64,000 nucleotides of DNA. Origin: an uncultured PS1 clade bacterium. Lineage in GTDB: Bacteria; Pseudomonadota; Alphaproteobacteria; RS24. Shown piece after piece: positions 1 to 64,000 of the stretch. A model generated the notes under the pieces. The model was not told the DNA's origin. It made no database searches and saw only the letters and a list, made by a program, of their open reading frames with translations. The stretch is taken from positions 1 through 64,000 of the forward strand of contig CACNWB010000008.1 in assembly GCA_902624095.1 (NCBI GenBank). The letters run 5' to 3'. Each line of letters opens with the position of its first letter. The first letter of the stretch is position 1. A program made the translations under genes and the position numbers.

Positions 1-537
1 GACCAATCAGATATCCCTTTTGAACTGGGTATCATCCGCAATCACTACGTCGGGCGCACCTTTATTGAGCCTCAGCAATCCATCCGCGCTTTTTCGGTGA
101 AACTCAAACACAATGCCAACCGCGTGCATGTTGACGGCAAGCGCGTGATTCTGATTGACGACTCGATTGTGCGCGGGACGACGTCCGTTAAAATCGTCCA
201 GATGATGCGCGACGCCGGTGCAAAGGAGGTTCACTTGCGCATAGGTGCGCCGCCGATTACACACCCTGATTTTTATGGCATTGATACGCCCGACGAGGAT
301 CAATTGCTGGCGGCAAACAATTCGCTGGAAGAAATGCGCGCATATATCGGTGCTGACAGCCTCGCTTTTTTAAGCGTTGACGGGCTCTACCGCGCCATGG
401 GCTATGATGATGGCCGCGATCCGGTGCGTCCGCAATTTACTGACCACTGTTTTACCGGCGATTACCCGACTGGTTTGACCGACCAGCAAGATGACGGCCA
501 CGTCAAACAGCTGTCACTACTTGCAGAACAGGTATAG
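1..537 (+). CDS. purF: Amidophosphoribosyltransferase, C-terminal part (cut by window start)
   Basis: First committed enzyme of purine synthesis, making phosphoribosylamine from PRPP and glutamine in the cytoplasm. The window opens inside the gene: the frame is open from base 1 and reads [15 protein letters not shown], a PurF signature, then the PRPP-binding loop [13 protein letters not shown] at fragment residues 49-61. About 178 C-terminal residues are present. The N-terminal glutaminase domain lies outside the window, so its catalytic cysteine cannot be checked. The SDR gene starts 8 bases after the stop and is probably co-transcribed. Identification is secure. Confidence 0.96.
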
Positions 538-545
538 TCAATTCG

Positions 546-1265
546 ATGACGGCTTCCGAACCTGATTTCAGCGGGCGCCTGGCGCTTGTCACAGGTGCAT
601 CGAGGGGGCTCGGATACGCCGTCGCGCGCGCTTTGGCATTGGCGGGTGCCCATGTTTTGCTAGTCGGGCGAACGCAGGGCGCGCTCGAAGCCCTTTATGA
701 CGAAATCCGTTCCAATGGCGGAGAGGCAACCGGCGTTCCGATGGATGTGACAGATGGTGATGCGCTCGACCGTCTGGGCGCTACTGTGGCCGAGCGCTGG
801 GGCCACCTGGACCTTCTGGTTGGCAATGCTGGAGAGTTGGGACCAATTACGCCGGTCAGTCATATTGCACCGGAGGCTTTTGAAAAGGCACTGGCTGTCA
901 ATGTCACTGCCAATGCGCGCCTTATTCGTGCCATGGAACCTTTGCTGTTACAGGCCAAAGCCCCGCGCGCGATTTTCGTAACCTCCGGTGCGGCCGGCAA
1001 GGCGCGCCCTTTTTGGGGGACTTATGCGACCTCGAAAGCCGCCCTTGATGCCATGGTGAGAACTTGGGCGCATGAACATAAAAACGACGCGTTGCGGGTC
1101 AATCTTTTATCGCCCGGGCCAGTGCGAACGGCGATGCGCGCCCAGGCCATGCCCGGCGAAGACCCGAATACACTGCCCACTCCCACTGATGTTGCGCCGC
1201 TGTTTCTGGAATTGCTGTCACCGCAAGAAACACGCACCGGCGAAACCGTTCGATTTGTGCGTTGA
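546..1265 (+). CDS. SDR family NAD(P)-dependent oxidoreductase
   Basis: A 239-residue classical short-chain dehydrogenase. The Rossmann nucleotide loop TGASRGLG is at residues 16-23, the NAG motif at 94-96, Asn119, Ser147 and the Tyr160-x3-Lys164 catalytic pair (YATSK) follow, then the PG motif near the C terminus, so the enzyme is complete and likely active. The substrate is not evident. It follows purF by 8 bases, an arrangement seen in other alphaproteobacteria, but a link to purine synthesis is not implied. It converges on der, with only 3 bases between the two stops. Confidence 0.9.
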   Translation: MTASEPDFSGRLALVTGASRGLGYAVARALALAGAHVLLVGRTQGALEALYDEIRSNGGEATGVPMDVTDGDALDRLGATVAERWGHLDLLVGNAGELGPITPVSHIAPEAFEKALAVNVTANARLIRAMEPLLLQAKAPRAIFVTSGAAGKARPFWGTYATSKAALDAMVRTWAHEHKNDALRVNLLSPGPVRTAMRAQAMPGEDPNTLPTPTDVAPLFLELLSPQETRTGETVRFVR

Positions 1266-1268
1266 CGC

Positions 1269-2690
1269 CTATTTGTCTTCGTAGGGGTTTTTGCCTTTGC
1301 GTACGAAAAGGCGCAGCGGCACACCCGCAAGGTCAAATGTTTCACGCAAGCCATTAACCAAATAACGCTGATAGCTCTCGGGTACGGCATGGCCCCGGCT
1401 CGAAAAGGTAACAAAAGTTGGCGGGCGCGATTTGGCCTGGGTGATGTAACGCAGCCGCACCGGACGCCCCTTATCGGCGGGTGGCGGATGGCGTTCAATC
1501 ACACCCGAAAGCCAATTATTGAGTTTGGCCGTACCGATACGGGCATTCCACAACCCATATTGCCGAATGATGGCCGGCATAAGCTGGTCGACACCCTGAC
1601 CGGTTTCCGCCGACAGCATAATCACCGGCACACCGCGCAATTTGGGCAACGCACGTAACAACGTGTCGTTGACTGTTTGGCGCACTTCTTGACGGTCGAG
1701 TTTCAAATCCCATTTGTTAATACCGATAATGAGCGCGCGCCCTTCGCGTTCGACCAAATCGGCCAGTTGCACATCCTGCTTGTCAAACGGACTGGTGGCA
1801 TCGATCAGAAGCACCACAATCTCCGCAAACTTCACCGCGCGAAGACCGTCAGCGACCGATAGCTTTTCCAGCTTTTCGGTTACTCGAGCCTTACGGCGCA
1901 TGCCTGCCGTGTCCCAAAGGGTAACAAGGCGCCCCGTTTCCGGTGCACTGGCACTGTGCCAAACCCAGTTCACTGAAATGCTGTCGCGCGTGATGCCTGC
2001 CTCCGGCCCGGTCAACAGTCGATCCGTGCCAAGCAGCCTGTTTATCAAAGTCGATTTACCCGCATTCGGGCGTCCCAAAATGGCAATGCGCAACGGGCGT
2101 TCGGGATCGTCTTCAAAAGGCGTTTCCGGATCAAATGCCAAATCCTCTTCATCTAACCCATCCGTGTCGCCAATTGGGTTGGCATGAGCATGCGCGGCAA
2201 TGGCATCGCGCACTTGCGTATATAATTCATCCGTGCCCTGCCCGTGTTCTGCAGACAGAGCAATGGGTGTGCCCAGCCCCAATTTATAGGCTTCATTAAA
2301 GCCGGTCTCGCCAGCGTGCCCTTCGCATTTATTGGCCGCCAGAATAACTGGTACGTCAGTTTTTCTCAGCAAGCGCGCGAAAAATTCGTCTTCGGGCAAT
2401 AGCCCCGCGCGGGCATCGGTTAGCATCAAAACCATATCGGCTTCTTCAATTGCAGCTTCAGTTTGCTCACGCATACGTGCCTGCAGCGATCCAGGACGGC
2501 CTTCCTCAAAGCCAGCCGTGTCAACAATCTGAAACCGTAAATCGCCCAGTCGCGCATCGCCGAAACGCCGGTCGCGCGTTACCCCCGGCTGATCATCGAC
2601 CAGCGCCAGTCGCCGCCCGACAAGGCGGTTGAACAGGGTTGATTTTCCTACATTGGGCCGGCCGACAATGGCCAGTACAAACGGTTGCAT
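1269..2690 (-). CDS. der: Ribosome biogenesis GTPase Der (EngA)
   Basis: Essential GTPase with two G domains that acts in 50S ribosome assembly. Two P-loops are visible, GRPNVGKS near residue 10 and GRPNAGKS near residue 206, each followed by a DTAG switch II motif (DTAGF, DTAGM) and a G4 motif (ANKC, NKWD). The C-terminal part is the KH-like RNA-binding domain. At 473 residues it has the usual family length. An acidic linker rich in Asp and Glu joins the two G domains. It lies downstream of the BamB-like gene with 21 bases between and is likely in the same operon. Confidence 0.96.
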
Positions 2691-2711
2691 TGTCTTCTGT
2701 GTCCGTGGTCG

Positions 2712-4100
2712 TTACCGACGCGCGATCAGGCTACCGTCGTCGGTCAAAAAGTAAATCGTGCCATCTGCCACCACAGGCGGCAGATTGACTGGCTCACCCA
2801 AATCCACACGCTCACTGATTTCGCCATTGACCGGATCAAGCGCCAGCATATCGCCGGTGGAAGACGCAACGTAGATTTTGCCGCTTGCCAGCACTGGCCC
2901 CGTCCAATTGATGCGCCCTTGGCGATCATCGGGGTCTTCAAAAGCCGGGAGCTGGCTCACCCAGCGTACGCGGCCTTGCGCGCTCGACAAGCACACAACC
3001 TGCCCGTCCAGCGTGACGACGAATATAAAATCTCCCAAAACCCAAGGTGTTTCGATCGAGCCAATATCTGCTGTCCAGATACGTTCACCGGTACGCATAT
3101 CAATGCTTACCATGCGCCCGCCATGCGACACAGCAAAAACCCTGTCACCGTCAATCACGGGGCGGCCTACAATGGCGTTAAGCTCAGATAGGGGCGTGAT
3201 CTGGGTGGCACGACTTGTTAGACTGTCCGACCAAGCCACCCGACCATTAATACTGTTCAGCGCAATGATTTCGCCGGAATTAAAACCGGCAACGACCATG
3301 CGCGAGTCTACCGCCGGACTGGTGGCTCCGATAACGGTTGCCAAATCGGTAATCGCCAAATGCTCCCACAGGCGACTACCGTTTTGAGTCGATATCACCT
3401 GAAGACGGCTGTCGCGCGACACGGCATACAGGCGACCAGCGCGAATTGTCGGCGCGTTGGAAAACGGCACCGAATTGCGAATTTGCCAAATGACATCGCC
3501 GGTTTCGGCCGACAGAGCAGTAATCTCGCCAAATCCGGTGGTAACAAAAACCCGACCATCATTATAGGCAAGGCCCCCGCCAAAGCCGTCTTCGATATCC
3601 ACGGCCTTTTCACTAAAACCTAGAAACCGTGTAAGCCCTCTATTGGGTTCAGTGTCTTGAGCAGCGACAGATTTCTGCCAGATAATCTTGCCGGTCTTGG
3701 CATCGAGCGCCGAAACATCCAATTCAGCACCCAAAGCAAAAACCTTTCCATCACCGACAACAGGCGCGCCTTTTAATCGTAAATCGGCGGTGTTACCAGA
3801 AACGGCATCGACTTTAAACGCCTGCTGATTGCCGTCAAGCGCGAGGTGATAGGCGGCATGGCTGGCGTAACCGCCGGGATTGGGCCAGTCGCTGTTTCTG
3901 AAAACCGGCGGCAGGATAACCGCCTGCTCGCTGACGCGCGGGTCAACAGACAACGCGCGTTCAAAATTCAAAACCGAGATGCGCTCACCGTCCAGCTTTG
4001 CTTTTTCATCACCACCGCAAGCGGCCAGCAACAGAGCAAACCCCAAGACCGGCAATGTCGGCTGCCTGTATGTTTTCGGGTTACGGGAAATGGCGTTCAT
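2712..4100 (-). CDS. bamB: BamB-like outer-membrane assembly lipoprotein (PQQ-type beta-propeller)
   Basis: Probable BamB, the propeller lipoprotein of the BAM complex that inserts beta-barrel proteins into the outer membrane. The chosen ATG at 4100 gives a short signal peptide ending in the lipobox LLLAAC, with a purine-rich ribosome site (AAGGTGG) upstream. A GTG at 4160 that overlaps the previous stop (GTGA) is possible but would add 20 residues before the signal. The mature part holds repeated PQQ-like blades with motifs such as ALDAKTGKIIW, ALSAETGDVIW and SIDMRTGERIW. The position beside der and a YfgM-like gene matches the bamB neighbourhood in many proteobacteria. Confidence 0.85.
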   Translation of the reverse strand: MNAISRNPKTYRQPTLPVLGFALLLAACGGDEKAKLDGERISVLNFERALSVDPRVSEQAVILPPVFRNSDWPNPGGYASHAAYHLALDGNQQAFKVDAVSGNTADLRLKGAPVVGDGKVFALGAELDVSALDAKTGKIIWQKSVAAQDTEPNRGLTRFLGFSEKAVDIEDGFGGGLAYNDGRVFVTTGFGEITALSAETGDVIWQIRNSVPFSNAPTIRAGRLYAVSRDSRLQVISTQNGSRLWEHLAITDLATVIGATSPAVDSRMVVAGFNSGEIIALNSINGRVAWSDSLTSRATQITPLSELNAIVGRPVIDGDRVFAVSHGGRMVSIDMRTGERIWTADIGSIETPWVLGDFIFVVTLDGQVVCLSSAQGRVRWVSQLPAFEDPDDRQGRINWTGPVLASGKIYVASSTGDMLALDPVNGEISERVDLGEPVNLPPVVADGTIYFLTDDGSLIARR

Positions 4101-4156
4101 TGACTTTTGACTTCCACCTTTTGATTTTAACAAAATCTCATTAAATCGCAGTATAC

Positions 4157-4861
4157 TCACTCAGCCTGACCTAACGGGCGTAACTTTGCTTCAACTTCAC
4201 TCAGCATAATCTGAGCGCGTTGTTTGCTGAACGGCGTGGCATCAGGGTCGGCCAATTGCTCGGAATATAATTCGCGCGCCTTTAGCGGCGCGTCTTTGGT
4301 GAAATAGGCCAGTGCCAGAATGTCGCGCGCAATCGGACGCAGCGCATTTTCATCATCGAACAAACGTGCCAGCCGCGCCGCAATATCATCAGCGCTAGCT
4401 TTCTGATTCACTTGAACAATAGCGGCCTGGAGGCGTGCAAAATCGCGCATCGGGGGCGCCAGATCACCGCGTGCAGCCAAGGCGTCAAATCCGGCCAATG
4501 CGGCAGTGAAATCGCCTTTTTCAGCAGCCGTGCGAGCGGCACCAAAGGCAGCAAGCACGCCGTAGCCATTGTTTTCTTCCAGGGCAAAGGAACTGAGCGC
4601 TTCAAACTTTGCTCCGGCCGCTTCTTCATTGATCTGCTGAAGCAAGGCCTCATAACGCAGGGACGCCGCTTCGTTTTGCGATTGCTGAAAAGTACGATAA
4701 CCAACAATAATGGTTACCAGCAAAACAATACCGACTGCCCCGCCTATAACCAGCAAACCATAGCGATCCCACAGGGCCTGCCAACGGTCACGGCGTAGGT
4801 CGGCATCTACTTCGGCAAAAATATCACTCACGGTTTGCTCCTGATTTGGCCTTTGGTTCAT
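4157..4861 (-). CDS. YfgM-like tetratricopeptide inner-membrane protein
   Basis: A protein of up to 234 residues with a charged cytoplasmic N-terminal segment, one membrane helix (about residues 34-56, [20 protein letters not shown]) and a periplasmic helical-repeat region rich in Ala, typical of the YfgM family that assists at SecYEG and the BAM pathway. The ATG at 4861 overlaps panB by 38 bases. A GTG at 4831 (reading VSDIFAEV) would give an 8-base overlap (GTGAGTGA) and is equally plausible. The gene runs directly into the bamB-like gene, which supports a role in envelope protein export. Confidence 0.8.
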
Positions 4862-5684
4862 CTTCGTCAGCTTTCATAGCATAGGTATGCTTTTGCTCAG
4901 GAAATTTTCTTGTTCTCACTTCTTGCGCGTAAGTTTCCGCAGCACCCGCAATTTGTGCACCCAGCGTGGCAAATTCCTTGACAAATTTCGGTACAGACGG
5001 AGACAGCCCAAGCATATCTTCAGTCACCAAAATTTGTCCATCACATCCGGGGGACGCGCCAATGCCAATGGTCGGCACGGATATTTCGGAAGAGATTTTA
5101 TCGGCCAGTTCTGCCGCCATCCCCTCCAGAACAATGGCAAATGCGCCCGCTCGCGCGAGGACTTTTGCGTCTTCTTCAATTTGTGGCCATTCGGTACGAC
5201 TGAGGCCTTGCGTTTTGAAGCCGCCCATCACATTTACATTTTGCGGCGTCAAGCCGATATGCCCCATTACGGGAATGCCGCGCTCGGTCAGATGCCGAAC
5301 CGTTTCTTCCATGCGCGTGCCACCCTCAAGTTTCACCGCCTGCGCACCGGTTTCCTTAATCGCGCGCGCGGCATTGTGAAAGGCATGCGCTGGGCTTTCT
5401 TCATAAGTGCCAAACGGCAAATCAATAACCACCAACGCTTTTTTAGATCCGCGCACCACCGCCGCGCCATGGGCGATCATCATTTCAAGTGTTACACCCA
5501 GCGTCGTTTCCATACCATACATGACCATGCCGAGGCTGTCGCCAACGAGCAAAAGATCGACATGCGGATCAATCAATTTTGCCGTATGCGCGTGATAGGA
5601 TGTAAGGCAAACAATGGGGTCTTTGCCTTTACGCGCCACTAGATCCGGTACCGTTAAGCGTTTGCTGCCCGCGTGCGTTGACAT
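4824..5684 (-). CDS. panB: 3-methyl-2-oxobutanoate hydroxymethyltransferase
   Basis: First enzyme of pantothenate (vitamin B5, coenzyme A precursor) synthesis: it adds a hydroxymethyl group from methylene-THF to alpha-ketoisovalerate. Family motifs are clear: [13 protein letters not shown] near the N terminus, the metal site region [25 protein letters not shown] and [15 protein letters not shown]. At 286 residues it is slightly longer than usual, with a charged C-terminal tail that overlaps the next gene. No panC is visible nearby. It leads the minus-strand block panB-yfgM-bamB-der. Confidence 0.96.
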
Positions 5685-5798
5685 GAGAATCTCCAGAACA
5701 CTGCACCGGAAAACCGGTCAAAGGTGTATGAAAACGGTTGGTGAGAGCAAGCGTGTTCTCTTGCGCGAAAGCTAGCCGATATTGGCCATAAGCGCAAA

Positions 5799-6761
5799 TC
5801 AGGAAGCGCGGCGCAAAGTACTGATTTGCGCCGCCTCACCCCTTTCGGAGAGGCGCGCGCAGGCGTTCCAGAATTGGCGCGCTTCCCAGTCATTCATGGC
5901 CGGGTCGGCATTGGTCAACTCAACCTCGCCATAGACATTATGATAGTAGCTTCCATAAGCCAGATCGGGCTGTGTAGCGCAAATGAGGCTTGTTTGGGCC
6001 CCTGCAGTCGGATCGATCAACAAACGGCGTTTCACCGCCCTTGCAACAGCGCCGCGGGCACCGAGATTGGTCGCGACAACTCCAGGGTGCACAATAAACA
6101 CATTGAGGCGCGGGTAACGCCGTTGCAGTTCGCGCGCCACCCAAAAATTTCCGAGTTTGCTACGATTATAAGCCTTGATGCCGCCAAGCGGCGTGCGCCA
6201 TCGAAAATCGGAGGAACAGTTCTCGGAAAAAACATAAATGTCACCCGTCAGAATAATGACCCGTGCCTTTTCCGACAGGCATCCGCGCAATAGCCCAGCG
6301 CGTAAAGCAAAATGCCCCAACACATTTGTGCCGAAGCTGATCTCATGGCCTTGCGGTGTTTCACTGTATTTAACCGGCATAACGCCAGCATTTTCGATCA
6401 ATATGTCGAGCGACTTCATACGAAGCAATTTATTTACTTCCTGAATGGCCGCGGCCACGCTATCAAGATCGGCCAAATCGCAAATTATGGGCGTGAGTGC
6501 CCTTGTATCGTAGCCATCTTCGACAAGCCCGTCGATTAAGGAGCGCAACTTCTTGCATGAGCGCCCGGCGAGTAAAACGTGAGCCCCGCGTGCAAGCAAA
6601 CCAGCCACCGTTTCGCGCCCAATGCCAGATGTAGGCCCGGTAACAAGCGCCGTTTTGTTTTTCAACAATGGCAAGTCGGGGCATATCTGAACAGAGCCTT
6701 TTTGCCCCGAAAAACAACCCAAGATGCGTTTGACAGGGCGTGCTTCCAAACGCGTTAACAT
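5799..6761 (-). CDS. SDR family oxidoreductase, retinol-dehydrogenase-like
   Basis: A 320-residue short-chain dehydrogenase of the longer RDH/WWOX-like type. It has TGPTSGIGRE as the cofactor loop (the usual Gly-x3-Gly-x-Gly spacing), AGRS after beta-2, ENAGV, TGDIY in place of the more usual SS at the catalytic Ser region, and YNRSK with the catalytic Tyr and Lys. The ATG follows an AGGAG site by 5 bases. The substrate is unknown; lipid alcohols or aldehydes are typical for this branch. The Ser position reads as Thr-Gly-Asp, so activity should not be assumed. It is monocistronic by spacing. Confidence 0.82.
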   Translation of the reverse strand: MLTRLEARPVKRILGCFSGQKGSVQICPDLPLLKNKTALVTGPTSGIGRETVAGLLARGAHVLLAGRSCKKLRSLIDGLVEDGYDTRALTPIICDLADLDSVAAAIQEVNKLLRMKSLDILIENAGVMPVKYSETPQGHEISFGTNVLGHFALRAGLLRGCLSEKARVIILTGDIYVFSENCSSDFRWRTPLGGIKAYNRSKLGNFWVARELQRRYPRLNVFIVHPGVVATNLGARGAVARAVKRRLLIDPTAGAQTSLICATQPDLAYGSYYHNVYGEVELTNADPAMNDWEARQFWNACARLSERGEAAQISTLRRAS

Positions 6762-6851
6762 TTCATCTCCTGCTAATGTAGTATGTTACGCAAGAATCGC
6801 CCCACCGGTTTAGTCAACCGGTCATTTTAATTGCACCAAACTGATGAAAAT

Positions 6852-7313
6852 TTAACACTTCTCGTACCTCACAAGCACAGCGGGATAGTTTTTGGCATTG
6901 ACCGAGGGCGGCAATGGCAGGTGGAAATTCTCAAACGGCTTGATAATGCCCACACTTACGCTTTTGGCCTTAATAGCCTCAAAACCGGCTTTGATATCGA
7001 CATATTTCGGTCTGCGATAAAGGTTGTAATCCGACCCCGGCGTCACATGGCCCTACGACGTGATGGAAATTATACCCTTTTTTAACGAATGGATAATCTC
7101 GCCATCGTCATGATGCAGCGGGTCGCTGCTGAGCAAATCACGCACAAACATGCGACGTCGCTCGGCACTGGCGTTCGCACCGGCCAACACGGTTTCATCA
7201 GCGCCTCCTTTGGTAAATATGATCGGCAGAAACTATACACCAAGCCCAAAGCCGGGAATAAGGCCAAGCAGCCCTCCAACAAACAGCCCGACCAAGAAAG
7301 GTTTTCTATTCAT
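6852..7313 (-). pseudogene. Decayed DM13-domain membrane-anchored protein
   Basis: One reading register from the ATG at 7313 to the TAA at 6852 encodes a hydrophobic N-terminal anchor (MNRKPFLVGLFVGGLLGLI), then FVRDLLSSDPLHH, then TPGSDYNLY, KSVSVGII and NYPAVLVRYEKC. This follows the order of a DM13 domain (PGPD, hydrophobic sheet strands, a final WC-type motif). The register is broken by TAG at 7233-7235 and TAG at 7053-7055. Near the second stop another frame reads FHHVVG, which suits the family better, so paired small indels are likely. The conserved Cys near the end appears as Tyr. I infer a pseudogene of a single-helix DM13 protein. Confidence 0.6.
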
Positions 7314-7420
7314 ATTATTGTTTCCTTTTATTTTGACCTGCATTCCGCAAGCAGCCATCCTTTGAACTCCAAACAACGCCTCAATCGGCATGAGTGCTTA
7401 CTCAAACACCCAACAATGAC

Positions 7421-7771
7421 TTACAGAATTTTAGAGCCGACTTGTGTTGACAACACATTAAAAGCGCAAAGGCAGGCGGCCGTTAAAACGAGGCTAGCCA
7501 AAAGCGCGACGTAAAATCCAAACTTGTCAATGACATATGGGAAGACCACAAACATGGGCAAAGTCGGCAGCAAGAAGAACAGAGTGTAACTCATATGCTT
7601 CGATATTTTTTCCGAAGACGCGCCCTCATAATACATCCATAAAATAATCAGAATTGTTGTCAGCGGCAGCGCGGCAATCAAACCGCCATACTTATCGCTT
7701 CTTTTGGCAACTTCCGTCACCGCCGCAATAATTCCAGCGGTCAAAAACAATTTGGTCAGAAAAAACACCAT
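7421..7771 (-). CDS. DUF3147-like small integral membrane protein
   Basis: About 116 residues from the ATG at 7771, with four hydrophobic stretches: FLTKLFLTAGIIAAV, GGLIAALPLTTILIILW, TLFFLLPTLPMFVVF and the C-terminal VALLASLVLTAACLCAF. The VAKRSDKYGGLIAALPLT segment resembles the DUF3147 family, whose function is not known. The start lies 11 bases after the stop of the GST-like gene, so the two are probably one transcript. A start at 7813 is open but overlaps the upstream gene by 31 bases. Family assignment is from motif memory, moderately sure. Confidence 0.65.
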   Translation of the reverse strand: MVFFLTKLFLTAGIIAAVTEVAKRSDKYGGLIAALPLTTILIILWMYYEGASSEKISKHMSYTLFFLLPTLPMFVVFPYVIDKFGFYVALLASLVLTAACLCAFNVLSTQVGSKIL

Positions 7772-7782
7772 GTCGGCACTTA

Positions 7783-8913
7783 TTAATTTCGCGGTTGAGC
7801 GCCCAAACGCCATCCCCGCGGCGAGCTGAGCGAAATATGCGTGCCCTTGAGTGAGGGTTTAGGCATGGCGAATAAATCATCCATACCAGCGCTAATTTGG
7901 CGCGCATTGAGGATTTTAGAAATTCTGCCGACCGGCGCGAATAGGCCATCAATGCGGGCTTTGTCATGCGCCCCCATTGCCCGATAATGTCGTTGCAAGA
8001 TTTCCAAGCACCATACGCGGTAAAAGGTCGTTTTGGTCCGACGGAAGCTGTGGTTTTTACCGACAAAATCGAACCGCTTTTCCTCGTCGCGAAAGGCCTC
8101 AGCATTTGCTTTCAAGTAGGGAAGATAATCATTTGCAATGCGGTCTAGAAGCGGCGTCCAGTGACGCCCTTTTGGAAATACCCAGTGTTGCTTGGCACCC
8201 AAAGCCTGCGCTTTGGTGTTCCACAAGCGTGCCAGCCATGCGTATGTGTGGGGTGCGCGGGCGCGCATGATTTCCGCTGGATCGGGATCATTTCCAAAAT
8301 GGCGAAACATTGAAGCGAAATAGCCAAAATCTGCGGCACTCGGATGACTGCCCAAAATAAACGCTTGGTTGACGAAAACCGCCTCCAGAAATTCCAGTTC
8401 CTCGAAATACATATCGCGGACGGCATCGGAATTATCTTTCGTCATTCCGTCACCCCATAACCATTCCCGCGATTGGCGCTGGGCGAAATACCACCACAAG
8501 GCCGGCGCGCCCAGCGCACCTTTCATGATCCGTGTACCTAGCGCGCGCCGCGACACTGGCGGCATCCAGCGCCACCACATGGCTGGTCGCCACAGCCATT
8601 CATCGCCGTAATCCTCAAGCAACAGTGATACAAACGCCAGTGCCTTGTTTTTCGGTGTAATCGGGGTGTCCGGATAAACCGTTTCAAACCATTGAATTGT
8701 CGGCGTCGTGTCATAGAGCCACTGGCCTTGCGGCGTTTCGACGGCAGGCATTTTCTTAATGCCAGTATGAAAAAAAATCTTGCCGAGGTCGTAGCCGTCG
8801 ACAAGTTCGTGCGAAATATCCTTATAGCGCATATAGGCCTCCAACTTACCGGTGAAATAGGAAATATTGACCCCATGCAACCTGTAGGGTGCATTCAAAT
8901 TTTTCTGCGTCAC
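7783..8913 (-). CDS. Glutathione S-transferase family protein (long form)
   Basis: A 376-residue protein with an N-terminal thioredoxin-like GST domain (YRLHGVNISYFTGKLEAYMRYKD, then KKMPAVETPQGQWLYDTTPTIQW, which contains the cis-Pro and the glutathione-contacting Thr position) and an all-helical C-terminal domain with the N-capping motif HPSAADFGYFA. It is longer than typical GSTs (about 220), with an extra W-rich insert and C-terminal extension. The start is GTG with an AGGAG site 8 bases upstream. A second GST-like gene lies just upstream on the same strand, suggesting a joint detoxification or isomerase-type role. The substrate is unknown. Confidence 0.82.
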   Translation of the reverse strand: MTQKNLNAPYRLHGVNISYFTGKLEAYMRYKDISHELVDGYDLGKIFFHTGIKKMPAVETPQGQWLYDTTPTIQWFETVYPDTPITPKNKALAFVSLLLEDYGDEWLWRPAMWWRWMPPVSRRALGTRIMKGALGAPALWWYFAQRQSREWLWGDGMTKDNSDAVRDMYFEELEFLEAVFVNQAFILGSHPSAADFGYFASMFRHFGNDPDPAEIMRARAPHTYAWLARLWNTKAQALGAKQHWVFPKGRHWTPLLDRIANDYLPYLKANAEAFRDEEKRFDFVGKNHSFRRTKTTFYRVWCLEILQRHYRAMGAHDKARIDGLFAPVGRISKILNARQISAGMDDLFAMPKPSLKGTHISLSSPRGWRLGAQPRN

Positions 8914-8946
8914 GTGCGGGCTCCTGCTTCGACTTTTGTCAATTTG

Positions 8947-9753
8947 TCAAATTGGGTCGCCTCCAAGAAGCGCCGGCGTTTCACAATAGGTCGTCAAAAT
9001 ATAATCTCGCTGTACCTCAAGCCGGTCGGTAAGGGATTCTTTTACTGGTGGAATATGCGAACTGGCTTCAAACATTGCTAGCATACCTTCATTTTGCTTG
9101 GTGCGCGGCATTATTTCGGGTGGCGCCGGTATCACCGCCATGCTCATAGTCGCCCAATAAACATCGGCGGCGGAAATGGCATCGCCAATTAGATATTTAG
9201 AGCCGCGTCCTTCCTGCGCCTGCACTTGCGCGTCGATCACGCGAATGATTTCGGCCATTTTGTCGGGCGCCTGCGCGCTGGCTTCCGCGCTATAGCCATA
9301 TTTTCTACCCAGCGGCCCGTCTGACAATATACGCATATTCCAAACCAAACCGTCCTCGGCCAGAACAATGGCGCAAAGCCCAAACACTTCGACCCTTTGG
9401 CGGAAATCGGCGGGAATTAGTGCCGGGCTGTCCGACGCCCCTATCCGTTCGGCCAGAGCTAGCTGTTCTGTCCAGTTGCTTCTGGGGCGTTCATCATTGT
9501 GAAACATCGTCGGCAAGCTGGTTTGGCTGGTCAGCTCGTAAAGCTTCTCCTGACGGTCTTTGCCGGTTTCCTTATCGACCCCCATAAGCGGATGCAATGC
9601 CCGAATGAGGGGAATTTTTTTGACATAGCAAATATTTTTGAGCGCCTCGGCGTAAAGCGCCTGCATGCCGGGAATGAAAGTTGCCCGCGTGCCGGTGGTC
9701 ATTTTCGCCGCTTCTTCAAGTTGAATAAATTCTGGATTTTTTGTCTCATTCAT
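8947..9753 (-). CDS. GST-like protein
   Basis: A 268-residue protein that looks like a divergent glutathione S-transferase: an N-terminal segment with IPLIRALHP and TSLPTMFHNDERPR in the place of the thioredoxin-like strand with cis-Pro, and a helical C-terminal part with YLIGDAISAADVYWA, the GST helix-capping motif. It sits 33 bases upstream of the long GST gene on the same strand and is probably co-transcribed. The active residue for glutathione is not obvious. It may be a non-catalytic or specialised member. Confidence 0.7.
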   Translation of the reverse strand: MNETKNPEFIQLEEAAKMTTGTRATFIPGMQALYAEALKNICYVKKIPLIRALHPLMGVDKETGKDRQEKLYELTSQTSLPTMFHNDERPRSNWTEQLALAERIGASDSPALIPADFRQRVEVFGLCAIVLAEDGLVWNMRILSDGPLGRKYGYSAEASAQAPDKMAEIIRVIDAQVQAQEGRGSKYLIGDAISAADVYWATMSMAVIPAPPEIMPRTKQNEGMLAMFEASSHIPPVKESLTDRLEVQRDYILTTYCETPALLGGDPI

Positions 9754-9975
9754 TGCAGTTTTTCTAGCCCCCTAAAAACGCAGTCTTATGCTAAAACGCA
9801 CTATCCCGTTAGCATTTCGGTGAATTTGGTACCTGGTTTGACCTATGCCAACCCTATCATTATATGCCTGTTAAACCGTAATGGAAAAAATTAATGAGCA
9901 ACCCCGAAGCGCCACCCAACTTTTAGCCTCACAATTCATTTTCCTCAACCTTACAGGTCTGCAAGCATCGAGCAA

Positions 9976-11337
9976 TCAGGCAATTTCCGGCACGTCGAGC
10001 ATTGCCGCTTTTATAACATCGTCCGACAATTCGAGGTCTCTCATCTCGCCTCGCAAATATCTGTCGTAGGATGCAAGGTCGAGATGACCGTGCCCGCACA
10101 GCGCGGTGAGAATGATTTTGTCTTCGCCACTTTCCTTGCATGCTAGAGCTTCGCGTATGGCGGCGGCAATTGCGTGGGTCGGCTCCGGTGCCGGCACAAT
10201 ACCTTCACTGCGGGCAAACTTTATTGCACCTTCAAAACACTCCAACTGCGGCAGCGCAATAGCTTCCACCAGACCAAGCTCATAGACATGCGATACCAGC
10301 GGCGCCATACCGTGATAGCGCAGACCTCCGGCGTGAATGGGTTCGGGAACAAACCCATGCCCCAGCGTATGCATTTTCATCAGTGGCGTGAGCCCTGCCG
10401 TATCGCCAAAGTCATACCGATACTCGCCCTTGGTCAAGGTCGGACAAGCTGCCGGCTCCACACAGCGGATTACTGGATTCATTTTGCCAGCGAGTTTTTC
10501 ACGCAGGAAGGGAAAGGCAAGCCCGCCAAAATTAGATCCCCCGCCGGTGCACCCCACCAAAACATCGGGGGTTTCACCAACTTTAGCAAGTTGCAGCAGG
10601 GCTTCTTCGCCAATGATTGTCTGGTGCAGCAGCACATGGTTAAGCACGCTCCCTAGCGCGTAGCGAACTGTTTCATCCTCGATGGCTTCGCTAACGGCCT
10701 CAGAAATCGCTATACCCAATGAGCCAGGGTGATCTGGATTTTCCGCCAAAAGTTTACGGCCAAACTCCGTCACTTCGGAAGGGCTGGGATGCACCCTGCC
10801 GCCCCAAGTTTCCATCATGGTGCGTCGGTGCGGTTTGGCGAGGTAACTTGCTGCTACCTGCCAGATTTCGCATTCAAGTCCAAACTGGGCGCAGGCGAAT
10901 GCCAGTGAGCTTCCCCATTGCCCGGCCCCGGTCTCTGTGGTGAGTTTGCGAACCCCTTCCTGGGCATTGTACCAAGCCTGTGGAACCGCAGTATTGGGTT
11001 TGTGCGAACCAGCAGGACTTACACCCTCATATTTGTAAAAAATCTTAGCAGGCGTATCCAGATGCTTCTCCAAGCGCCGCGCGCGGAAAAGAGGCGACGG
11101 TCGCCATAGGCGATAAACATCCAGTACATCACCTGGAATATCAATATAGCGCTCAGTGCTCACTTCCTGTTCTACCAAAGCCATTGGGAACAGTGGCTTG
11201 AAATCTTCTGCGGTGGCCGGTTGATGGGTTCCTGGATGCAGGGCGGGCGGCGGCGGTTCAGGAAGGTCGGCGACAATGTTGTACCACTGCGTGGGCATTT
11301 CGTTTTCTTCGAGTAGAATTTTGGTTCTTTCGATCAC
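9976..11337 (-). CDS. TrpB2-type tryptophan synthase beta chain-like enzyme
   Basis: PLP enzyme of the TrpB2 family, which makes tryptophan from indole and serine without an obligatory TrpA partner. The [17 protein letters not shown] start is typical of TrpB2 and supports the GTG at 11337. The PLP lysine lies in GSHKPNTA, followed by [12 protein letters not shown] and the glycine-rich phosphate loop [13 protein letters not shown]-terminal [10 protein letters not shown] motif is present. At 453 residues it is of family length. No trpA or other trp genes are near, so it may salvage indole or act on related substrates. Confidence 0.9.
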
Positions 11338-11524
11338 GGGACTGCTACCTTCTCTTAAACTGCTATATTTTTGTGCGGACTTATTAAGCTAACTTTTGAT
11401 GTTCGGGTCAAAGCGTAAATAATCATCCGGATGCGCATCAATCCAAGCCGCAATAGGAGGAAAAGCAGAGAAAACACTGAAAAAAGAAAAAAAACTAATG
11501 TTCTAAATTTTTTCACCCAATAGG

Positions 11525-12319
11525 TTACGTGCTAAATATTTCGAGCACACCTTCAATTAATTTAAGAGCATCTAAACTTCCAAAATCATTACCCTTTTCA
11601 AAATCACCTTTTTGTTGCGCCATCGTATTGGTTAAGTGTGCAAAACAAATAACATTTTTATTTTTTGCTTTTGCAAATGCGTAAAGTGCAGAGGATTCCA
11701 TCTCTACACAGGTGACTTTTTTTGACTTCATTTTTTTTATTGCTGACTTCGTTTCTCTGTAGGGGGCATCCGTTGTCCAGCTCTTTGCCTCATCCCAAAG
11801 AACATTATTATTTTTTAATTTCAGCAACAATTTAGGGGAGAGCAAAGACCGCTCATTCTTCGTGATGTAGTGATAACTTGTTCCTTCATCTCGGATTGCT
11901 TCTGTAATCAATACAAATTTTTTATCAGGGGGTAAATTAGTGATAATGCCAGCAGAAGTAATACTAATTAAAAGCTGGCACCCTGAAACAAAAAGCTGCT
12001 CGGCTATTAAAACAGCATATGAAGCGCCTACTGCTCGAGGTATTATACCGACAGTCGATCCTGCTATTTCGCTAGTATATAAATTCGAGTGATAGCAAGC
12101 CCAAAACTTGTTTAAAAGCGCCCTATTCTTGTTTTGCAAATAATCCAGCAAATTCCCATCAGGATCTAGTATGCAAATACTGGGAACTTTGCCAAAAGGT
12201 ATGCCATTTTGCCGTCTAGACTCCCGCAAAAGGTTCCTTGGTTGAAAAACAGAAGGCTCAGTGTAGCTCTTATTCTCCAGAATATCTGCTGAAATAAGCG
12301 CCTTATCTTTTTGATTCAT
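11525..12319 (-). CDS. Nucleoside phosphorylase-like protein (PNP/UDP family)
   Basis: About 264 residues with signatures of the nucleoside phosphorylase fold: a phosphate/sugar region [31 protein letters not shown] and the ribose-contacting [11 protein letters not shown] motif. It probably splits purine or pyrimidine nucleosides, or an analogue, to base plus sugar phosphate. The ATG at 12319 overlaps the guaA stop (ATGA), so it is translationally coupled to guaA. A GTG at 12325 is also open. Codon use is strongly AT-rich and Lys/Asn-rich, unlike guaA, which suggests recent transfer into the operon. Confidence 0.8.
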
Positions 12320-13878
12320 TCCCACTCAATCGTGCCCGGCGGTTTCGAGGTAATATCATAGACCACGCGGTTAATGCCGCGCACTTCATTGATTATGCGC
12401 GTTGAAACGCGGCCCAGAAATTCATGCTCATAAGGATAATAATCGGCCGTCATGCCATCGGTCGAGGTGACGGCGCGAAGCGCACACACATAATCATAGG
12501 TACGGCCGTCGCCCATAACGCCGACGGTACGCACCGGCAGCAGCACGGCAAAGGCTTGCCAAATCTCTTCGTAAAGGCCGCTTTTGCGTATTTCATCGAG
12601 ATAGATAAGGTCGGCTTTGCGCAAAATATTGAGTTTTTCTTCCGTAATCGTGCCCGGAACGCGGATCGCAAGTCCGGGGCCCGGAAACGGATGACGCCCG
12701 ACAAAAGCCTCCGGCAGGCCAAGCTCGCGCCCCAAGGCACGCACTTCGTCTTTGAATAATTCGCGCACTGGCTCCACAAGCTTCATATTCATGCGCTCGG
12801 GCAGCCCACCAACATTGTGGTGGCTTTTGATTGTAACGCTGGGCCCGCCAGTGAACGATACGCTTTCAATCACATCCGGATAGAGCGTGCCTTGGGCCAG
12901 AAAATCTGCGCCGCCAATGGCTTTGGCCTCAGCCTCGAAAATGTCGATAAATGTGCCGCCGATAATTTTGCGCTTGGCCTCAGGTTCCTCTACCCCGTCT
13001 AGCTTGTTGAGGAAGGCTGCCCCCGCATCTTTATGGATGAGACTGATATTAAAATGGTCGCGGAACAGTCCGACAACCTCATCGCTCTCGCCGGCGCGCA
13101 TCATGCCGGTATCGACATAAACGCAAGTGAGTTGGTCACCAATGGCCTCATGCAGCAAAACGGCAACGACTGAACTGTCAACACCGCCGGAAAGCCCGCA
13201 AATTACGCGCCCGTAGCCGACCTGCGCCCGGATGTCGGCAATCGCTTTTTCACGGAAGGCAGCCATTGTCCAATTGCCGCGACATCCGGCGATATTATGG
13301 GTGAAATTGCGCAATAGCGCCGCACCGTCCGGCGTATGTACAACTTCGGGGTGAAATTGCACACCGAAAATCTTGCGCGCGTCATCTGCAATGGCCGCAA
13401 AAGGCGCATTATCGCTGGTGCCTACGACCGAAAACCCGTCCGGCAAGGCGTTCACCCTGTCGCCATGGCTCATCCAGACCGGTAACGTCTCCCCGGCCGA
13501 AGCGAAACCTTCAAAGAGGGTGTGCGTGGCCTCAACCTTTAGCTCCGCGCGCCCAAACTCTCGTTCGTCCGATTGCTCAACACTGCCACCAAGCTGGGCG
13601 CATAGCGCCTGCTGCCCGTAGCAAATTCCCAATATCGGCGTGCTGCCATGAAGAATATTTTCTGGAATGCGCGGCGTGTCCGTGTCTGCCACACTGTTCG
13701 GGCCGCCTGACAGAATAACCGCGCGCGGATTTATTTCGGCAAATCTTTCGCTTGCCGAATGAAAAGGCACAATTTCGCAATAAACACCACTTTCGCGCAC
13801 GCGTCGGGCAATAAGCTGGGTGACTTGCGATCCAAAATCGACAATTAGCAGTCGATCCATGTCTTGATCCATGTCCAC
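12316..13878 (-). CDS. guaA: GMP synthase (glutamine-hydrolysing)
   Basis: Converts XMP to GMP with ATP and glutamine. The N-terminal class I amidotransferase has the nucleophile in GICYGQQ and the FHPEV catalytic His/Glu; the ATP-pyrophosphatase domain has [10 protein letters not shown]; the C-terminal dimerisation domain ends in GTIEWE. All are present over 520 residues. The GTG at 13878 directly follows the TPR-gene stop with GGAG 5 bases upstream; ATGs at 13872 and 13860 are alternatives. It belongs to the same minus-strand run as guaB, so both GMP-branch enzymes are clustered. Confidence 0.97.
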
Positions 13879-14376
13879 TTATTCTCCGTCGATTTTCGCG
13901 CTGGCACTGTCGGTTGCAGGGTCGGCATCGTCGACGTTGCGTGCTTTTTCCACCAGAGCGCCAAGCGTATCGGCCTCGGCGCAATTTGTTTTGCAAATCC
14001 GCCGAAAACGCTCAAGCGCCGCTTCGGCAACGCCCAAATTGCCAAGTTCCGAGGCTAGCTGGGTCTGCAACACCAGTCCCTCGCGCATGACAGGATCAAT
14101 TTGCAGCCCTATGCTCACCAGCCTTAAGCCTTCGTCCGTGTCGCCCAGCAAATGCTGAACCTGCCCTTTTAGAACAAACGCACGGGCATTGCTGGGGTCA
14201 GCCACCAGCGCAAGGTCCAGCCGCGCATTGGCTTCGGCATTGCGCTCGGCTGAAATGTCGTCTTCCGCCTTGACGACCAAATCCATCGACAGGCTTTGAT
14301 AAGCATCCGACACAGCCAATGCCGAGGCCGGAATGCAGAGCATAAATAAAAACGGGATAAGGGTTCTGGAATCCAT
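13879..14376 (-). CDS. Secreted TPR-like hypothetical protein
   Basis: About 165 residues from the ATG at 14376: a signal peptide (RTLIPFLFMLCIPASALA) followed by helical repeats of TPR type, e.g. AEANARLDLALVADPSNARAF and a second unit around DTDEGLRLVSIGLQIDP. Such modules bind peptides or proteins; the partner is unknown. It lies between rsmB and guaA and touches guaA directly (stop followed at once by a possible GTG start), so it is likely translated together with guaA. The open frame reaches 14430, but the signal peptide fixes the start. Confidence 0.7.
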   Translation of the reverse strand: MDSRTLIPFLFMLCIPASALAVSDAYQSLSMDLVVKAEDDISAERNAEANARLDLALVADPSNARAFVLKGQVQHLLGDTDEGLRLVSIGLQIDPVMREGLVLQTQLASELGNLGVAEAALERFRRICKTNCAEADTLGALVEKARNVDDADPATDSASAKIDGE

Positions 14377-14401
14377 ATATATAAACCTTTCAGCGCCAGA
14401 A

Positions 14402-15642
14402 TCACGGCCCAGTGCGACGCATAATGGCACAAAACATTCCGTCTGTATCCGTGTTATGCGGATCCAGCTGGATTACCCCACATTGATTGCCGAATTTGGC
14501 CGTTTCATCGATCGCAAATTCGGGATGCGTGTTGAGAAATTCTGCAATTTGGTTTTCGTTTTCACGCGCGATAATCGAACAGGTCATATAGGCCAGACGA
14601 CCGCCTGGTGCAACGAAACCTGCACTTTCGGCCAGAATTTTCCTTTGCAGGGCGACCAGTTCATCAAGGTCCTTTGGTGTCAGGTGCCATTTGGTTTCCG
14701 GCGTCCGCCTCCATCGGCCCGACCCACTGCACGGCACGTCCGACACAACGAGGTGGCACCGTTCGAAAAGTCGCGCCTCATTTCCTGCCATTTCGCGGAC
14801 AATGCTTACACCAGCACGCTTCACACGTGCCGCCATCGGGTGTAGACGTTTCGGGTCGCTGTCATGCACGAATAAATGACCCCTATTTTGCATTTGTGCA
14901 GCCAGCGCGAGGGTTTTGCCACCCGCGCCAGCGCAAAAATCCAGTACGGTCTGGCCCGGCTGAGCTTGGCACAGCCCAGCGGCTACCTGGGCGCCCGCAT
15001 CTTGAACTTCAACGCGGCCCGACTTAAACACCACACCACCAGTTATGTGGCTAGTGCCCTCGACACGCAATGCCAGCGGTACTTTTGCGAGCGGGCGGGC
15101 GCGGACACCCTCATCGACGAGTTTCTGGCGGGTTTGCGCCAGTGAGCCCCTCAATGTGTTGACGCGCAAATCAAGAGTAGCGCGGGCGTTCAACTTCGCA
15201 AGCACGGCATCTGCATCAGCTAAATCACCCGCCATGATTTGATCGTATAACCAAGGTGGCAGCGCAACGCTTTCATGCGGCTCAAGTTTACTTTCACGCT
15301 CAGTAATAGCCTCAAGTCGGGCGCGCATTTCAGTTGTCAATGGGGCTAGTCCGTGGCGCGCGCCATCGGCCAGCGCGCAAACCTCCTCCAGCGTGTCGTC
15401 AAACAAAACCATCCGCGCGGCCAGCGCCACTAATACCGGATCATCGCTTTCGACCAGCGCACAGAGTTTCGAATAATGACGCAAAATGGCAAAAACCTGG
15501 TCGGCAATGTCACGCCGATCACCAGAACCAGCATATCTGTTCCTGCGCCCCCAAGCTTGCACCACGCGGTCTGCGGCATTCGGAGAGCCCAGAATTTCGG
15601 GCAGCAAATCGCTGACCGCTTTAAGCCGCGCAGCCGGACGCA

Positions 15643-15643
<1 letters not shown>
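14402..15643 (-). CDS. RsmB/NOP-family rRNA cytosine-5 methyltransferase
   Basis: SAM-dependent m5C RNA methyltransferase, likely acting on 16S rRNA. The N-terminal part resembles the NusB-like RNA-binding region of RsmB. The catalytic domain has the SAM loop VLDFCAGAGGKTLALAA, the Pro-Cys motif SDVPCSGSGRW and the nucleophile in YMTCSI. At 413 residues it has normal length. The GTG start shares one base with the guaB stop (TAGTG), an obvious coupling. RsmB and RsmF-like members are hard to separate by eye, so no symbol is given. Confidence 0.9.
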
Positions 15644-17896
<2,253 letters not shown>

Positions 17897-17900
<4 letters not shown>

Positions 17901-19003
17901 GGTGAGAGCTGCGCCGCATCCGAAGCCGACGAAGCTGATGACCTCCGACCTCTGCCACGGCGCGCCCGACGCCGATCGCGACGTATCATTCGCAACAAAA
18001 TTCCTTCACGCAAACCCCTGTCGGCAACGGAAAACGCGTCCACCGCCCAATGCTGATGAATAACATCCAGAACCGCGCACCCGGCCAGCACGAGATCGGC
18101 ACGCTGCTCTCCAATACACGGATTGGCTGCCAGTTCGTCACGGCTTCTTTCACGCAAATCGTCAATCACGCGGCGCACATCGGATGCCGTAATTTTGCAC
18201 CCGTCAACGACATTACGGTCGTATTTGGCTAGACCAAGTTGCACCGCCGCTAGCGTAGTCACTGTTCCGGACGTTCCTATAATCTGGAGTTTATTCATAT
18301 CCGTGATCATCGATTGACGGGCGAAAAATTCCAGCAGCTGCACACGCGCCTCCCCGACCATTTCATCATAGCCGTGGTCATGGGGCCCGGGCCCGCCAAA
18401 GCGTTCGGCAAGTCGAACCACGCCAATGGGCACGGAGGCGAAATCGGCCATTTTGAAAAAACCTTTGGTTTCCTTGTCGAGCCGCATGATCTCGGTGCTT
18501 CCCCCGCCAATATCAAAAACGATGATATGATCGGCATGATTTTCAAACAGCGACCCGCACCCGACGGTTGCCAGTTCGGCTTCCGCCGCTCCGTCAATGA
18601 TTTCCAGGCGCAAGCCCGTTTCTTCGCGCACTCGTTTGATAAAATTTTCGCCATTTTCGGCATTGCGGCACGCTTCGGTAGCAACACAACGCACACGCGC
18701 GACTCCGGCCTTGCGAATTTTGCTGGCACATATCGACAATGCCGATAGCGTGCGCGACATCGCGCCTTCTGACAAAATACCGTCTTTGTCCAATCCCTCT
18801 CCCAAGCGCACAATGCGCGAGAACGAGTCCCGCACCCGAAAACTGTTGCGTGTGGCTTCAACGATCAGCAGGCGGCAGTTATTCGTCCCCAGATCAATCG
18901 CCGCATACAGATTGCTCGCGCCAGTTTTTCCCCGCGTGCCGCGCCGCGTTCTTGTTTTCTTTGAGGTTTCGGGGGAAACCCCGTTGCGAGCGTCTTTTAT
19001 CAT
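17897..19003 (-). CDS. Ppx/GppA exopolyphosphatase/guanosine pentaphosphatase family protein
   Basis: An ASKHA-fold phosphatase that removes terminal phosphate from polyphosphate or pppGpp. Motifs: AIDLGTNNCRLL (phosphate 1 loop), the catalytic Glu region VATEACRNAEN, DIGGGSTE (phosphate 2) and GTSGTVTTLA. The ATG at 19003 follows an AGAGAG site by 4 bases and gives 368 residues; an upstream in-frame start at 19045 lacks such a site. The N terminus is a Lys/Arg/Thr-rich tail of about 25 residues, and the C terminus is Arg-rich. The ppx versus gppA role cannot be settled here. Confidence 0.9.
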
Positions 19004-19357
19004 AATTCTCTCTGGCTGAGCATGGGAACACATGCTGCAGAACATTCGAACTAGGTTCGATACAACATACCAGCTTTAAAGCTCAAAACAAAAACCGAAA
19101 AATCAGAGAATTTGCACTTGGATCGCTTAATGGAACAGATCGACGGCTATAGCGAACGCGCAAGACTTGAGTTCTGTGCCATAGAAAATAGCCACTGAAT
19201 TGCCCCAACGCGCGCGCGATTTAGCGGGATCTTCAATCTATCCGCCGTTTATGGGACATGTCGACGGTGTACGCCAGCTAAAATCTTTTCAAACTGTGAC
19301 AAAAAAACGCCTGAGGATCGACTTGTTTATATTCCGGTAGCGCGATATTTTTAATTT
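19004..19357. other. Intergenic region between divergent ppx/gppA and desaturase operons
   Basis: About 350 bases with no coding signal I can defend. It must hold the promoters of two divergent transcripts. It includes a perfect 12-base palindrome AGCTTTAAAGCT at 19072-19083 and AT-rich DNA just before the small membrane protein gene. No known operator was recognised. Confidence 0.5.
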
Positions 19358-19603
19358 ATGTTTACGCTAATCACGCGAGTATTGTCACTAATGCCCATCT
19401 GGTACGGCTTGTTTTTTATCGGTCCGTTGCTGGCGGAAATTACTTTGCGAACTTCCATTTTCACGCCCGCTCTGGACTTTTTAGGTAACACTTTGCCAAT
19501 CGGTGTAATCGGCACTGTTGAAACTCTGCCAGTTTACGGCATATGTATCACTATTGGCGGCACATATGGGCTGATCGCACAAGTTACGGGAAGATGGATA
19601 TGA
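19358..19603 (+). CDS. Small membrane protein coupled to the desaturase gene
   Basis: An 81-residue protein with at least two hydrophobic helices (IWYGLFFIGPLLAEI and IGVIGTVETLPVYGICITIGG). Its TGA overlaps the ATG of the next gene (ATGA at 19600-19603), a strong sign that it is a real, co-translated gene. No family was recognised. It may be a partner or membrane accessory of the desaturase. There is no clear ribosome site before its ATG. Confidence 0.62.
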   Translation: MFTLITRVLSLMPIWYGLFFIGPLLAEITLRTSIFTPALDFLGNTLPIGVIGTVETLPVYGICITIGGTYGLIAQVTGRWI

Positions 19604-20502
19604 CTCAGGCAAAAATATCTGATGCGCACGACATTGCCAAAATGAGCGAAGAGGAATTGAACCGGCTTGAGCGCGAAATTGCCCGCCGCCATATTGAGGG
19701 GCTCTCGTGGTTTATGGTCTTTTGGCCGTTTGCCAATCTCATCTGCTGGCTGTCGCTATGGCCTCTGGTGCTGACGGGCACATTATCGGCCTGGGTTGCA
19801 TTTCCGATTGCCTTTTTCAATATTTCCTATAGCTATTTGCCGTCGCATGAGGCCCAGCACGATATTTATGCCCGTCCCGGCGACAAGTTGCGCTGGCTCA
19901 ATGAATTTATCGGCCATGCATCGGTCATTCCGCTGGTTTCTTCCTATCGTGTATTAAAAATGACGCACCTTGAACATCACAAGCACACCAATAATCCGGA
20001 CCTGGACCCCGATTATGATTCGCATGCACCCAGCGCACTTGCCGCCATTTGGAAGGCTCTCAAAGTTCGCAACCCGGAATCCGAACAACTTTTGAGCTAT
20101 CAAAAAACTCTGGATCGCCTCGACCCCGAGCAGGCTGGCCTTGCCAAGCGCGACGGGATTATCATCAATCTGACCTATCTCACCGTTTTGTTCGCCATGG
20201 CCGCAACGGGCCACGCGCTGGAAGCTTTCCTGTTATGGGTATTACCGCTAGCGTTAGCGTTGGTCTACATTCGTTTCTTTCTGGCATGGGCGCCGCATCA
20301 TCCGGGCCACGAAACTGGCCGCTACCGTGACACGCGGGCATTCAAAAGTCTGTTCGGCGTAATCGGCACAATGGGCATGACCGTGCATATTGTTCATCAT
20401 TTGCACCCGCGCATTCCGCTTGACCGAACCCCCGCCGCCTTTCGGGAGATGCGTCCCATTCTCCAGGCTCGCAATTGCGACTTGGGCGGGCTTTACGAAT
20501 AA
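19600..20502 (+). CDS. Fatty acid desaturase-type membrane di-iron enzyme
   Basis: About 300 residues with the three histidine boxes of the FA desaturase/hydroxylase superfamily: HEAQHD, HLEHHKHTN and HIVHHLHP, which bind a di-iron centre facing the cytoplasm, with hydrophobic helices between (FMVFWPFANLICWL, LALALVYIRFFLAW). It introduces a double bond or hydroxyl group into an acyl chain or a related lipid. A GGGAAG site precedes the ATG at 19600, which overlaps the stop of the small membrane protein. The substrate cannot be told by sequence alone. Confidence 0.87.
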   Translation: MTQAKISDAHDIAKMSEEELNRLEREIARRHIEGLSWFMVFWPFANLICWLSLWPLVLTGTLSAWVAFPIAFFNISYSYLPSHEAQHDIYARPGDKLRWLNEFIGHASVIPLVSSYRVLKMTHLEHHKHTNNPDLDPDYDSHAPSALAAIWKALKVRNPESEQLLSYQKTLDRLDPEQAGLAKRDGIIINLTYLTVLFAMAATGHALEAFLLWVLPLALALVYIRFFLAWAPHHPGHETGRYRDTRAFKSLFGVIGTMGMTVHIVHHLHPRIPLDRTPAAFREMRPILQARNCDLGGLYE

Positions 20503-20893
20503 TCATGACGGAATCGCAAAGGAGAAGTTTTGCGATGGCCGGTATCCCTATATTTTTGCAATAATTTCGTCATCACTTTGCAATTATGAATGCAAAAAAA
20601 ATAACAATCGACGCTTTAAACAACAGACCGCGTATTTGAGGTGTCCGACGTCAGGTGTCGCGCGAAGAACTCGTGGACTATAAGCTACTGGCGCCGCTCA
20701 GTCGGCCGTTCCAGTTAGCAATTGGCTCGGCGGTGGACTTTGGGGAATTATCTTCGCTTTCCAACGCCAATTTATTTGCCGCGCCCGCCAATTGGTGATA
20801 TATCCCGCTCGGTTCATGGCTTTGAGCAGGCGTCCACCATCGCCCGTGATTAGTAAGACTGGTACAAATCTTGCAATCGTAAAAGTCTTGGTA
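20503..20893. other. Gene-free stretch before tRNA-Thr
   Basis: About 390 bases downstream of the desaturase. It holds a perfect 8-base inverted repeat, ATCGCAAA at 20513-20520 and TTTGCGAT at 20529-20536, that may end the desaturase transcript, although no T-run follows directly. Short open frames on either strand (for example minus strand 20678-20920) cross into the tRNA and look spurious. The tRNA promoter should lie near its end. Confidence 0.4.
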
Positions 20894-20969
20894 GCCGCTA
20901 TAGCTCAGTTGGTAGAGCATCTGATTTGTAATCAGAGGGTCGGGAGTTCAAGTCTCTCTGGCGGCACCA
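20894..20969 (+). tRNA. tRNA-Thr (anticodon TGT)
   Basis: A full cloverleaf can be folded: acceptor GCCGCTA pairs with TGGCGGC (one G-T pair), D-arm GCTCAGTTGGTAGAGC, anticodon stem TCTGA/TCAGA with loop TTTGTAA and anticodon TGT at 20927-20929, variable GGGTC, T-stem GGGAG/CTCTC with loop TTCAAGT, then discriminator A and an encoded CCA. It decodes ACA and related Thr codons. It sits at the left edge of the AT-rich region, as expected of a tRNA used as an insertion site. Confidence 0.95.
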
Positions 20970-21111
20970 TTTTTCCCCAACGCATACAATATGATAGTGA
21001 TTTATCTCAAGAGCCGCCCGTTTACGGATTGCGTCTGAGTATATACAGGGGATACATTGCCTTCGATAGGGCCCGACATGAGAAGCCACCAAATTTAAGG
21101 ACTCGGCAACC

Positions 21112-22110
21112 ATGGACATTAAAGAAAATTTTTTTGAAACCACTAGGCACAGGTCATTTTATTTATCATCAGGTCCAGAAGAGGGCGAATTAGTCATTAT
21201 GGCCCACGGTTGGCCAGAATTATCACTTAGCTGGAGACATCAATTAAAATTTTTGGGAGAGCTTGGATATCATGCCATTGCTCCAGATATGAGAGGATAT
21301 GGCCGATCTTCTGTTTATAAAAATCACGAAGCATATTCTCAAAGAGAAATAAATTTAGATATGGTTGAGTTATTTAATTCTCTCGGCAAGGATCGAGCGA
21401 TTTGGATTGGTCATGATTGGGGGTCTCCAGTAGCGTGGAATATGGCATTGCATCATCCAGACAAAGTAAGAGCAGTTGGAAGTTTATGCGTACCTTTTGG
21501 ATTTGGCGGACACCCTGAAAGCTTAATGGATACAGTAAATAGAGAGATTTATCCAACGGACAAATTTCCTGCGGGCCAATGGGACTATCAATTTTATTAC
21601 TATGAAAACTTTGATGCTGCCCAAAAAGAAATGGATGAAGACCCATACAAATTAGTGAAAGCGTTATTTACAAAGGGCGATCCGCTTGGTCAGGGGCTGC
21701 CGGCTATTACCTCTCAAGTAAGAAAAAATAGAGGCTGGTTCGCTGAATTTGGGGGAGTTCCTGATTTACCAATAGACGAAGAAGTGATTTCCGAGGAGGA
21801 AGCACGGGTATTTGCAAAATATTTGTCGGAAAATACTTTTTTTGGTCCAAACTCGTGGTATGTAAATAGTGAAGAAAACCAGCAGTTTAGAGATTCTGTT
21901 AAAGATCAGACTTTAGATATGCCCTCCTTATTCGTGCACGCAACTTATGATTATGTTTGTGATACCACTTCTTCCCCTAAGTTTGCTGCCTCAACTAATA
22001 AAGCCTGCAAAAATCTCACCGAAAAGAGGATTGATTGTGGCCATTGGATGGCACAAGAAAAACCTGGCGAACTAAACTTAATTCTTAAGGACTGGCTTTC
22101 TGAAATTTAG
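21112..22110 (+). CDS. Epoxide-hydrolase-like alpha/beta hydrolase
   Basis: A 332-residue alpha/beta hydrolase with HGWP (residues 32-35) forming the oxyanion hole and GHDWGS with Asp102 as nucleophile, which points to epoxide hydrolases or dehalogenases rather than esterases. The catalytic His is in GHWMAQEKP (His311), with an acid in the HATYDYVCD segment. Two cap-domain Tyr residues are plausible in the YQFYYYENF region. It opens rings such as epoxides to diols. It is AT-rich, unlike the backbone genes, and is the first gene after the tRNA. Confidence 0.87.
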   Translation: MDIKENFFETTRHRSFYLSSGPEEGELVIMAHGWPELSLSWRHQLKFLGELGYHAIAPDMRGYGRSSVYKNHEAYSQREINLDMVELFNSLGKDRAIWIGHDWGSPVAWNMALHHPDKVRAVGSLCVPFGFGGHPESLMDTVNREIYPTDKFPAGQWDYQFYYYENFDAAQKEMDEDPYKLVKALFTKGDPLGQGLPAITSQVRKNRGWFAEFGGVPDLPIDEEVISEEEARVFAKYLSENTFFGPNSWYVNSEENQQFRDSVKDQTLDMPSLFVHATYDYVCDTTSSPKFAASTNKACKNLTEKRIDCGHWMAQEKPGELNLILKDWLSEI

Positions 22111-22208
22111 CTGAAATATTGGCAATCCAGGCTCTCAAATTTGGCTGACTTAATGAATCGCTTTCAAATATTTTTAGTATCCAACCAAAATTGGAATAGG
22201 GAGCTATC

Positions 22209-23282
22209 ATGATCTCAAAACCTCTATCAATCTCCAAATACATTCTACTATTCGTATGTCTCGCTTTGATCGTCTCCTGCTCTGCTGAGGATAATTCTCC
22301 CGACAACGTCTCATGGATTGTATCCGAGGGAGTTAAATTTCCAGAAGGCGAAAAGCTCTCTCGAGCAGAGGATGGTGTAATTCTTCCCGATGGAACATTA
22401 TTAGTTGCCGATCAAAGATACGGCTTAGCTAAAATTGATTTGTCTGGAAACGTCTCGGCTTTTGGAAGATTTGAAGCTTTGAATTACGAGCATAACCCGC
22501 CGAAAGCTGTTTCTGGACCAAATGGAGTTCATCTCACACCAGACGGGCAATACGTAATTACAGCCGATGTGTTTAATGGAAAAATCTATAAAACATCGGT
22601 GCAAAATAATTCTAGTGAAATAATTTATGCTCATGAATACGGCGCAAATACCGCAAGACTAGATTCTACAGGCTCTCTTTGGTTTACTCAGTCTACCGAG
22701 AATCAAAATGAAAAGAGATTATATAAAGCATTAAACAAAGCGATTCCTGATGGCGCTTTATATAGACTTCCCATTTCTGAAGACGGCACTTTTTCGCCGC
22801 CCGAACTAATGCTTGAGGAACTATATTTTGCTAATGGTTTTTATATTGATGAAAAGAATAACAAATTCTACCTCTCTGAGACAATGAAGAATAGGGTCTT
22901 AGCTTTTGATTTAGACTTAACTACTGGCTCTCTTTCAAATAGACAAACCTTAGCGATCATTCCAACTCCGGATAACATGGAACTCGATAGCGAAGGCCAA
23001 CTATGGGTTGCATCACCTTTGTCAAACCAAGTGCATTCAATTAATCCTGAAAATGGTGAGACATACGTAGTGTTTGACGCTCAAACGCCAATTGGCCGCA
23101 AAAATATGGAAAAAGGCATTAGACGTATGGAAGCGGAAAACGGTTTTGTGGACCTAATTACGCCAGAATTGACAGGAGAAATGCCTGGTCTGCTGACCGG
23201 AATGATAATTGGAGACGCCTCTCAGCCATTTTATATTGCTAATTTAGGCAGTGCCTTAATAAAAGTCTCAAAGGGAGAATGA
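22209..23282 (+). CDS. SMP-30/gluconolactonase-like beta-propeller lipoprotein
   Basis: A 357-residue protein with a lipoprotein signal (lipobox LIVSC near residue 24) and a predicted six-bladed propeller with repeated motifs such as GPNGVHLTPDGQYV, ANGFYIDEKNNKFYLSET and PDNMELDSEGQLWVA. These resemble the SMP-30/strictosidine-synthase-like group that binds a metal and often opens lactones. It would act outside the inner membrane. It follows the epoxide-hydrolase-like gene on the same strand and shares its AT-rich codon use. A lactonase or related hydrolase role is an inference. Confidence 0.75.
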   Translation: MISKPLSISKYILLFVCLALIVSCSAEDNSPDNVSWIVSEGVKFPEGEKLSRAEDGVILPDGTLLVADQRYGLAKIDLSGNVSAFGRFEALNYEHNPPKAVSGPNGVHLTPDGQYVITADVFNGKIYKTSVQNNSSEIIYAHEYGANTARLDSTGSLWFTQSTENQNEKRLYKALNKAIPDGALYRLPISEDGTFSPPELMLEELYFANGFYIDEKNNKFYLSETMKNRVLAFDLDLTTGSLSNRQTLAIIPTPDNMELDSEGQLWVASPLSNQVHSINPENGETYVVFDAQTPIGRKNMEKGIRRMEAENGFVDLITPELTGEMPGLLTGMIIGDASQPFYIANLGSALIKVSKGE

Positions 23283-23467
23283 CATCTTTTTTTCCTGACC
23301 TCATTCACTGACACGATCATGACTTTCAATCATTTAAGTGCTTCTTCGTGCATATGAAGATACTTGGGAGCTTTTAGAAAGCCTGGCCAATATTTTTGGC
23401 GTATTCCTTTACCAGTGTAAGCGTTAACGTTTTGCTATCCATTTACATATTTGAAAGGCGATGTGAT

Positions 23468-24202
23468 ATGAAAAAACTTAACAAGCTTTTATTCTTTATT
23501 GCGCTAGCTGTAGGACTTAGTTCACAGTCATTTGCTAATCCCGTTTTATTGACCTATGACTTTCAAGTCGGGGCAGGGAACCAAGCCGCAGTGGCAAACG
23601 CAGCCAGCAAATTTTCAAAGTCGAAAAAGTTTAGCGAGATTCAGGGAGCAATGTATCTGAACAGCTATGATTTTGGCGGAACTGGAAGCCATTCTTTCGC
23701 CGTGTTTCATAAAAGCCCCACGGCGGCTAATGACTTCGTCAGTACCTTAAACCAAAATCCTGATTTTATTGCTTTTGCCAGCTCCCTGAATAATGCAGGC
23801 AGCTACCTGGGCGCTGCTTATTATAACGTCGTAAAAACATGGAATCCCCCTGATGGCACCGGGAAACAATTTCAGACCTTGCCGGCCGCAATTACCAATG
23901 TTTCAGGTGCTATCAAAGCTATGGATACCTGGACTTCTACCGCCGAATTCAAATCTTTGAACGCTTCGCTGATGTTGCTCGAACAAAGAGCTGGTGGGGC
24001 ACCGGGCGCAACTCACGCATTCGTTGTTCTGTACGATAACAGAGGGGCATATGAGGAAGCCTGGACTGTTGCATCGGCCTCAAAGAACTGGCGAGCGGCC
24101 GTTTCTTCGTTTAGCCGTCATGGACGCGTTTTAGGTAGCTTGATGGGATCTCCTCTTGCAGAGTTTGGGGATACCACTAAAACTGCGGAAATGTTGAAGT
24201 AA
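23468..24202 (+). CDS. Secreted protein, paralogue of the 44.2-44.9 kb protein
   Basis: About 244 residues from the ATG at 23468 (site GAAAGG upstream), with a Sec signal peptide ending QSFANP. The mature part has two similar halves, each reminiscent of the dimeric alpha/beta-barrel (ABM-like) fold: VLLTYDFQVGAGNQAAV and the later half with GATHAFVVLYDN. It shares MYLNS, an NPDFIAF/SPDFLKF motif and overall order with the protein at 44166-44897. No catalytic residue is evident and no named family was recognised. A terminator follows the stop. Confidence 0.72.
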   Translation: MKKLNKLLFFIALAVGLSSQSFANPVLLTYDFQVGAGNQAAVANAASKFSKSKKFSEIQGAMYLNSYDFGGTGSHSFAVFHKSPTAANDFVSTLNQNPDFIAFASSLNNAGSYLGAAYYNVVKTWNPPDGTGKQFQTLPAAITNVSGAIKAMDTWTSTAEFKSLNASLMLLEQRAGGAPGATHAFVVLYDNRGAYEEAWTVASASKNWRAAVSSFSRHGRVLGSLMGSPLAEFGDTTKTAEMLK

Positions 24203-24210
24203 AAATACTA

Positions 24211-24249
24211 TCGATCGAGCCACTAGGCTTAGCACTGTGGCTCGATCGA
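24211..24249. terminator. Bidirectional hairpin terminator
   Basis: A perfect 13-base inverted repeat (TCGATCGAGCCAC at 24211-24223 and its complement at 24237-24249) with a 13-base loop lies between two converging genes. On the minus strand it is followed by a T-rich run (TATTTTTA); on the plus strand by AATTTG. It probably ends both transcripts. Confidence 0.75.
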
Positions 24250-24258
24250 ATTTGTAAA

Positions 24259-24900
24259 TTACCTACCTATAACTGCTGGATTATCGAGTATTATCTGCGC
24301 TTGAACTTCTGCGGCAGGGTCCTTGCCAGCTTCTTCGAAATATTTTTCGTTTTCTTCTCGCCCAGCATCCCACCAAGATCCCATTGCTTCCATATCGGTA
24401 AAAGATACATTGTAACCATAACATCCGCTAAACCGCCCGCCGTAAACTTGATAGCCACGTATAGCACTAGCTCCATGTTTCATATGCATTTCCTTAGCTA
24501 TGCGCATGCCAGTTTTTAAGTCAGCTAAGCGACCAGGATTTGGTTTCCACATGTTCACCATTATTACGCCCTCCGAAAGAGAGGGGGCATCGTCAAAGCC
24601 GTCCATCACCTCGGCGACAAAGCTGTCAACAGGCACTGTCGCTTTGCTGTTGCCAATGCTCATATATGCATCGACCCATTTCTGAGATTGACGCAGTTTC
24701 GCAGTTGCATTTGCGAATGTACTCATATCTGGAAATACACTATTTATAAAAACTTCTGTGGAACTTGTTCCCGAAACAGACACTTTGATTCCAGCCTGAA
24801 TGTCGTGTTCCAGCATTACCTTCAGAATATTTGCCATAACGTTCGTGAATTCGTCAGCTTGCCCAAGTTGGGCAGAAAAAATATTTGATGCAAAAATCAT
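24259..24900 (-). CDS. Hypothetical protein with two barrel-like (ABM-type) halves
   Basis: A 213-residue protein without a signal peptide. Both halves look like ferredoxin-like dimeric barrel units: an N-terminal half with a heptad-like amphipathic region and SQKWVDAYMS, and a C-terminal half with GVIMVNMWKPNPGRLADLKTGMRIAKEMHMKHGAS. This resembles NIPSNAP/ABM-type folds by pattern, not by a clear signature. It converges on the secreted protein gene and may be a cytoplasmic relative. Function unknown. Confidence 0.6.
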   Translation of the reverse strand: MIFASNIFSAQLGQADEFTNVMANILKVMLEHDIQAGIKVSVSGTSSTEVFINSVFPDMSTFANATAKLRQSQKWVDAYMSIGNSKATVPVDSFVAEVMDGFDDAPSLSEGVIMVNMWKPNPGRLADLKTGMRIAKEMHMKHGASAIRGYQVYGGRFSGCYGYNVSFTDMEAMGSWWDAGREENEKYFEEAGKDPAAEVQAQIILDNPAVIGR

Positions 24901-25158
24901 CTTTTCTGTTCCTCTGTTTAACTTTGTTATTATTGAATTCTGCCGAAACGAATTCCAGAATTACATCCCAAAAAAATTGAATATTCCATATTCACTAATT
25001 AACTTATTGACCTTGAGAAGGTTTTGATTTTCTGCGTCAGAAAATTCGAGAAAGGACACGTTAATAGATGCGGCTAGCAATTTTCATCTTATTCTTGTGA
25101 TGCTAGCTTGATCGGAGAATCTTGAATGGCCAGAACCATTGAAGCTGGGAATATCTAT

Positions 25159-26361
25159 TTAAAACGGATTTTGCGTTTCCATACCCAGTGATAATCGACC
25201 CAGTTGTTCGGTTATTCTGTCTACGTGACCATTGATGTGTAATGGCATTGCTTGAAAGTCGCGGTATCTCCTCTCAAAATTAGTGCCTTCTCGAAGTCCA
25301 TTGCCGCCTAAAGTCCTGAGTATTAAATTCAGCGCTTCGTCGCAGAACTGAACAGCCTGCATACCACTTGCGCACTGCCTAAAATAGTCGTCTTCAGTCG
25401 GAATTATCTTCATTTCGATACGGCCATCAGTTTCGTTTAGAGCAGAATAAACAGTGTCGCTGGCAGCGTTAAGCAGAGCCCGAACCTTTCCCAGATTGAT
25501 ATGAACCGTCGACTTATCGCTCATTTTGGTTCCAACAATAGCCACCCGATCTTTAATGCTTTCAATCGCTTCACTAAACGCGGCCTCAACCAAGCCGGTT
25601 GCCATTGCTCCCAGCCACATTACGGATATTGCCACCCAATCTTCTCTATAGCGATGATTAATCATTTCGGTAGCAGGGTTTCGAAAGTGCTCCCGATATT
25701 TGTAAGGTACCGGCACTACCAATTTTGATGGGACAGGGGCATTTGTATAGTGAATATGGTCGGTAGCCGAGGCTCTCAGGCTCATTGCTTGCCAAGTCTG
25801 TTCTATCTCAACGCCCGGCAAGCGTAGGTCTGCAAAAGCAAACTTTGGTTTTTGGTTGCCCTCCTCTTTAAAAACTACGCCAGCCCAATCAGCGTAACGA
25901 GATCCAGACCCAAATGAAGCAACCCCATTTAGCTCGACGGTATCTTTACTTATTTGCGATCCGCTTACTTTGGACGCAGCTCCGGCGGGAAAACAAACCC
26001 ATTCGTGCTTAGCCACGACGTCGGCAAGTAAGTCAATATTCTGTTTTCCTAATAAGCCCGCAAAATGGTGAAATGTACATAAATGATTCCAAAGGCACCA
26101 GGCTGTAGAAGTGCACCGTCCGGCTACTGCTTGCAATTCGTTTGCAATGTTTGCGAAAGATTCGTCTAATCCTGATATTTCTGGGCTTGCTGACAGCCTC
26201 ATAACATCGTTTTTTTTAATCGATACAATCAATTCCCTATCAATCGACCTAGTAGCATCTGCCGACGCTGCTTGCTTACCTATATCGCTTAAAAGCGCCC
26301 CAAGGTAAGCTGGTTCTCGCCGTGTGGGGTCTTTCGGTTCAGAAATCGTATTTAAGCTCAT
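25159..26361 (-). CDS. Acyl-CoA-dehydrogenase-fold flavin monooxygenase-like protein
   Basis: A 400-residue protein of the acyl-CoA dehydrogenase fold, closest in style to the oxygenase branch (HsaA, DszC and the HPA hydroxylase oxygenase), with TSTAWCLWNHLC, an FGSGSRYADWA core region, SLRASATDHI and the C-terminal LRTLGGNGLREGTNFERRYRDFQAM. Such enzymes use reduced flavin and oxygen to hydroxylate aromatics or related compounds. A reductase partner is not seen nearby. The stop-to-start gap to the ABM gene is 9 bases, so the two are co-transcribed, with the amidase leading. Confidence 0.77.
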   Translation of the reverse strand: MSLNTISEPKDPTRREPAYLGALLSDIGKQAASADATRSIDRELIVSIKKNDVMRLSASPEISGLDESFANIANELQAVAGRCTSTAWCLWNHLCTFHHFAGLLGKQNIDLLADVVAKHEWVCFPAGAASKVSGSQISKDTVELNGVASFGSGSRYADWAGVVFKEEGNQKPKFAFADLRLPGVEIEQTWQAMSLRASATDHIHYTNAPVPSKLVVPVPYKYREHFRNPATEMINHRYREDWVAISVMWLGAMATGLVEAAFSEAIESIKDRVAIVGTKMSDKSTVHINLGKVRALLNAASDTVYSALNETDGRIEMKIIPTEDDYFRQCASGMQAVQFCDEALNLILRTLGGNGLREGTNFERRYRDFQAMPLHINGHVDRITEQLGRLSLGMETQNPF

Positions 26362-26370
26362 ATTTGATTA

Positions 26371-26673
26371 CTATTTATTAAAATCCATAATTACAGGCAT
26401 AAACCTCCAAGTGGGCTCTCCGCTAAAATATTTTTCTCCGATTGGCCCGAAGTATCCGCTATCTTGCCGCCAAGCAAGATAACTCTCATACGCTTCTCGA
26501 CTATCCCATTTGGTAATTGCTTCAATTGTGTCACTATCGTCATTCTCGCTCAAATAGACCCAATGGCAGCCGCTATAGGATTTGGTTCCGGGTAAGATAA
26601 TAGAAAGTTCGTGAAGAAACTCTTGCCGAAGCTCTGGCTTAACCGATATCGTTAGGTTAACAATCACAGCCAT
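26371..26673 (-). CDS. Antibiotic biosynthesis monooxygenase (ABM)-like protein
   Basis: A 100-residue single dimeric alpha/beta-barrel domain: VIVNLTISVKPELRQEF at the start, then KSYSGCHWVYLSENDDSDTIEAITKWDSREAYESYLAW, the strand-helix order of ABM/quinol-monooxygenase proteins. A very strong ribosome site (AAGGAGG) precedes the ATG at 26673, favouring it over the longer open frame to 26730. It may act as a cofactor-free oxygenase or as a barrel partner. It lies between amidase and flavin monooxygenase genes in one operon. Confidence 0.78.
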   Translation of the reverse strand: MAVIVNLTISVKPELRQEFLHELSIILPGTKSYSGCHWVYLSENDDSDTIEAITKWDSREAYESYLAWRQDSGYFGPIGEKYFSGEPTWRFMPVIMDFNK

Positions 26674-26732
26674 ATTAAACCTCCTTAAAGTCTTTACACT
26701 TATCATTAAACATTGATTCAAGTGTATCAAAT

Positions 26733-28151
26733 TTAAATTTTATATAATGCACTCCAATTTGAGTTGGCCTCCAACTGCAGACTCAACTCAAGAACTAGGC
26801 GGTCGGCTCCAAGGCGACTAGCAAGCTGTACACCGATCGGCAATCCATTTGAGTCGATTGCACAAGGCAAGGTAATTGCCGGCGCACCAGAAATATTTTG
26901 ATATTTTGTGAACGGAAGAAATTCGTAAATTCTTTCCCAATGAGTCTGTCCGTCAACCTCTGGGCCAAAAAAACCAAGTTTGGGAACAGTCGTCCCTAGC
27001 GTAGGCGTTAAAAGTATATCGTATTCTTGAAAAAAATTTTCGTAGTCAACAGAAAAGCGCCGCAACCTTTTAAATGATGACGGTATTTTATGAAAATTTT
27101 TCCAGTGACGCCTAATCAGGAACTTTGCCCATTGTTCTAGTTGACGATGATCAAACTTTTTATTGAGTTCTTGCTTCGCTGTGTACCTTATCAAAAACGC
27201 AATATGGGCCCATGAAAGCCAAAAGTCGTCATCAAATTTTGCGTAGAACGGATTTGGCAGAACTTTTACCAAATGTCCAAACGATTCACATTGCCGAGCA
27301 ACGTTCATTGTAGCTTCAATTAACTCGTCCGAACAGGAAGCGCCGGTGCAAGTCTCTGTAACGACAGCTATCTTTAAATAGCGGCACTTTTCGGTTGAAA
27401 ACTTCCCTATTGGTGGCAAGGTCCTGGACGCCACTTTTTCTTCAATCGCCGCGTGAATAGTCCAAGTGTCACGTACGGATCTAGTGACAACGCCATCGTG
27501 CAAAATGTTGGCAGGAAAGTATCCTGGCATTTCTTTATCTTTAATCCGGTCTCGGGAAGCTTTTAGTCCGACTAATCCACAACATGATGCCGGAATTCGT
27601 ATCGAACCTGCTCCATCGTTGGCATGTGCAATAGGAACTACGCCCGAGGCGACCATAGCTGCACTTCCTCCTGATGAACCTCCAGTAGAATAGGCGAGAT
27701 TCCAAGGGTTCCTTGTTGCGCCAAATTTGAGGCTCTCTGTGGTGCCGGTCAAACCAAACTCAGGTGTTGTCGTTGTTCCCAGGTAATTAAGACCCGTATC
27801 TAATAGTTGCTTCGCTGCTTTTGAAAATTTTGAAGAGATGTCACCCGGGAGTGCGCGACTGCCCAAATAAAGTGGCATGCCAGGTACCTCGTCAGTATCC
27901 TTGATAAAAGTCGGCACCCCGCTAAAATTTCCTTGAATGGAATTTTCTGCTCTTGCGATCGCGCCGTCAAAATCCGCGGCAGCAATCGCATTTAGTTTAG
28001 GATTAATTAACTTAGCCCTATTTACTGCATGTTGCGTAATGGTCGGTAGGACCGCAGGATCTTCCTTAATTTTCTCAGAAATACTCACAGCGTCATCAGT
28101 GCCAAGTGAGTCACCTATGAAAGCACTTACTGATCCCTCTATTTTTTCCAT
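26733..28151 (-). CDS. Amidase (amidase signature family)
   Basis: A 472-residue amidase with the Lys-cisSer-Ser triad: Lys84 in TFIKDTD, the GGSSGGSAA loop (Ser159/160) and Ser183 in DGAGSIRIPAS. It hydrolyses an amide bond, substrate unknown. The usual second Gly before the nucleophile is Ala (GAGS instead of GGGS), a mild variation. It leads the operon amidase - ABM - flavin monooxygenase, with 59 bases to the next start. The operon suggests turnover of an amide-bearing, possibly aromatic, compound. Confidence 0.9.
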   Translation of the reverse strand: MEKIEGSVSAFIGDSLGTDDAVSISEKIKEDPAVLPTITQHAVNRAKLINPKLNAIAAADFDGAIARAENSIQGNFSGVPTFIKDTDEVPGMPLYLGSRALPGDISSKFSKAAKQLLDTGLNYLGTTTTPEFGLTGTTESLKFGATRNPWNLAYSTGGSSGGSAAMVASGVVPIAHANDGAGSIRIPASCCGLVGLKASRDRIKDKEMPGYFPANILHDGVVTRSVRDTWTIHAAIEEKVASRTLPPIGKFSTEKCRYLKIAVVTETCTGASCSDELIEATMNVARQCESFGHLVKVLPNPFYAKFDDDFWLSWAHIAFLIRYTAKQELNKKFDHRQLEQWAKFLIRRHWKNFHKIPSSFKRLRRFSVDYENFFQEYDILLTPTLGTTVPKLGFFGPEVDGQTHWERIYEFLPFTKYQNISGAPAITLPCAIDSNGLPIGVQLASRLGADRLVLELSLQLEANSNWSALYKI

Positions 28152-28541
28152 GTTTTTCTTCCGCAGTTTAAAATCAAAATCACTTCAATTAAATACTAAG
28201 TAAGATTACAAATCAGAACCCACTAAAGACAAGTTGAAGTAGGGGCCTTTCAGCAATGATTTCGCCCCAAATAAATTTGTTTATCTCTGAAATTTTCCGG
28301 CAGAAACGATATTTCATATTCTCAGCTAGCCTTGAAAGCGCGGTGGCTAAAACTTTGAGAGAGAGAACGGTTGACCTTTGGCTATCCTTTGACCAGCCGC
28401 TTGTGTTAGAATTTAAATAATGGATTTAAGCTTTCGCCTGAACTGCCCTAGAGTCAAACCTCGATCTATTCTTGTGCACATTATGCAACAAGGCTCAAAC
28501 AGAAAGGCAACTGCCGAGCAAATTTTTACCATGAGGAAATT
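28152..28541. other. AT-rich gene-free stretch
   Basis: About 390 bases between the divergent amidase operon and a small secreted protein gene. I see no coding signal, clear hairpin or repeat here. It should hold the promoters of both flanking transcripts. Confidence 0.4.
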
Positions 28542-28814
28542 ATGAAATATTTTTTAACCTTGTTTTTTCTTGCATCTAGCTTTTCTTCGGCCACGTTTGC
28601 ATGTGAAATACCGTATTCCGAATTTGAAGAGGCTATACCTCACATCGACATTGTTAATTGCCCAAATAACATCGGAATATCTGAAGACGCAGGTTTTTGC
28701 CGGCTCGTTTTGGACGGCCAAGACGCCTATGTATATGGGTTCAAATTTACGGAGGACGAAGCTTGCCTCTCCAAAGTCCGAAAAGCCTCATTATCAAAAT
28801 ATCTTCTAAAATAG
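28542..28814 (+). CDS. Small secreted Cys-containing protein
   Basis: A 90-residue protein with a clear Sec signal peptide (MKYFLTLFFLASSFSSATFAC) and an ATG preceded by GAGGAAATT. The mature part is about 70 residues, acidic, and holds cysteines at CEIPY, VNCPNN, GFCRL and EACLS, which could form two disulphides outside the cytoplasm. No family was recognised. It stands alone between two longer gaps. Confidence 0.62.
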   Translation: MKYFLTLFFLASSFSSATFACEIPYSEFEEAIPHIDIVNCPNNIGISEDAGFCRLVLDGQDAYVYGFKFTEDEACLSKVRKASLSKYLLK

Positions 28815-29016
28815 GGTCATGACCGTTGTCCGCGGCTGAATGTTTCCAACATTGTACTGGGTAGTCGGGAATATTCCGCTCGCAACAACTCGCTAAGCTT
28901 GGAAAATCGAATTAAAATTCAATACTCTAATCTTGTAGTCTTGATATAATTTGCGTTTCATCACACCATTTCGGCATTCATCTTTGGTAAAGAAACAGAA
29001 GCTATTGGAGTAGCAA

Positions 29017-29511
29017 ATGGAAATAATGAAACCTCACCTGGAAATCGTTATGCAGTATGAGGCTGTGGTCGAACCTCCTCACGCGCCAAATGAATCTATC
29101 AATATTGTACCTGTTTCATCAGGTACAATTAAAGGCATGGGAGAGTACGACGGCCAAATTAATGGATCATTAATCGCTCCTGCCGGCGAGTGGTTGCAAA
29201 TATCTACTTCTGGAATCATGAAGCCAGATGTTCGGCTATCGTATCAAATAGAGAACGACGAAGTTCTATATTTTCAGTACTCAGGCCGGATTATTCCCAA
29301 TGAAAAAATGGCAGCACGGACTGAGGCTGGCGAAACAATAAAAGGAAAAGACATCTACTTCGTGATTAACCCACTTATCATGACAAACTCATCGGCGCAT
29401 GCATGGATCAATGAGAGCGTATTCGTAGGGGTGATGAATGAGCTAAAGTTTATGACCGAAAATGAGAAGGGTTTCGTGAGATATGACGTTTTCCGCGTTG
29501 TCCCACATTAA
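29017..29511 (+). CDS. DUF3237 domain protein
   Basis: A 164-residue protein with the DUF3237 pattern: GTIKGMGEYDGQINGSLIAPAGEWLQISTSG, a DVRLSYQI strand, YFQYSGRI, and a C-terminal AWINESVFVG. The family forms a small beta-barrel, often next to catabolic or biosynthetic genes, and its function is not settled. A GGAG site lies 6 bases before the ATG. It is 22 bases ahead of the DUF1800 gene and probably in one operon with it. Confidence 0.82.
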   Translation: MEIMKPHLEIVMQYEAVVEPPHAPNESINIVPVSSGTIKGMGEYDGQINGSLIAPAGEWLQISTSGIMKPDVRLSYQIENDEVLYFQYSGRIIPNEKMAARTEAGETIKGKDIYFVINPLIMTNSSAHAWINESVFVGVMNELKFMTENEKGFVRYDVFRVVPH

Positions 29512-29532
29512 TGTCCCAACATAAGGTTTCTG

Positions 29533-31359
29533 ATGTCATTGCAACTCATTCTACGCATCTGGTTCCGCCATCTGAGCCTCGCGTTGCTATTAGCCTTCGT
29601 AGCACTTGGTTCAGCAAGGCCTGCCAACTTTGATCTGTCTCCACTTAATAAAAACGACTGGACACTAGGCCACGCCAAACATTTGTTGGAAAGAGCCGGG
29701 TTTGGTGCCACTTATCAGGAAATAAACAGAGTTTATCGACTTGGCCCTGAGCAGGCGGTCCACCTCATTTTAACGGGCGGCGCTGTAGAACGATTAGCCC
29801 CCTTCAAGGAATTCGAACACAGTGGGATATTTGACCATTCACTGGACCCCTTCCCGCCAAGTCGCCCAGCTCTAACCGCCGCGGCCAAAATTTCTGGAGA
29901 AGGCTTGGGTATTAAAGTGCGGGAAGGCGTAAATCGACCGCTCCAACCTATCGTTAATAAGTTTTTTTATTGGCTGAGAGCCAGCCGGCTCGAGACAGAT
30001 CGCGTCGTTTATTGGTGGGCCAATGAAATGCTTGCAACCGATCACCCTCTCAAAGAGAAAATTGCATTATTCTGGCACGGGCACTTTGCTGTAAATGAAG
30101 ACAAGGTTAGGGATTACCGGAAAATGCTTGGCATGTTGAACTTGCTTCGGAAACATGGTCTGGGCTCTGCTGAGAATTTGGTAAATTTTGTTGCCAAAGA
30201 TCCAGCAATGCTCGTTTTCCTCGACGCCGGCGTGAATACGAAAAATGCACCTAACGAAAATTTCGCGCGCGAAATCATGGAGATGTTTACTTTGGGTGAC
30301 GGCAAATATAGCGAAAGGGATGTAAGAGAAGGCGCAAGGGCATTTACTGGATGGGAAGTTGAAGGTCTGAATTTTAATTTTGCCAGTACAAATCACGATA
30401 ATGGAAAAAAAACTTTCCTGAATGAAACAGGCTCCTTCGGGGGCGAAGATATAATTGAAATTATTTTTGAACAAAACGAGTGCGGAGATTTTATCGCTAG
30501 CAAATTGTTCACTTTCTTTGTGACCGAAAACGTCCCTCCCTTGCTCCGCAGTGATTTAGGAGAAATACTGCGAGCAGCGGATTACGACGTAAGTAAATTT
30601 CTTCATACAATTTTTTTATCGGAAGGATTTTACTCCGAAGAAGTCGTTGGGCAACGGATAAAGGGGCCGGTTGAACTAATGGTCTCAACTTACCGCAAGC
30701 TCAATCTTTCGAAAGTTCCCGGTAATCCCGACTTTAACACATCAAGTGAACTTATGGGGCAGCGCCTAATGCATCCACCGACAGTTGCAGGTTGGGCGGG
30801 GGGTAAAAGTTGGATTAATCCCAGCTTATTATTTGAAAGAAATAATTTCGTTTTAGAACTTGTTTTTCCAGACATTGGTTTTATCCCACCGGACCGTGCT
30901 CCTCCTTTTATTCGCGAGGTAACCAATGTTCAAAATCGCTTGCGTGAGGGCCTTCCTGTCTCTTCTGCCACCGCTCCTACCGGAATAGCTGGAGGCATGA
31001 TGGCGGAGTCGAACAAAAATGCTGATCGTGACGAAGACTTTAACACTAGGCTTGGTTCAATGCGCGGATGGCAAATGGCGCTCGAACGGGTAAAACCAAT
31101 TGATCGACATGTATCCTCTCTTGATCTAAGTGACTACTTACAGAAACAAAATGTTAACACTGTGGTTGATGCGGTTAACACACTAGAACGCGACTTCTTT
31201 AGCCTGCGCCTTGGTAAAGAACAGCGGAATAAGTTGATTGCTTATCTGACATCGTTGCTTGGTAGCGATAGATTAAACTACCGAGCAAACAACTCTGAGA
31301 GCGCCCTGAGAGAATTTTTCCATAAGATGCTCTCATTACCCGAGTACCAGATGGGCTGA
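29533..31359 (+). CDS. DUF1800 domain protein
   Basis: A 608-residue secreted or anchored protein with a hydrophobic N terminus (LSLALLLAFVALGSARP). DUF1800 hallmarks: HLLERAGFGAT, YWWANEM, FWHGHFAV, NFAREIMEMFTLGDGKYSERDVREGARAFTGW and HPPTVAGWAGGKSWINPS. Function is unknown; the family nearly always pairs with DUF1501. The next gene starts 1 base after the stop, so the two are certainly co-transcribed. Confidence 0.92.
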   Translation: MSLQLILRIWFRHLSLALLLAFVALGSARPANFDLSPLNKNDWTLGHAKHLLERAGFGATYQEINRVYRLGPEQAVHLILTGGAVERLAPFKEFEHSGIFDHSLDPFPPSRPALTAAAKISGEGLGIKVREGVNRPLQPIVNKFFYWLRASRLETDRVVYWWANEMLATDHPLKEKIALFWHGHFAVNEDKVRDYRKMLGMLNLLRKHGLGSAENLVNFVAKDPAMLVFLDAGVNTKNAPNENFAREIMEMFTLGDGKYSERDVREGARAFTGWEVEGLNFNFASTNHDNGKKTFLNETGSFGGEDIIEIIFEQNECGDFIASKLFTFFVTENVPPLLRSDLGEILRAADYDVSKFLHTIFLSEGFYSEEVVGQRIKGPVELMVSTYRKLNLSKVPGNPDFNTSSELMGQRLMHPPTVAGWAGGKSWINPSLLFERNNFVLELVFPDIGFIPPDRAPPFIREVTNVQNRLREGLPVSSATAPTGIAGGMMAESNKNADRDEDFNTRLGSMRGWQMALERVKPIDRHVSSLDLSDYLQKQNVNTVVDAVNTLERDFFSLRLGKEQRNKLIAYLTSLLGSDRLNYRANNSESALREFFHKMLSLPEYQMG

Positions 31360-31360
31360 C

Positions 31361-32551
31361 ATGTCGAAAATAAGAATTAGCCGAAGAAATTTTATTGCAG
31401 GTTCTGTCAGTCTGGGGCTTTCCTCCTTTGGCGCCTTTCCATCTGTTGCTTCCAGCACCAGAAAAAAAAATCGGGTTGCTGTAATATTTGAACTTTCTGG
31501 AGGTAATGATGGGCTAAACACCCACATACCTTATTCAGATGACATATATTATCGGTTGCGACCAAAGATTGGGATACGCGAGAAAGATGTTTTAAAGCTT
31601 GACGATGCGTATGGTTTTAACAAATCCATGCAAGGCATGCTCAATCTTTGGAAAAAGGACCAGATTGCTATTGTAAAAGGCTGCGGGTACGAAAACCCTT
31701 CTTTCTCTCATTTTACGTCGAATGCGTATATGCACTCCGGTGTACCAAACGGTGGGCATGTTTTGGGGTGGGTAGGCAGAGTGGCTGACGAGTTATCACC
31801 TGTATTCAGAGACAACCTAATTGTTAACATTGCCGCAAAACAATCGCCCGCCGTTGTGAGCGGGGTCCACACCCCGATAGTCTTTCAGGATCCGGATCGC
31901 TTTAGGAAATTTGAATGGATTAATAATTTTGATAATATTTCGGAATTTCATTCAGAGCCATCCAATTTATCTTTTGTTAAAAAAGTTGCAGCAAGTGCAA
32001 AACAAACCTCATTTTTGATTGACGAAGCCTGGAAAAATTTCCGTCCCACTAGCGATTACGGCATAGTTCCATTTGGACTCCAAAAAGTCGCGGCTTGCAT
32101 AAAAGCTGGCTTCGATACTCAATTATACTATGTATCGGTACCAAATAATTTATTTGATACTCATGTATCCCAAGGTCCGTTGCATTCCCGACTTCTTTCT
32201 TATGTGAGCGACACGATTAGTGGGTTTTTCGCTGATCTGGCCAATGAGGGACTAGATCAGAATGTGGTAATGCTTGTTTATTCCGAGTTTGGAAGGCGTC
32301 CCGGTGAAAATAGCAATCTTGGTACAGACCACGGAACCGCGAACGATATGTATTTAATCGGCCCCAAAGTAAGCGGGGGGGTCTATGGCTCTCCTCCGAA
32401 ATTGGATCAACTGAACCAAGATGGAAATATGAATTTCACAACCGATTTTAGGAGGGTTTACTCAACCTTGATCCGAGACTGGTTAAAATTAAAACCTGAA
32501 CGCATTCTCAGCGGCGGTTTAGATCCTATTGAGGGGATCATCTCGTCCTAA
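31361..32551 (+). CDS. DUF1501 domain protein with Tat signal
   Basis: A 396-residue protein with a twin-arginine signal (SRRNFIAGSVSLGL) showing export in folded form. DUF1501 features include VAVIFELSGGNDGLNTHIPY, a HFTSNAYMHSG region and the C-terminal FGRRPGENSNLGTDHGTANDMYLIGP with a conserved Asp-His pair, a sulfatase/phosphatase-like core. It likely acts in the periplasm with the DUF1800 partner. The actual reaction is not known. It converges on a MATE pump gene. Confidence 0.92.
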   Translation: MSKIRISRRNFIAGSVSLGLSSFGAFPSVASSTRKKNRVAVIFELSGGNDGLNTHIPYSDDIYYRLRPKIGIREKDVLKLDDAYGFNKSMQGMLNLWKKDQIAIVKGCGYENPSFSHFTSNAYMHSGVPNGGHVLGWVGRVADELSPVFRDNLIVNIAAKQSPAVVSGVHTPIVFQDPDRFRKFEWINNFDNISEFHSEPSNLSFVKKVAASAKQTSFLIDEAWKNFRPTSDYGIVPFGLQKVAACIKAGFDTQLYYVSVPNNLFDTHVSQGPLHSRLLSYVSDTISGFFADLANEGLDQNVVMLVYSEFGRRPGENSNLGTDHGTANDMYLIGPKVSGGVYGSPPKLDQLNQDGNMNFTTDFRRVYSTLIRDWLKLKPERILSGGLDPIEGIISS

Positions 32552-32626
32552 TCGGCTGGAATCTGCTTCCACATCAAGACCACCTACCTGCAACATACAA
32601 ATTATCAATTTCTGAGCAGTTCATTA

Positions 32627-34003
32627 CTAAAGCGACAATAAGCGACTTTGCGTCACTTTGTGAGGGTCCCACGCTCCTAGATAGACGGCTCCAGACACAA
32701 CTCCCGCGTAAACTGCAAAGGACATGGTTGAAACTACAAAAATTGACGAAGTGCCCATCCCAAAAGTGTCAACCGCAGTCCAAGCCGCAGTAACGACTAG
32801 GATAGACCTTATTATTTGCGCTCGAATTGGCCACTTCATTGCAGCCGCGCCCTGACTTGCAAAATATAGAACCAACCCTACCGCATACAAAGAAAAGGCC
32901 GGACCGACTATCTGAATATAACTTGTTGTTACACTTGATGCTATCGGATCTGATGTAAAGATAGGGACCCATAATCTTGTTGATAGGGCTAATACTGCCC
33001 CAACCAAACCGCAGAAAAGAGAGGCGCATGCAGCTGCATGCCATCCCATAATCTCAGCACGCCTATGGTTTCCTGCGCCAATATTGGTTCCTACTAAAGT
33101 GGTAGCCGCAGTTCCAAAAGCGAACATAATTGGCAGAACAACATATTCGATACGGGTTCCAATTCCAAATCCGGCTAGTGCGCTGGGTCCAAAGCGCCCC
33201 ACTAAGGCTGTCAGAAAGAGGATGACCGCAACGTTTAAAATTGGGTTCAAAGTTGCTGGCAAAGAAACCTTCAAAATTTCCCTGAACACACTGGCATCTA
33301 TCGCCATGCATGACTTTCGAAATCCCACCAGACACCTACCTGATTTTATCCTGAGCAACATTGCAAAGGAAATGCCCGCAGATATCACCACGTTGGAGAG
33401 CGCCGCTCCGGGAACTCCCAGCGCCGGCAGTCCGAAAGCCCCGAAAATGAAAAGCGCGGTGAGTGGGACTTGTAAAACCGATGCAAGTATCATTATCCGA
33501 GAGGGATAGGCCATGTCGCCAGCGCCGCGGAAAATAGCGCTTATTAGAGAGGACAGCCACAAGAATGTGCCGCCAATAAAAAGGATAGTGCAGTAGCCTA
33601 ACGCGGCATCGAGAATTGCGCCATCACCACCTAAAAGTGTAAGGACACTCCTCCCTAACAGCCAAAATAGAAACGCAAGAACACCCGATATCATAATCCC
33701 AAGATAAATAGCATGCCAAAGAACTTTATCCGCCCGAATCTTGTCGTCGTTACCCAACGCACGTGCAACTGCAGACGAGACACCGCCGCCGAGCGCCCCT
33801 AAAGACATGGTCTGGATTAGGATTGAAAAGGGAAAAGACAAAGCAATAGCGGCTAAAGCCACTGTGCCCAGCGTCCCGATAAGCCAAATTTCGGCGATAT
33901 TTACAAAAGCCTGAATCGTAAACGCAACGGCATTTGGGGCGGTCAGCATAAAAATCAGGGGCAAAGACCGACCATCCAATATATTTCGGGTTAAGTTATC
34001 CAA
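32627..34003 (-). CDS. MATE family efflux transporter (first copy)
   Basis: A 458-residue membrane protein with twelve predicted helices and MATE features: an N-terminal LPLIFMLTAPNAVAFTIQAFVNIAEIWLIGTLGTVALAAIALSFP and a central repeat of similar layout (SLPATLNPILNVAVILFLTALVG, then GFGIGTRIEYVVLPIMFAFGTAATTLVG). It exports drugs or metabolites using an ion gradient. The start is TTG at 34003, the only start after an upstream in-frame TAA; the ribosome site is poor. Confidence 0.88.
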   Translation of the reverse strand: MDNLTRNILDGRSLPLIFMLTAPNAVAFTIQAFVNIAEIWLIGTLGTVALAAIALSFPFSILIQTMSLGALGGGVSSAVARALGNDDKIRADKVLWHAIYLGIMISGVLAFLFWLLGRSVLTLLGGDGAILDAALGYCTILFIGGTFLWLSSLISAIFRGAGDMAYPSRIMILASVLQVPLTALFIFGAFGLPALGVPGAALSNVVISAGISFAMLLRIKSGRCLVGFRKSCMAIDASVFREILKVSLPATLNPILNVAVILFLTALVGRFGPSALAGFGIGTRIEYVVLPIMFAFGTAATTLVGTNIGAGNHRRAEIMGWHAAACASLFCGLVGAVLALSTRLWVPIFTSDPIASSVTTSYIQIVGPAFSLYAVGLVLYFASQGAAAMKWPIRAQIIRSILVVTAAWTAVDTFGMGTSSIFVVSTMSFAVYAGVVSGAVYLGAWDPHKVTQSRLLSL

Positions 34004-34026
34004 TGGAATTTTGCCAGAACGGAGCT

Positions 34027-34424
34027 CTAATTAATGTTTCGACAAGAAGGCCGAATATTCATCATCACAGTGATAGAAAAGCACATTAGCGAGACAATCA
34101 TCGTGAAAGCACGTACATATAGTATCCCATTTTGGACCTCATTCAACGAGCCAGCCATTAGATCTTCAAACCGCCACGCCCACGTGCGATAATGAAGACA
34201 GAACGCAAAGCCCCAATCCGCATAATACACCTACGCTGTGTATATTTTTCATAAGCAAACATGCGCCAGCAATTAGCAATATATCTGCGATGCAATCTGG
34301 CAAATATCTCAAAAAAATGCAGTCCGACAATTACGCTGTAGACCGTTTCCAAAACAAAGTGCACAAAGGCAAGTGCCAATATCGCGACCGCGAAAAATCT
34401 CTTAAATTTAGAGCTAAACCCCAT
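34027..34424 (-). pseudogene. Membrane-protein gene broken by two frameshifts
   Basis: Three minus-strand frames join into one plausible four-helix protein. From the ATG at 34424: AVAILALAFVHFVLETVYSVIVG up to FEIFA; then in another frame IADILLIAGACLLMKN and VGVLCGLGLCVLSSLSHVGVAV up to about 34158; then in a third frame, from about 34165 to the stop at 34027, FEDLMAGSLNEV and AFTMIVSLMCFSITVMM. Each single frame is only a partial gene. I infer a pseudogene, or sequencing errors, of an unrecognised small membrane protein. Confidence 0.5.
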
Positions 34425-34606
34425 CTAACGGTTTCTTTCTCGAGCGCAAAAACTCAGTCCTCATCCGACGTCATCGACACTGGCTTTCCAAAAAACACCA
34501 AGTAAGGACTAAAGCCAGAAATCGGCACGCTTACCTCTCCCGAGTCCCCGGAGGTATCAAGCATCAGTTTCGACCTCATTGCCTGCTCAGTTAGAGACTA
34601 GGTCAA

Positions 34607-37135
34607 TTAGTGGACGTCAAACCCGTGATAACCGCTTTGGGCAATTTGGTCACATATCTCGCGATACACGCCTACGCCGCCGACATAAGCCAGAAATGCG
34701 CGCGGCTTGCCAGGCACATTAGCCCCGACATACCAACTGTCAGCCTGCGGGTACAAAGTCATGTCTGCCATTTGAGAGGTATGCTCCGCCCATTCAATCT
34801 CAGCGGATCTTTCTGGTTCAATCCGGGTTTTTCCGTTGCTGTTCATCCAGCCGATACAATCGGCAATCCAGTCAACATGTTGTTCAATGGAAACCATCAT
34901 ATTGCTGAGAACGGATGGGCTGGAAGGCCCATTAATGGTGAACAGATTCGGGAACCCGCTTACCCCGATGCCCAGATAAGATTGTGGGCCATCAACCCAA
35001 GAATCAATCAAACGACGTCCCTTGGAGCCCCTAATATCTACCCGCAGCAAAGGGCCTGTCATAGCATCGAACCCTGTAGCAAAAATTATGGCATCAAATT
35101 CGCGCTCAGTGTCGGAAGTTTTAATTCCTTTTTCCGTGATCGTATCGATCGGCGTACGACGCAAGTTTACCAGAGATACATTATCTCGATTGTAGGTTTC
35201 GTAGTAGTTTGTATCGAGACAAGGCCGTTTGGTCCCATAAGGATGAGTATTTGGCAACAAATCTTCTCGTGTTTGTTCATCTTCTACGATACCACGAATT
35301 CGGTCGCGAATAAATTCCTGCGCGGCCTCATTAGCTTTTTCATCTGTCAGAATGTCCCCAAAAGCAAAGAAGAAGCTAGGTAAAAGTCCAGTTTCCCAAC
35401 CCGTATTAAAACGTTTCTCTCGCTCTTCGGCCGTGGCCTCCATAGCTCGATCTAGCTGAGGTTCCGGACTTATGGCTCCCAAGCGAGATTTGCGGCATTC
35501 GGCGCGGTAATCAGGATAATTGCTTTTGACAGCGTCGACTTCAGAATTCGACAAAGTCCGATTAAGAGCTGGCGTTGAGAAATTTGCCGTACGTTGGAAA
35601 ACCACAAGTTCCTCAGCCTGCTCAGCAACTATTGGAATTGTCTGAATACCTGACGATCCTGTGCCGATAACAGCAACTTTCTTGCCGCTAAAATCGACAA
35701 TATCATGCGGCCATGAGCCAGTATTATAGGTCTCGCCTTTAAAATTATCATAGCCAGGAATGTCTGGTTTCTTCGATGCTGAAAGCACACCGGAAGCCAT
35801 GATCAAATAGCGCGCGCGCACCGAATCACCATTTTCTAAAGTCACCAACCACTCGTTCGTATCATCGTCAAAATGCGCGCTGGCTACTTTCGCTTCAAAT
35901 TGAATGTCCTTTCGCAGATCAAAACGATCCGCGACGTGATTTGCATACTTCAAGAGCTCAGGTTGAGTCGCATGCTTTTCAGACCAAACCCAATCTTGCT
36001 CCAGCTCTTCAGAGAAGGAGTACGAATATGCAACGCTCTCAATATCTACGCGTGCTCCAGGATAACGGTTCCAATACCAAGTTCCGCCAACGCCCGTACC
36101 AGCTTCGAAAACACGAACATTTAACCCTTGTTCCCTAAGCTTGTGCAACTGGTACATGCCTGAGAAGCCAGCACCAACAATTACCGCATCAAACTCCTCC
36201 AAAGGGTTGAAGTGTTTCTCAATTTGAGAATTCATCCAATCAATCGCCTCAAACCCAACTGGCAGAACTTCGGCCAGTGCAATGAAGGCATGAATCTGAC
36301 GCTTAAAGTCCTTATAAATGACTTTATGACCGGCCTCTTCCAATTTCTTGGCGTAAGCTTCGCCCTCTTCTCTTAAAAGATCATATTCCGCAGTCATTAC
36401 AATGGTGGGCGCCAGACCATCAAGTTTTGCCAGATCATCAGCCAATAGAGGAGAGGCCTCTACATCGCAAAACTGATCCTCATTTGCATAGAGCGTCCAG
36501 AAGTGTTTCATCATTTTGGTTGTCAAGAAGAGCTCGCGGGAATCATCTTTCCAGCCGGCAGAGTCCATCCGGCCGTCTGTTACAGGATACATTAAAATTT
36601 GAAGGTCTACTTTTGGACCGTTTTCACGTGCGGACTTTTGCGCGACCACGGCCGAAAGATTACCCCCAGCGCTGTCTCCGCAAACAATAATAGGAAGTCT
36701 AGCTCCCGCTAATTTTTCAATATTCTCATCCACCCAGTTTAGGGCTGTATAGCAATCATTCACTGGTATAGGGAATTTGTGTTCGGGAGCCTTTCGGTAA
36801 TTAACGAGTACAACAACCGCGTTACAACGTTGGGCGATATGTCGTCCCAAACCATCATAATCATCTATATTCCCGAAAACCCAGCCTCCACCGTGATAGT
36901 ACACAATAACGGAGTTAGCGTTACCGACCGGTTTCAATACACGGCAGTCTATAGACCCACCGTCGACAGGCACTGAGACAGTATCGGAGGAAATAGATGC
37001 CGGCCCAGCTGGCAAACCCTTTACAATTTCGGAATAGGCTACGCGAGATTCCTCAGGCGACAAGGAATCCAGTGTTGGGCCGTCGTCGATAGCCATGTTT
37101 GCTAGCAAGGCCGTGGTTGCAAAATCGAAATTCAT
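34607..37135 (-). CDS. Fusion of HSL-type esterase and Baeyer-Villiger monooxygenase
   Basis: An 842-residue two-domain enzyme. Residues 1-310: an alpha/beta hydrolase of the hormone-sensitive-lipase class with HGGG (81-84), GDSAG (nucleophile Ser155), Asp252 and His282. Residues 315-842: a flavin monooxygenase with the FAD loop GAGFSG (321-326) and the NADPH loop GTGSSG (491-496). The BVMO fingerprint FxGxxxHxxxWP appears as F465-K-G467-ETY-N471-TGS-W475-P476, with Asn for His. The logical chain is ketone to ester, then hydrolysis to alcohol plus acid. A strong GGGAGG site precedes the ATG. Confidence 0.92.
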   Translation of the reverse strand: MNFDFATTALLANMAIDDGPTLDSLSPEESRVAYSEIVKGLPAGPASISSDTVSVPVDGGSIDCRVLKPVGNANSVIVYYHGGGWVFGNIDDYDGLGRHIAQRCNAVVVLVNYRKAPEHKFPIPVNDCYTALNWVDENIEKLAGARLPIIVCGDSAGGNLSAVVAQKSARENGPKVDLQILMYPVTDGRMDSAGWKDDSRELFLTTKMMKHFWTLYANEDQFCDVEASPLLADDLAKLDGLAPTIVMTAEYDLLREEGEAYAKKLEEAGHKVIYKDFKRQIHAFIALAEVLPVGFEAIDWMNSQIEKHFNPLEEFDAVIVGAGFSGMYQLHKLREQGLNVRVFEAGTGVGGTWYWNRYPGARVDIESVAYSYSFSEELEQDWVWSEKHATQPELLKYANHVADRFDLRKDIQFEAKVASAHFDDDTNEWLVTLENGDSVRARYLIMASGVLSASKKPDIPGYDNFKGETYNTGSWPHDIVDFSGKKVAVIGTGSSGIQTIPIVAEQAEELVVFQRTANFSTPALNRTLSNSEVDAVKSNYPDYRAECRKSRLGAISPEPQLDRAMEATAEEREKRFNTGWETGLLPSFFFAFGDILTDEKANEAAQEFIRDRIRGIVEDEQTREDLLPNTHPYGTKRPCLDTNYYETYNRDNVSLVNLRRTPIDTITEKGIKTSDTEREFDAIIFATGFDAMTGPLLRVDIRGSKGRRLIDSWVDGPQSYLGIGVSGFPNLFTINGPSSPSVLSNMMVSIEQHVDWIADCIGWMNSNGKTRIEPERSAEIEWAEHTSQMADMTLYPQADSWYVGANVPGKPRAFLAYVGGVGVYREICDQIAQSGYHGFDVH

Positions 37136-37356
37136 AATAATTCCTCCCCGATTATTAGAATAGTGCTAAAATGTAAAATACACACCACACGCAAGTCGGT
37201 AAAGAAATTAAAATGAGTAAATTTTCTACAAAAAAACCATTCTTGGATGCCAGAACGAGAAACTAATTGAATGAAATCTGCCTCGCTTAGACTATTGCTA
37301 AAAACCTATATTCCGATCAATATTTAATAAATATTTGATAGTTTTGGAGCGCCAGA

Positions 37357-38532
37357 ATGGATATTCGTTTATCGTCAGATGACTTAGCTTTTCAGGAAGA
37401 GGTCGAAGCCTTTCTTGACACCAGTCTCGATGACGAATTGCGGCGTGCAGGCGAATTGAGCAGTGGCATCTGCGGCGCGCATGAGCCGACCATGCGCTGG
37501 CACAGAATTTTGCACAAAAAAGGCTGGGTGGCTCCGCGCTGGCCGGTTGAGCATGGTGGCACGGGTTGGAGCGACATGCAGCACTATATCTGGTCGAGCG
37601 CATGCGCTAGGGCCCATGCGCCGCGGCTTTATCCAATGGGCCTCGGCATGATTGGTCCCACGCTGGCAGTATGCGGCACGCCAGAGCAACAGCAAGACTA
37701 TTTACCCAAGCTTTTGTCGGGCGAGCATATTTGGTGTCAGGGCTATTCCGAGCCAGGGTCAGGTTCAGATTTGGCAAGCCTGCAATGCCGCGCCGAGCGC
37801 GACGGCGACGATTTTATTGTCAATGGCACCAAAATCTGGACAAGCTTCGCCCATCACGCCAATCATATTTTCTGCCTTGTGCGCACCGACAAGAGCGGTA
37901 AGCCACAACAGGGCATTACGTTTTTGCTAATTGACATGACAACGCCAGGTGTGAGCGTGAGACCCATTGTGACATTGGCTGGTGACCACGAGGTCAATCA
38001 GGTATTTTTCGACAATGTGCGTGTGCCAGTGACGAATATTGTTGGCACAGAAAATGAGGGCTGGACAGTCGCCAAAACCTTGCTGACCTTTGAACGCTCC
38101 AGTGCCTATGCTGCGCGACTGATGATGCGGCTAGCGGAATTGCAGCCCCTAGTTGCAGCGGCAGATGAGGCTGCCCTCACCACGCGGTTTCACGATTTGG
38201 AAGTGCGCGCCAAAGCCATTGAGATGACCGAGTTTCGAATTCAAGCAACGTTGGCCGCCGGCCAATCACCGGGGGCAGCTTCTTCGCAAATGAAGATCTT
38301 GGCGACTGAAATAACCCAAGCGCTAGACGAAATTTCTATGGAAGCTTTAGGCCACCACGGTGTGCCTTGGCAGTTGGCAGCGCGAGAACCCGGCACCAAC
38401 GTAAAGGCCATTGGTGAGCCTGCTGCGCCCAAGCTGGTGGCTGATTACTTCAACAATCGGGCTGCCACAATCTATGGCGGATCCAACGAGGTTCAACGAA
38501 ACATTCTTGCAAAGGCCGAGCTTGGGCTTTAG
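37357..38532 (+). CDS. Acyl-CoA dehydrogenase family protein
   Basis: A 391-residue acyl-CoA dehydrogenase-fold flavoenzyme: N-terminal helical domain, then GYSEPGSGSDLASLQ and TKIWTSFAHHANHIFCLVRTD (flavin-binding sheet), and the C-terminal YFNNRAATIYGGSNEVQRNILAK, the usual closing motif. It oxidises an acyl-CoA or related thioester; steroid side-chain enzymes are similar. A GGAG site precedes the ATG. Base composition returns here to the richer backbone type, so I place the right edge of the AT-rich region just before this gene. Confidence 0.9.
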   Translation: MDIRLSSDDLAFQEEVEAFLDTSLDDELRRAGELSSGICGAHEPTMRWHRILHKKGWVAPRWPVEHGGTGWSDMQHYIWSSACARAHAPRLYPMGLGMIGPTLAVCGTPEQQQDYLPKLLSGEHIWCQGYSEPGSGSDLASLQCRAERDGDDFIVNGTKIWTSFAHHANHIFCLVRTDKSGKPQQGITFLLIDMTTPGVSVRPIVTLAGDHEVNQVFFDNVRVPVTNIVGTENEGWTVAKTLLTFERSSAYAARLMMRLAELQPLVAAADEAALTTRFHDLEVRAKAIEMTEFRIQATLAAGQSPGAASSQMKILATEITQALDEISMEALGHHGVPWQLAAREPGTNVKAIGEPAAPKLVADYFNNRAATIYGGSNEVQRNILAKAELGL

Positions 38533-38580
38533 CAACAAGAAACTAACACCGTGCCTCTACCACAATAAATAGGCTGCCCC

Positions 38581-39951
38581 GTGAACAAAATTGCCCCGGT
38601 AGAACCCGAAACAAATCCTAACCCGAAACTTATAATAGACCCACCTAGCTGGATGCGTTTTATCATACGCCAGGTAGGTGACAGAGCGATCAATCCCGCT
38701 AAGCGCACGCGCCGCCGAGCTCGCGCCGAAGCCGCTCGTGTAAAATCTGGTGCCCCGCATGTTGTTGAATATTTTCATCAGCTAGATGACCCTTACTCTC
38801 ACCTCACCGCCCAAGTTCTCAACAAATTTGCCGCGCGTTATGACATTGTTATCAAACCACGCCTCATTAATGCTACCGGCGGCAAAAACCAGCCGCGACT
38901 GGCCGAACTTGCCGTTTGGGCACATCGCGACGCGATGCTGATTGCCCCACATTACGAACTAAACTTCCCGCAAGATGCGCCTGAAACACCCAGCCTGGAT
39001 TTACAATCTCTAGCAAGCAATTATCTCGCCGCCCTTTCGCCGGAGGCGTTTCTAGCCGAGATTGAGGCGGTCAGCACAGCTTTATGGACAGATGATAGAG
39101 AGTTTTTTTTCCAACATGCAAACCCGAGCGCCGATGGCGAAGAAGCTAGAGCCGCAGGCTCGAAACGCTTGGCAGAGTTGAAACATTATTCAGGCGCAAC
39201 ATTTTATTATGCAGGCGAATGGTACTGGGGCGTAGATCGGTTATTTTATCTAGAGATGCGCCTTCAAGAACTGGCCGCGAATAAATCCGATTTACGCGGT
39301 TACCTTGTACCCCGTCCCGACATTGATGTGAGTGGCGTTGACGCTAGCGGGCTGACACTGGATTTCTACCCATCGCTCAACTCACCTTACACATCTATAA
39401 TTTTCGATAAAACTATTGCAGTAAAAGATACCTGCAATATTAAATTCAATCATAAACCGGTTCTACCAATGATTATGCGTGGCGTGGCGGCCACCAACAC
39501 CAAGGGCAATTATATTTTCTTCGACACCAAGCGCGAAGGTGAGTGCCTTGGTGTGCCCTTTGGCCCCATTATAACGCCCATCGGCGCACCAACGCGGTCC
39601 GCTTATGCGCTTCTGCCCTGGGCCTACGAACAGGGCAAAGACGAAGCCCTGATGAGTTCACTCTTAAGGGCGGCTTGGAGTGAGGGCATAGCATTGCACA
39701 AGAAATCAGGCATGCAACGCGCCGTGACGCGGGCGGGGCTCGACTGGAATGAGGCGTGCAAACAATTCAAGCGTGATGACTGGAAACAACTCATCGCTGG
39801 TCACCAGCACGAAATGGTAGAAAGTATGGGGCTATGGGGCGTGCCGAGTTACCGGTTAAGCGGGCCGGATGGTGAGCCCGACCTGATGGTCTGGGGCCAG
39901 GACAGGCTGTGGCTTGTCGCCGCCGAAATCAGACGCCGTGCGGGCAAGTAA
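38581..39951 (+). CDS. Double DsbA/HCCA-isomerase-like thioredoxin-fold protein
   Basis: A 456-residue protein with two thioredoxin-fold halves. Half one: VEYFHQLDDPYSHLTAQVL (about residues 60-78). Half two: LDFYPSLNSPYTSII (about 260-275) followed by an inserted helical domain and a GVPSYRLSG cis-Pro loop near residue 420. The D-PYSH and NSPYTS sites replace a Cys-x2-Cys centre, as in 2-hydroxychromene-2-carboxylate isomerases that use glutathione. The start is GTG. It follows the acyl-CoA dehydrogenase gene by 48 bases. Its true reaction is unknown. Confidence 0.72.
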   Translation: MNKIAPVEPETNPNPKLIIDPPSWMRFIIRQVGDRAINPAKRTRRRARAEAARVKSGAPHVVEYFHQLDDPYSHLTAQVLNKFAARYDIVIKPRLINATGGKNQPRLAELAVWAHRDAMLIAPHYELNFPQDAPETPSLDLQSLASNYLAALSPEAFLAEIEAVSTALWTDDREFFFQHANPSADGEEARAAGSKRLAELKHYSGATFYYAGEWYWGVDRLFYLEMRLQELAANKSDLRGYLVPRPDIDVSGVDASGLTLDFYPSLNSPYTSIIFDKTIAVKDTCNIKFNHKPVLPMIMRGVAATNTKGNYIFFDTKREGECLGVPFGPIITPIGAPTRSAYALLPWAYEQGKDEALMSSLLRAAWSEGIALHKKSGMQRAVTRAGLDWNEACKQFKRDDWKQLIAGHQHEMVESMGLWGVPSYRLSGPDGEPDLMVWGQDRLWLVAAEIRRRAGK

Positions 39952-39960
39952 AAGGGTACT

Positions 39961-40734
39961 TCAGCCCTTAGTTTTATGCCGCCCGCGCGCCTGTATGGCA
40001 AGGCGGCGTACTTCCACGCTGGCCCCCTGCACTTGCTGATTGGCCGCCCGGGTTCGGCTTGTTTCCAATTCGAGGCTTTCACCAAAATTGGTGGCATAGC
40101 CGTCATCAATCAGGGCTTTGTATTGCACCAAGGCATCGGGAAGGCAGGAGAGCATATCGTCGGCCAACTCGAAAGCTCGCGCGATTAACTCATCTTGGGG
40201 CACAATGGTGTTGATGAGCCCCCAAGCACAGGCCTGCTCAGCATCGACAAAATTGCCGGTGAGCGATATCTCCTTAGCACGCGATGGCCCCAATAGGCGC
40301 GATAGGCGCTGGCTCAATCCCCAACCCGGCAAAATGCCCACACGCGCATGCGTGTCTGCAAAGTGCGCATCGGGACTACCAATCAGCACATCGCAGGCTA
40401 GCGCCAGTTCAAAACCGCCGGTAATTGCCACGCCATTGACGGCAGCAATAGTGGGGCCTGAAAAATTCGCCAAGGCGCGCACTGGATCGCGCGCACTGGC
40501 TGATAGCGCCGCGCCGTCAGATTGCCCCAGTTCCTTGAGGTCAAGCCCAGCGGTAAAAGCGCGCGTGCCCGCACCGGTTAAAATTAAAACCCGTATATTG
40601 GCATCGGCCTCCAGCTCCTCTATCGTGGCCGCCAATTCGTCGCGCAAGGCTGCCGACAGGGCGTTCATGGCGTCGGGCCGGTTCATCGTGACAAGCGCAA
40701 CGCCGTCGCGCCTTTCGGTGAGAACGAGCGTCAT
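39961..40734 (-). CDS. Enoyl-CoA hydratase/isomerase family protein
   Basis: A 257-residue crotonase-fold protein. Oxyanion-hole segments are AFTAGLDLKEL and NGVAITGGFELALACD; the catalytic region reads FADTHARVGILPGWGLSQRLSRLLG with Asp/Glu choices that suggest hydratase or isomerase. A GGGAG site precedes the ATG at 40734. It converges on the thioredoxin-fold gene (9 bases apart) and probably belongs to fatty-acid or related acyl-CoA breakdown with the acyl-CoA dehydrogenase nearby. Confidence 0.9.
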   Translation of the reverse strand: MTLVLTERRDGVALVTMNRPDAMNALSAALRDELAATIEELEADANIRVLILTGAGTRAFTAGLDLKELGQSDGAALSASARDPVRALANFSGPTIAAVNGVAITGGFELALACDVLIGSPDAHFADTHARVGILPGWGLSQRLSRLLGPSRAKEISLTGNFVDAEQACAWGLINTIVPQDELIARAFELADDMLSCLPDALVQYKALIDDGYATNFGESLELETSRTRAANQQVQGASVEVRRLAIQARGRHKTKG

Positions 40735-40764
40735 TTATATCTCCCTTGTTTTTGCAGCAGCTGG

Positions 40765-41334
40765 TTAATTCGCCGCGCCTTCAACGGCCGACAGGCGGAT
40801 ATCCAATTCATCGAAACTGAAATCGACAACCTCATCAACCAATATGCGGTAGCCCGTATCGGTATATTCGGTTGCCGCGCCCGTAGTGCTCAATTGCCCC
40901 TGCACGATAACTGGTTCCCAATAGGTGCGCATGCGAGTCGGCTCCTTGAGTTTGATGAAGATGGTCTGGTTGACGGGCGGCGGGGGCACATGAATGCACT
41001 GGCCGGCGCTGGGCACCAGCAAAAATTCGAAAACATCCGCACCCTCATAAACAAGCGGCACCATATAGCCGGGCAATACAACGGCGACCTCGTTCAGCTC
41101 AGGACGAATTTTGCGCTCGGCATCCAGAATTTTCTGCTGAAAATCCGGGTCAGCCCAATCAGACGCGCTCATGCCCTCAAGCGGAATAAAATCGTAAAGG
41201 CCTGCCGGCATGAGATGGGCCCAATCGGTCACATAAGTCGTTGGCAAAGCGGTCTCTGCACGCGCGGCCATTGCCCCTAGAGGACTAGCAAAAAGCAAAA
41301 AACACAGCACAAAGCCCGTCAGAGAATGCCGCAT
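40765..41334 (-). CDS. DUF3299 secreted protein of an ABC system
   Basis: About 190 residues with a Sec signal (GFVLCFLLFASPLGAMAARAE) and the DUF3299 body: FIPLEGM near the start, then EVAVVLPGYMVPLVYEGADVFEFLLVPSAGQCIHVPPPPVNQTIFI, and YRILVDEVV. The conserved C-H-PPPP motif in the middle could bind a metal. The ATG shares one base with the permease stop (TGATG), so it is coupled to the ABC permease and likely works with it in the periplasm. The open frame upstream to 41556 is just overlap with the permease gene. Confidence 0.82.
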   Translation of the reverse strand: MRHSLTGFVLCFLLFASPLGAMAARAETALPTTYVTDWAHLMPAGLYDFIPLEGMSASDWADPDFQQKILDAERKIRPELNEVAVVLPGYMVPLVYEGADVFEFLLVPSAGQCIHVPPPPVNQTIFIKLKEPTRMRTYWEPVIVQGQLSTTGAATEYTDTGYRILVDEVVDFSFDELDIRLSAVEGAAN

Positions 41335-42707
41335 CAGCGTTCCACCATGATGCCATCCTGCACCGTGCGCCGATAAAGGCGCAAAGCCGGCACGAGACCA
41401 GCGACCAGTGCGGCGGGGATGATATAGGCGACGATGACCATTTCCTGCCAGCCGGGCAGCATTGTAGTTGCCACAAGACCGATGGTCTGGGTGAGCCATT
41501 GCTGGGCCAAGGCACTGACCCCGACGGCAAGCCCCAGCCCCATCACTGACGCACAAATGGCGAGAAACAGGGCTTCGGCGAGAATAAGCCCGACCAGCGT
41601 AGACGGCGATGCACCCAAGGCGCGCAAAATAGCCATTTCGCGACGCCGGCTATCGGTGCTGAGCACTGTCATGGCGGTCATTGCCAACAATACCAGCGCG
41701 ATGACCAAGAGGCTAACAGCGCGGAACCCGCGATCTGCGACGCCGATTATTTGCCAGATTTGCGCCAGAGTCACGCCGGGTATCACAGCCGTGAGGGGCT
41801 CAGATTCATAATCGGCTATATTGCGCTGCACGCGCACAACATTGCGCCGTTCTGTCAGGCCAACAAAAAAGCCGTCCAGCGCATCAAGACCTCCTGCATG
41901 GGCGTGGTCGTTATGCTCTTCCCCGTGGTGTTCATCTTCGTGATGCTCCTCCGCGTGATGCTCCTCCTCGTGGTGTTCATCTTCGTGATGATGCTCATCC
42001 TCATGCGCTTCTTTCGGTTTTTCCACCTGCTCGGGCGACAATTCCATAAGCTGCTGACCATTGCGCCAGCCCCGGTGAATGGCTTCAATCGCCTCGACCG
42101 ACACAAGCACAGTGCGGTCGAACGGTGTGCCCGTGCGCGCCAGAACCCCATGCACCCGAAAAGGCAAATCATCATGCGCCGCGCCATAATCGCCCAGCCC
42201 ATGCTGTAGAACAATTTTGTCGCCGGGCATATAGCCCAGCGCTTCGGCAACATCAGCACCCACCACGGCTTCCAAAATCTGTTCAAACGCGCCGCCGGCC
42301 GCGAACAAAGCGCCGCTCGACGGCGAGGGTATAACACGCTCGAAAAACTCAGGAGAAGTTCCCAACACCCGAAATCCGCGATGACTGTCGCCCAGTGCCA
42401 GCGGCACCACCCACGCGACCTCGGGCATGCCAGCCACCGCCGCCACTGTTTCATCCGAGACAAGATTGCCGCTGGCCCCTAGCCCAAACACCGTATTGAG
42501 CAGAATTTGAACATCCGAGCCGCGCGCGGCGACCACCAGATCAACGCCCGAAATGCTATTTTCAAAACTTGCCCGTGTCAGACGTTGGACGTTTTGTACG
42601 CCGACATAAAGCGCTACGGCACATGCCAGTGTAACAACAATCAAGCCAAGGCTGAAGGCTCTGTTGGCAAGCGACCCGCGCAACAATGTCAGGATTTGTG
42701 CATTCAT
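41334..42707 (-). CDS. FtsX/MacB-type ABC transporter permease with His-rich loop
   Basis: A 457-residue permease: one helix at the N terminus (RAFSLGLIVVTLACAVALYVG), a large periplasmic MacB-like domain, then three C-terminal helices (GFRAVSLLVIALVLLAMTAMTVL, ALFLAICASVMGLGLAVG, MVIVAYIIPAALVAGLVPALRLY). Inserted in the periplasmic part is a loop, residues 231-270, holding 15 His among Glu and Asp, which should bind Zn, Ni or Cu. It is coupled to the LolD-like ATPase (4-base overlap) and the DUF3299 gene. I infer export or sensing of a metal or metal-bound cargo. Confidence 0.88.
   Translation of the reverse strand: MNAQILTLLRGSLANRAFSLGLIVVTLACAVALYVGVQNVQRLTRASFENSISGVDLVVAARGSDVQILLNTVFGLGASGNLVSDETVAAVAGMPEVAWVVPLALGDSHRGFRVLGTSPEFFERVIPSPSSGALFAAGGAFEQILEAVVGADVAEALGYMPGDKIVLQHGLGDYGAAHDDLPFRVHGVLARTGTPFDRTVLVSVEAIEAIHRGWRNGQQLMELSPEQVEKPKEAHEDEHHHEDEHHEEEHHAEEHHEDEHHGEEHNDHAHAGGLDALDGFFVGLTERRNVVRVQRNIADYESEPLTAVIPGVTLAQIWQIIGVADRGFRAVSLLVIALVLLAMTAMTVLSTDSRRREMAILRALGASPSTLVGLILAEALFLAICASVMGLGLAVGVSALAQQWLTQTIGLVATTMLPGWQEMVIVAYIIPAALVAGLVPALRLYRRTVQDGIMVER
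41889..42020 (-). repeat. Imperfect tandem repeats encoding the His-rich loop
   Basis: Within the permease gene, short units of about 15 bases repeat with small changes and encode HHEDE, HHEEE, HHAEE and HHEDE in turn, followed by EEHNDHAHAGG. The repeat explains the cluster of 15 His in 36 residues. Such arrays grow and shrink by slippage, so the number of units may vary between strains. Confidence 0.8.
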
Positions 42708-43405
42708 TCTCGCGCCCCTCCCGTTACCGGCTCTTTCGTAAGGTCCTCCATCTTAATCACGCGGTCGAAGCGCGGGGCAAGGCGGGCATCATGGCTGACC
42801 ACCAGCAACACCTGTCGTTGTGAGTCGAGCCCGGCAATTAACAAGTCAAAAAACTTTTCCGTATTGGCATCATCCAATGCTGAACTGGGCTCATCGGCCA
42901 GCACCAAATCCGGCGCGCCGACCAATGCGCGGGCGGCAGCCACACGCTGTTGTTGACCAAGACTGAGCAACCGGGCCGGTTGTTCGCCAAGTGCCCCCGC
43001 ATCTAAATCAAGCCGCGTCATGAAATCACTAATGATATCGCCCAAACTCGCCTTCAGGCGCGCGCGGCGTTGCGGGGCAAAGGCCAGACCCAGCGCAATA
43101 TTTTCGCGCACGCTCAGCCACGGTATTAGATTGAGCGTCTGATAGATAAAGCCGATATGCGTGCCCCGAAACCTGTCCATACGCGCCCCTGAAAACTGCG
43201 ACATGTCCTGTCCCGCAAGCGCAACACGCCCATGGTCGGCTACCAGAACACCAGCCAAGAGGCTAAGAAAGGTTGATTTGCCGCTGCCCGATGGCCCCAA
43301 CAAAAGACAGGTTGTACCCGCTTCCAATGTCAGCGACGGCACGCGCAGGTTAAACCCGCCAGTACTCGCATAACTGAATTGCAAATTGTCAATCTGAAGT
43401 GTCAT
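42704..43405 (-). CDS. LolD/MacB-like ABC transporter ATP-binding protein
   Basis: A 233-residue ATPase: Walker A GPSGSGKS, Q-loop YQTLNLIPWLSVREN, signature LSLGQQQR, Walker B LVLADEPSS with the catalytic Glu, and a switch His in VVSHD. It matches the class that powers MacB/FtsX-type permeases. The stop overlaps the permease start by 4 bases (42704-42707). The group ATPase - permease - DUF3299 is one operon, read leftwards. Confidence 0.92.
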   Translation of the reverse strand: MTLQIDNLQFSYASTGGFNLRVPSLTLEAGTTCLLLGPSGSGKSTFLSLLAGVLVADHGRVALAGQDMSQFSGARMDRFRGTHIGFIYQTLNLIPWLSVRENIALGLAFAPQRRARLKASLGDIISDFMTRLDLDAGALGEQPARLLSLGQQQRVAAARALVGAPDLVLADEPSSALDDANTEKFFDLLIAGLDSQRQVLLVVSHDARLAPRFDRVIKMEDLTKEPVTGGARE

Positions 43406-43439
43406 CAGTATTTTGTCAGCAGCTCAAAATTGTTGATTT

Positions 43440-43453
43440 TGATAAAGTTATCA
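43440..43453. promoter_or_regulatory. Palindrome, possible operator of the ABC operon
   Basis: The perfect palindrome TGATAAAGTTATCA (6-2-6) lies between the divergent ATPase gene (start 43405) and the DUF4396 gene (start 43510). Its place and symmetry suit a dimeric regulator, perhaps a metal-responsive one given the His-rich permease. No known box was matched with confidence. Confidence 0.35.
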
Positions 43454-43509
43454 TTTTTCGGTGTAGCTTTGAATTTTTTTATGTTTGCGCCTTGTGTTAA
43501 ACTATCATC

Positions 43510-43956
43510 GTGGAACAGATATTATTAAAGCCGAAGTTTACATGGACGTGTAAACACACTTGGCAGCAGGCCATGCGCAATACAGGCTGGTGTTTGGCCG
43601 GATGCGCAATCGGTGATTTGGGAACCATCTATTACTTTCAGGTGACGGGCATAGGCTGGCCGGTTTGGGCGATTATGAGCCTAGCCATTGTCAACGGGCT
43701 GATCACCTCCATCGCACTGGAAACAATCATCCTGACGCGGCAAATGGCTTTTCGCGCTGCGTTTAGAACGGCGATTGGCATGTCGATGATTTCCATGGTT
43801 TCAATGGAAGCGGCAATGAACCTGGTCGACGTCGTTCTAACCGGCGGAGCTGTGCTCACCTGGTGGGTTGTCCCGCTCATGCTCATTGCCGGCTATATCA
43901 CCCCGTTGCCTTATAATTATTGGCGTCTTAAGGCGCATGGCAAAGCCTGCCACTAG
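43510..43956 (+). CDS. DUF4396-like membrane protein
   Basis: A 148-residue protein with a GTG start, four hydrophobic helices (e.g. VWAIMSLAIVNGLITSIALE, TAIGMSMISMVSMEAAMNLV, WWVVPLMLIAGYITPLPYNYW) and a Met-rich third helix. The arrangement fits DUF4396. Function is unknown; members are often near metal or copper genes. It is divergent from the ABC operon with 104 bases between. A link to metal handling is only suggested by context. Confidence 0.68.
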   Translation: MEQILLKPKFTWTCKHTWQQAMRNTGWCLAGCAIGDLGTIYYFQVTGIGWPVWAIMSLAIVNGLITSIALETIILTRQMAFRAAFRTAIGMSMISMVSMEAAMNLVDVVLTGGAVLTWWVVPLMLIAGYITPLPYNYWRLKAHGKACH

Positions 43957-44116
43957 GCGAAAGGACTTAGACCAGCCTGCGATCGTTCAGCTGATGAATA
44001 CAATGCAAGCCGATAAAGCCAGTGGCGACGGTTACGAATACTTTTTTCTCGGATTCCCTCGATGCGGCAATGGTTTTTCTCAGCAACCTAATTTTTTTAT
44101 CGCCATAATGAGTAAA

Positions 44117-44148
44117 TGAAAAAGGGGAACAGCTATGCTGCTCCCCTT
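44117..44148 (-). terminator. Rho-independent terminator of the 44.2 kb secreted protein gene
   Basis: On the minus strand, a 12-base stem (AAGGGGAGCAGC and its complement, one G-T pair) with a 3-base loop is followed by a TTTT run, 18 bases after the stop of the gene at 44166. This is a textbook terminator. Confidence 0.85.
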
Positions 44149-44165
44149 GTTGCTAATTGCTTTGC

Positions 44166-44897
44166 TTAATTACGAATTGCCGCGCTTCCCAATTGCCCGA
44201 TCGTAGCAACTACGTCTACATAGGTCACACCCAGAAGATCACGCACGCGGCTCAATTGCTTTTGAAAATCTGGAAGAACACGCAGGGTTTGCGGGTCGCT
44301 TAAGTAATCCGCCCGGCTATCAACACCGATTACAACTACATGAGTAATACCTGGCTGGCCGCCAGCTTTTACCGCCCACAGATCAATACTTGCGATACCT
44401 GCCAGGGAGTCTGGTCCCTCAGAGGAGGCTTGCATGAGTTCAGCATAGCGAGCTGCATTTCGAACATTCACCGCATATCCAATAAATTGCTTGCTGTCTT
44501 CGGCGTTTTTGCCAAAGCCAACAACATGTTCATAAACGGTTTCTGAAACGATCTGACCAGATGATGCTAAAGCTGCCTGAAATTTGAGAAAATCTGGGCT
44601 TCTAGCGATCGATGCTGAACGCGTTTCCCACTCTTTCTGATTACTATAGACGACAGCTAGGTTGTGAGTGGCCGGATTTGCTCCATTCGCAACTTGTGAA
44701 TTTAAATACATCATGCCGGGAAAAGCACTCCCTGTCCCAGTTGTCTTATATTTATTAAAAGCGGCAACCACTGTTCCCTGCTTTGCAGGATCAACAACAA
44801 GCTGATAATCGACCCAAATTGCATTGGCACTTGCCGGCAACATACCTTGAGCGGCGACCACCATCATTGTAACTAAGGAAATGATCAAATAACGCAT
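44166..44897 (-). CDS. Secreted barrel-like protein, paralogue of the 23.5 kb protein
   Basis: A 243-residue protein with a Sec signal ending PASANA. The mature body aligns by eye with the protein at 23468-24202: a VDYQL strand, GMMYLNSQ against GAMYLNSY, SPDFLKFQAALAS against NPDFIAFASSLNN, and the second-half motif PGITHVVVIGVDS against PGATHAFVVLYDN. Two repeats of a dimeric-barrel-like unit per chain are likely. No function known. It lies in backbone-type DNA while its paralogue lies in the AT-rich region. Confidence 0.72.
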   Translation of the reverse strand: MRYLIISLVTMMVVAAQGMLPASANAIWVDYQLVVDPAKQGTVVAAFNKYKTTGTGSAFPGMMYLNSQVANGANPATHNLAVVYSNQKEWETRSASIARSPDFLKFQAALASSGQIVSETVYEHVVGFGKNAEDSKQFIGYAVNVRNAARYAELMQASSEGPDSLAGIASIDLWAVKAGGQPGITHVVVIGVDSRADYLSDPQTLRVLPDFQKQLSRVRDLLGVTYVDVVATIGQLGSAAIRN

Positions 44898-45009
44898 TAT
44901 GTATCCCCCATTAAAAATGCTGAAAACATATTATTGCGCGCTGCCCTCGCTCACGAATACCCCAAAGAATTTGGTTTATTGACCACCCGTCTAGCGAATT
45001 AGCAAAGAT

Positions 45010-46161
45010 TTAAGAGGCGTCGGAATAAACCGCCCGCTCGAATGTGTCGAAAACCGCCAAAGCCGCTTCATTGTATACTGGCAGCATCTGCATCATGATC
45101 ACACAGGCGGTGTCTCGAGCCGGGTCAATTGAGAAAAAAGTGTTGTAAAGACCCGACCATGCCCCAGCACCGGCCGAACGACGCCCGGCCACTTCTGTCT
45201 CGTTTACCATTAAGCCATAGCCCCATTTCATAGAGTTGCCCTCGAACCAGCCATGGGACTTTGCCAGCATCGGATTTTGCGACGGCATATACCCAACCTG
45301 CATGTCACCTATCTGATTGGCAAACATATCGCGTACCATGCCACTCGGCAGAATTTCCCTGTCCGGTCCCTGCCCGTTTCGCAGCACCATGCGCATGAAT
45401 TTCATGTAATCGCCGACATTTGAATAGAGGCCACCGCCGCCAAGATACGGGCCGTCAGTTACGTTCGGCATCAATTCGGAAACATCGCTCAAATTGCCGT
45501 CATCATCGCGCAAGCCCAATGGGACCAGCGCATCGGCACTAAGGTCATTAATTGAGAAACTGGTATTCTCCATCCCCAAGGGGCGCAAAATATTTGCTTT
45601 GACATATTCATTAAGGTCGACGCCACTGACCTTTTCGACAATCTTGCCGGCCCAATCAATGTTAATGCCATATTCCCAATTCTCACCCGGTTGGAAAATC
45701 AGCGGTGCAGCCAAAAACCCATCATTGTCGCTAGCAAGCCCCGCTATTTTTTCCTGCGCAACCAATTCGGCAATTATTTCGGCGTGAAAATCATAAGCAT
45801 AGCCTGAGGTATGCGTCAGAAGATGGTGCAGGGTAATATCGCGCGCCAAGGGGGCAAACACCAATTCGTCGCCTTTGCGGCTGACAACTTGCACCTCGCC
45901 CAATTCCGGCAAAATTTCTTTCATCGGCTGGTCAAGGCGCAAATCACCGCCCGCCACCAATTGCAGGGCCGCAACGGTTACAATTGGCTTTGTCATAGAA
46001 GCGATACGGAAAATATGGGTATCATCAAGCGCAGCATCTCCCACCGAGCCGATATGATTGTGCATGCGCGTTGCGAGTGCGTCCGTTACCCCGAAACTCG
46101 CAAACGGCACGTTGTTAGCCTCTATTGCTGCCTCAAGTTCACTTTTCATTTTCTCAAACAT
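45010..46161 (-). CDS. Serine hydrolase (class C beta-lactamase/EstB family)
   Basis: About 383 residues from the ATG at 46161, with GGGAGG 6 bases upstream. The catalytic Ser-x2-Lys reads SMTK near residue 60 (RIASMTKPIVTVAALQLV), the Tyr motif is YGIN in GENWEYGINIDWAG, and the C-terminal part has AWSGLYNTFFSIDP. No signal peptide is present, so a cytoplasmic esterase of the EstB type is more likely than a beta-lactamase. It follows the acyl-CoA synthetase gene on the same strand by 48 bases. Confidence 0.88.
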   Translation of the reverse strand: MFEKMKSELEAAIEANNVPFASFGVTDALATRMHNHIGSVGDAALDDTHIFRIASMTKPIVTVAALQLVAGGDLRLDQPMKEILPELGEVQVVSRKGDELVFAPLARDITLHHLLTHTSGYAYDFHAEIIAELVAQEKIAGLASDNDGFLAAPLIFQPGENWEYGINIDWAGKIVEKVSGVDLNEYVKANILRPLGMENTSFSINDLSADALVPLGLRDDDGNLSDVSELMPNVTDGPYLGGGGLYSNVGDYMKFMRMVLRNGQGPDREILPSGMVRDMFANQIGDMQVGYMPSQNPMLAKSHGWFEGNSMKWGYGLMVNETEVAGRRSAGAGAWSGLYNTFFSIDPARDTACVIMMQMLPVYNEAALAVFDTFERAVYSDAS

Positions 46162-46209
46162 GCCCAGCCTCCCTCTTTTGCCGCTTTCGATTTGCACTTA
46201 ACACTGACG

Positions 46210-48029
46210 CTACAGACGCACTTCACCATTATCAATTTGTTTGCGCAAATCCACTGTCATTTTAACGAATTTGTTTGATGCCGGTGCCAGAAAGAAGATA
46301 TCATCATCAAAATTGGAGATATCATAAGCATCTGTTTTTAATTGGCTTTTTTGGTATTTGAAGGTACCCGTTAGACTTGTTGCCTGACCGACACGCAAAA
46401 ACCTTGGCACCGCGTAGCCTGGCAGGCGACTGCGTAAAATTTCCGGGAGACCTGCCAAGTCGATCGCGCTGCCATCGCGCGGTGTCACATATAACATGCC
46501 ACATCTGCCATCACGCCCAGGCACACCCCGTAAACGACCGCGTCTACGGCTTCGGCCCAGTCGGCCACCGCACCTTCGACTTCCGTTGTTGCCACGTTTT
46601 CTCCCTGCCACCTGAATGTATCGCCAATCCTGTCAGCAAATTGAATGTGACCGAATGGCTGGCGCGTAACGAGGTCACCGCTGTTGAACCAGCAATCGCC
46701 GGGTTCGAACACATCGCGGAACAGTTTCTTTTCTGACGCCTGCTGATCGGTATAGCCGTCAAACGGGTATTGTTCGTTCACTTTCATAATCAGCAGTCCG
46801 GTTTCTCCCACTGCCATTTTTTTCATTGAGCCACCGGGAGTGCGAATAACCTCATCTTCTGCAATGTCATATTCCACCACAGCCCATGTTTTGTTACTTC
46901 CCGGCGCCCACCCACATGTTTTGTCAAAATTGAATATATTGACAAAAGCGCTATTGCCTTCCGAAGCGCCGTAAAATTCGTGAACCCTGTCAATGCCGAA
47001 ACGATTTTTAAAAGCCATCCAAATGTCCGGCCGCAAGCCATTGCCAAGTATTTTGACAACATTATGATCGCGGTCATTGGCCTGTTCGGGCTGGGTGAGC
47101 AAATAGCGCAGCAATTCACCTATGTAGCAAAAGGTTGTCGCACCATGGCGTCGGCATTCGTCCCAAAAGCTGCTGGCACTAAACTTTCGCCCGATAGCCA
47201 GCGTTGCGCCACTCATCAATGTGCCCGACAGAGCCAGCGTAAGTGCATTGCTGTGGTAAAACGGAAGCGCACAATAAAACACATCATCGCTTGTCAGGTT
47301 CATAACCGTCAGGCCCATATGCGAACCGCTGCGAAAAACTTTCAAATGGGTGGTAATTGATGCCTTGGGCAGTCCCGTTGTGCCGGAGGTGAATATGTAA
47401 TAACACGGGTCACCCAAAACCAGTTCGCGTGTTTCAGTCGGATTGCTTGCCGGCTGGTCGGAAACAGCCGGCCCGAGATCTGTATAACCGACAGGCACCT
47501 TATTAAGCGCGCCATCGGCCATAAACAACAATTTATCCGAAAAATTCTGTGTGAATCCGGCATCCAAACTCGACATATTTTTAACCTGCTCGGCGCCGAC
47601 AACTAGAAGTTTGGGGTTAATCAGCTTCAATGAATGCGCCAGCACTTCATCGGTTTGGCGGGTGTTTACCATGCCTGCAATCAGGCCCAGCTTCAAACAA
47701 GCGAGCACAGTTATAATAATTTCAGGCCTGTTTTCGATATTGATAGCTACAGCATCACCTTTCACCAGGCCACGCGAATTAAAATAATGGGCAAGCTGGT
47801 TGACCCGCTTATTCAATTCGGTCCAACTTATACTCTCTTCGTCATAGCGAATGGCGGTCTTATCACCCAAGGCCAGAGCGTTGTTTTCCAGGCAATCACA
47901 AATCGAACGTTGGTCGGATATCTGCGAAGACAGCGTCAATTTCAAATTTGAAATGGCACTCGGTCGCAGAAGCTTTGCTGAAAGTCGATATGCAAAGCGC
48001 GCAAGCTTGAACGTTTGTTCCTGATACAC
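46210..48029 (-). pseudogene. FATP-type long-chain acyl-CoA synthetase with a frameshift
   Basis: AMP-binding enzyme that activates fatty acids to acyl-CoA. From the GTG at 48029 (GGAG 6 bases upstream) one frame runs through IFTSGTTGLPKAS, YGASEGNSAF and WFNSGDLV up to DAVVYGV. There it leaves the expected path, and another frame continues VPGRDGRCGMLYV to a normal C terminus at 46210. The break lies near 46521-46530 and corresponds to a small deletion around a GTG repeat. The gene is either a pseudogene or carries an assembly error. Confidence 0.87.
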
Positions 48030-48247
48030 TTTGGACTCCGTTACTAACGTGGCGCTCAGTCTACTTACCTCGGAAGCGAAGTAAAGATATGCCCAGGATC
48101 ATGTCTTCCAAATTGCCTTGGTATGAAACTTGTCAATTGACCCAAACAAGAGAGAGAATTACTTAAAACCCGAACGGTAAATGCCGATATGCACCGTTTA
48201 TTGTGATATAGACAACCAGAAATAAAAGTTTTTGTGGAGGGAAAAGC

Positions 48248-49540
48248 TTGGAATATACTTCAATCGATTTCTTGCAGGATCTCTTTGAGCTTGAGCGCGA
48301 AATCAGAGAAGCGCCTAACACAAACGCGCTTGCCAAGGTAATAACTGTTCGGAGCCAGGCCGTTCTGGGTCTTAAAGACGCCGTTTTTTGTTCTGGCTCT
48401 AGTGCACGGCAAATGCGCGCCCAAGCTGCCTCCAACTCTGACTTGGTTGACCCCTCATCTCCTGTTTTAACTTGGATTGAGGAGATTTGTGCGCTGCATA
48501 GTTCGCAATTAGAAAACGGTAGTACCTTCGTAGCTTCTGCGGACAGTCATGTACAAGGTGAAAACCTTCTGCCAAAACATGTACTTTTTGTCCCTTTGCA
48601 AAGCAAAGATCAAGGACTGCTTGGTTGTCTCGTTTTCGCCCGAACAGCGAAGTTTTCCCAACACGATATTTTATTCATAAATCATCTCGCTGGCACAATC
48701 GGTCATGCATTATCTTTCTTCTTCAGAAAACCTAGTCCGATATTAGGCATAGGCATGGCTCGCCTTGCCGCATTTATTGTAGTCACTTTGCTCCTGCTTG
48801 CTGTCTTCCCTATGCAATTAACAACGCTGGCCCCAGCCGAGATAGTTGCTTACCAACCCGAAGTAATAAAAGCACCGATTGATGGAGTTATTGATGAGAT
48901 TACTGTCGCGCCCAATACTCAGGTGGGCCCAGGGTCTTTGCTCGCACGCTTGAACAGTCATAACCTCAAGGCTGTTTATAACGACGTTGCGCAAAAAACA
49001 CTTCTGGCCGAAAAAAGGGCTTCTAACATACAGGAAAAACGCGTAAGCGAGGATTTGAGGTCAGACCGCGACAAGAGCCGCGCCAGAATGGAAACTGCAG
49101 AGGAACGACTATTGCAAACAGACATTCGTGCCGAAACGAGTGGGATCGCCATAGTCAAGGCTCCCAGGGAATGGATTGGACGACCTGTTAAGGCAGGCGA
49201 AAAGATCCTCGAGATTGCCGATCCGAGGGAAGTCGAGCTTGTCTTGCAAATTCCAGCAGAAGACGCAGACTTGATCTCTCAAAACTCGAAGGTAAAAGTA
49301 TTTCTTGATCGCAGGCCATTCAATCCACTCACTGGCAATGTTATAGACAGTTCACTGGTTCCGAAGAAAAACAAATTTAATGAAACGTATTATACATTCA
49401 AAGCAAGGCTTGATGAGGGCGTGCCACCTCCTTCGATTGGGCAGAGGGGGGTAGCACGGATCTACGGGGAGCGCTCGAGCCTATTATTTTTTATATTTCG
49501 CGAACAGATGAAGTTTTCTCGAAATACCCACAGACCTTAG
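48248..49540 (+). CDS. GAF-like/HlyD-type membrane adaptor protein
   Basis: A 430-residue protein. Residues 1-160 look like a GAF-type domain (LFELEREIREAPNTNALAKVIT, then VPLQSKDQGLLGCLVFAR). A membrane helix follows (ARLAAFIVVTLLLLAVF, about 175-195). After it comes a biotinyl-lipoyl half-motif (IKAPIDGVIDEITVAPNTQVGPGSLLARLN), a short coiled coil and a second barrel half. HlyD proteins of this type usually sit next to an M50 peptidase, which is absent here. The start is TTG with a GGAGG site 8 bases upstream. The partner is unknown. Confidence 0.72.
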   Translation: MEYTSIDFLQDLFELEREIREAPNTNALAKVITVRSQAVLGLKDAVFCSGSSARQMRAQAASNSDLVDPSSPVLTWIEEICALHSSQLENGSTFVASADSHVQGENLLPKHVLFVPLQSKDQGLLGCLVFARTAKFSQHDILFINHLAGTIGHALSFFFRKPSPILGIGMARLAAFIVVTLLLLAVFPMQLTTLAPAEIVAYQPEVIKAPIDGVIDEITVAPNTQVGPGSLLARLNSHNLKAVYNDVAQKTLLAEKRASNIQEKRVSEDLRSDRDKSRARMETAEERLLQTDIRAETSGIAIVKAPREWIGRPVKAGEKILEIADPREVELVLQIPAEDADLISQNSKVKVFLDRRPFNPLTGNVIDSSLVPKKNKFNETYYTFKARLDEGVPPPSIGQRGVARIYGERSSLLFFIFREQMKFSRNTHRP

Positions 49541-49702
49541 GCCTGTATTACTTTGAGAATAGTTTATCTGCTTCGCTTTAATTTATATTGAAGAACAGGG
49601 AAGAGCAGATCCTCTATTTTTAGTGACTCAGAGAACTTGGGTATAGCATCAGGCTCTCATTTAAAAACCATTCACACAGTCACAAGTTTGGAGCCAATTT
49701 TT

Positions 49703-51358
49703 ATGCCCGAAATTTTTCAGGCAAAATCTATTGTAACCATGAATGCCAGCCAGCCGCGCGCCACGCATGTGCTGGTCTCGAAAGGTCATGTGCTGAGCGT
49801 GGGCACCGAAAAGGATCTTGCCTCATGGCAGGTAAAATGGCCGGATACTCCAGTCAACACCATATTTGCCGATAAAGTAATTTTGCCAGGTTTTGTCGAA
49901 GGCCACAGTCATATGATGGAAGGACTGTTCTGGAACTACGCTTATGTTGGATATTACGACCGCGAAGGGCCGGATGGCACAATCTGGCCTGGCCTCAAAT
50001 CCATTGAGGCCGTAACTGAACGGCTGAACAAAATACAAGCCACTCGCGCCGACAAAGTCGCGCCGCTCATTGCATGGGGCTTTGACCCGATATTTTTTGA
50101 GGATCGTCGCATGAATCTAGCAGACCTCGATACGATATCGACAAGTTGCCCGATCATTGTGCTGCATGCCAGCCTACATATCCTGAACACAAACTCCTTT
50201 GTCGTTGAAAATGCAGGCGTCAGCCCAGGCGACAACAACGAAGCCATTCGCCGCGACGAAACCGGACAGCCGACCGGCGAATTTCTCGGTCAGCTTGGCA
50301 TGTATATGGCAATGCGGGTCACAGGGCTTAATCTTCTTGCCGCTTCCGGAGAGCCTCAGACTTTATATAATTTTGCCCATGTCGCGCGACAAGTGGGCGT
50401 GACTACGGCCACAGACCTTGCCAACCCCCTTCCAGATGAAGCCGTTGACACATTAGCGGATGTGACAGGCAAAGACGATTTTCCCTGCCGCCTCGTTGTC
50501 GCACTGCAGGCTGGCGGATCCGAAGCCGCCGACGGAATAAATCGCATCACCGAATTAGCCGGGCGCCAATCCGACAAATTGCGCTTTTCGCTGGTCAAAT
50601 TGGTTGCCGACGGGTCAATACAGGGTTTCAGCGCGCGTTTGAAATGGCCGGGCTATCACAATGGGGCCGAAAATGGATTATGGTATATAGAACCTGCCCG
50701 TCTTGCCACATTGATCGATGCCTATAATGAGGCGGGCATCCAGATACATATTCACACAAATGGCGATGAATGCACGGAGGTCGCGCTCGACGCCATTGAA
50801 GCGGCATTGTGCAAAAACCCACGGCGCGACCACCGCCACACATTGCAACATTGCCAAATGGCCGACCGGGCGCAGTTCAAACGCATGCGCGCACTGGGTG
50901 TGGGCGTCAATTTGTTCTCCAACCATATTTATTACTGGGGCGATGCGCATATCACGACCACGATGGGCCCCGACCGTGCCGCGCGGCTTGATGATGCCGG
51001 GGGCGCGCTGGCCGAGGGCGTGCCGGTAGCAATCCATTCCGATGCGCCGGTAACGGCACTTGCGCCGCTATTTACCGCTTGGTGCGCGGTCAATCGCGTG
51101 TCGTCTTCGGGCGCACGGCTGGGCAGCCAGGCCCATTGCCTTACCATTGATCAGGCCCTGCATGCCATCACGCTGGGCGCAGCATATTCGCTGAAAATGG
51201 ATCATGAGATTGGCAGCATTGAAGTTGGCAAGCGCGCCGATTTCGCCATATTGGACGAAGATCCGTACACAGTGGCGCCCATGGAATTGAAAAATATCGG
51301 CGTTACCGGCACGATTGTCGGGGGCCGAACCCATCTTAATACGGCGACCAAAAACTAA
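49703..51358 (+). CDS. Amidohydrolase family protein (YtcJ-like)
   Basis: About 551 residues from the ATG at 49703 (GGAG 9 bases before); the frame is open from 49637. Metal-site motifs of the amidohydrolase superfamily: GHSHM near the N terminus, HIHTNGDE, HTLQHCQ and the HSDAP Asp near the end. The LPGFVEGHSH start and YSLKMDHEIGSIEVGKRADFAILDEDP end are typical of the YtcJ-like branch. It hydrolyses a C-N bond in an unknown substrate. The CobW gene follows by 14 bases. Confidence 0.9.
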   Translation: MPEIFQAKSIVTMNASQPRATHVLVSKGHVLSVGTEKDLASWQVKWPDTPVNTIFADKVILPGFVEGHSHMMEGLFWNYAYVGYYDREGPDGTIWPGLKSIEAVTERLNKIQATRADKVAPLIAWGFDPIFFEDRRMNLADLDTISTSCPIIVLHASLHILNTNSFVVENAGVSPGDNNEAIRRDETGQPTGEFLGQLGMYMAMRVTGLNLLAASGEPQTLYNFAHVARQVGVTTATDLANPLPDEAVDTLADVTGKDDFPCRLVVALQAGGSEAADGINRITELAGRQSDKLRFSLVKLVADGSIQGFSARLKWPGYHNGAENGLWYIEPARLATLIDAYNEAGIQIHIHTNGDECTEVALDAIEAALCKNPRRDHRHTLQHCQMADRAQFKRMRALGVGVNLFSNHIYYWGDAHITTTMGPDRAARLDDAGGALAEGVPVAIHSDAPVTALAPLFTAWCAVNRVSSSGARLGSQAHCLTIDQALHAITLGAAYSLKMDHEIGSIEVGKRADFAILDEDPYTVAPMELKNIGVTGTIVGGRTHLNTATKN

Positions 51359-51372
51359 AGTAATATTTGAAC

Positions 51373-52320
51373 ATGAGCATAGCCATGACCATTGCCCCCA
51401 CCCCGCTTACGATCATCTCAGGCTTTTTGGGGGCCGGCAAAACCAGCTTGCTCAATCATTTGCTCCACCATGCAGGTGGACGGCGCATTACGGCATTAGT
51501 AAACGATTTCGGTGCACTTAATATCGACAGCGAGCTTATTGCAGCCGAGCACGGCGGACAGATATCGCTGGCTAACGGATGCGTGTGCTGTTCAATCAGC
51601 GATGATTTAGGTGTGGCAATGGCCGACGCCCTCAACCGTGCACCCCGCCCTGACCATATTGTTATAGAAGCAAGCGGCGTGGCAGATCCGGCGCGCATAG
51701 CACTTTACGCTCAAGTTGATAGGGAATTGCGTCTTGACGGAATTGTGACAGTGATCGACGCTACCGCTTATGAGGCCCATGCGAGTGACCCGCATATTGG
51801 TGACACTTATGCCCGCCAAATGGCAGCGGCGGATTTGTTTCTCGTAACCAAATCGGATCTGGCAGACGGTACGCAAATACAAACCATCACACGAACGCTC
51901 GCAAAGACCCGATCAGGCACACCGGTATTGCAAGCTATAAATGGCGCGATTGAAACCGACATTATATTAGGAGTGGGGCGCGCAGACGACGCCCCACTGG
52001 CACATAAACAAAGGCATGCAACCGATCACGGCTTCCGGCAATGGTCGGGACATGTGGCGCCCGCAACCGACCGGCACAAGCTGGCCGAGAAATTGCGCGC
52101 CCTGTCACCGCATATTATTCGCGCCAAAGGCATCTTTTCCGATGCAGAAGGCGCTTACGCCATTCATTATGCCGGCCAGCGCATATCTTTTGAGCCACAT
52201 GCAGGGCGCGCCAGCGGGCATCTTGTCGTTATCGGCAGGCCGGAACTGCCGGCGCCAACATTTCTGTCAGCGTATTTTGACCAATCAGGTGAACAAAGCA
52301 GTAATCGGGGCCACGCCTGA
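51373..52320 (+). CDS. CobW/COG0523-type G3E GTPase (metal chaperone)
   Basis: About 315 residues from the ATG at 51373. The P-loop is GFLGAGKT, the metal-binding CxCC motif is in NGCVCCSIS, and VIEASGVADP and TKSDL are the further GTPase motifs. Such proteins deliver Zn, Co or other metals to client enzymes. A small CobW C-terminal domain is present. The next gene overlaps the stop (TGATG). The client could be the amidohydrolase upstream or the haem protein downstream; this is inference. Confidence 0.9.
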   Translation: MSIAMTIAPTPLTIISGFLGAGKTSLLNHLLHHAGGRRITALVNDFGALNIDSELIAAEHGGQISLANGCVCCSISDDLGVAMADALNRAPRPDHIVIEASGVADPARIALYAQVDRELRLDGIVTVIDATAYEAHASDPHIGDTYARQMAAADLFLVTKSDLADGTQIQTITRTLAKTRSGTPVLQAINGAIETDIILGVGRADDAPLAHKQRHATDHGFRQWSGHVAPATDRHKLAEKLRALSPHIIRAKGIFSDAEGAYAIHYAGQRISFEPHAGRASGHLVVIGRPELPAPTFLSAYFDQSGEQSSNRGHA

Positions 52321-52952
52321 TGGTTTGGGATTTACCGACCCGTTTGTTTCACTGGGCATTCGCCATATCGATTGTTGGCGCATTTTTGACTGGGCGCGAG
52401 GGAAATTTATTCTGGCACGAACTATTCGGACTGGCGGCATTGGGGCTGTTTGTTTTCAGAATTATTTGGGGCGTAATCGGGCATAAAAGCGCGCAGTTTA
52501 AAACCTTCGTCGTGGGACCAAAAAAAATCTGGGTCTATCTTTTCGGCCTGACCCGTCGCCGAAACCAGCCCACTCCCGGCCATAACCCGCTGGGCGCGCT
52601 GTCAGTGCTGGCGTTGCTGGGGTTAATGGGCACGCTAGGCGTAACGGGCCTATGGACCGGAGACGACATTTTATATGAAGGCCCTCTGTCATTTCTAGCG
52701 CCCGATTGGGCCGGGTTTGCCGGCCGCTGGCATATTTTATTGCAGGAATTGATCTTACCGCTTGTAGGCCTGCACTTAGCCGCGCTTCTTACCCATCGCG
52801 TTTTCTTAAAAGAGCGTCTTGTCAAGCGCATGATTACCGGCGGTAGCCACGAAACGGCCCCAAGGCCGACGCGCACACGGGCCGGCCTCATTCTTTTGGT
52901 TACCTGTGTAAGTGCCGCCATGTCGTTGGCAGCCCTCACACCGAATTACTGA
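52320..52952 (+). CDS. Cytochrome b561-type membrane protein
   Basis: A 210-residue integral membrane protein of the Ni-hydrogenase/b561 type: VWDLPTRLFHWAFAISIVG, WHELFGLAALGLFVFRIIWG, PGHNPLGALSVLALLGLMGTLGVTGLW, and a His-rich fourth segment HILLQELILPLVGLHLAALL. Paired His in helices bind haem and pass electrons across the membrane. It is translationally coupled to the CobW-type GTPase, and a cytochrome c' gene converges on it directly, with only a base between, so a shared electron path is plausible. Confidence 0.88.
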   Translation: MVWDLPTRLFHWAFAISIVGAFLTGREGNLFWHELFGLAALGLFVFRIIWGVIGHKSAQFKTFVVGPKKIWVYLFGLTRRRNQPTPGHNPLGALSVLALLGLMGTLGVTGLWTGDDILYEGPLSFLAPDWAGFAGRWHILLQELILPLVGLHLAALLTHRVFLKERLVKRMITGGSHETAPRPTRTRAGLILLVTCVSAAMSLAALTPNY

Positions 52953-53423
52953 TTATTTTTTGATTTGGTAGCTTTGATGACACGCTTTGCAAGTGCCGCC
53001 CATTTTCTTAGCGGCTGTTTCAATCGCGCCCTTGTCTGTGCCTACCAAAGCCAGTTGATACAAATCGCGCCCGGCCCTTGAATTGTCTGCCGCTTTTGAT
53101 TTGAAGTCGTCAAAATCGGCCCAAATATCATCGCGCGCACCGGGGCTGGTGCTGCCTGCTGGAAAATAATCCGGCATGACATCAGCCCAATCTGCAATCA
53201 GGGTTGCGGCCTCGGCAATGGAGGCGAAATCATCATTACCAAGATGTTGTTTGAAAACCGACTGGATGGCTGCACCGCTTTGCTTGAAACGATACACACG
53301 CTTCTCAACAATCGACGCATCAACTGGCGGCTCTATGGACGCATGGGAATGGTCAGATGTTTCATCATGGGCTGCAACTGAAGTTGCTACCAGCATAGCA
53401 AGGCCAGCAATTAGAAAACGCAT
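52953..53423 (-). CDS. Cytochrome c'-type protein
   Basis: About 156 residues from the ATG at 53423 with a Sec signal (MRFLIAGLAMLVATSVAAHDE). The single haem-binding motif CKACH lies near the C terminus, as in cytochrome c' and c-556, four-helix periplasmic proteins that bind haem and sometimes NO. An aldolase gene lies upstream on the same strand. The substrate or partner is not evident. Confidence 0.88.
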   Translation of the reverse strand: MRFLIAGLAMLVATSVAAHDETSDHSHASIEPPVDASIVEKRVYRFKQSGAAIQSVFKQHLGNDDFASIAEAATLIADWADVMPDYFPAGSTSPGARDDIWADFDDFKSKAADNSRAGRDLYQLALVGTDKGAIETAAKKMGGTCKACHQSYQIKK

Positions 53424-53434
53424 GAACTCATCTA

Positions 53435-54199
53435 CTAATCGCAATAAGACGGATCGAGACGGTCGAGCTTACGCAGCAAGGCTGGCCAAGCAAGCGCATC
53501 CACACCTGGGCCGAACAATGTTTTTGACTGCTCGGCAGTCGTATCAAGCGCGGCTTGGCTCGGGCGATTTAACTCGCCTGTCATAGCGCGGATTTGCGCC
53601 GTACAGGCGCGTTCGAGGAAATAGATGGCAATAAAAGCCAACGCGCAGTTTTCGCCGACAGCCAAAGTGCCGTGATTGCGCAAAACCATAAGCTTTTTAT
53701 CGCCAATATCTTGGATCAGCCTCTCGCGCTCATCCAGATCAAGCGCTACACCTTCATAATCGTGATAGGCCAATTGACTGGCAAGCAACATGGATTGCTG
53801 GGTGATGGGTTGCAGCCCGTCCTTTTGGGCTGAAACGGCAACCCCGTCATCCGTGTGCAGATGCAACACGCATTGGGCATCTTCGCGGGCGCTGTGAATG
53901 GCGCTGTGAATGGTAAAACCGGCCGGATTTACGAAATACGGACTGTCCATCACAATATTGCCCGCAAGGTCGATTTTGACGAGGCTTGAGGCGGTAATCT
54001 CTTCAAACAGCATCCCATATGGGTTAATCAGAAAGTGATGCTCCGGTCCCGGCACACGAACCGAAATATGAGTAAAAATCATGTCATCCCAGCCATGCAT
54101 GGCGACCAGACGGTAGGTGGCAGCAAGGTCAACCCGCAATTGCCATTCTTCTTGACTCACCATGTCCTTAACGGATGTAATTTCTTCTGCTGCCGACAT
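53435..54199 (-). CDS. Class II aldolase/adducin family protein
   Basis: A 254-residue protein of the L-fuculose phosphate aldolase-like fold. It has MHGWDDMIFTHISVRVPGPEHHFLINPYGMLFEEITASSL, and zinc-ligand His in HLHTDDG and LRNHG. The start is ATG at 54199 with GGGAG 9 bases before; a GTG at 54208 is also open. The family includes real aldolases and proteins of unknown role such as adducin-type. It sits 11 bases ahead of the cytochrome c' gene. Confidence 0.88.
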   Translation of the reverse strand: MSAAEEITSVKDMVSQEEWQLRVDLAATYRLVAMHGWDDMIFTHISVRVPGPEHHFLINPYGMLFEEITASSLVKIDLAGNIVMDSPYFVNPAGFTIHSAIHSAREDAQCVLHLHTDDGVAVSAQKDGLQPITQQSMLLASQLAYHDYEGVALDLDERERLIQDIGDKKLMVLRNHGTLAVGENCALAFIAIYFLERACTAQIRAMTGELNRPSQAALDTTAEQSKTLFGPGVDALAWPALLRKLDRLDPSYCD

Positions 54200-54251
54200 T
54201 GCACACACTCCCGCTTATCTGTTCCTACCTTCCTGCGAAAGACCAAATTTG

Positions 54252-55763
54252 TCAAATGCTGGAAGGCTCCGAGGCGAGCAAAACGCGCTCCAGCGCCACC
54301 TGCCAGACGCGCTGTTTATGCGCGCGTTGGTTCTCCGGCATGGACGGCTCGAACACGGCATCGGGTCGCCAATCGGCGGCAAAGTCAGCCAAACTGTCAA
54401 ACCAGCCCAGTTTCACCATGGCCAGCATAGCCGCGCCCGCAGCTGTGGTTTCGATAACTTCCGGCCTGTCGATCGGGCTGGCACATAAATCTGCAAGATT
54501 TTGCACAAACCAGTCATTGGCAACCATGCCGCCATCAACCCGCAACCGCTGGAGCACCGACAAGCCAGCTTGGGCCATATCATCATTGATGGCGCGCAAT
54601 AAATCATCTGTCTGCAAAGACACTGCCTCAAGCGCGGCAAGTACTATTTCGGCCTTGCCGCTATCGCGCGTCATATTGAACAGAGCCGCGCGTGCCTCTG
54701 GTTTCCAGTGGGGTGCACCAAGACCGGTAAACGCGGGCACCAACACAACATTGCTGGCCGGGTCCGCCGCCTCCGCCAGAGCAGCTGTTTCGCCAGCTTT
54801 TTCAATGAGACACAGCGCATCGCGCAGCCACTGAACAATGGCGCCGGCCATAAAAATGCTGCCCTCCAGCCCGTAAATTGTTTGCCCGTCCAGCCGATAG
54901 GCAACGGTTGTCAAAAGCCGGTTTTGCGAAGTAACCGCTTGTGGGCCGGTATTTGCCAGCAAAAAACACCCAGTGCCATAGGTTGATTTTATCATGCCCG
55001 CGTCAAAGCAAGCCTGACCCAGCATAGCCGCCTGCTGGTCGCCAGCCATGCCGCAGATCGGCAGATTGGAGGCCAGAACGCCGTCGGCGCAGACGCCAAA
55101 ATCCGATACATTGTCGTGTACTGTCGGCAAAATTCCGCGCGGCACATTGAACAGAGCCAGAAGCTCGTCGTCCCAATCATGCGTGTGGATGTTGAAAATG
55201 CTGGTGCGCGCGGCATTGGTCGCATCCGTCGCGTGCACCTGTCCGGCGGTCAATTGCCAGACAAGCCAGCTATCTACCGTGCCGAAAGCCAGTTCACCGA
55301 CCTGGGCCCGCGCGCGCGCGTCAGGCACATTGTCGAGTAACCAGGCGATTTTGCTGGCTGAAAAATAAGGGTCGAGCAATAGGCCGGTTTTTTCGCGCAC
55401 CATGTCCTCATACCCTGCCGCCGCAATTTTTGCACATAAACCCGCCGTGCGCCGGTCTTGCCATACAATCGCATTGGCAATCGGCGCACCGGTTTTTCTG
55501 TCCCATATGACTACGGTTTCACGTTGATTGGTGATGCCGATACCATGGAAGTTTTCCGGCCCGGCTTCATCCATAACCGCGCGGCACACGTCAAGCGTGG
55601 TCTGCCAAATCTCATTCGCATCATGCTCGACCCAGCCGTCGGCAGGAAATATTTGCCGGAATTCCCTCTGCGCCAACCCACGAATTTTACCTTCGCGGTC
55701 AAAAGCCAGTGCACGACTGGACGTTGTCCCCTGATCAATACTTAGCACCAGCGCTTCTGCCAT
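54252..55763 (-). CDS. glpK: Glycerol kinase
   Basis: Phosphorylates glycerol to glycerol-3-phosphate with ATP. The FGGY-kinase signature DQGTTSSRALAFD opens the protein, followed by QREFRQIFPADGWVEHDANEIW, NQRETVVIWD, STYGTGCF and a VDGGMVANDWFVQ region. It is complete at 503 residues with GGAGG before the ATG. No glycerol facilitator or repressor gene is adjacent. Confidence 0.96.
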   Translation of the reverse strand: MAEALVLSIDQGTTSSRALAFDREGKIRGLAQREFRQIFPADGWVEHDANEIWQTTLDVCRAVMDEAGPENFHGIGITNQRETVVIWDRKTGAPIANAIVWQDRRTAGLCAKIAAAGYEDMVREKTGLLLDPYFSASKIAWLLDNVPDARARAQVGELAFGTVDSWLVWQLTAGQVHATDATNAARTSIFNIHTHDWDDELLALFNVPRGILPTVHDNVSDFGVCADGVLASNLPICGMAGDQQAAMLGQACFDAGMIKSTYGTGCFLLANTGPQAVTSQNRLLTTVAYRLDGQTIYGLEGSIFMAGAIVQWLRDALCLIEKAGETAALAEAADPASNVVLVPAFTGLGAPHWKPEARAALFNMTRDSGKAEIVLAALEAVSLQTDDLLRAINDDMAQAGLSVLQRLRVDGGMVANDWFVQNLADLCASPIDRPEVIETTAAGAAMLAMVKLGWFDSLADFAADWRPDAVFEPSMPENQRAHKQRVWQVALERVLLASEPSSI

Positions 55764-55876
55764 GGCTCGCCTCCACTGTTAGGCCGATTATTCTAACTTC
55801 GCAAGCGCGACCCGTGTAGGATGTTTTTTGCTTTTATTCCATGTTACAAGGCCTATGAAATCTGGATAATTTTGAC

Positions 55877-56656
55877 ATGAGCACACCGGAACAAATCAAA
55901 AAGCTAGCCTTTGTCGCCAATGGGCGCGACGACGCGGAAGCCGCTTGCGCGCAGTTAGAAGCAAAATATGGCGGCGTTCCGGTGGACGAGGCCGACATTA
56001 TTGTGGCTCTGGGCGGCGACGGGCTGATGCTGCAAACGCTGCACAAATGCCTACACACAGGCACACCTATTTTCGGCATGAATTACGGGTCTATTGGGTT
56101 TTTGATGAACCCGTTTGAGAAAGACAATCTGCACGCACGCATAGTCAGCGCCAAACTTTCCGTTCTGCACCCGCTCCAAATGCTAGCGACCTGCGTTGAC
56201 GGCACACGCCATGAGGCACTAGCCATTAATGAGGTTTCGCTCCTGCGTGAAACCGCGCAAGCTGCCAAGCTCAAAATCTCGGTTGATGGCAATGTTCGGA
56301 TGGAAGAGCTGATTTGCGACGGCGCGCTTGTCTCCACGCCTGCCGGCAGCACGGCTTATAATCTGTCGGCGCATGGGCCAATCTTGCCAATCGAAGCCTC
56401 GCTTCTGGCGCTGACCCCGATATCGGCCTTTCGTCCGCGGCGTTGGCGGGGCGCATTATTGCCCGAGCGGGCGGATGTCAAAATTGAGGCTCTGGAAGCT
56501 GAAAAACGCCCCATCAGTGCGGTCGCCGACCATGCCGAATTCAGAAATATTGCCGAAGTACAAATCAAGCAAGACAAAAGCCGTCAATTGCTTATGCTGT
56601 TTGATGCTGATCACAGCCTGGATGAGCGGATTTTAACGGAACAGTTCACTCCATGA
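55877..56656 (+). CDS. nadK: NAD kinase
   Basis: Makes NADP from NAD with ATP or polyphosphate. Motifs: LGGDGLML (the GGDG site), [15 protein letters not shown], and [18 protein letters not shown]. The 259-residue length is normal for the bacterial enzyme. No strong ribosome site is seen before the ATG, and it is a single gene by spacing. It converges on the Nudix gene (13 bases between stops). Confidence 0.95.
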
Positions 56657-56669
56657 GCCTCACAATCCT

Positions 56670-57479
56670 CTACATACCGTTGGTGATGTCCTCGCGCGGA
56701 TCACCATATCCGGCATTGGCCTGAATACGCAGAAAACGCTTGCCGCCATCCTGCTCGATAAACGGTTTTACCGTCACCACCCCGCCGCAACTGGCAAGTG
56801 CCTCATCAACATCCGCGCTGCCCGCCAGCTTTTCAATATTCATCCGCGTCGGAAAAATAATCGTGCGCGTGCCGGCCTCAGCGTCTTTTAGGGCCTGATC
56901 CGGCGTGATCCAAACACTGTCGACGCTTTCGCTGCCATCATGAACGCCAATATGATCTTCGGGCGCACGCGCGAGATAAAAATAAGTATCGAAGCGTTTT
57001 TTCATCATGTCGGGCGTCACCCAATGGGCAAAATGCCCAAGCGCGTCCACGGCAAATTCCAAATCTTCGGCTTCCGCGAAAGCGCACATGGTGGCATCGC
57101 GATTATTGAACCGGTCGCGCCAGCCTGACAGCGCCTGCAAACGCGCCGCGGAAATAAAAGTATCAGCACCTTTTTCGCGCGCCAGCAAAATGCCGCATTC
57201 TTCAAATGCCTCGCGGATGGAACCCACGCGATAGGCCAATTCTTTGTCGCCCAGCCCGTCTGCACCGGCACAATGCGCGCGCAAACCCGCGTCGAAATCG
57301 GCCGCGTCAATCTTGCCGCCGGGGAACACCAGCGCGCCAGAGGCAAAATCAATCTGGTGATGGCGCACGACCATAAACACTTCGAGGCCTGCCTCGGTGT
57401 CGCGCACAATTAGAACGGTTGCCGCAGGAATAAGCGGTGCGTCCGTATCAGCTTTATTGTCAGCCCCATTATTAGCCAT
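56670..57479 (-). CDS. Nudix hydrolase family protein (NUDT19-like)
   Basis: About 269 residues from the ATG at 57479 (GGAGGAG upstream). The Nudix box reads GSIREAFEECGI, a shortened form with the catalytic REAxEExG core, and there is an extra inserted helical part, as in the NUDT19/CoA-diphosphatase-like branch. It hydrolyses nucleoside-diphosphate-linked compounds, maybe CoA esters. The start overlaps the MFS stop by 8 bases, so the pair is coupled. Confidence 0.87.
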   Translation of the reverse strand: MANNGADNKADTDAPLIPAATVLIVRDTEAGLEVFMVVRHHQIDFASGALVFPGGKIDAADFDAGLRAHCAGADGLGDKELAYRVGSIREAFEECGILLAREKGADTFISAARLQALSGWRDRFNNRDATMCAFAEAEDLEFAVDALGHFAHWVTPDMMKKRFDTYFYLARAPEDHIGVHDGSESVDSVWITPDQALKDAEAGTRTIIFPTRMNIEKLAGSADVDEALASCGGVVTVKPFIEQDGGKRFLRIQANAGYGDPREDITNGM

Positions 57480-58701
57480 GCGTTTCTCCTCCGAATGTAT
57501 TCGAGAATGTATCGCGCCCCGCGGCAAAGGCAAACAATGCGGCAAGGCTAACAAGACCCGCACAGCCAAAGGCTATGGCGTGAAAATCGAAACCAGCATC
57601 AATAATCGCACCGAATAAAACTGGCGCGGCGGCCGTGGCAAATATGGCGATGGGGGAAGTCAGTGACCGAATGGCACCCAAATGCTCTGTTCCGAAAAGC
57701 TCCGGCCACAAGCCGCCGCTGACGGGTCCTATTATGCCGAGGTTCAACCCGCACAAACCAAGATAAACAAATGGCGCATAAATGCCGAATGTGTCGGGCG
57801 GCAAAAGCAAGCTGGCAAAAGCCAGGATGAGCGGTATCGCGGAAAACGGCAGTGCCCGAAGCGCGGTAATGCGATCCACAACAATGCCGGAAACAAGCGA
57901 GGCGGCTATCTTCATACCTGCATAGAGACTGAACGCGCTGGCAAGCAGAGCCAGCGACCAGCCGCGCTCATCGGCCAGAACAATCTGGTGGAAAAACATG
58001 CCCGTCAGCAAAAATGGCGGCGCAACGTAAAGCGGCAGCACCAGGTAGAAACGCCGGTCGCGCAATACGTGTGAGCGATCAACCGACCCAGTAGGTAAAT
58101 TACCCGCCCTTTCCTTGAGCAATGGCTCGAAGCGGCTAAGAAACATTAAAAGTGGCAAAGCCACCAGCGCCAGAAACACGCCAAACACCAACCAGCTATG
58201 CTGCCAGCCAAAAAGCGCCATCAGCATGATGGCCATAACCGGAAAAAAACCCTCAAACCCGGCATACCCCAATTGCACCAGCGCCGTCGCGCGGCCCCGG
58301 TTTTTCTGGTAGGCGCGGCTGGTTGCGGTCATGCCGGTATGCGAGCTCAACCCCTGCCCGAATTGGCGCAGCATAAAAAGCCCTAGCGCCAGCAGCCATA
58401 ATTCGTTAGCCATGAAAATGAAAAGACACGCCAGTGCCAGCCCGATAAGCGTCGCACCGGTGAAAACAGACAGCCGCCATCGGTCAATCAGCTTGCCCGA
58501 ATATAACAGGCACACAGCGCTTGCCAGCGTCACGGCAGAATATATACCGCCAAATTGGGTGTTGGTCAGCGCGAAAGTTTCGCGGAAATACGCGCTGTAA
58601 AGCGCAATGAAAAAAGTTTGCCCGAAATTCGACAAACCCATCATCAAAAAGCCAAAAAGCAGAAAGCGGTATTCAGCGCGAATGAAAGAAAAATAACCCA
58701 T
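57472..58701 (-). CDS. MFS transporter
   Basis: About 410 residues from the ATG at 58701 (AAGGGA upstream) with about twelve hydrophobic helices. N-terminal half: FLLFGFLMMGLSNFGQTFFIALYSAYF and LTNTQFGGIYSAVTLASAVCLLYSGKLIDRW, with the Asp-Arg turn after helix 2 typical of the major facilitator superfamily. The substrate is not evident. A longer open frame reaches 58803 without a ribosome site. Confidence 0.88.
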   Translation of the reverse strand: MGYFSFIRAEYRFLLFGFLMMGLSNFGQTFFIALYSAYFRETFALTNTQFGGIYSAVTLASAVCLLYSGKLIDRWRLSVFTGATLIGLALACLFIFMANELWLLALGLFMLRQFGQGLSSHTGMTATSRAYQKNRGRATALVQLGYAGFEGFFPVMAIMLMALFGWQHSWLVFGVFLALVALPLLMFLSRFEPLLKERAGNLPTGSVDRSHVLRDRRFYLVLPLYVAPPFLLTGMFFHQIVLADERGWSLALLASAFSLYAGMKIAASLVSGIVVDRITALRALPFSAIPLILAFASLLLPPDTFGIYAPFVYLGLCGLNLGIIGPVSGGLWPELFGTEHLGAIRSLTSPIAIFATAAAPVLFGAIIDAGFDFHAIAFGCAGLVSLAALFAFAAGRDTFSNTFGGETHG

Positions 58702-58781
58702 GCGGGTTTTGTCTATCCCTTCGCCCCTGTCGCGACAATACCTATTTGTTAAAAAGCCCTTTACACGAAGAGTCCCGTGCG

Positions 58782-59126
58782 TTACCTGGCATGACGCAAA
58801 CACAAGGCAATGGCGGGGTCGAGCGCCAGCCGGTCGGCATTAATTTCTTCACCGCATGTCACGCAATAGCCGTATTCGCCGTCATCAAGGCGCGCCAGCG
58901 CCGCATCGATCTGTACCAGACGCACATGGCGTCGTCGCTGGGTTTCATCCGCCATGGCCTGCTGTTGCATGGCATCCATGCGCGACAAACGGCCCTGCTG
59001 GGTTTGGTCAAGTTCTACCGGTGCAGTGTTTTCGCGCACATTTTCCAACATGTCGCGCAATTCTTTGCGCATGCCAAGCAAGGCGATGCGCACCGCTTCT
59101 TCGTCCGTTGCATTTGAATCCGGCAT
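58782..59126 (-). CDS. DksA/TraR-type zinc finger protein
   Basis: About 114 residues from the ATG at 59126, a helical coiled-coil part (IALLGMRKELRDMLENVRENT) followed by a zinc knuckle GYCVTCGEEINADRLALDPAIALCLRHA. The usual Cys4 pattern appears as Cys-x2-Cys then Cys-x2-His, so the fourth ligand is His. Such proteins bind the secondary channel of RNA polymerase and alter transcription in starvation. It is divergent from the CoA-transferase gene. Confidence 0.83.
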   Translation of the reverse strand: MPDSNATDEEAVRIALLGMRKELRDMLENVRENTAPVELDQTQQGRLSRMDAMQQQAMADETQRRRHVRLVQIDAALARLDDGEYGYCVTCGEEINADRLALDPAIALCLRHAR

Positions 59127-59160
59127 CTGTATAGAGTAACGCGATATCAAGGAGAAAGTC

Positions 59161-60363
59161 ATGCTCGAAGGCATAAAAGTTATCGAAATGGCAACCTATA
59201 TTGCTGCACCCGCTGCCGGCGGCGTTATGGCCGATTGGGGTGCCGAGGTTATCAAAGTTGAACCGCTGGGCGGCTGCCCGATGCGTAACTTCTTTGCAAC
59301 CGCCATGACGGACGATTATCCGGACAATCCAGTTTTTGCGCTGGACAATCGAGGCAAGCGGGCGCTCGCCGTAAACACATCCACTAACGAAGGCACCGAC
59401 ATCGTGCGCAAACTAGTGACAGATGCCGATGTGTTCTTGACCAATGTGCGCCCGGGTCAGTTAGAAAAACAGGGCCTTGATTTCGAAACGCTGCACGCCA
59501 TTAACCCGAAAATGATTTACGCAAGCGTCACCGGCTTCGGCCTTGAGGGTGACGAGCGCGATAAGCCGGGCTTCGACACGGCAGCTTTTTGGGCAAAATC
59601 CGGCATTGGCTGGATGATGACCCCCAAAGGCGCTTCGCCCGTTCCGCTGCGTGTTGCTGTCGGCGACCATATCACCGGCATCAGCACGGCAAGCGGCATT
59701 CTGGCTGCGCTGTTGCGGGCACAGAAAACCGGCAAAGGTACGCTGGTCGAAAGTTCACTGGTACGTTCAGGCGCCTATGTCGTGGGTTCGGATTTTTCGA
59801 CCTATATGCGCTATGGACGCATTGCACGTTCGCGGCCTCGCGATGAGGCTGTGGTGCCGACAAGCAATTTCTTCCAAACCTCAGACGGGCATTGGCTGTT
59901 CATGAATTCGCGCCCCGGAGAACCCGACTGGCCGGAAATCATGCGCGCCACGGGACTAGAGCATTTGGCCGACGACCCACGTTTTGACAGCTTCCGTAAC
60001 CGCCGCAAAAACGGACCGGCCTTGGTCGCTGAATTCGACACTGTATTTGCGCGTTACACGCTCCATGAATGGCAAACGCGTCTGGATGCGGAAGGCATTA
60101 TCTGGTCACCCGTGCAAAGTTTCGAGCAGGCACTCGAAGATCCGCAAATGCGCGATGCGGGTGTGTTTGTCGATATGCCCAAAACTGACGGCACAAGTTA
60201 TACCGCGCCAGCCTCGCCCATTCGCTTTGGCGATGAGAGCACCGACCCGAAAGGTCCGTCGCCGGAAATAGGCGAACATACCGATGAAATTCTGGAAATG
60301 CTCGGCTTTGACGCCGAGGCTCGCGCGAAATTGCACGAAGCAAAAATCGTCAAATCGACCTAA
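59161..60363 (+). CDS. CaiB/BaiF family CoA-transferase (class III)
   Basis: A 400-residue family III CoA-transferase. Near the N terminus it has MLEGIKVIEMATYIAAPAAGGVMADWGAEVIKVEPLGG, then the catalytic-Asp region, VTGFGLEGDERDKPGFDTAAFWAKSG, and the C-terminal domain ending LGFDAEARAKL. It moves CoA between carboxylic acids. GGAG lies 6 bases before the ATG. Substrate unknown; fatty-acid and aromatic acid pathways are common. It overlaps the MATE gene stop by 4 bases in convergent layout. Confidence 0.92.
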   Translation: MLEGIKVIEMATYIAAPAAGGVMADWGAEVIKVEPLGGCPMRNFFATAMTDDYPDNPVFALDNRGKRALAVNTSTNEGTDIVRKLVTDADVFLTNVRPGQLEKQGLDFETLHAINPKMIYASVTGFGLEGDERDKPGFDTAAFWAKSGIGWMMTPKGASPVPLRVAVGDHITGISTASGILAALLRAQKTGKGTLVESSLVRSGAYVVGSDFSTYMRYGRIARSRPRDEAVVPTSNFFQTSDGHWLFMNSRPGEPDWPEIMRATGLEHLADDPRFDSFRNRRKNGPALVAEFDTVFARYTLHEWQTRLDAEGIIWSPVQSFEQALEDPQMRDAGVFVDMPKTDGTSYTAPASPIRFGDESTDPKGPSPEIGEHTDEILEMLGFDAEARAKLHEAKIVKST

Positions 60364-61706
60364 GCCGTTTCCGCAATGTCGTTGAGCGCACGGCGATGCA
60401 GAAAGACATAACGCAGGCCCAGTAGCGCAAAAGGCGCCAACGTGCCCAGAACAATCCCGTCAATTAGTCCCAGCGCACCGCGTCCCAATTCAAAACTCAT
60501 ATACCAGGTTAGAGGTATCATTATGACGATATAACTTAGAATATGAACAAGTGTCGGATACCATGTATCGCGCCGCGCCCGTAAAGACATGGCAAAAAGC
60601 GACTGGCCGGTGTCAAAAATCAATGCGATACTCACATATCCGATCATGGTCGCGGCAAGCCTAACAACGGCAACATCTTCGGTGAACAATCCGGCGGCAA
60701 AACCTGAATAGAAATACATAATCAGAACACCAACCATCATCACGCCAGTTTGCAGACCAAGCCCAACCCAAACCCAGCGATGGACACGCGCCATATCTCC
60801 GGCCCCATATGCATTGCCTACACTGACTGCGGTTGCGACGCCAAAGCCCAGTCCCATCATGAAAAACAGCGCAAACACATTAATGGTGATAACATGAGCT
60901 GCCAGCACAACCGTGCCGAGCAACCCGCCAAACAATGCGAGCGCATTAAAGGCTGCATTTTCGACACCCATGGAAAGGCCCGAAGCATAACCAATGCGCC
61001 GCATTTCTTGCGCAGCACGCCAACCACAAACTGGTCTATCGATACCATATTTTGTGCGGTCCAGAAAAAACCAGACATAGGATAAAATGGCGAACACTTG
61101 CGCAAGCCGAACAATAAATGTCGCCCAGATAGACCCCTCGGCACCCAATTCGGGAAAACCATACATGCCATAGACCAGAACATAATTGGCACCGATATTG
61201 ATGATATTGGCAAATATCATAATGATCATACCGGGTCGCGGATTGCGCACCCCCTCTAGAAAAAATCCGGTAGTCATGTGAATAGCGGCCAGTGGCAAGC
61301 TAAGCCCGGCAATGAAAGAAATGCGCCCGCCTTTTTCCGCCAGCTCCGGTGTTTGGCCAGATAGCAGAAGCAATGTTTCCCCAAAAGCGCAAATGGCAAA
61401 CCCCACAAGGCCGATGGCAATACCCCAAGGCAGAGACAACCACCAAACTTCGCCTGTTTTTGCCGTCTCGCCCGCCCCGAAATGGTTGGACACGAGCACA
61501 GATGTGCCCATCAGCAAGCCAATCATGACAAGAATGAAAATATTGCTCGGCACCATGCCAATGCCGACATAGGCGAGATGCTCGGATGCATAATGTCCGA
61601 CCATCACCGTATCCGTGATCGACAGTGTGAGAATGCCGGTGCGGCTGATAACCACCGGCCACGCAAGAGCAAGCAGGTCGCGAATGTCCTGCAATAATTG
61701 GGGCAT
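60360..61706 (-). CDS. MATE family efflux transporter (second copy)
   Basis: A 448-residue MATE pump with twelve helices: LLALAWPVVISRTGILTLSITDTVMVGHYASEHLAYVGIG, a second repeat with GYASGLSMGVENAAFNALALFGGLLG, and typical GVATAVSVGNAYGAGD in the middle, the loop expected before helix 8. It is not closely similar to the first copy at 32.6-34.0 kb, so the two are separate lineages. The ATG overlaps the nitroreductase stop (TAATG). Confidence 0.93.
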   Translation of the reverse strand: MPQLLQDIRDLLALAWPVVISRTGILTLSITDTVMVGHYASEHLAYVGIGMVPSNIFILVMIGLLMGTSVLVSNHFGAGETAKTGEVWWLSLPWGIAIGLVGFAICAFGETLLLLSGQTPELAEKGGRISFIAGLSLPLAAIHMTTGFFLEGVRNPRPGMIIMIFANIINIGANYVLVYGMYGFPELGAEGSIWATFIVRLAQVFAILSYVWFFLDRTKYGIDRPVCGWRAAQEMRRIGYASGLSMGVENAAFNALALFGGLLGTVVLAAHVITINVFALFFMMGLGFGVATAVSVGNAYGAGDMARVHRWVWVGLGLQTGVMMVGVLIMYFYSGFAAGLFTEDVAVVRLAATMIGYVSIALIFDTGQSLFAMSLRARRDTWYPTLVHILSYIVIMIPLTWYMSFELGRGALGLIDGIVLGTLAPFALLGLRYVFLHRRALNDIAETA

Positions 61707-62290
61707 TACGTGGCGCTCATTTCCGGCAAGCCGAAACAGGCAACCTCCTCAAGTTCGGGTCGTGCGCGTTCGGCAGGTTTTTCGGCGCAAGATCCGAGAT
61801 AGATAAACCCAGCAATCTCGTCTTCCGCACCGCCTCCAAGTCGTGCGAGAACTTTACTATTATAGGCCGCCGCACCAGTCAACCATTGGGCGGCAAAGCC
61901 GGCGGCACGCGCGGCTGTCACCAACATCATGCACACGGCACCGGCTGAATAAAGCTGTTCGCTGTGGGGAATTTTCGGGTGAGCACGCGGGCACGCCAAC
62001 ACAGCTACAATGCAAGGTGCGCGCGAAAACTGATCGCGGGCAGCCTCGACCGCATTCGGCTCGGCATTCGCGACAATGAGCTCCTGCGCGGCAATGTCAC
62101 CCAACTCTTTCCGGTCATCATCTTGAATAACCACGAGCCGCCATGGGGTCAACTTGCCGTGATCGGGCACGCGCGTCGCAATTGACAAAAGCGTTTTGAG
62201 TGCGTTGGGGTCGGGGCCGGGGTCGGACATATTGCGCGCCATCACAGAGCGCCGTTCAGCCAAAAAATTCAGAACAGGATTATCTTGCAT
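61706..62290 (-). CDS. Nitroreductase family protein (YdjA-like)
   Basis: A 194-residue FMN-dependent oxidoreductase with FLAERRSVMARNMSDPGPDPNALKTLLSIATRVPDHGKLTPWRLVVI (the FMN-binding Arg/Ser region) and FAAQWLTGAAAY. Members reduce nitro groups, quinones or other acceptors with NAD(P)H. It is coupled to the MATE gene by one base. The substrate is unknown. Confidence 0.88.
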   Translation of the reverse strand: MQDNPVLNFLAERRSVMARNMSDPGPDPNALKTLLSIATRVPDHGKLTPWRLVVIQDDDRKELGDIAAQELIVANAEPNAVEAARDQFSRAPCIVAVLACPRAHPKIPHSEQLYSAGAVCMMLVTAARAAGFAAQWLTGAAAYNSKVLARLGGGAEDEIAGFIYLGSCAEKPAERARPELEEVACFGLPEMSAT

Positions 62291-62363
62291 TGGTCCGTGA
62301 CCCCATATTAAGTTTCGCCATAGACGCGTTGGCGTCCGGCGACAAAAGAAAACAAATCAAGAC

Positions 62364-62376
62364 TGTGATTATCACA
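62364..62376. promoter_or_regulatory. Palindrome upstream of the nitroreductase gene
   Basis: A perfect 13-base palindrome TGTGATTATCACA, with a 3-base spacer between TGTGA and TCACA, unlike the 6-base spacer of a CRP/FNR site. It lies 74 bases from the nitroreductase start and could bind a dimeric regulator of that gene or of the neighbouring structured region. Confidence 0.3.
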
Positions 62377-62404
62377 ATCACCTCCGAGTTCGCAGTTTAA
62401 ATTT

Positions 62405-62655
62405 ATGCTCCTGCCTATGTCGGGCTCGGCCGCGCGTGCCAGGCAGTGACCAAGTCGCATTCAAGTGCGGCGGTGCTCTAGGAAATAACGGAATTTCCGT
62501 TCCCCAACAAACCAGTGAAGCTGAACACGGCGGCGAGCTTTAAAACTCGGAAAACAGCCTAATTAAAGAAGTGTGTGGCGAATATGCCGGTGTTGGAAGA
62601 CCCGCCACATTTCGCGGTTACCGCCCACAAAATGGGAGGGCTTTTTCTTTAGGGC
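62405..62655 (+). ncRNA. Candidate structured small RNA, unknown family
   Basis: Between two minus-strand genes, the plus strand holds a chain of hairpins: CTGCCT(62411)/AGGCAG(62446), AACGGAA/TTCCGTT at 62487-62501, CGAG/CTCG at 62534-62549, TGTGGCG/CGCCACA at 62574-62609, then a terminator at 62621. No minus-strand gene can use that terminator. Open frames here are short and lack start signals. It may be an alphaproteobacterial small RNA such as 6S, but no sequence block of 6S, tmRNA, RNase P or SRP RNA was recognised. Confidence 0.3.
62621..62650 (+). terminator. Rho-independent terminator in plus orientation
   Basis: A hairpin CC-G-CCCA, loop CAAAA, TGGG-A-GG with one G-A mismatch is followed by GCTTTTTCTTT. 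The T-run lies on the plus strand, while both neighbouring genes are read from the minus strand, so it implies a short plus-strand transcript ending here. Confidence 0.5.
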
Positions 62656-62658
62656 GCC

Positions 62659-64000
62659 TCAGCGCAAATCTGGCGGGCAGGCTTCCTCGGCAAGCATTGT
62701 AGCGACATCATCGAGTCCGACGACCTCTTGGTCTTTGCTGCCCAAACGCCGCAAAGAAACGGTTTGCGCCTCAGCCTCGCGCCCCCCGACAGCGAGAATA
62801 ACCGGCACTTTTGCAACCGAATGCTCGCGCACTTTGTAATTGATTTTCTCATTGCGCGTATCAGCATCCGCACGCAAGCCCTGCGCTCTGAGCGCCGCAA
62901 CAACTTGATGAGCGTAATCATCAGCTTCGGTGGTGATCGGGCAGACTATCACCTGCTGCGGAGCCAACCAGAGCGGCATTTTGCCGGCATAACTTTCGAT
63001 CATAATGCCGATGAAACGCTCCAATGTGCCCAATATCGCGCGGTGTAACATGACCGGCATGTGCTTTTCGCCATCCTCGCCGATATAACTCGCACCCAAG
63101 CGCTCTGGCAGCACAAAATCCAGTTGCAACGTGCCGCATTGCCAGGTTCGTCCGATAGCATCGCGCAGATGATATTCAATCTTTGGGCCGTAAAACGCGC
63201 CCTCGCCCGGCAGTTCTTCCCACTCCAAGCCAACGGTTGTCAGCGCGTCACGCAGGCCGTTTTCGGCCCTGTCCCAAACCGCGTCATCACCCGCGCGCGT
63301 ATCTGGCCGCAAGGCCAGCTTGACCGAAACATCGTTAAAGCCGAGGTCTTCATAAACTTGCGTGACCAACCCGCAAAACTCTACCGCTTCAGCGATGATC
63401 TGGTCGCCGCGGCAGAAAATATGCGCATCATCCTGCGTCATCTGACGCACCCGCATTAGCCCGTGCAACGCGCCATGAGCTTCATTGCGGTGGCAACATC
63501 CGAATTCGGCCATGCGGATGGGCAAGTCGCGATAGCTTTTAATGCCCTGTTTGAAAATTTGCACATGCGCCGGACAATTCATCGGCTTCAAAGCCATCAA
63601 ATCGGCGTCACCTGAAATGACCTCAGCATCATCATCGATGGCCGGCACTTCATCGGGCACGACAAACATATTTTCGCGAAACTTGTCCCAATGGCCAGAC
63701 TGTTCCCAAAAGCGCCGGTCCAGCAATTGCGGGGTTTTCACCTCGTCATAGCCATTGGCCTCGAGGCGGCGGCGAATATATTGCTCTAGCGCTTGCCAGA
63801 TAACGTAGCCCTTTTTGTGCCAGAACACCGAACCTTGCGCTTCTTCCTGCAAGTGGAAAAGATCCATCTCGCGGCCGATTTTTCGGTGATCGCGCTTTTC
63901 GGCTTCTTCAATCATGGTCAGATAGGCTTTGAGCTGGTTTTCATTGGCCCAGCACGTGCCGTAAATGCGCTGCAACATTTGTTTATTGCTATCGCCGCGC
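62659..64000 (-). CDS. thrS: Threonine--tRNA ligase, C-terminal part (cut by window end)
   Basis: Charges tRNA-Thr. The visible 447 residues start within [14 protein letters not shown], so the TGS and editing domains lie outside the window. The catalytic core has [12 protein letters not shown]-type motif [24 protein letters not shown] with the zinc Cys, FRMAEFG-type region, [27 protein letters not shown] (motif 2) and [19 protein letters not shown] (motif 3), with the anticodon-binding domain at the end. The frame is open to base 64000. The identification is secure. Confidence 0.96.

Follow-up and report, generated by a model that had tools for sequence, protein, structure and literature searches.

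A Zrg-type ABC operon without ZrgA, and with a histidine-rich loop in its permease, in a PS1 clade alphaproteobacterium

The operon and its family

The window analysed is a stretch of 64,000 nucleotides from an uncultured PS1 clade bacterium (Alphaproteobacteria; assembly GCA_902624095.1, contig CACNWB010000008.1). Its minus strand encodes a compact three-gene operon, with a membrane protein gene divergent from it:

40765-41334, minus strand: secreted DUF3299 protein, ZrgE/PA4066 type, with the motif GQCIHVPPPPVNQ (PF11736, 1e-29)
41334-42707, minus strand: permease of the ZrgB/PA4065 type, MacB/LolE fold, 457 aa (PF12704 MacB_PCD and PF02687 FtsX)
41895-42005, minus strand: His-rich periplasmic loop of the permease, residues ~235-271
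41908-41990, minus strand: tandem repeat, 5.5 copies of a 15-bp unit, coding for the His-rich loop
42075-42077, minus strand: codon of the invariant His211, at the base of the loop
42704-43405, minus strand: ATPase of the ZrgC/PA4064 type (LolD/MacB-like ATP-binding subunit), 233 aa (PF00005, 8.6e-28)
43440-43453, no strand assigned: palindrome TGATAAAGTTATCA in the divergent promoter, a possible operator of some regulator
43510-43956, plus strand: DUF4396 membrane protein (PF14342, 9.2e-39)

As described in an earlier note made from the DNA alone, the ATPase and permease genes overlap by four bases (ATGA, 42704-42707) and the permease and DUF3299 genes by one (TGATG at 41334). The interval given in that note ends at 43453, which is the end of the palindrome; the ATPase gene starts at 43405. 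The DUF3299 protein has a signal-peptide-like N-terminus. A DUF4396 gene also lies beside the operon in the congener L014 (8751-9197). Viral contigs yielded no relative. Elsewhere in the window, positions 34607-37135 encode an 842-aa fusion of an alpha/beta hydrolase and a FAD monooxygenase (Baeyer-Villiger-like).

Homology and gene order place the operon in the Zrg module (ZrgABCDE / PA4063-PA4066), which is Zur-regulated in Vibrio and Pseudomonas (PMC9820375, PMC9817125, PMC11481552, PMC8561739). The DUF3299 protein matches the structure of PA4066 (PDB 4hsp, 1.5e-19), in which the counterpart of the motif GQCIHVPPPPVNQ is GACIHVPPPPSNQ. The Cys-His-Pro motif singled out in the earlier note is thus present, but it is a family motif common to PA4066 and not special to this protein. 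The permease shares 37-43% identity with those of annotated Rhodobacterales operons (on plasmids), where the permease gene lies between the ATPase and DUF3299 genes and a DUF2796 gene comes first in several; the ATPase gene of the window holds the same position as that of annotated zrg operons. DUF2796 (PF10986), which Pfam now lists under the name ZrgA, matches the structures of PA4063 and of another zinc-binding protein (8ezw). Two marks of the Zrg module are found in the window, a LolD/MacB-like ATPase beside a split MacB-fold permease and a DUF3299 (ZrgE/PA4066) gene in the same operon; the permease is typed as ZrgB/PA4065 by gene order and by the described architecture of those proteins. 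The marks of MacAB-TolC are absent, the ATPase and permease being encoded by split genes and no MacA adaptor occurring in the window operon.

The 4hsp match and the Zrg papers rule out an uncharacterised system outside known families, and the statement that known systems do not cover the operon does not hold. The zinc system ZepA (PMC10957091) was also considered and is unrelated to the window operon. DUF3299 is often paired with such a permease, at 37 of 45 strong alphaproteobacterial ORFs, but the pairing, which had been put forward for checking as a constant one, is not universal. Three loci (L257, L063 and L187) have adjacent zrgA and DUF3299 genes and no permease in the fetched stretch. 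Distant ATPase-permease pairs occur without DUF3299 beside alkaline phosphatase genes on Paracoccus, Deinococcus and Ensifer plasmids (L026, L027, L028), and the Paracoccus pair includes a His-rich stretch.

The permease loop and the absence of ZrgA

Within its periplasmic domain, the permease contains 15 His between residues 235 and 270, the best 36-residue stretch, and both this count and the tandem-repeat origin noticed earlier were confirmed. In an AlphaFold2 model built from 45 sequences (mean pLDDT 87), residues 244-272 fall below a pLDDT of 50 and are probably disordered; the best PDB folds for the model are LolE and MacB. Sequence and model together describe a His/Asp/Glu repeat, predicted to be disordered, that is inserted in the periplasmic domain next to His211. 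H169 and H211 are present in all 122 permeases of our first set; H178 is missing from just one of them and H109 from very few. H169, H178 and H211 recur in 36 of 36 permeases of a replication set. His109, His169, His178 and His211 could form a core metal site. The earlier note had looked to close orthologues for a His-poor loop as evidence against its reading; in the congeners and a genome of the same family 9-13 His are retained, and this check does not refute it. His-poor loops are found among more distant relatives, where a His-rich ZrgA is encoded as a protein of its own.

Lacking from the operons of the window, of the congeners L014 and L015 and of the same-family L016 is zrgA (DUF2796, PF10986). 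A search for ZrgA elsewhere in the window's lineage likewise found none. Genome-wide, it was not detected in G000, G002, G003, G019, G216, G035, G759, G637 or G568, and positive controls were detected. Completeness is 73-74% for G000 and G003 (73% for the window assembly), 85% for G002 and 90% for G019. Because ZrgA is found neither in the operon, nor in this 73% complete assembly, nor in the congeners, we describe the operon as a ZrgA-less variant and not as a full ZrgABCDE system.

We compared loop type with the presence of zrgA in 122 permeases, 112 of which have callable neighbourhoods. Where zrgA is present (n=82), the linker from His211 to Gly283 has a length of 32-43 aa and contains 0-1 His, and no loop is His-rich; where it is absent (n=30), 14 permeases have a linker of 48-116 aa with 5-18 His. 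The difference (0/82 vs 14/30) gives a Fisher value of 6e-10, for rows that are phylogenetically related and with a His threshold set after looking at this set. The replication, drawn after the hypothesis as a phylum-wide sample of DUF3299 genomes (60 regions, same measurement), gave His-rich loops in 0/33 permeases with zrgA (0-1 His) vs 3/3 without (1.4e-4), zrgA being scored within the fetched stretch of ~13 kb (in 27 of the 33 it lies within 2 kb, in the rest mostly 2-5 kb away). The three zrgA-less permeases have 11, 34 and 44 His in the loop, and no ZrgA was found in their genomes, which are listed as 100% complete. Pooled over the 148 permeases with readable neighbourhoods, a nearby zrgA goes with a His-poor loop (0-1 His) in 115/115 cases, and permeases without zrgA have a His-rich loop (5-44 His) in 17/33, so that about half of the zrgA-less permeases have none.

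By parsimony the loop was gained about eight times, always on zrgA-absent branches, with a probability by branch length of ~0.001; this estimate is post hoc, a weaker substitute for a pairs test, and relies on a quick tree in which many branches are weak. The independent-pairs test yielded 0-2 informative pairs on the tree and was not significant. Where zrgA is not adjacent, at least 3 His (a post hoc cut-off) are found in 18/20 ZrgA-free genomes vs 3/12 with ZrgA elsewhere. In three His-loop genomes a ZrgA is encoded elsewhere, in one case within a canonical operon distinct from the loop-type one.

Two permeases from another class of the same phylum (L248 and L249) have loops of 141 and 145 aa with 34 and 44 His. 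A permease fragment at 1-831 of L086 (G216), whose gene is cut by the contig end, has 13 His in 40 residues at a different loop, on the N-terminal side of the position that corresponds to residue 183; this may be a second site of insertion.

Zinc genes and the promoter

The metal link suggested in the earlier note gains support by way of relatives, whose operons lie beside zur, zigA, DUF1826 or ZnuA-like genes, and by way of the Zur-regulated family. In a genome of the window's family (G019, locus L016), the order is zur, DUF1826, a Zur-box-like site, zigA and the operon. The Zur-box-like palindrome is CGTTATATTATAACA; across seven related genomes no other site has one mismatch or fewer. The zigA product scores above the cut-off of the NCBIfam ZigA model. 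The operon of L022 adjoins a gene for a Zur-like regulator; genes for a ZnuA-like protein, an ABC-3 permease and DUF3299 occur in the L086 locus; and L216 has a DUF1826 gene and a MerC-like gene nearby. At the 24 loci that lack both the loop and zrgA, no zur, zigA, DUF1826 or ZnuA-like neighbour is present. In family f1, to which the window belongs, eight genomes (G000-G004, G006, G007 and G019, two of which are 99-100% complete) were searched for ZnuA (PF01297), and none has a match above cut-off.

No Zur box was matched in the window and none lies at the operon in the window's genus, where a third Fur-family gene was also not found. The promoter palindrome TGATAAAGTTATCA reported earlier was confirmed and is rare: 0.03 copies would be expected in the window, and the assembly contains no second exact copy. 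It was rejected as a Zur box, as it does not match one and the congener L014 lacks it at the corresponding divergent promoter. At 51367-52320 the window encodes a COG0523 GTPase (under the ZigA cut-off), followed by cytochrome b561, with cytochrome c' on the other strand.

Possible role of the loop and comparison with known systems

We consider it probable, with some reserve, that the operon is a ZrgA-less Zrg variant in which a metal-capture segment built into the permease loop does part of the work of ZrgA. The loop would act as a tethered segment that gathers Zn2+, or an ion like it, at the permease, most likely taking over part of ZrgA's work, and the conserved His site, together with ATP-driven movement of the periplasmic domain, may then pass the metal on. 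V. cholerae needs ZrgA but can do without the His-rich loop of this protein (PMC9820375). A His loop may therefore be insufficient by itself to stand in for ZrgA; the permease loop may serve capture, and something else may do the essential work of ZrgA. We propose more tentatively, as a possibility somewhat short of an even chance, that MacB-fold Zrg permeases repeatedly took over the role of their metal-binding partner, the loss of ZrgA being compensated for by a His-rich loop grown by the permease, so that a mechanotransmission ABC transporter came to carry a tethered segment of its own for metal binding.

It is rather unlikely, though a serious alternative, that the operon encodes a MacB-like exporter of a metal-chelator complex or of excess metal, in which the loop would sense or gate metal and not capture it for uptake. 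The permease has the MacB/LolE fold; a PA4065 mutant accumulates cobalt and pyochelin, and pyochelin-cobalt export has been proposed for PA4064/PA4065 (PMC11481552). An HlyD-like (biotinyl-lipoyl) adaptor gene lies directly upstream of the ATPase gene in the Rhodobacterales loop-type operons L011, L025 and L135, but is absent from the window operon, L014 and L016. Vibrio Zrg contributes to zinc acquisition (PMC9820375, PMC9817125), and capture would account no less well for a His loop outside the cytoplasm.

A metal other than zinc (copper, nickel or cobalt) is unlikely to be the one handled by the loop-type system. His-rich segments bind several metals, the window genus has no Zur box, a MerC-like gene lies beside L216, and L248 adjoins an RND efflux pump that is CusA-like by sequence, so that other metals are possible. 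The zur, zigA, DUF1826 and ZnuA-like neighbours at other loop-type operons, and Zur regulation of the known family, argue for zinc.

We give little credence to a neutral origin of the loop, by repeat slippage and low-complexity expansion in a tolerant linker, with no role in metal binding. Slippage would agree with the 15-bp repeat and with copy number that differs between close relatives (the loop of the congener L015 is shorter by 15 aa, or three 5-residue units), as well as with the disorder in the model and the variable linker length. Against it are the composition of His with Asp/Glu across separate gains, the retention of 9-13 His in the congeners and the same-family genome, and the lack of any His-rich loop in the 115 operons with adjacent zrgA. 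The Lol-like lipoprotein or envelope-repair system suggested in the earlier note is very improbable and largely excluded by membership of the Zrg module: its support does not go beyond the fold common to LolE and MacB, scores fall far under the equivalog cut-offs (LolD, 145.7 vs 307.75 bits; lolCE, 23.9 vs 362.45 bits), gene order and families match Zrg, and relatives have zinc-gene neighbours.

The ZrgA-less set bears on the role of ZrgA and on the question whether zinc import or the export of metal-chelator complexes is the function of Zrg/PA4063-PA4066 systems. Systems of this kind with a His segment borne by the permease point to the site of metal handling and offer single-protein test constructs. 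At the level of the operon, the mutual exclusion of His-rich loop and zrgA amounts to a simple rule, open to checking against any collection of genomes; we found no description of it in the open-licence papers searched.

MacB and LolCDE (type VII ABC systems) share the permease fold and ATPase type with the window operon, which differs in its DUF3299 partner and His-rich loop, in falling short of the equivalog models and in having no MacA in the operon. The UreG His stretch in genomes lacking UreE (PMC2770081) is a similar case of a His-rich segment on a partner when the separate metal-binding protein is missing, an analogy only, as the proteins are unrelated and the metal is nickel. P. aeruginosa PA4064, PA4065 and PA4066 (PMC11481552, PMC8561739) all have counterparts in the window, the DUF3299 protein being the one that matches a solved structure; PA4063 (ZrgA), which carries His-rich loops, has none. 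Like ZrgABCDE of Vibrio cholerae and V. parahaemolyticus (PMC9820375, PMC9817125), the window operon combines an ATPase, a MacB-like permease with a large periplasmic domain, ZrgE (DUF3299) and a His-rich element, but zrgA and zrgD are missing, no Zur box was found in the window, and the His-rich element is in the permease. The Zrg module itself is thus known, and what is unusual here is that ZrgA is missing and a His-rich loop lies within the permease.
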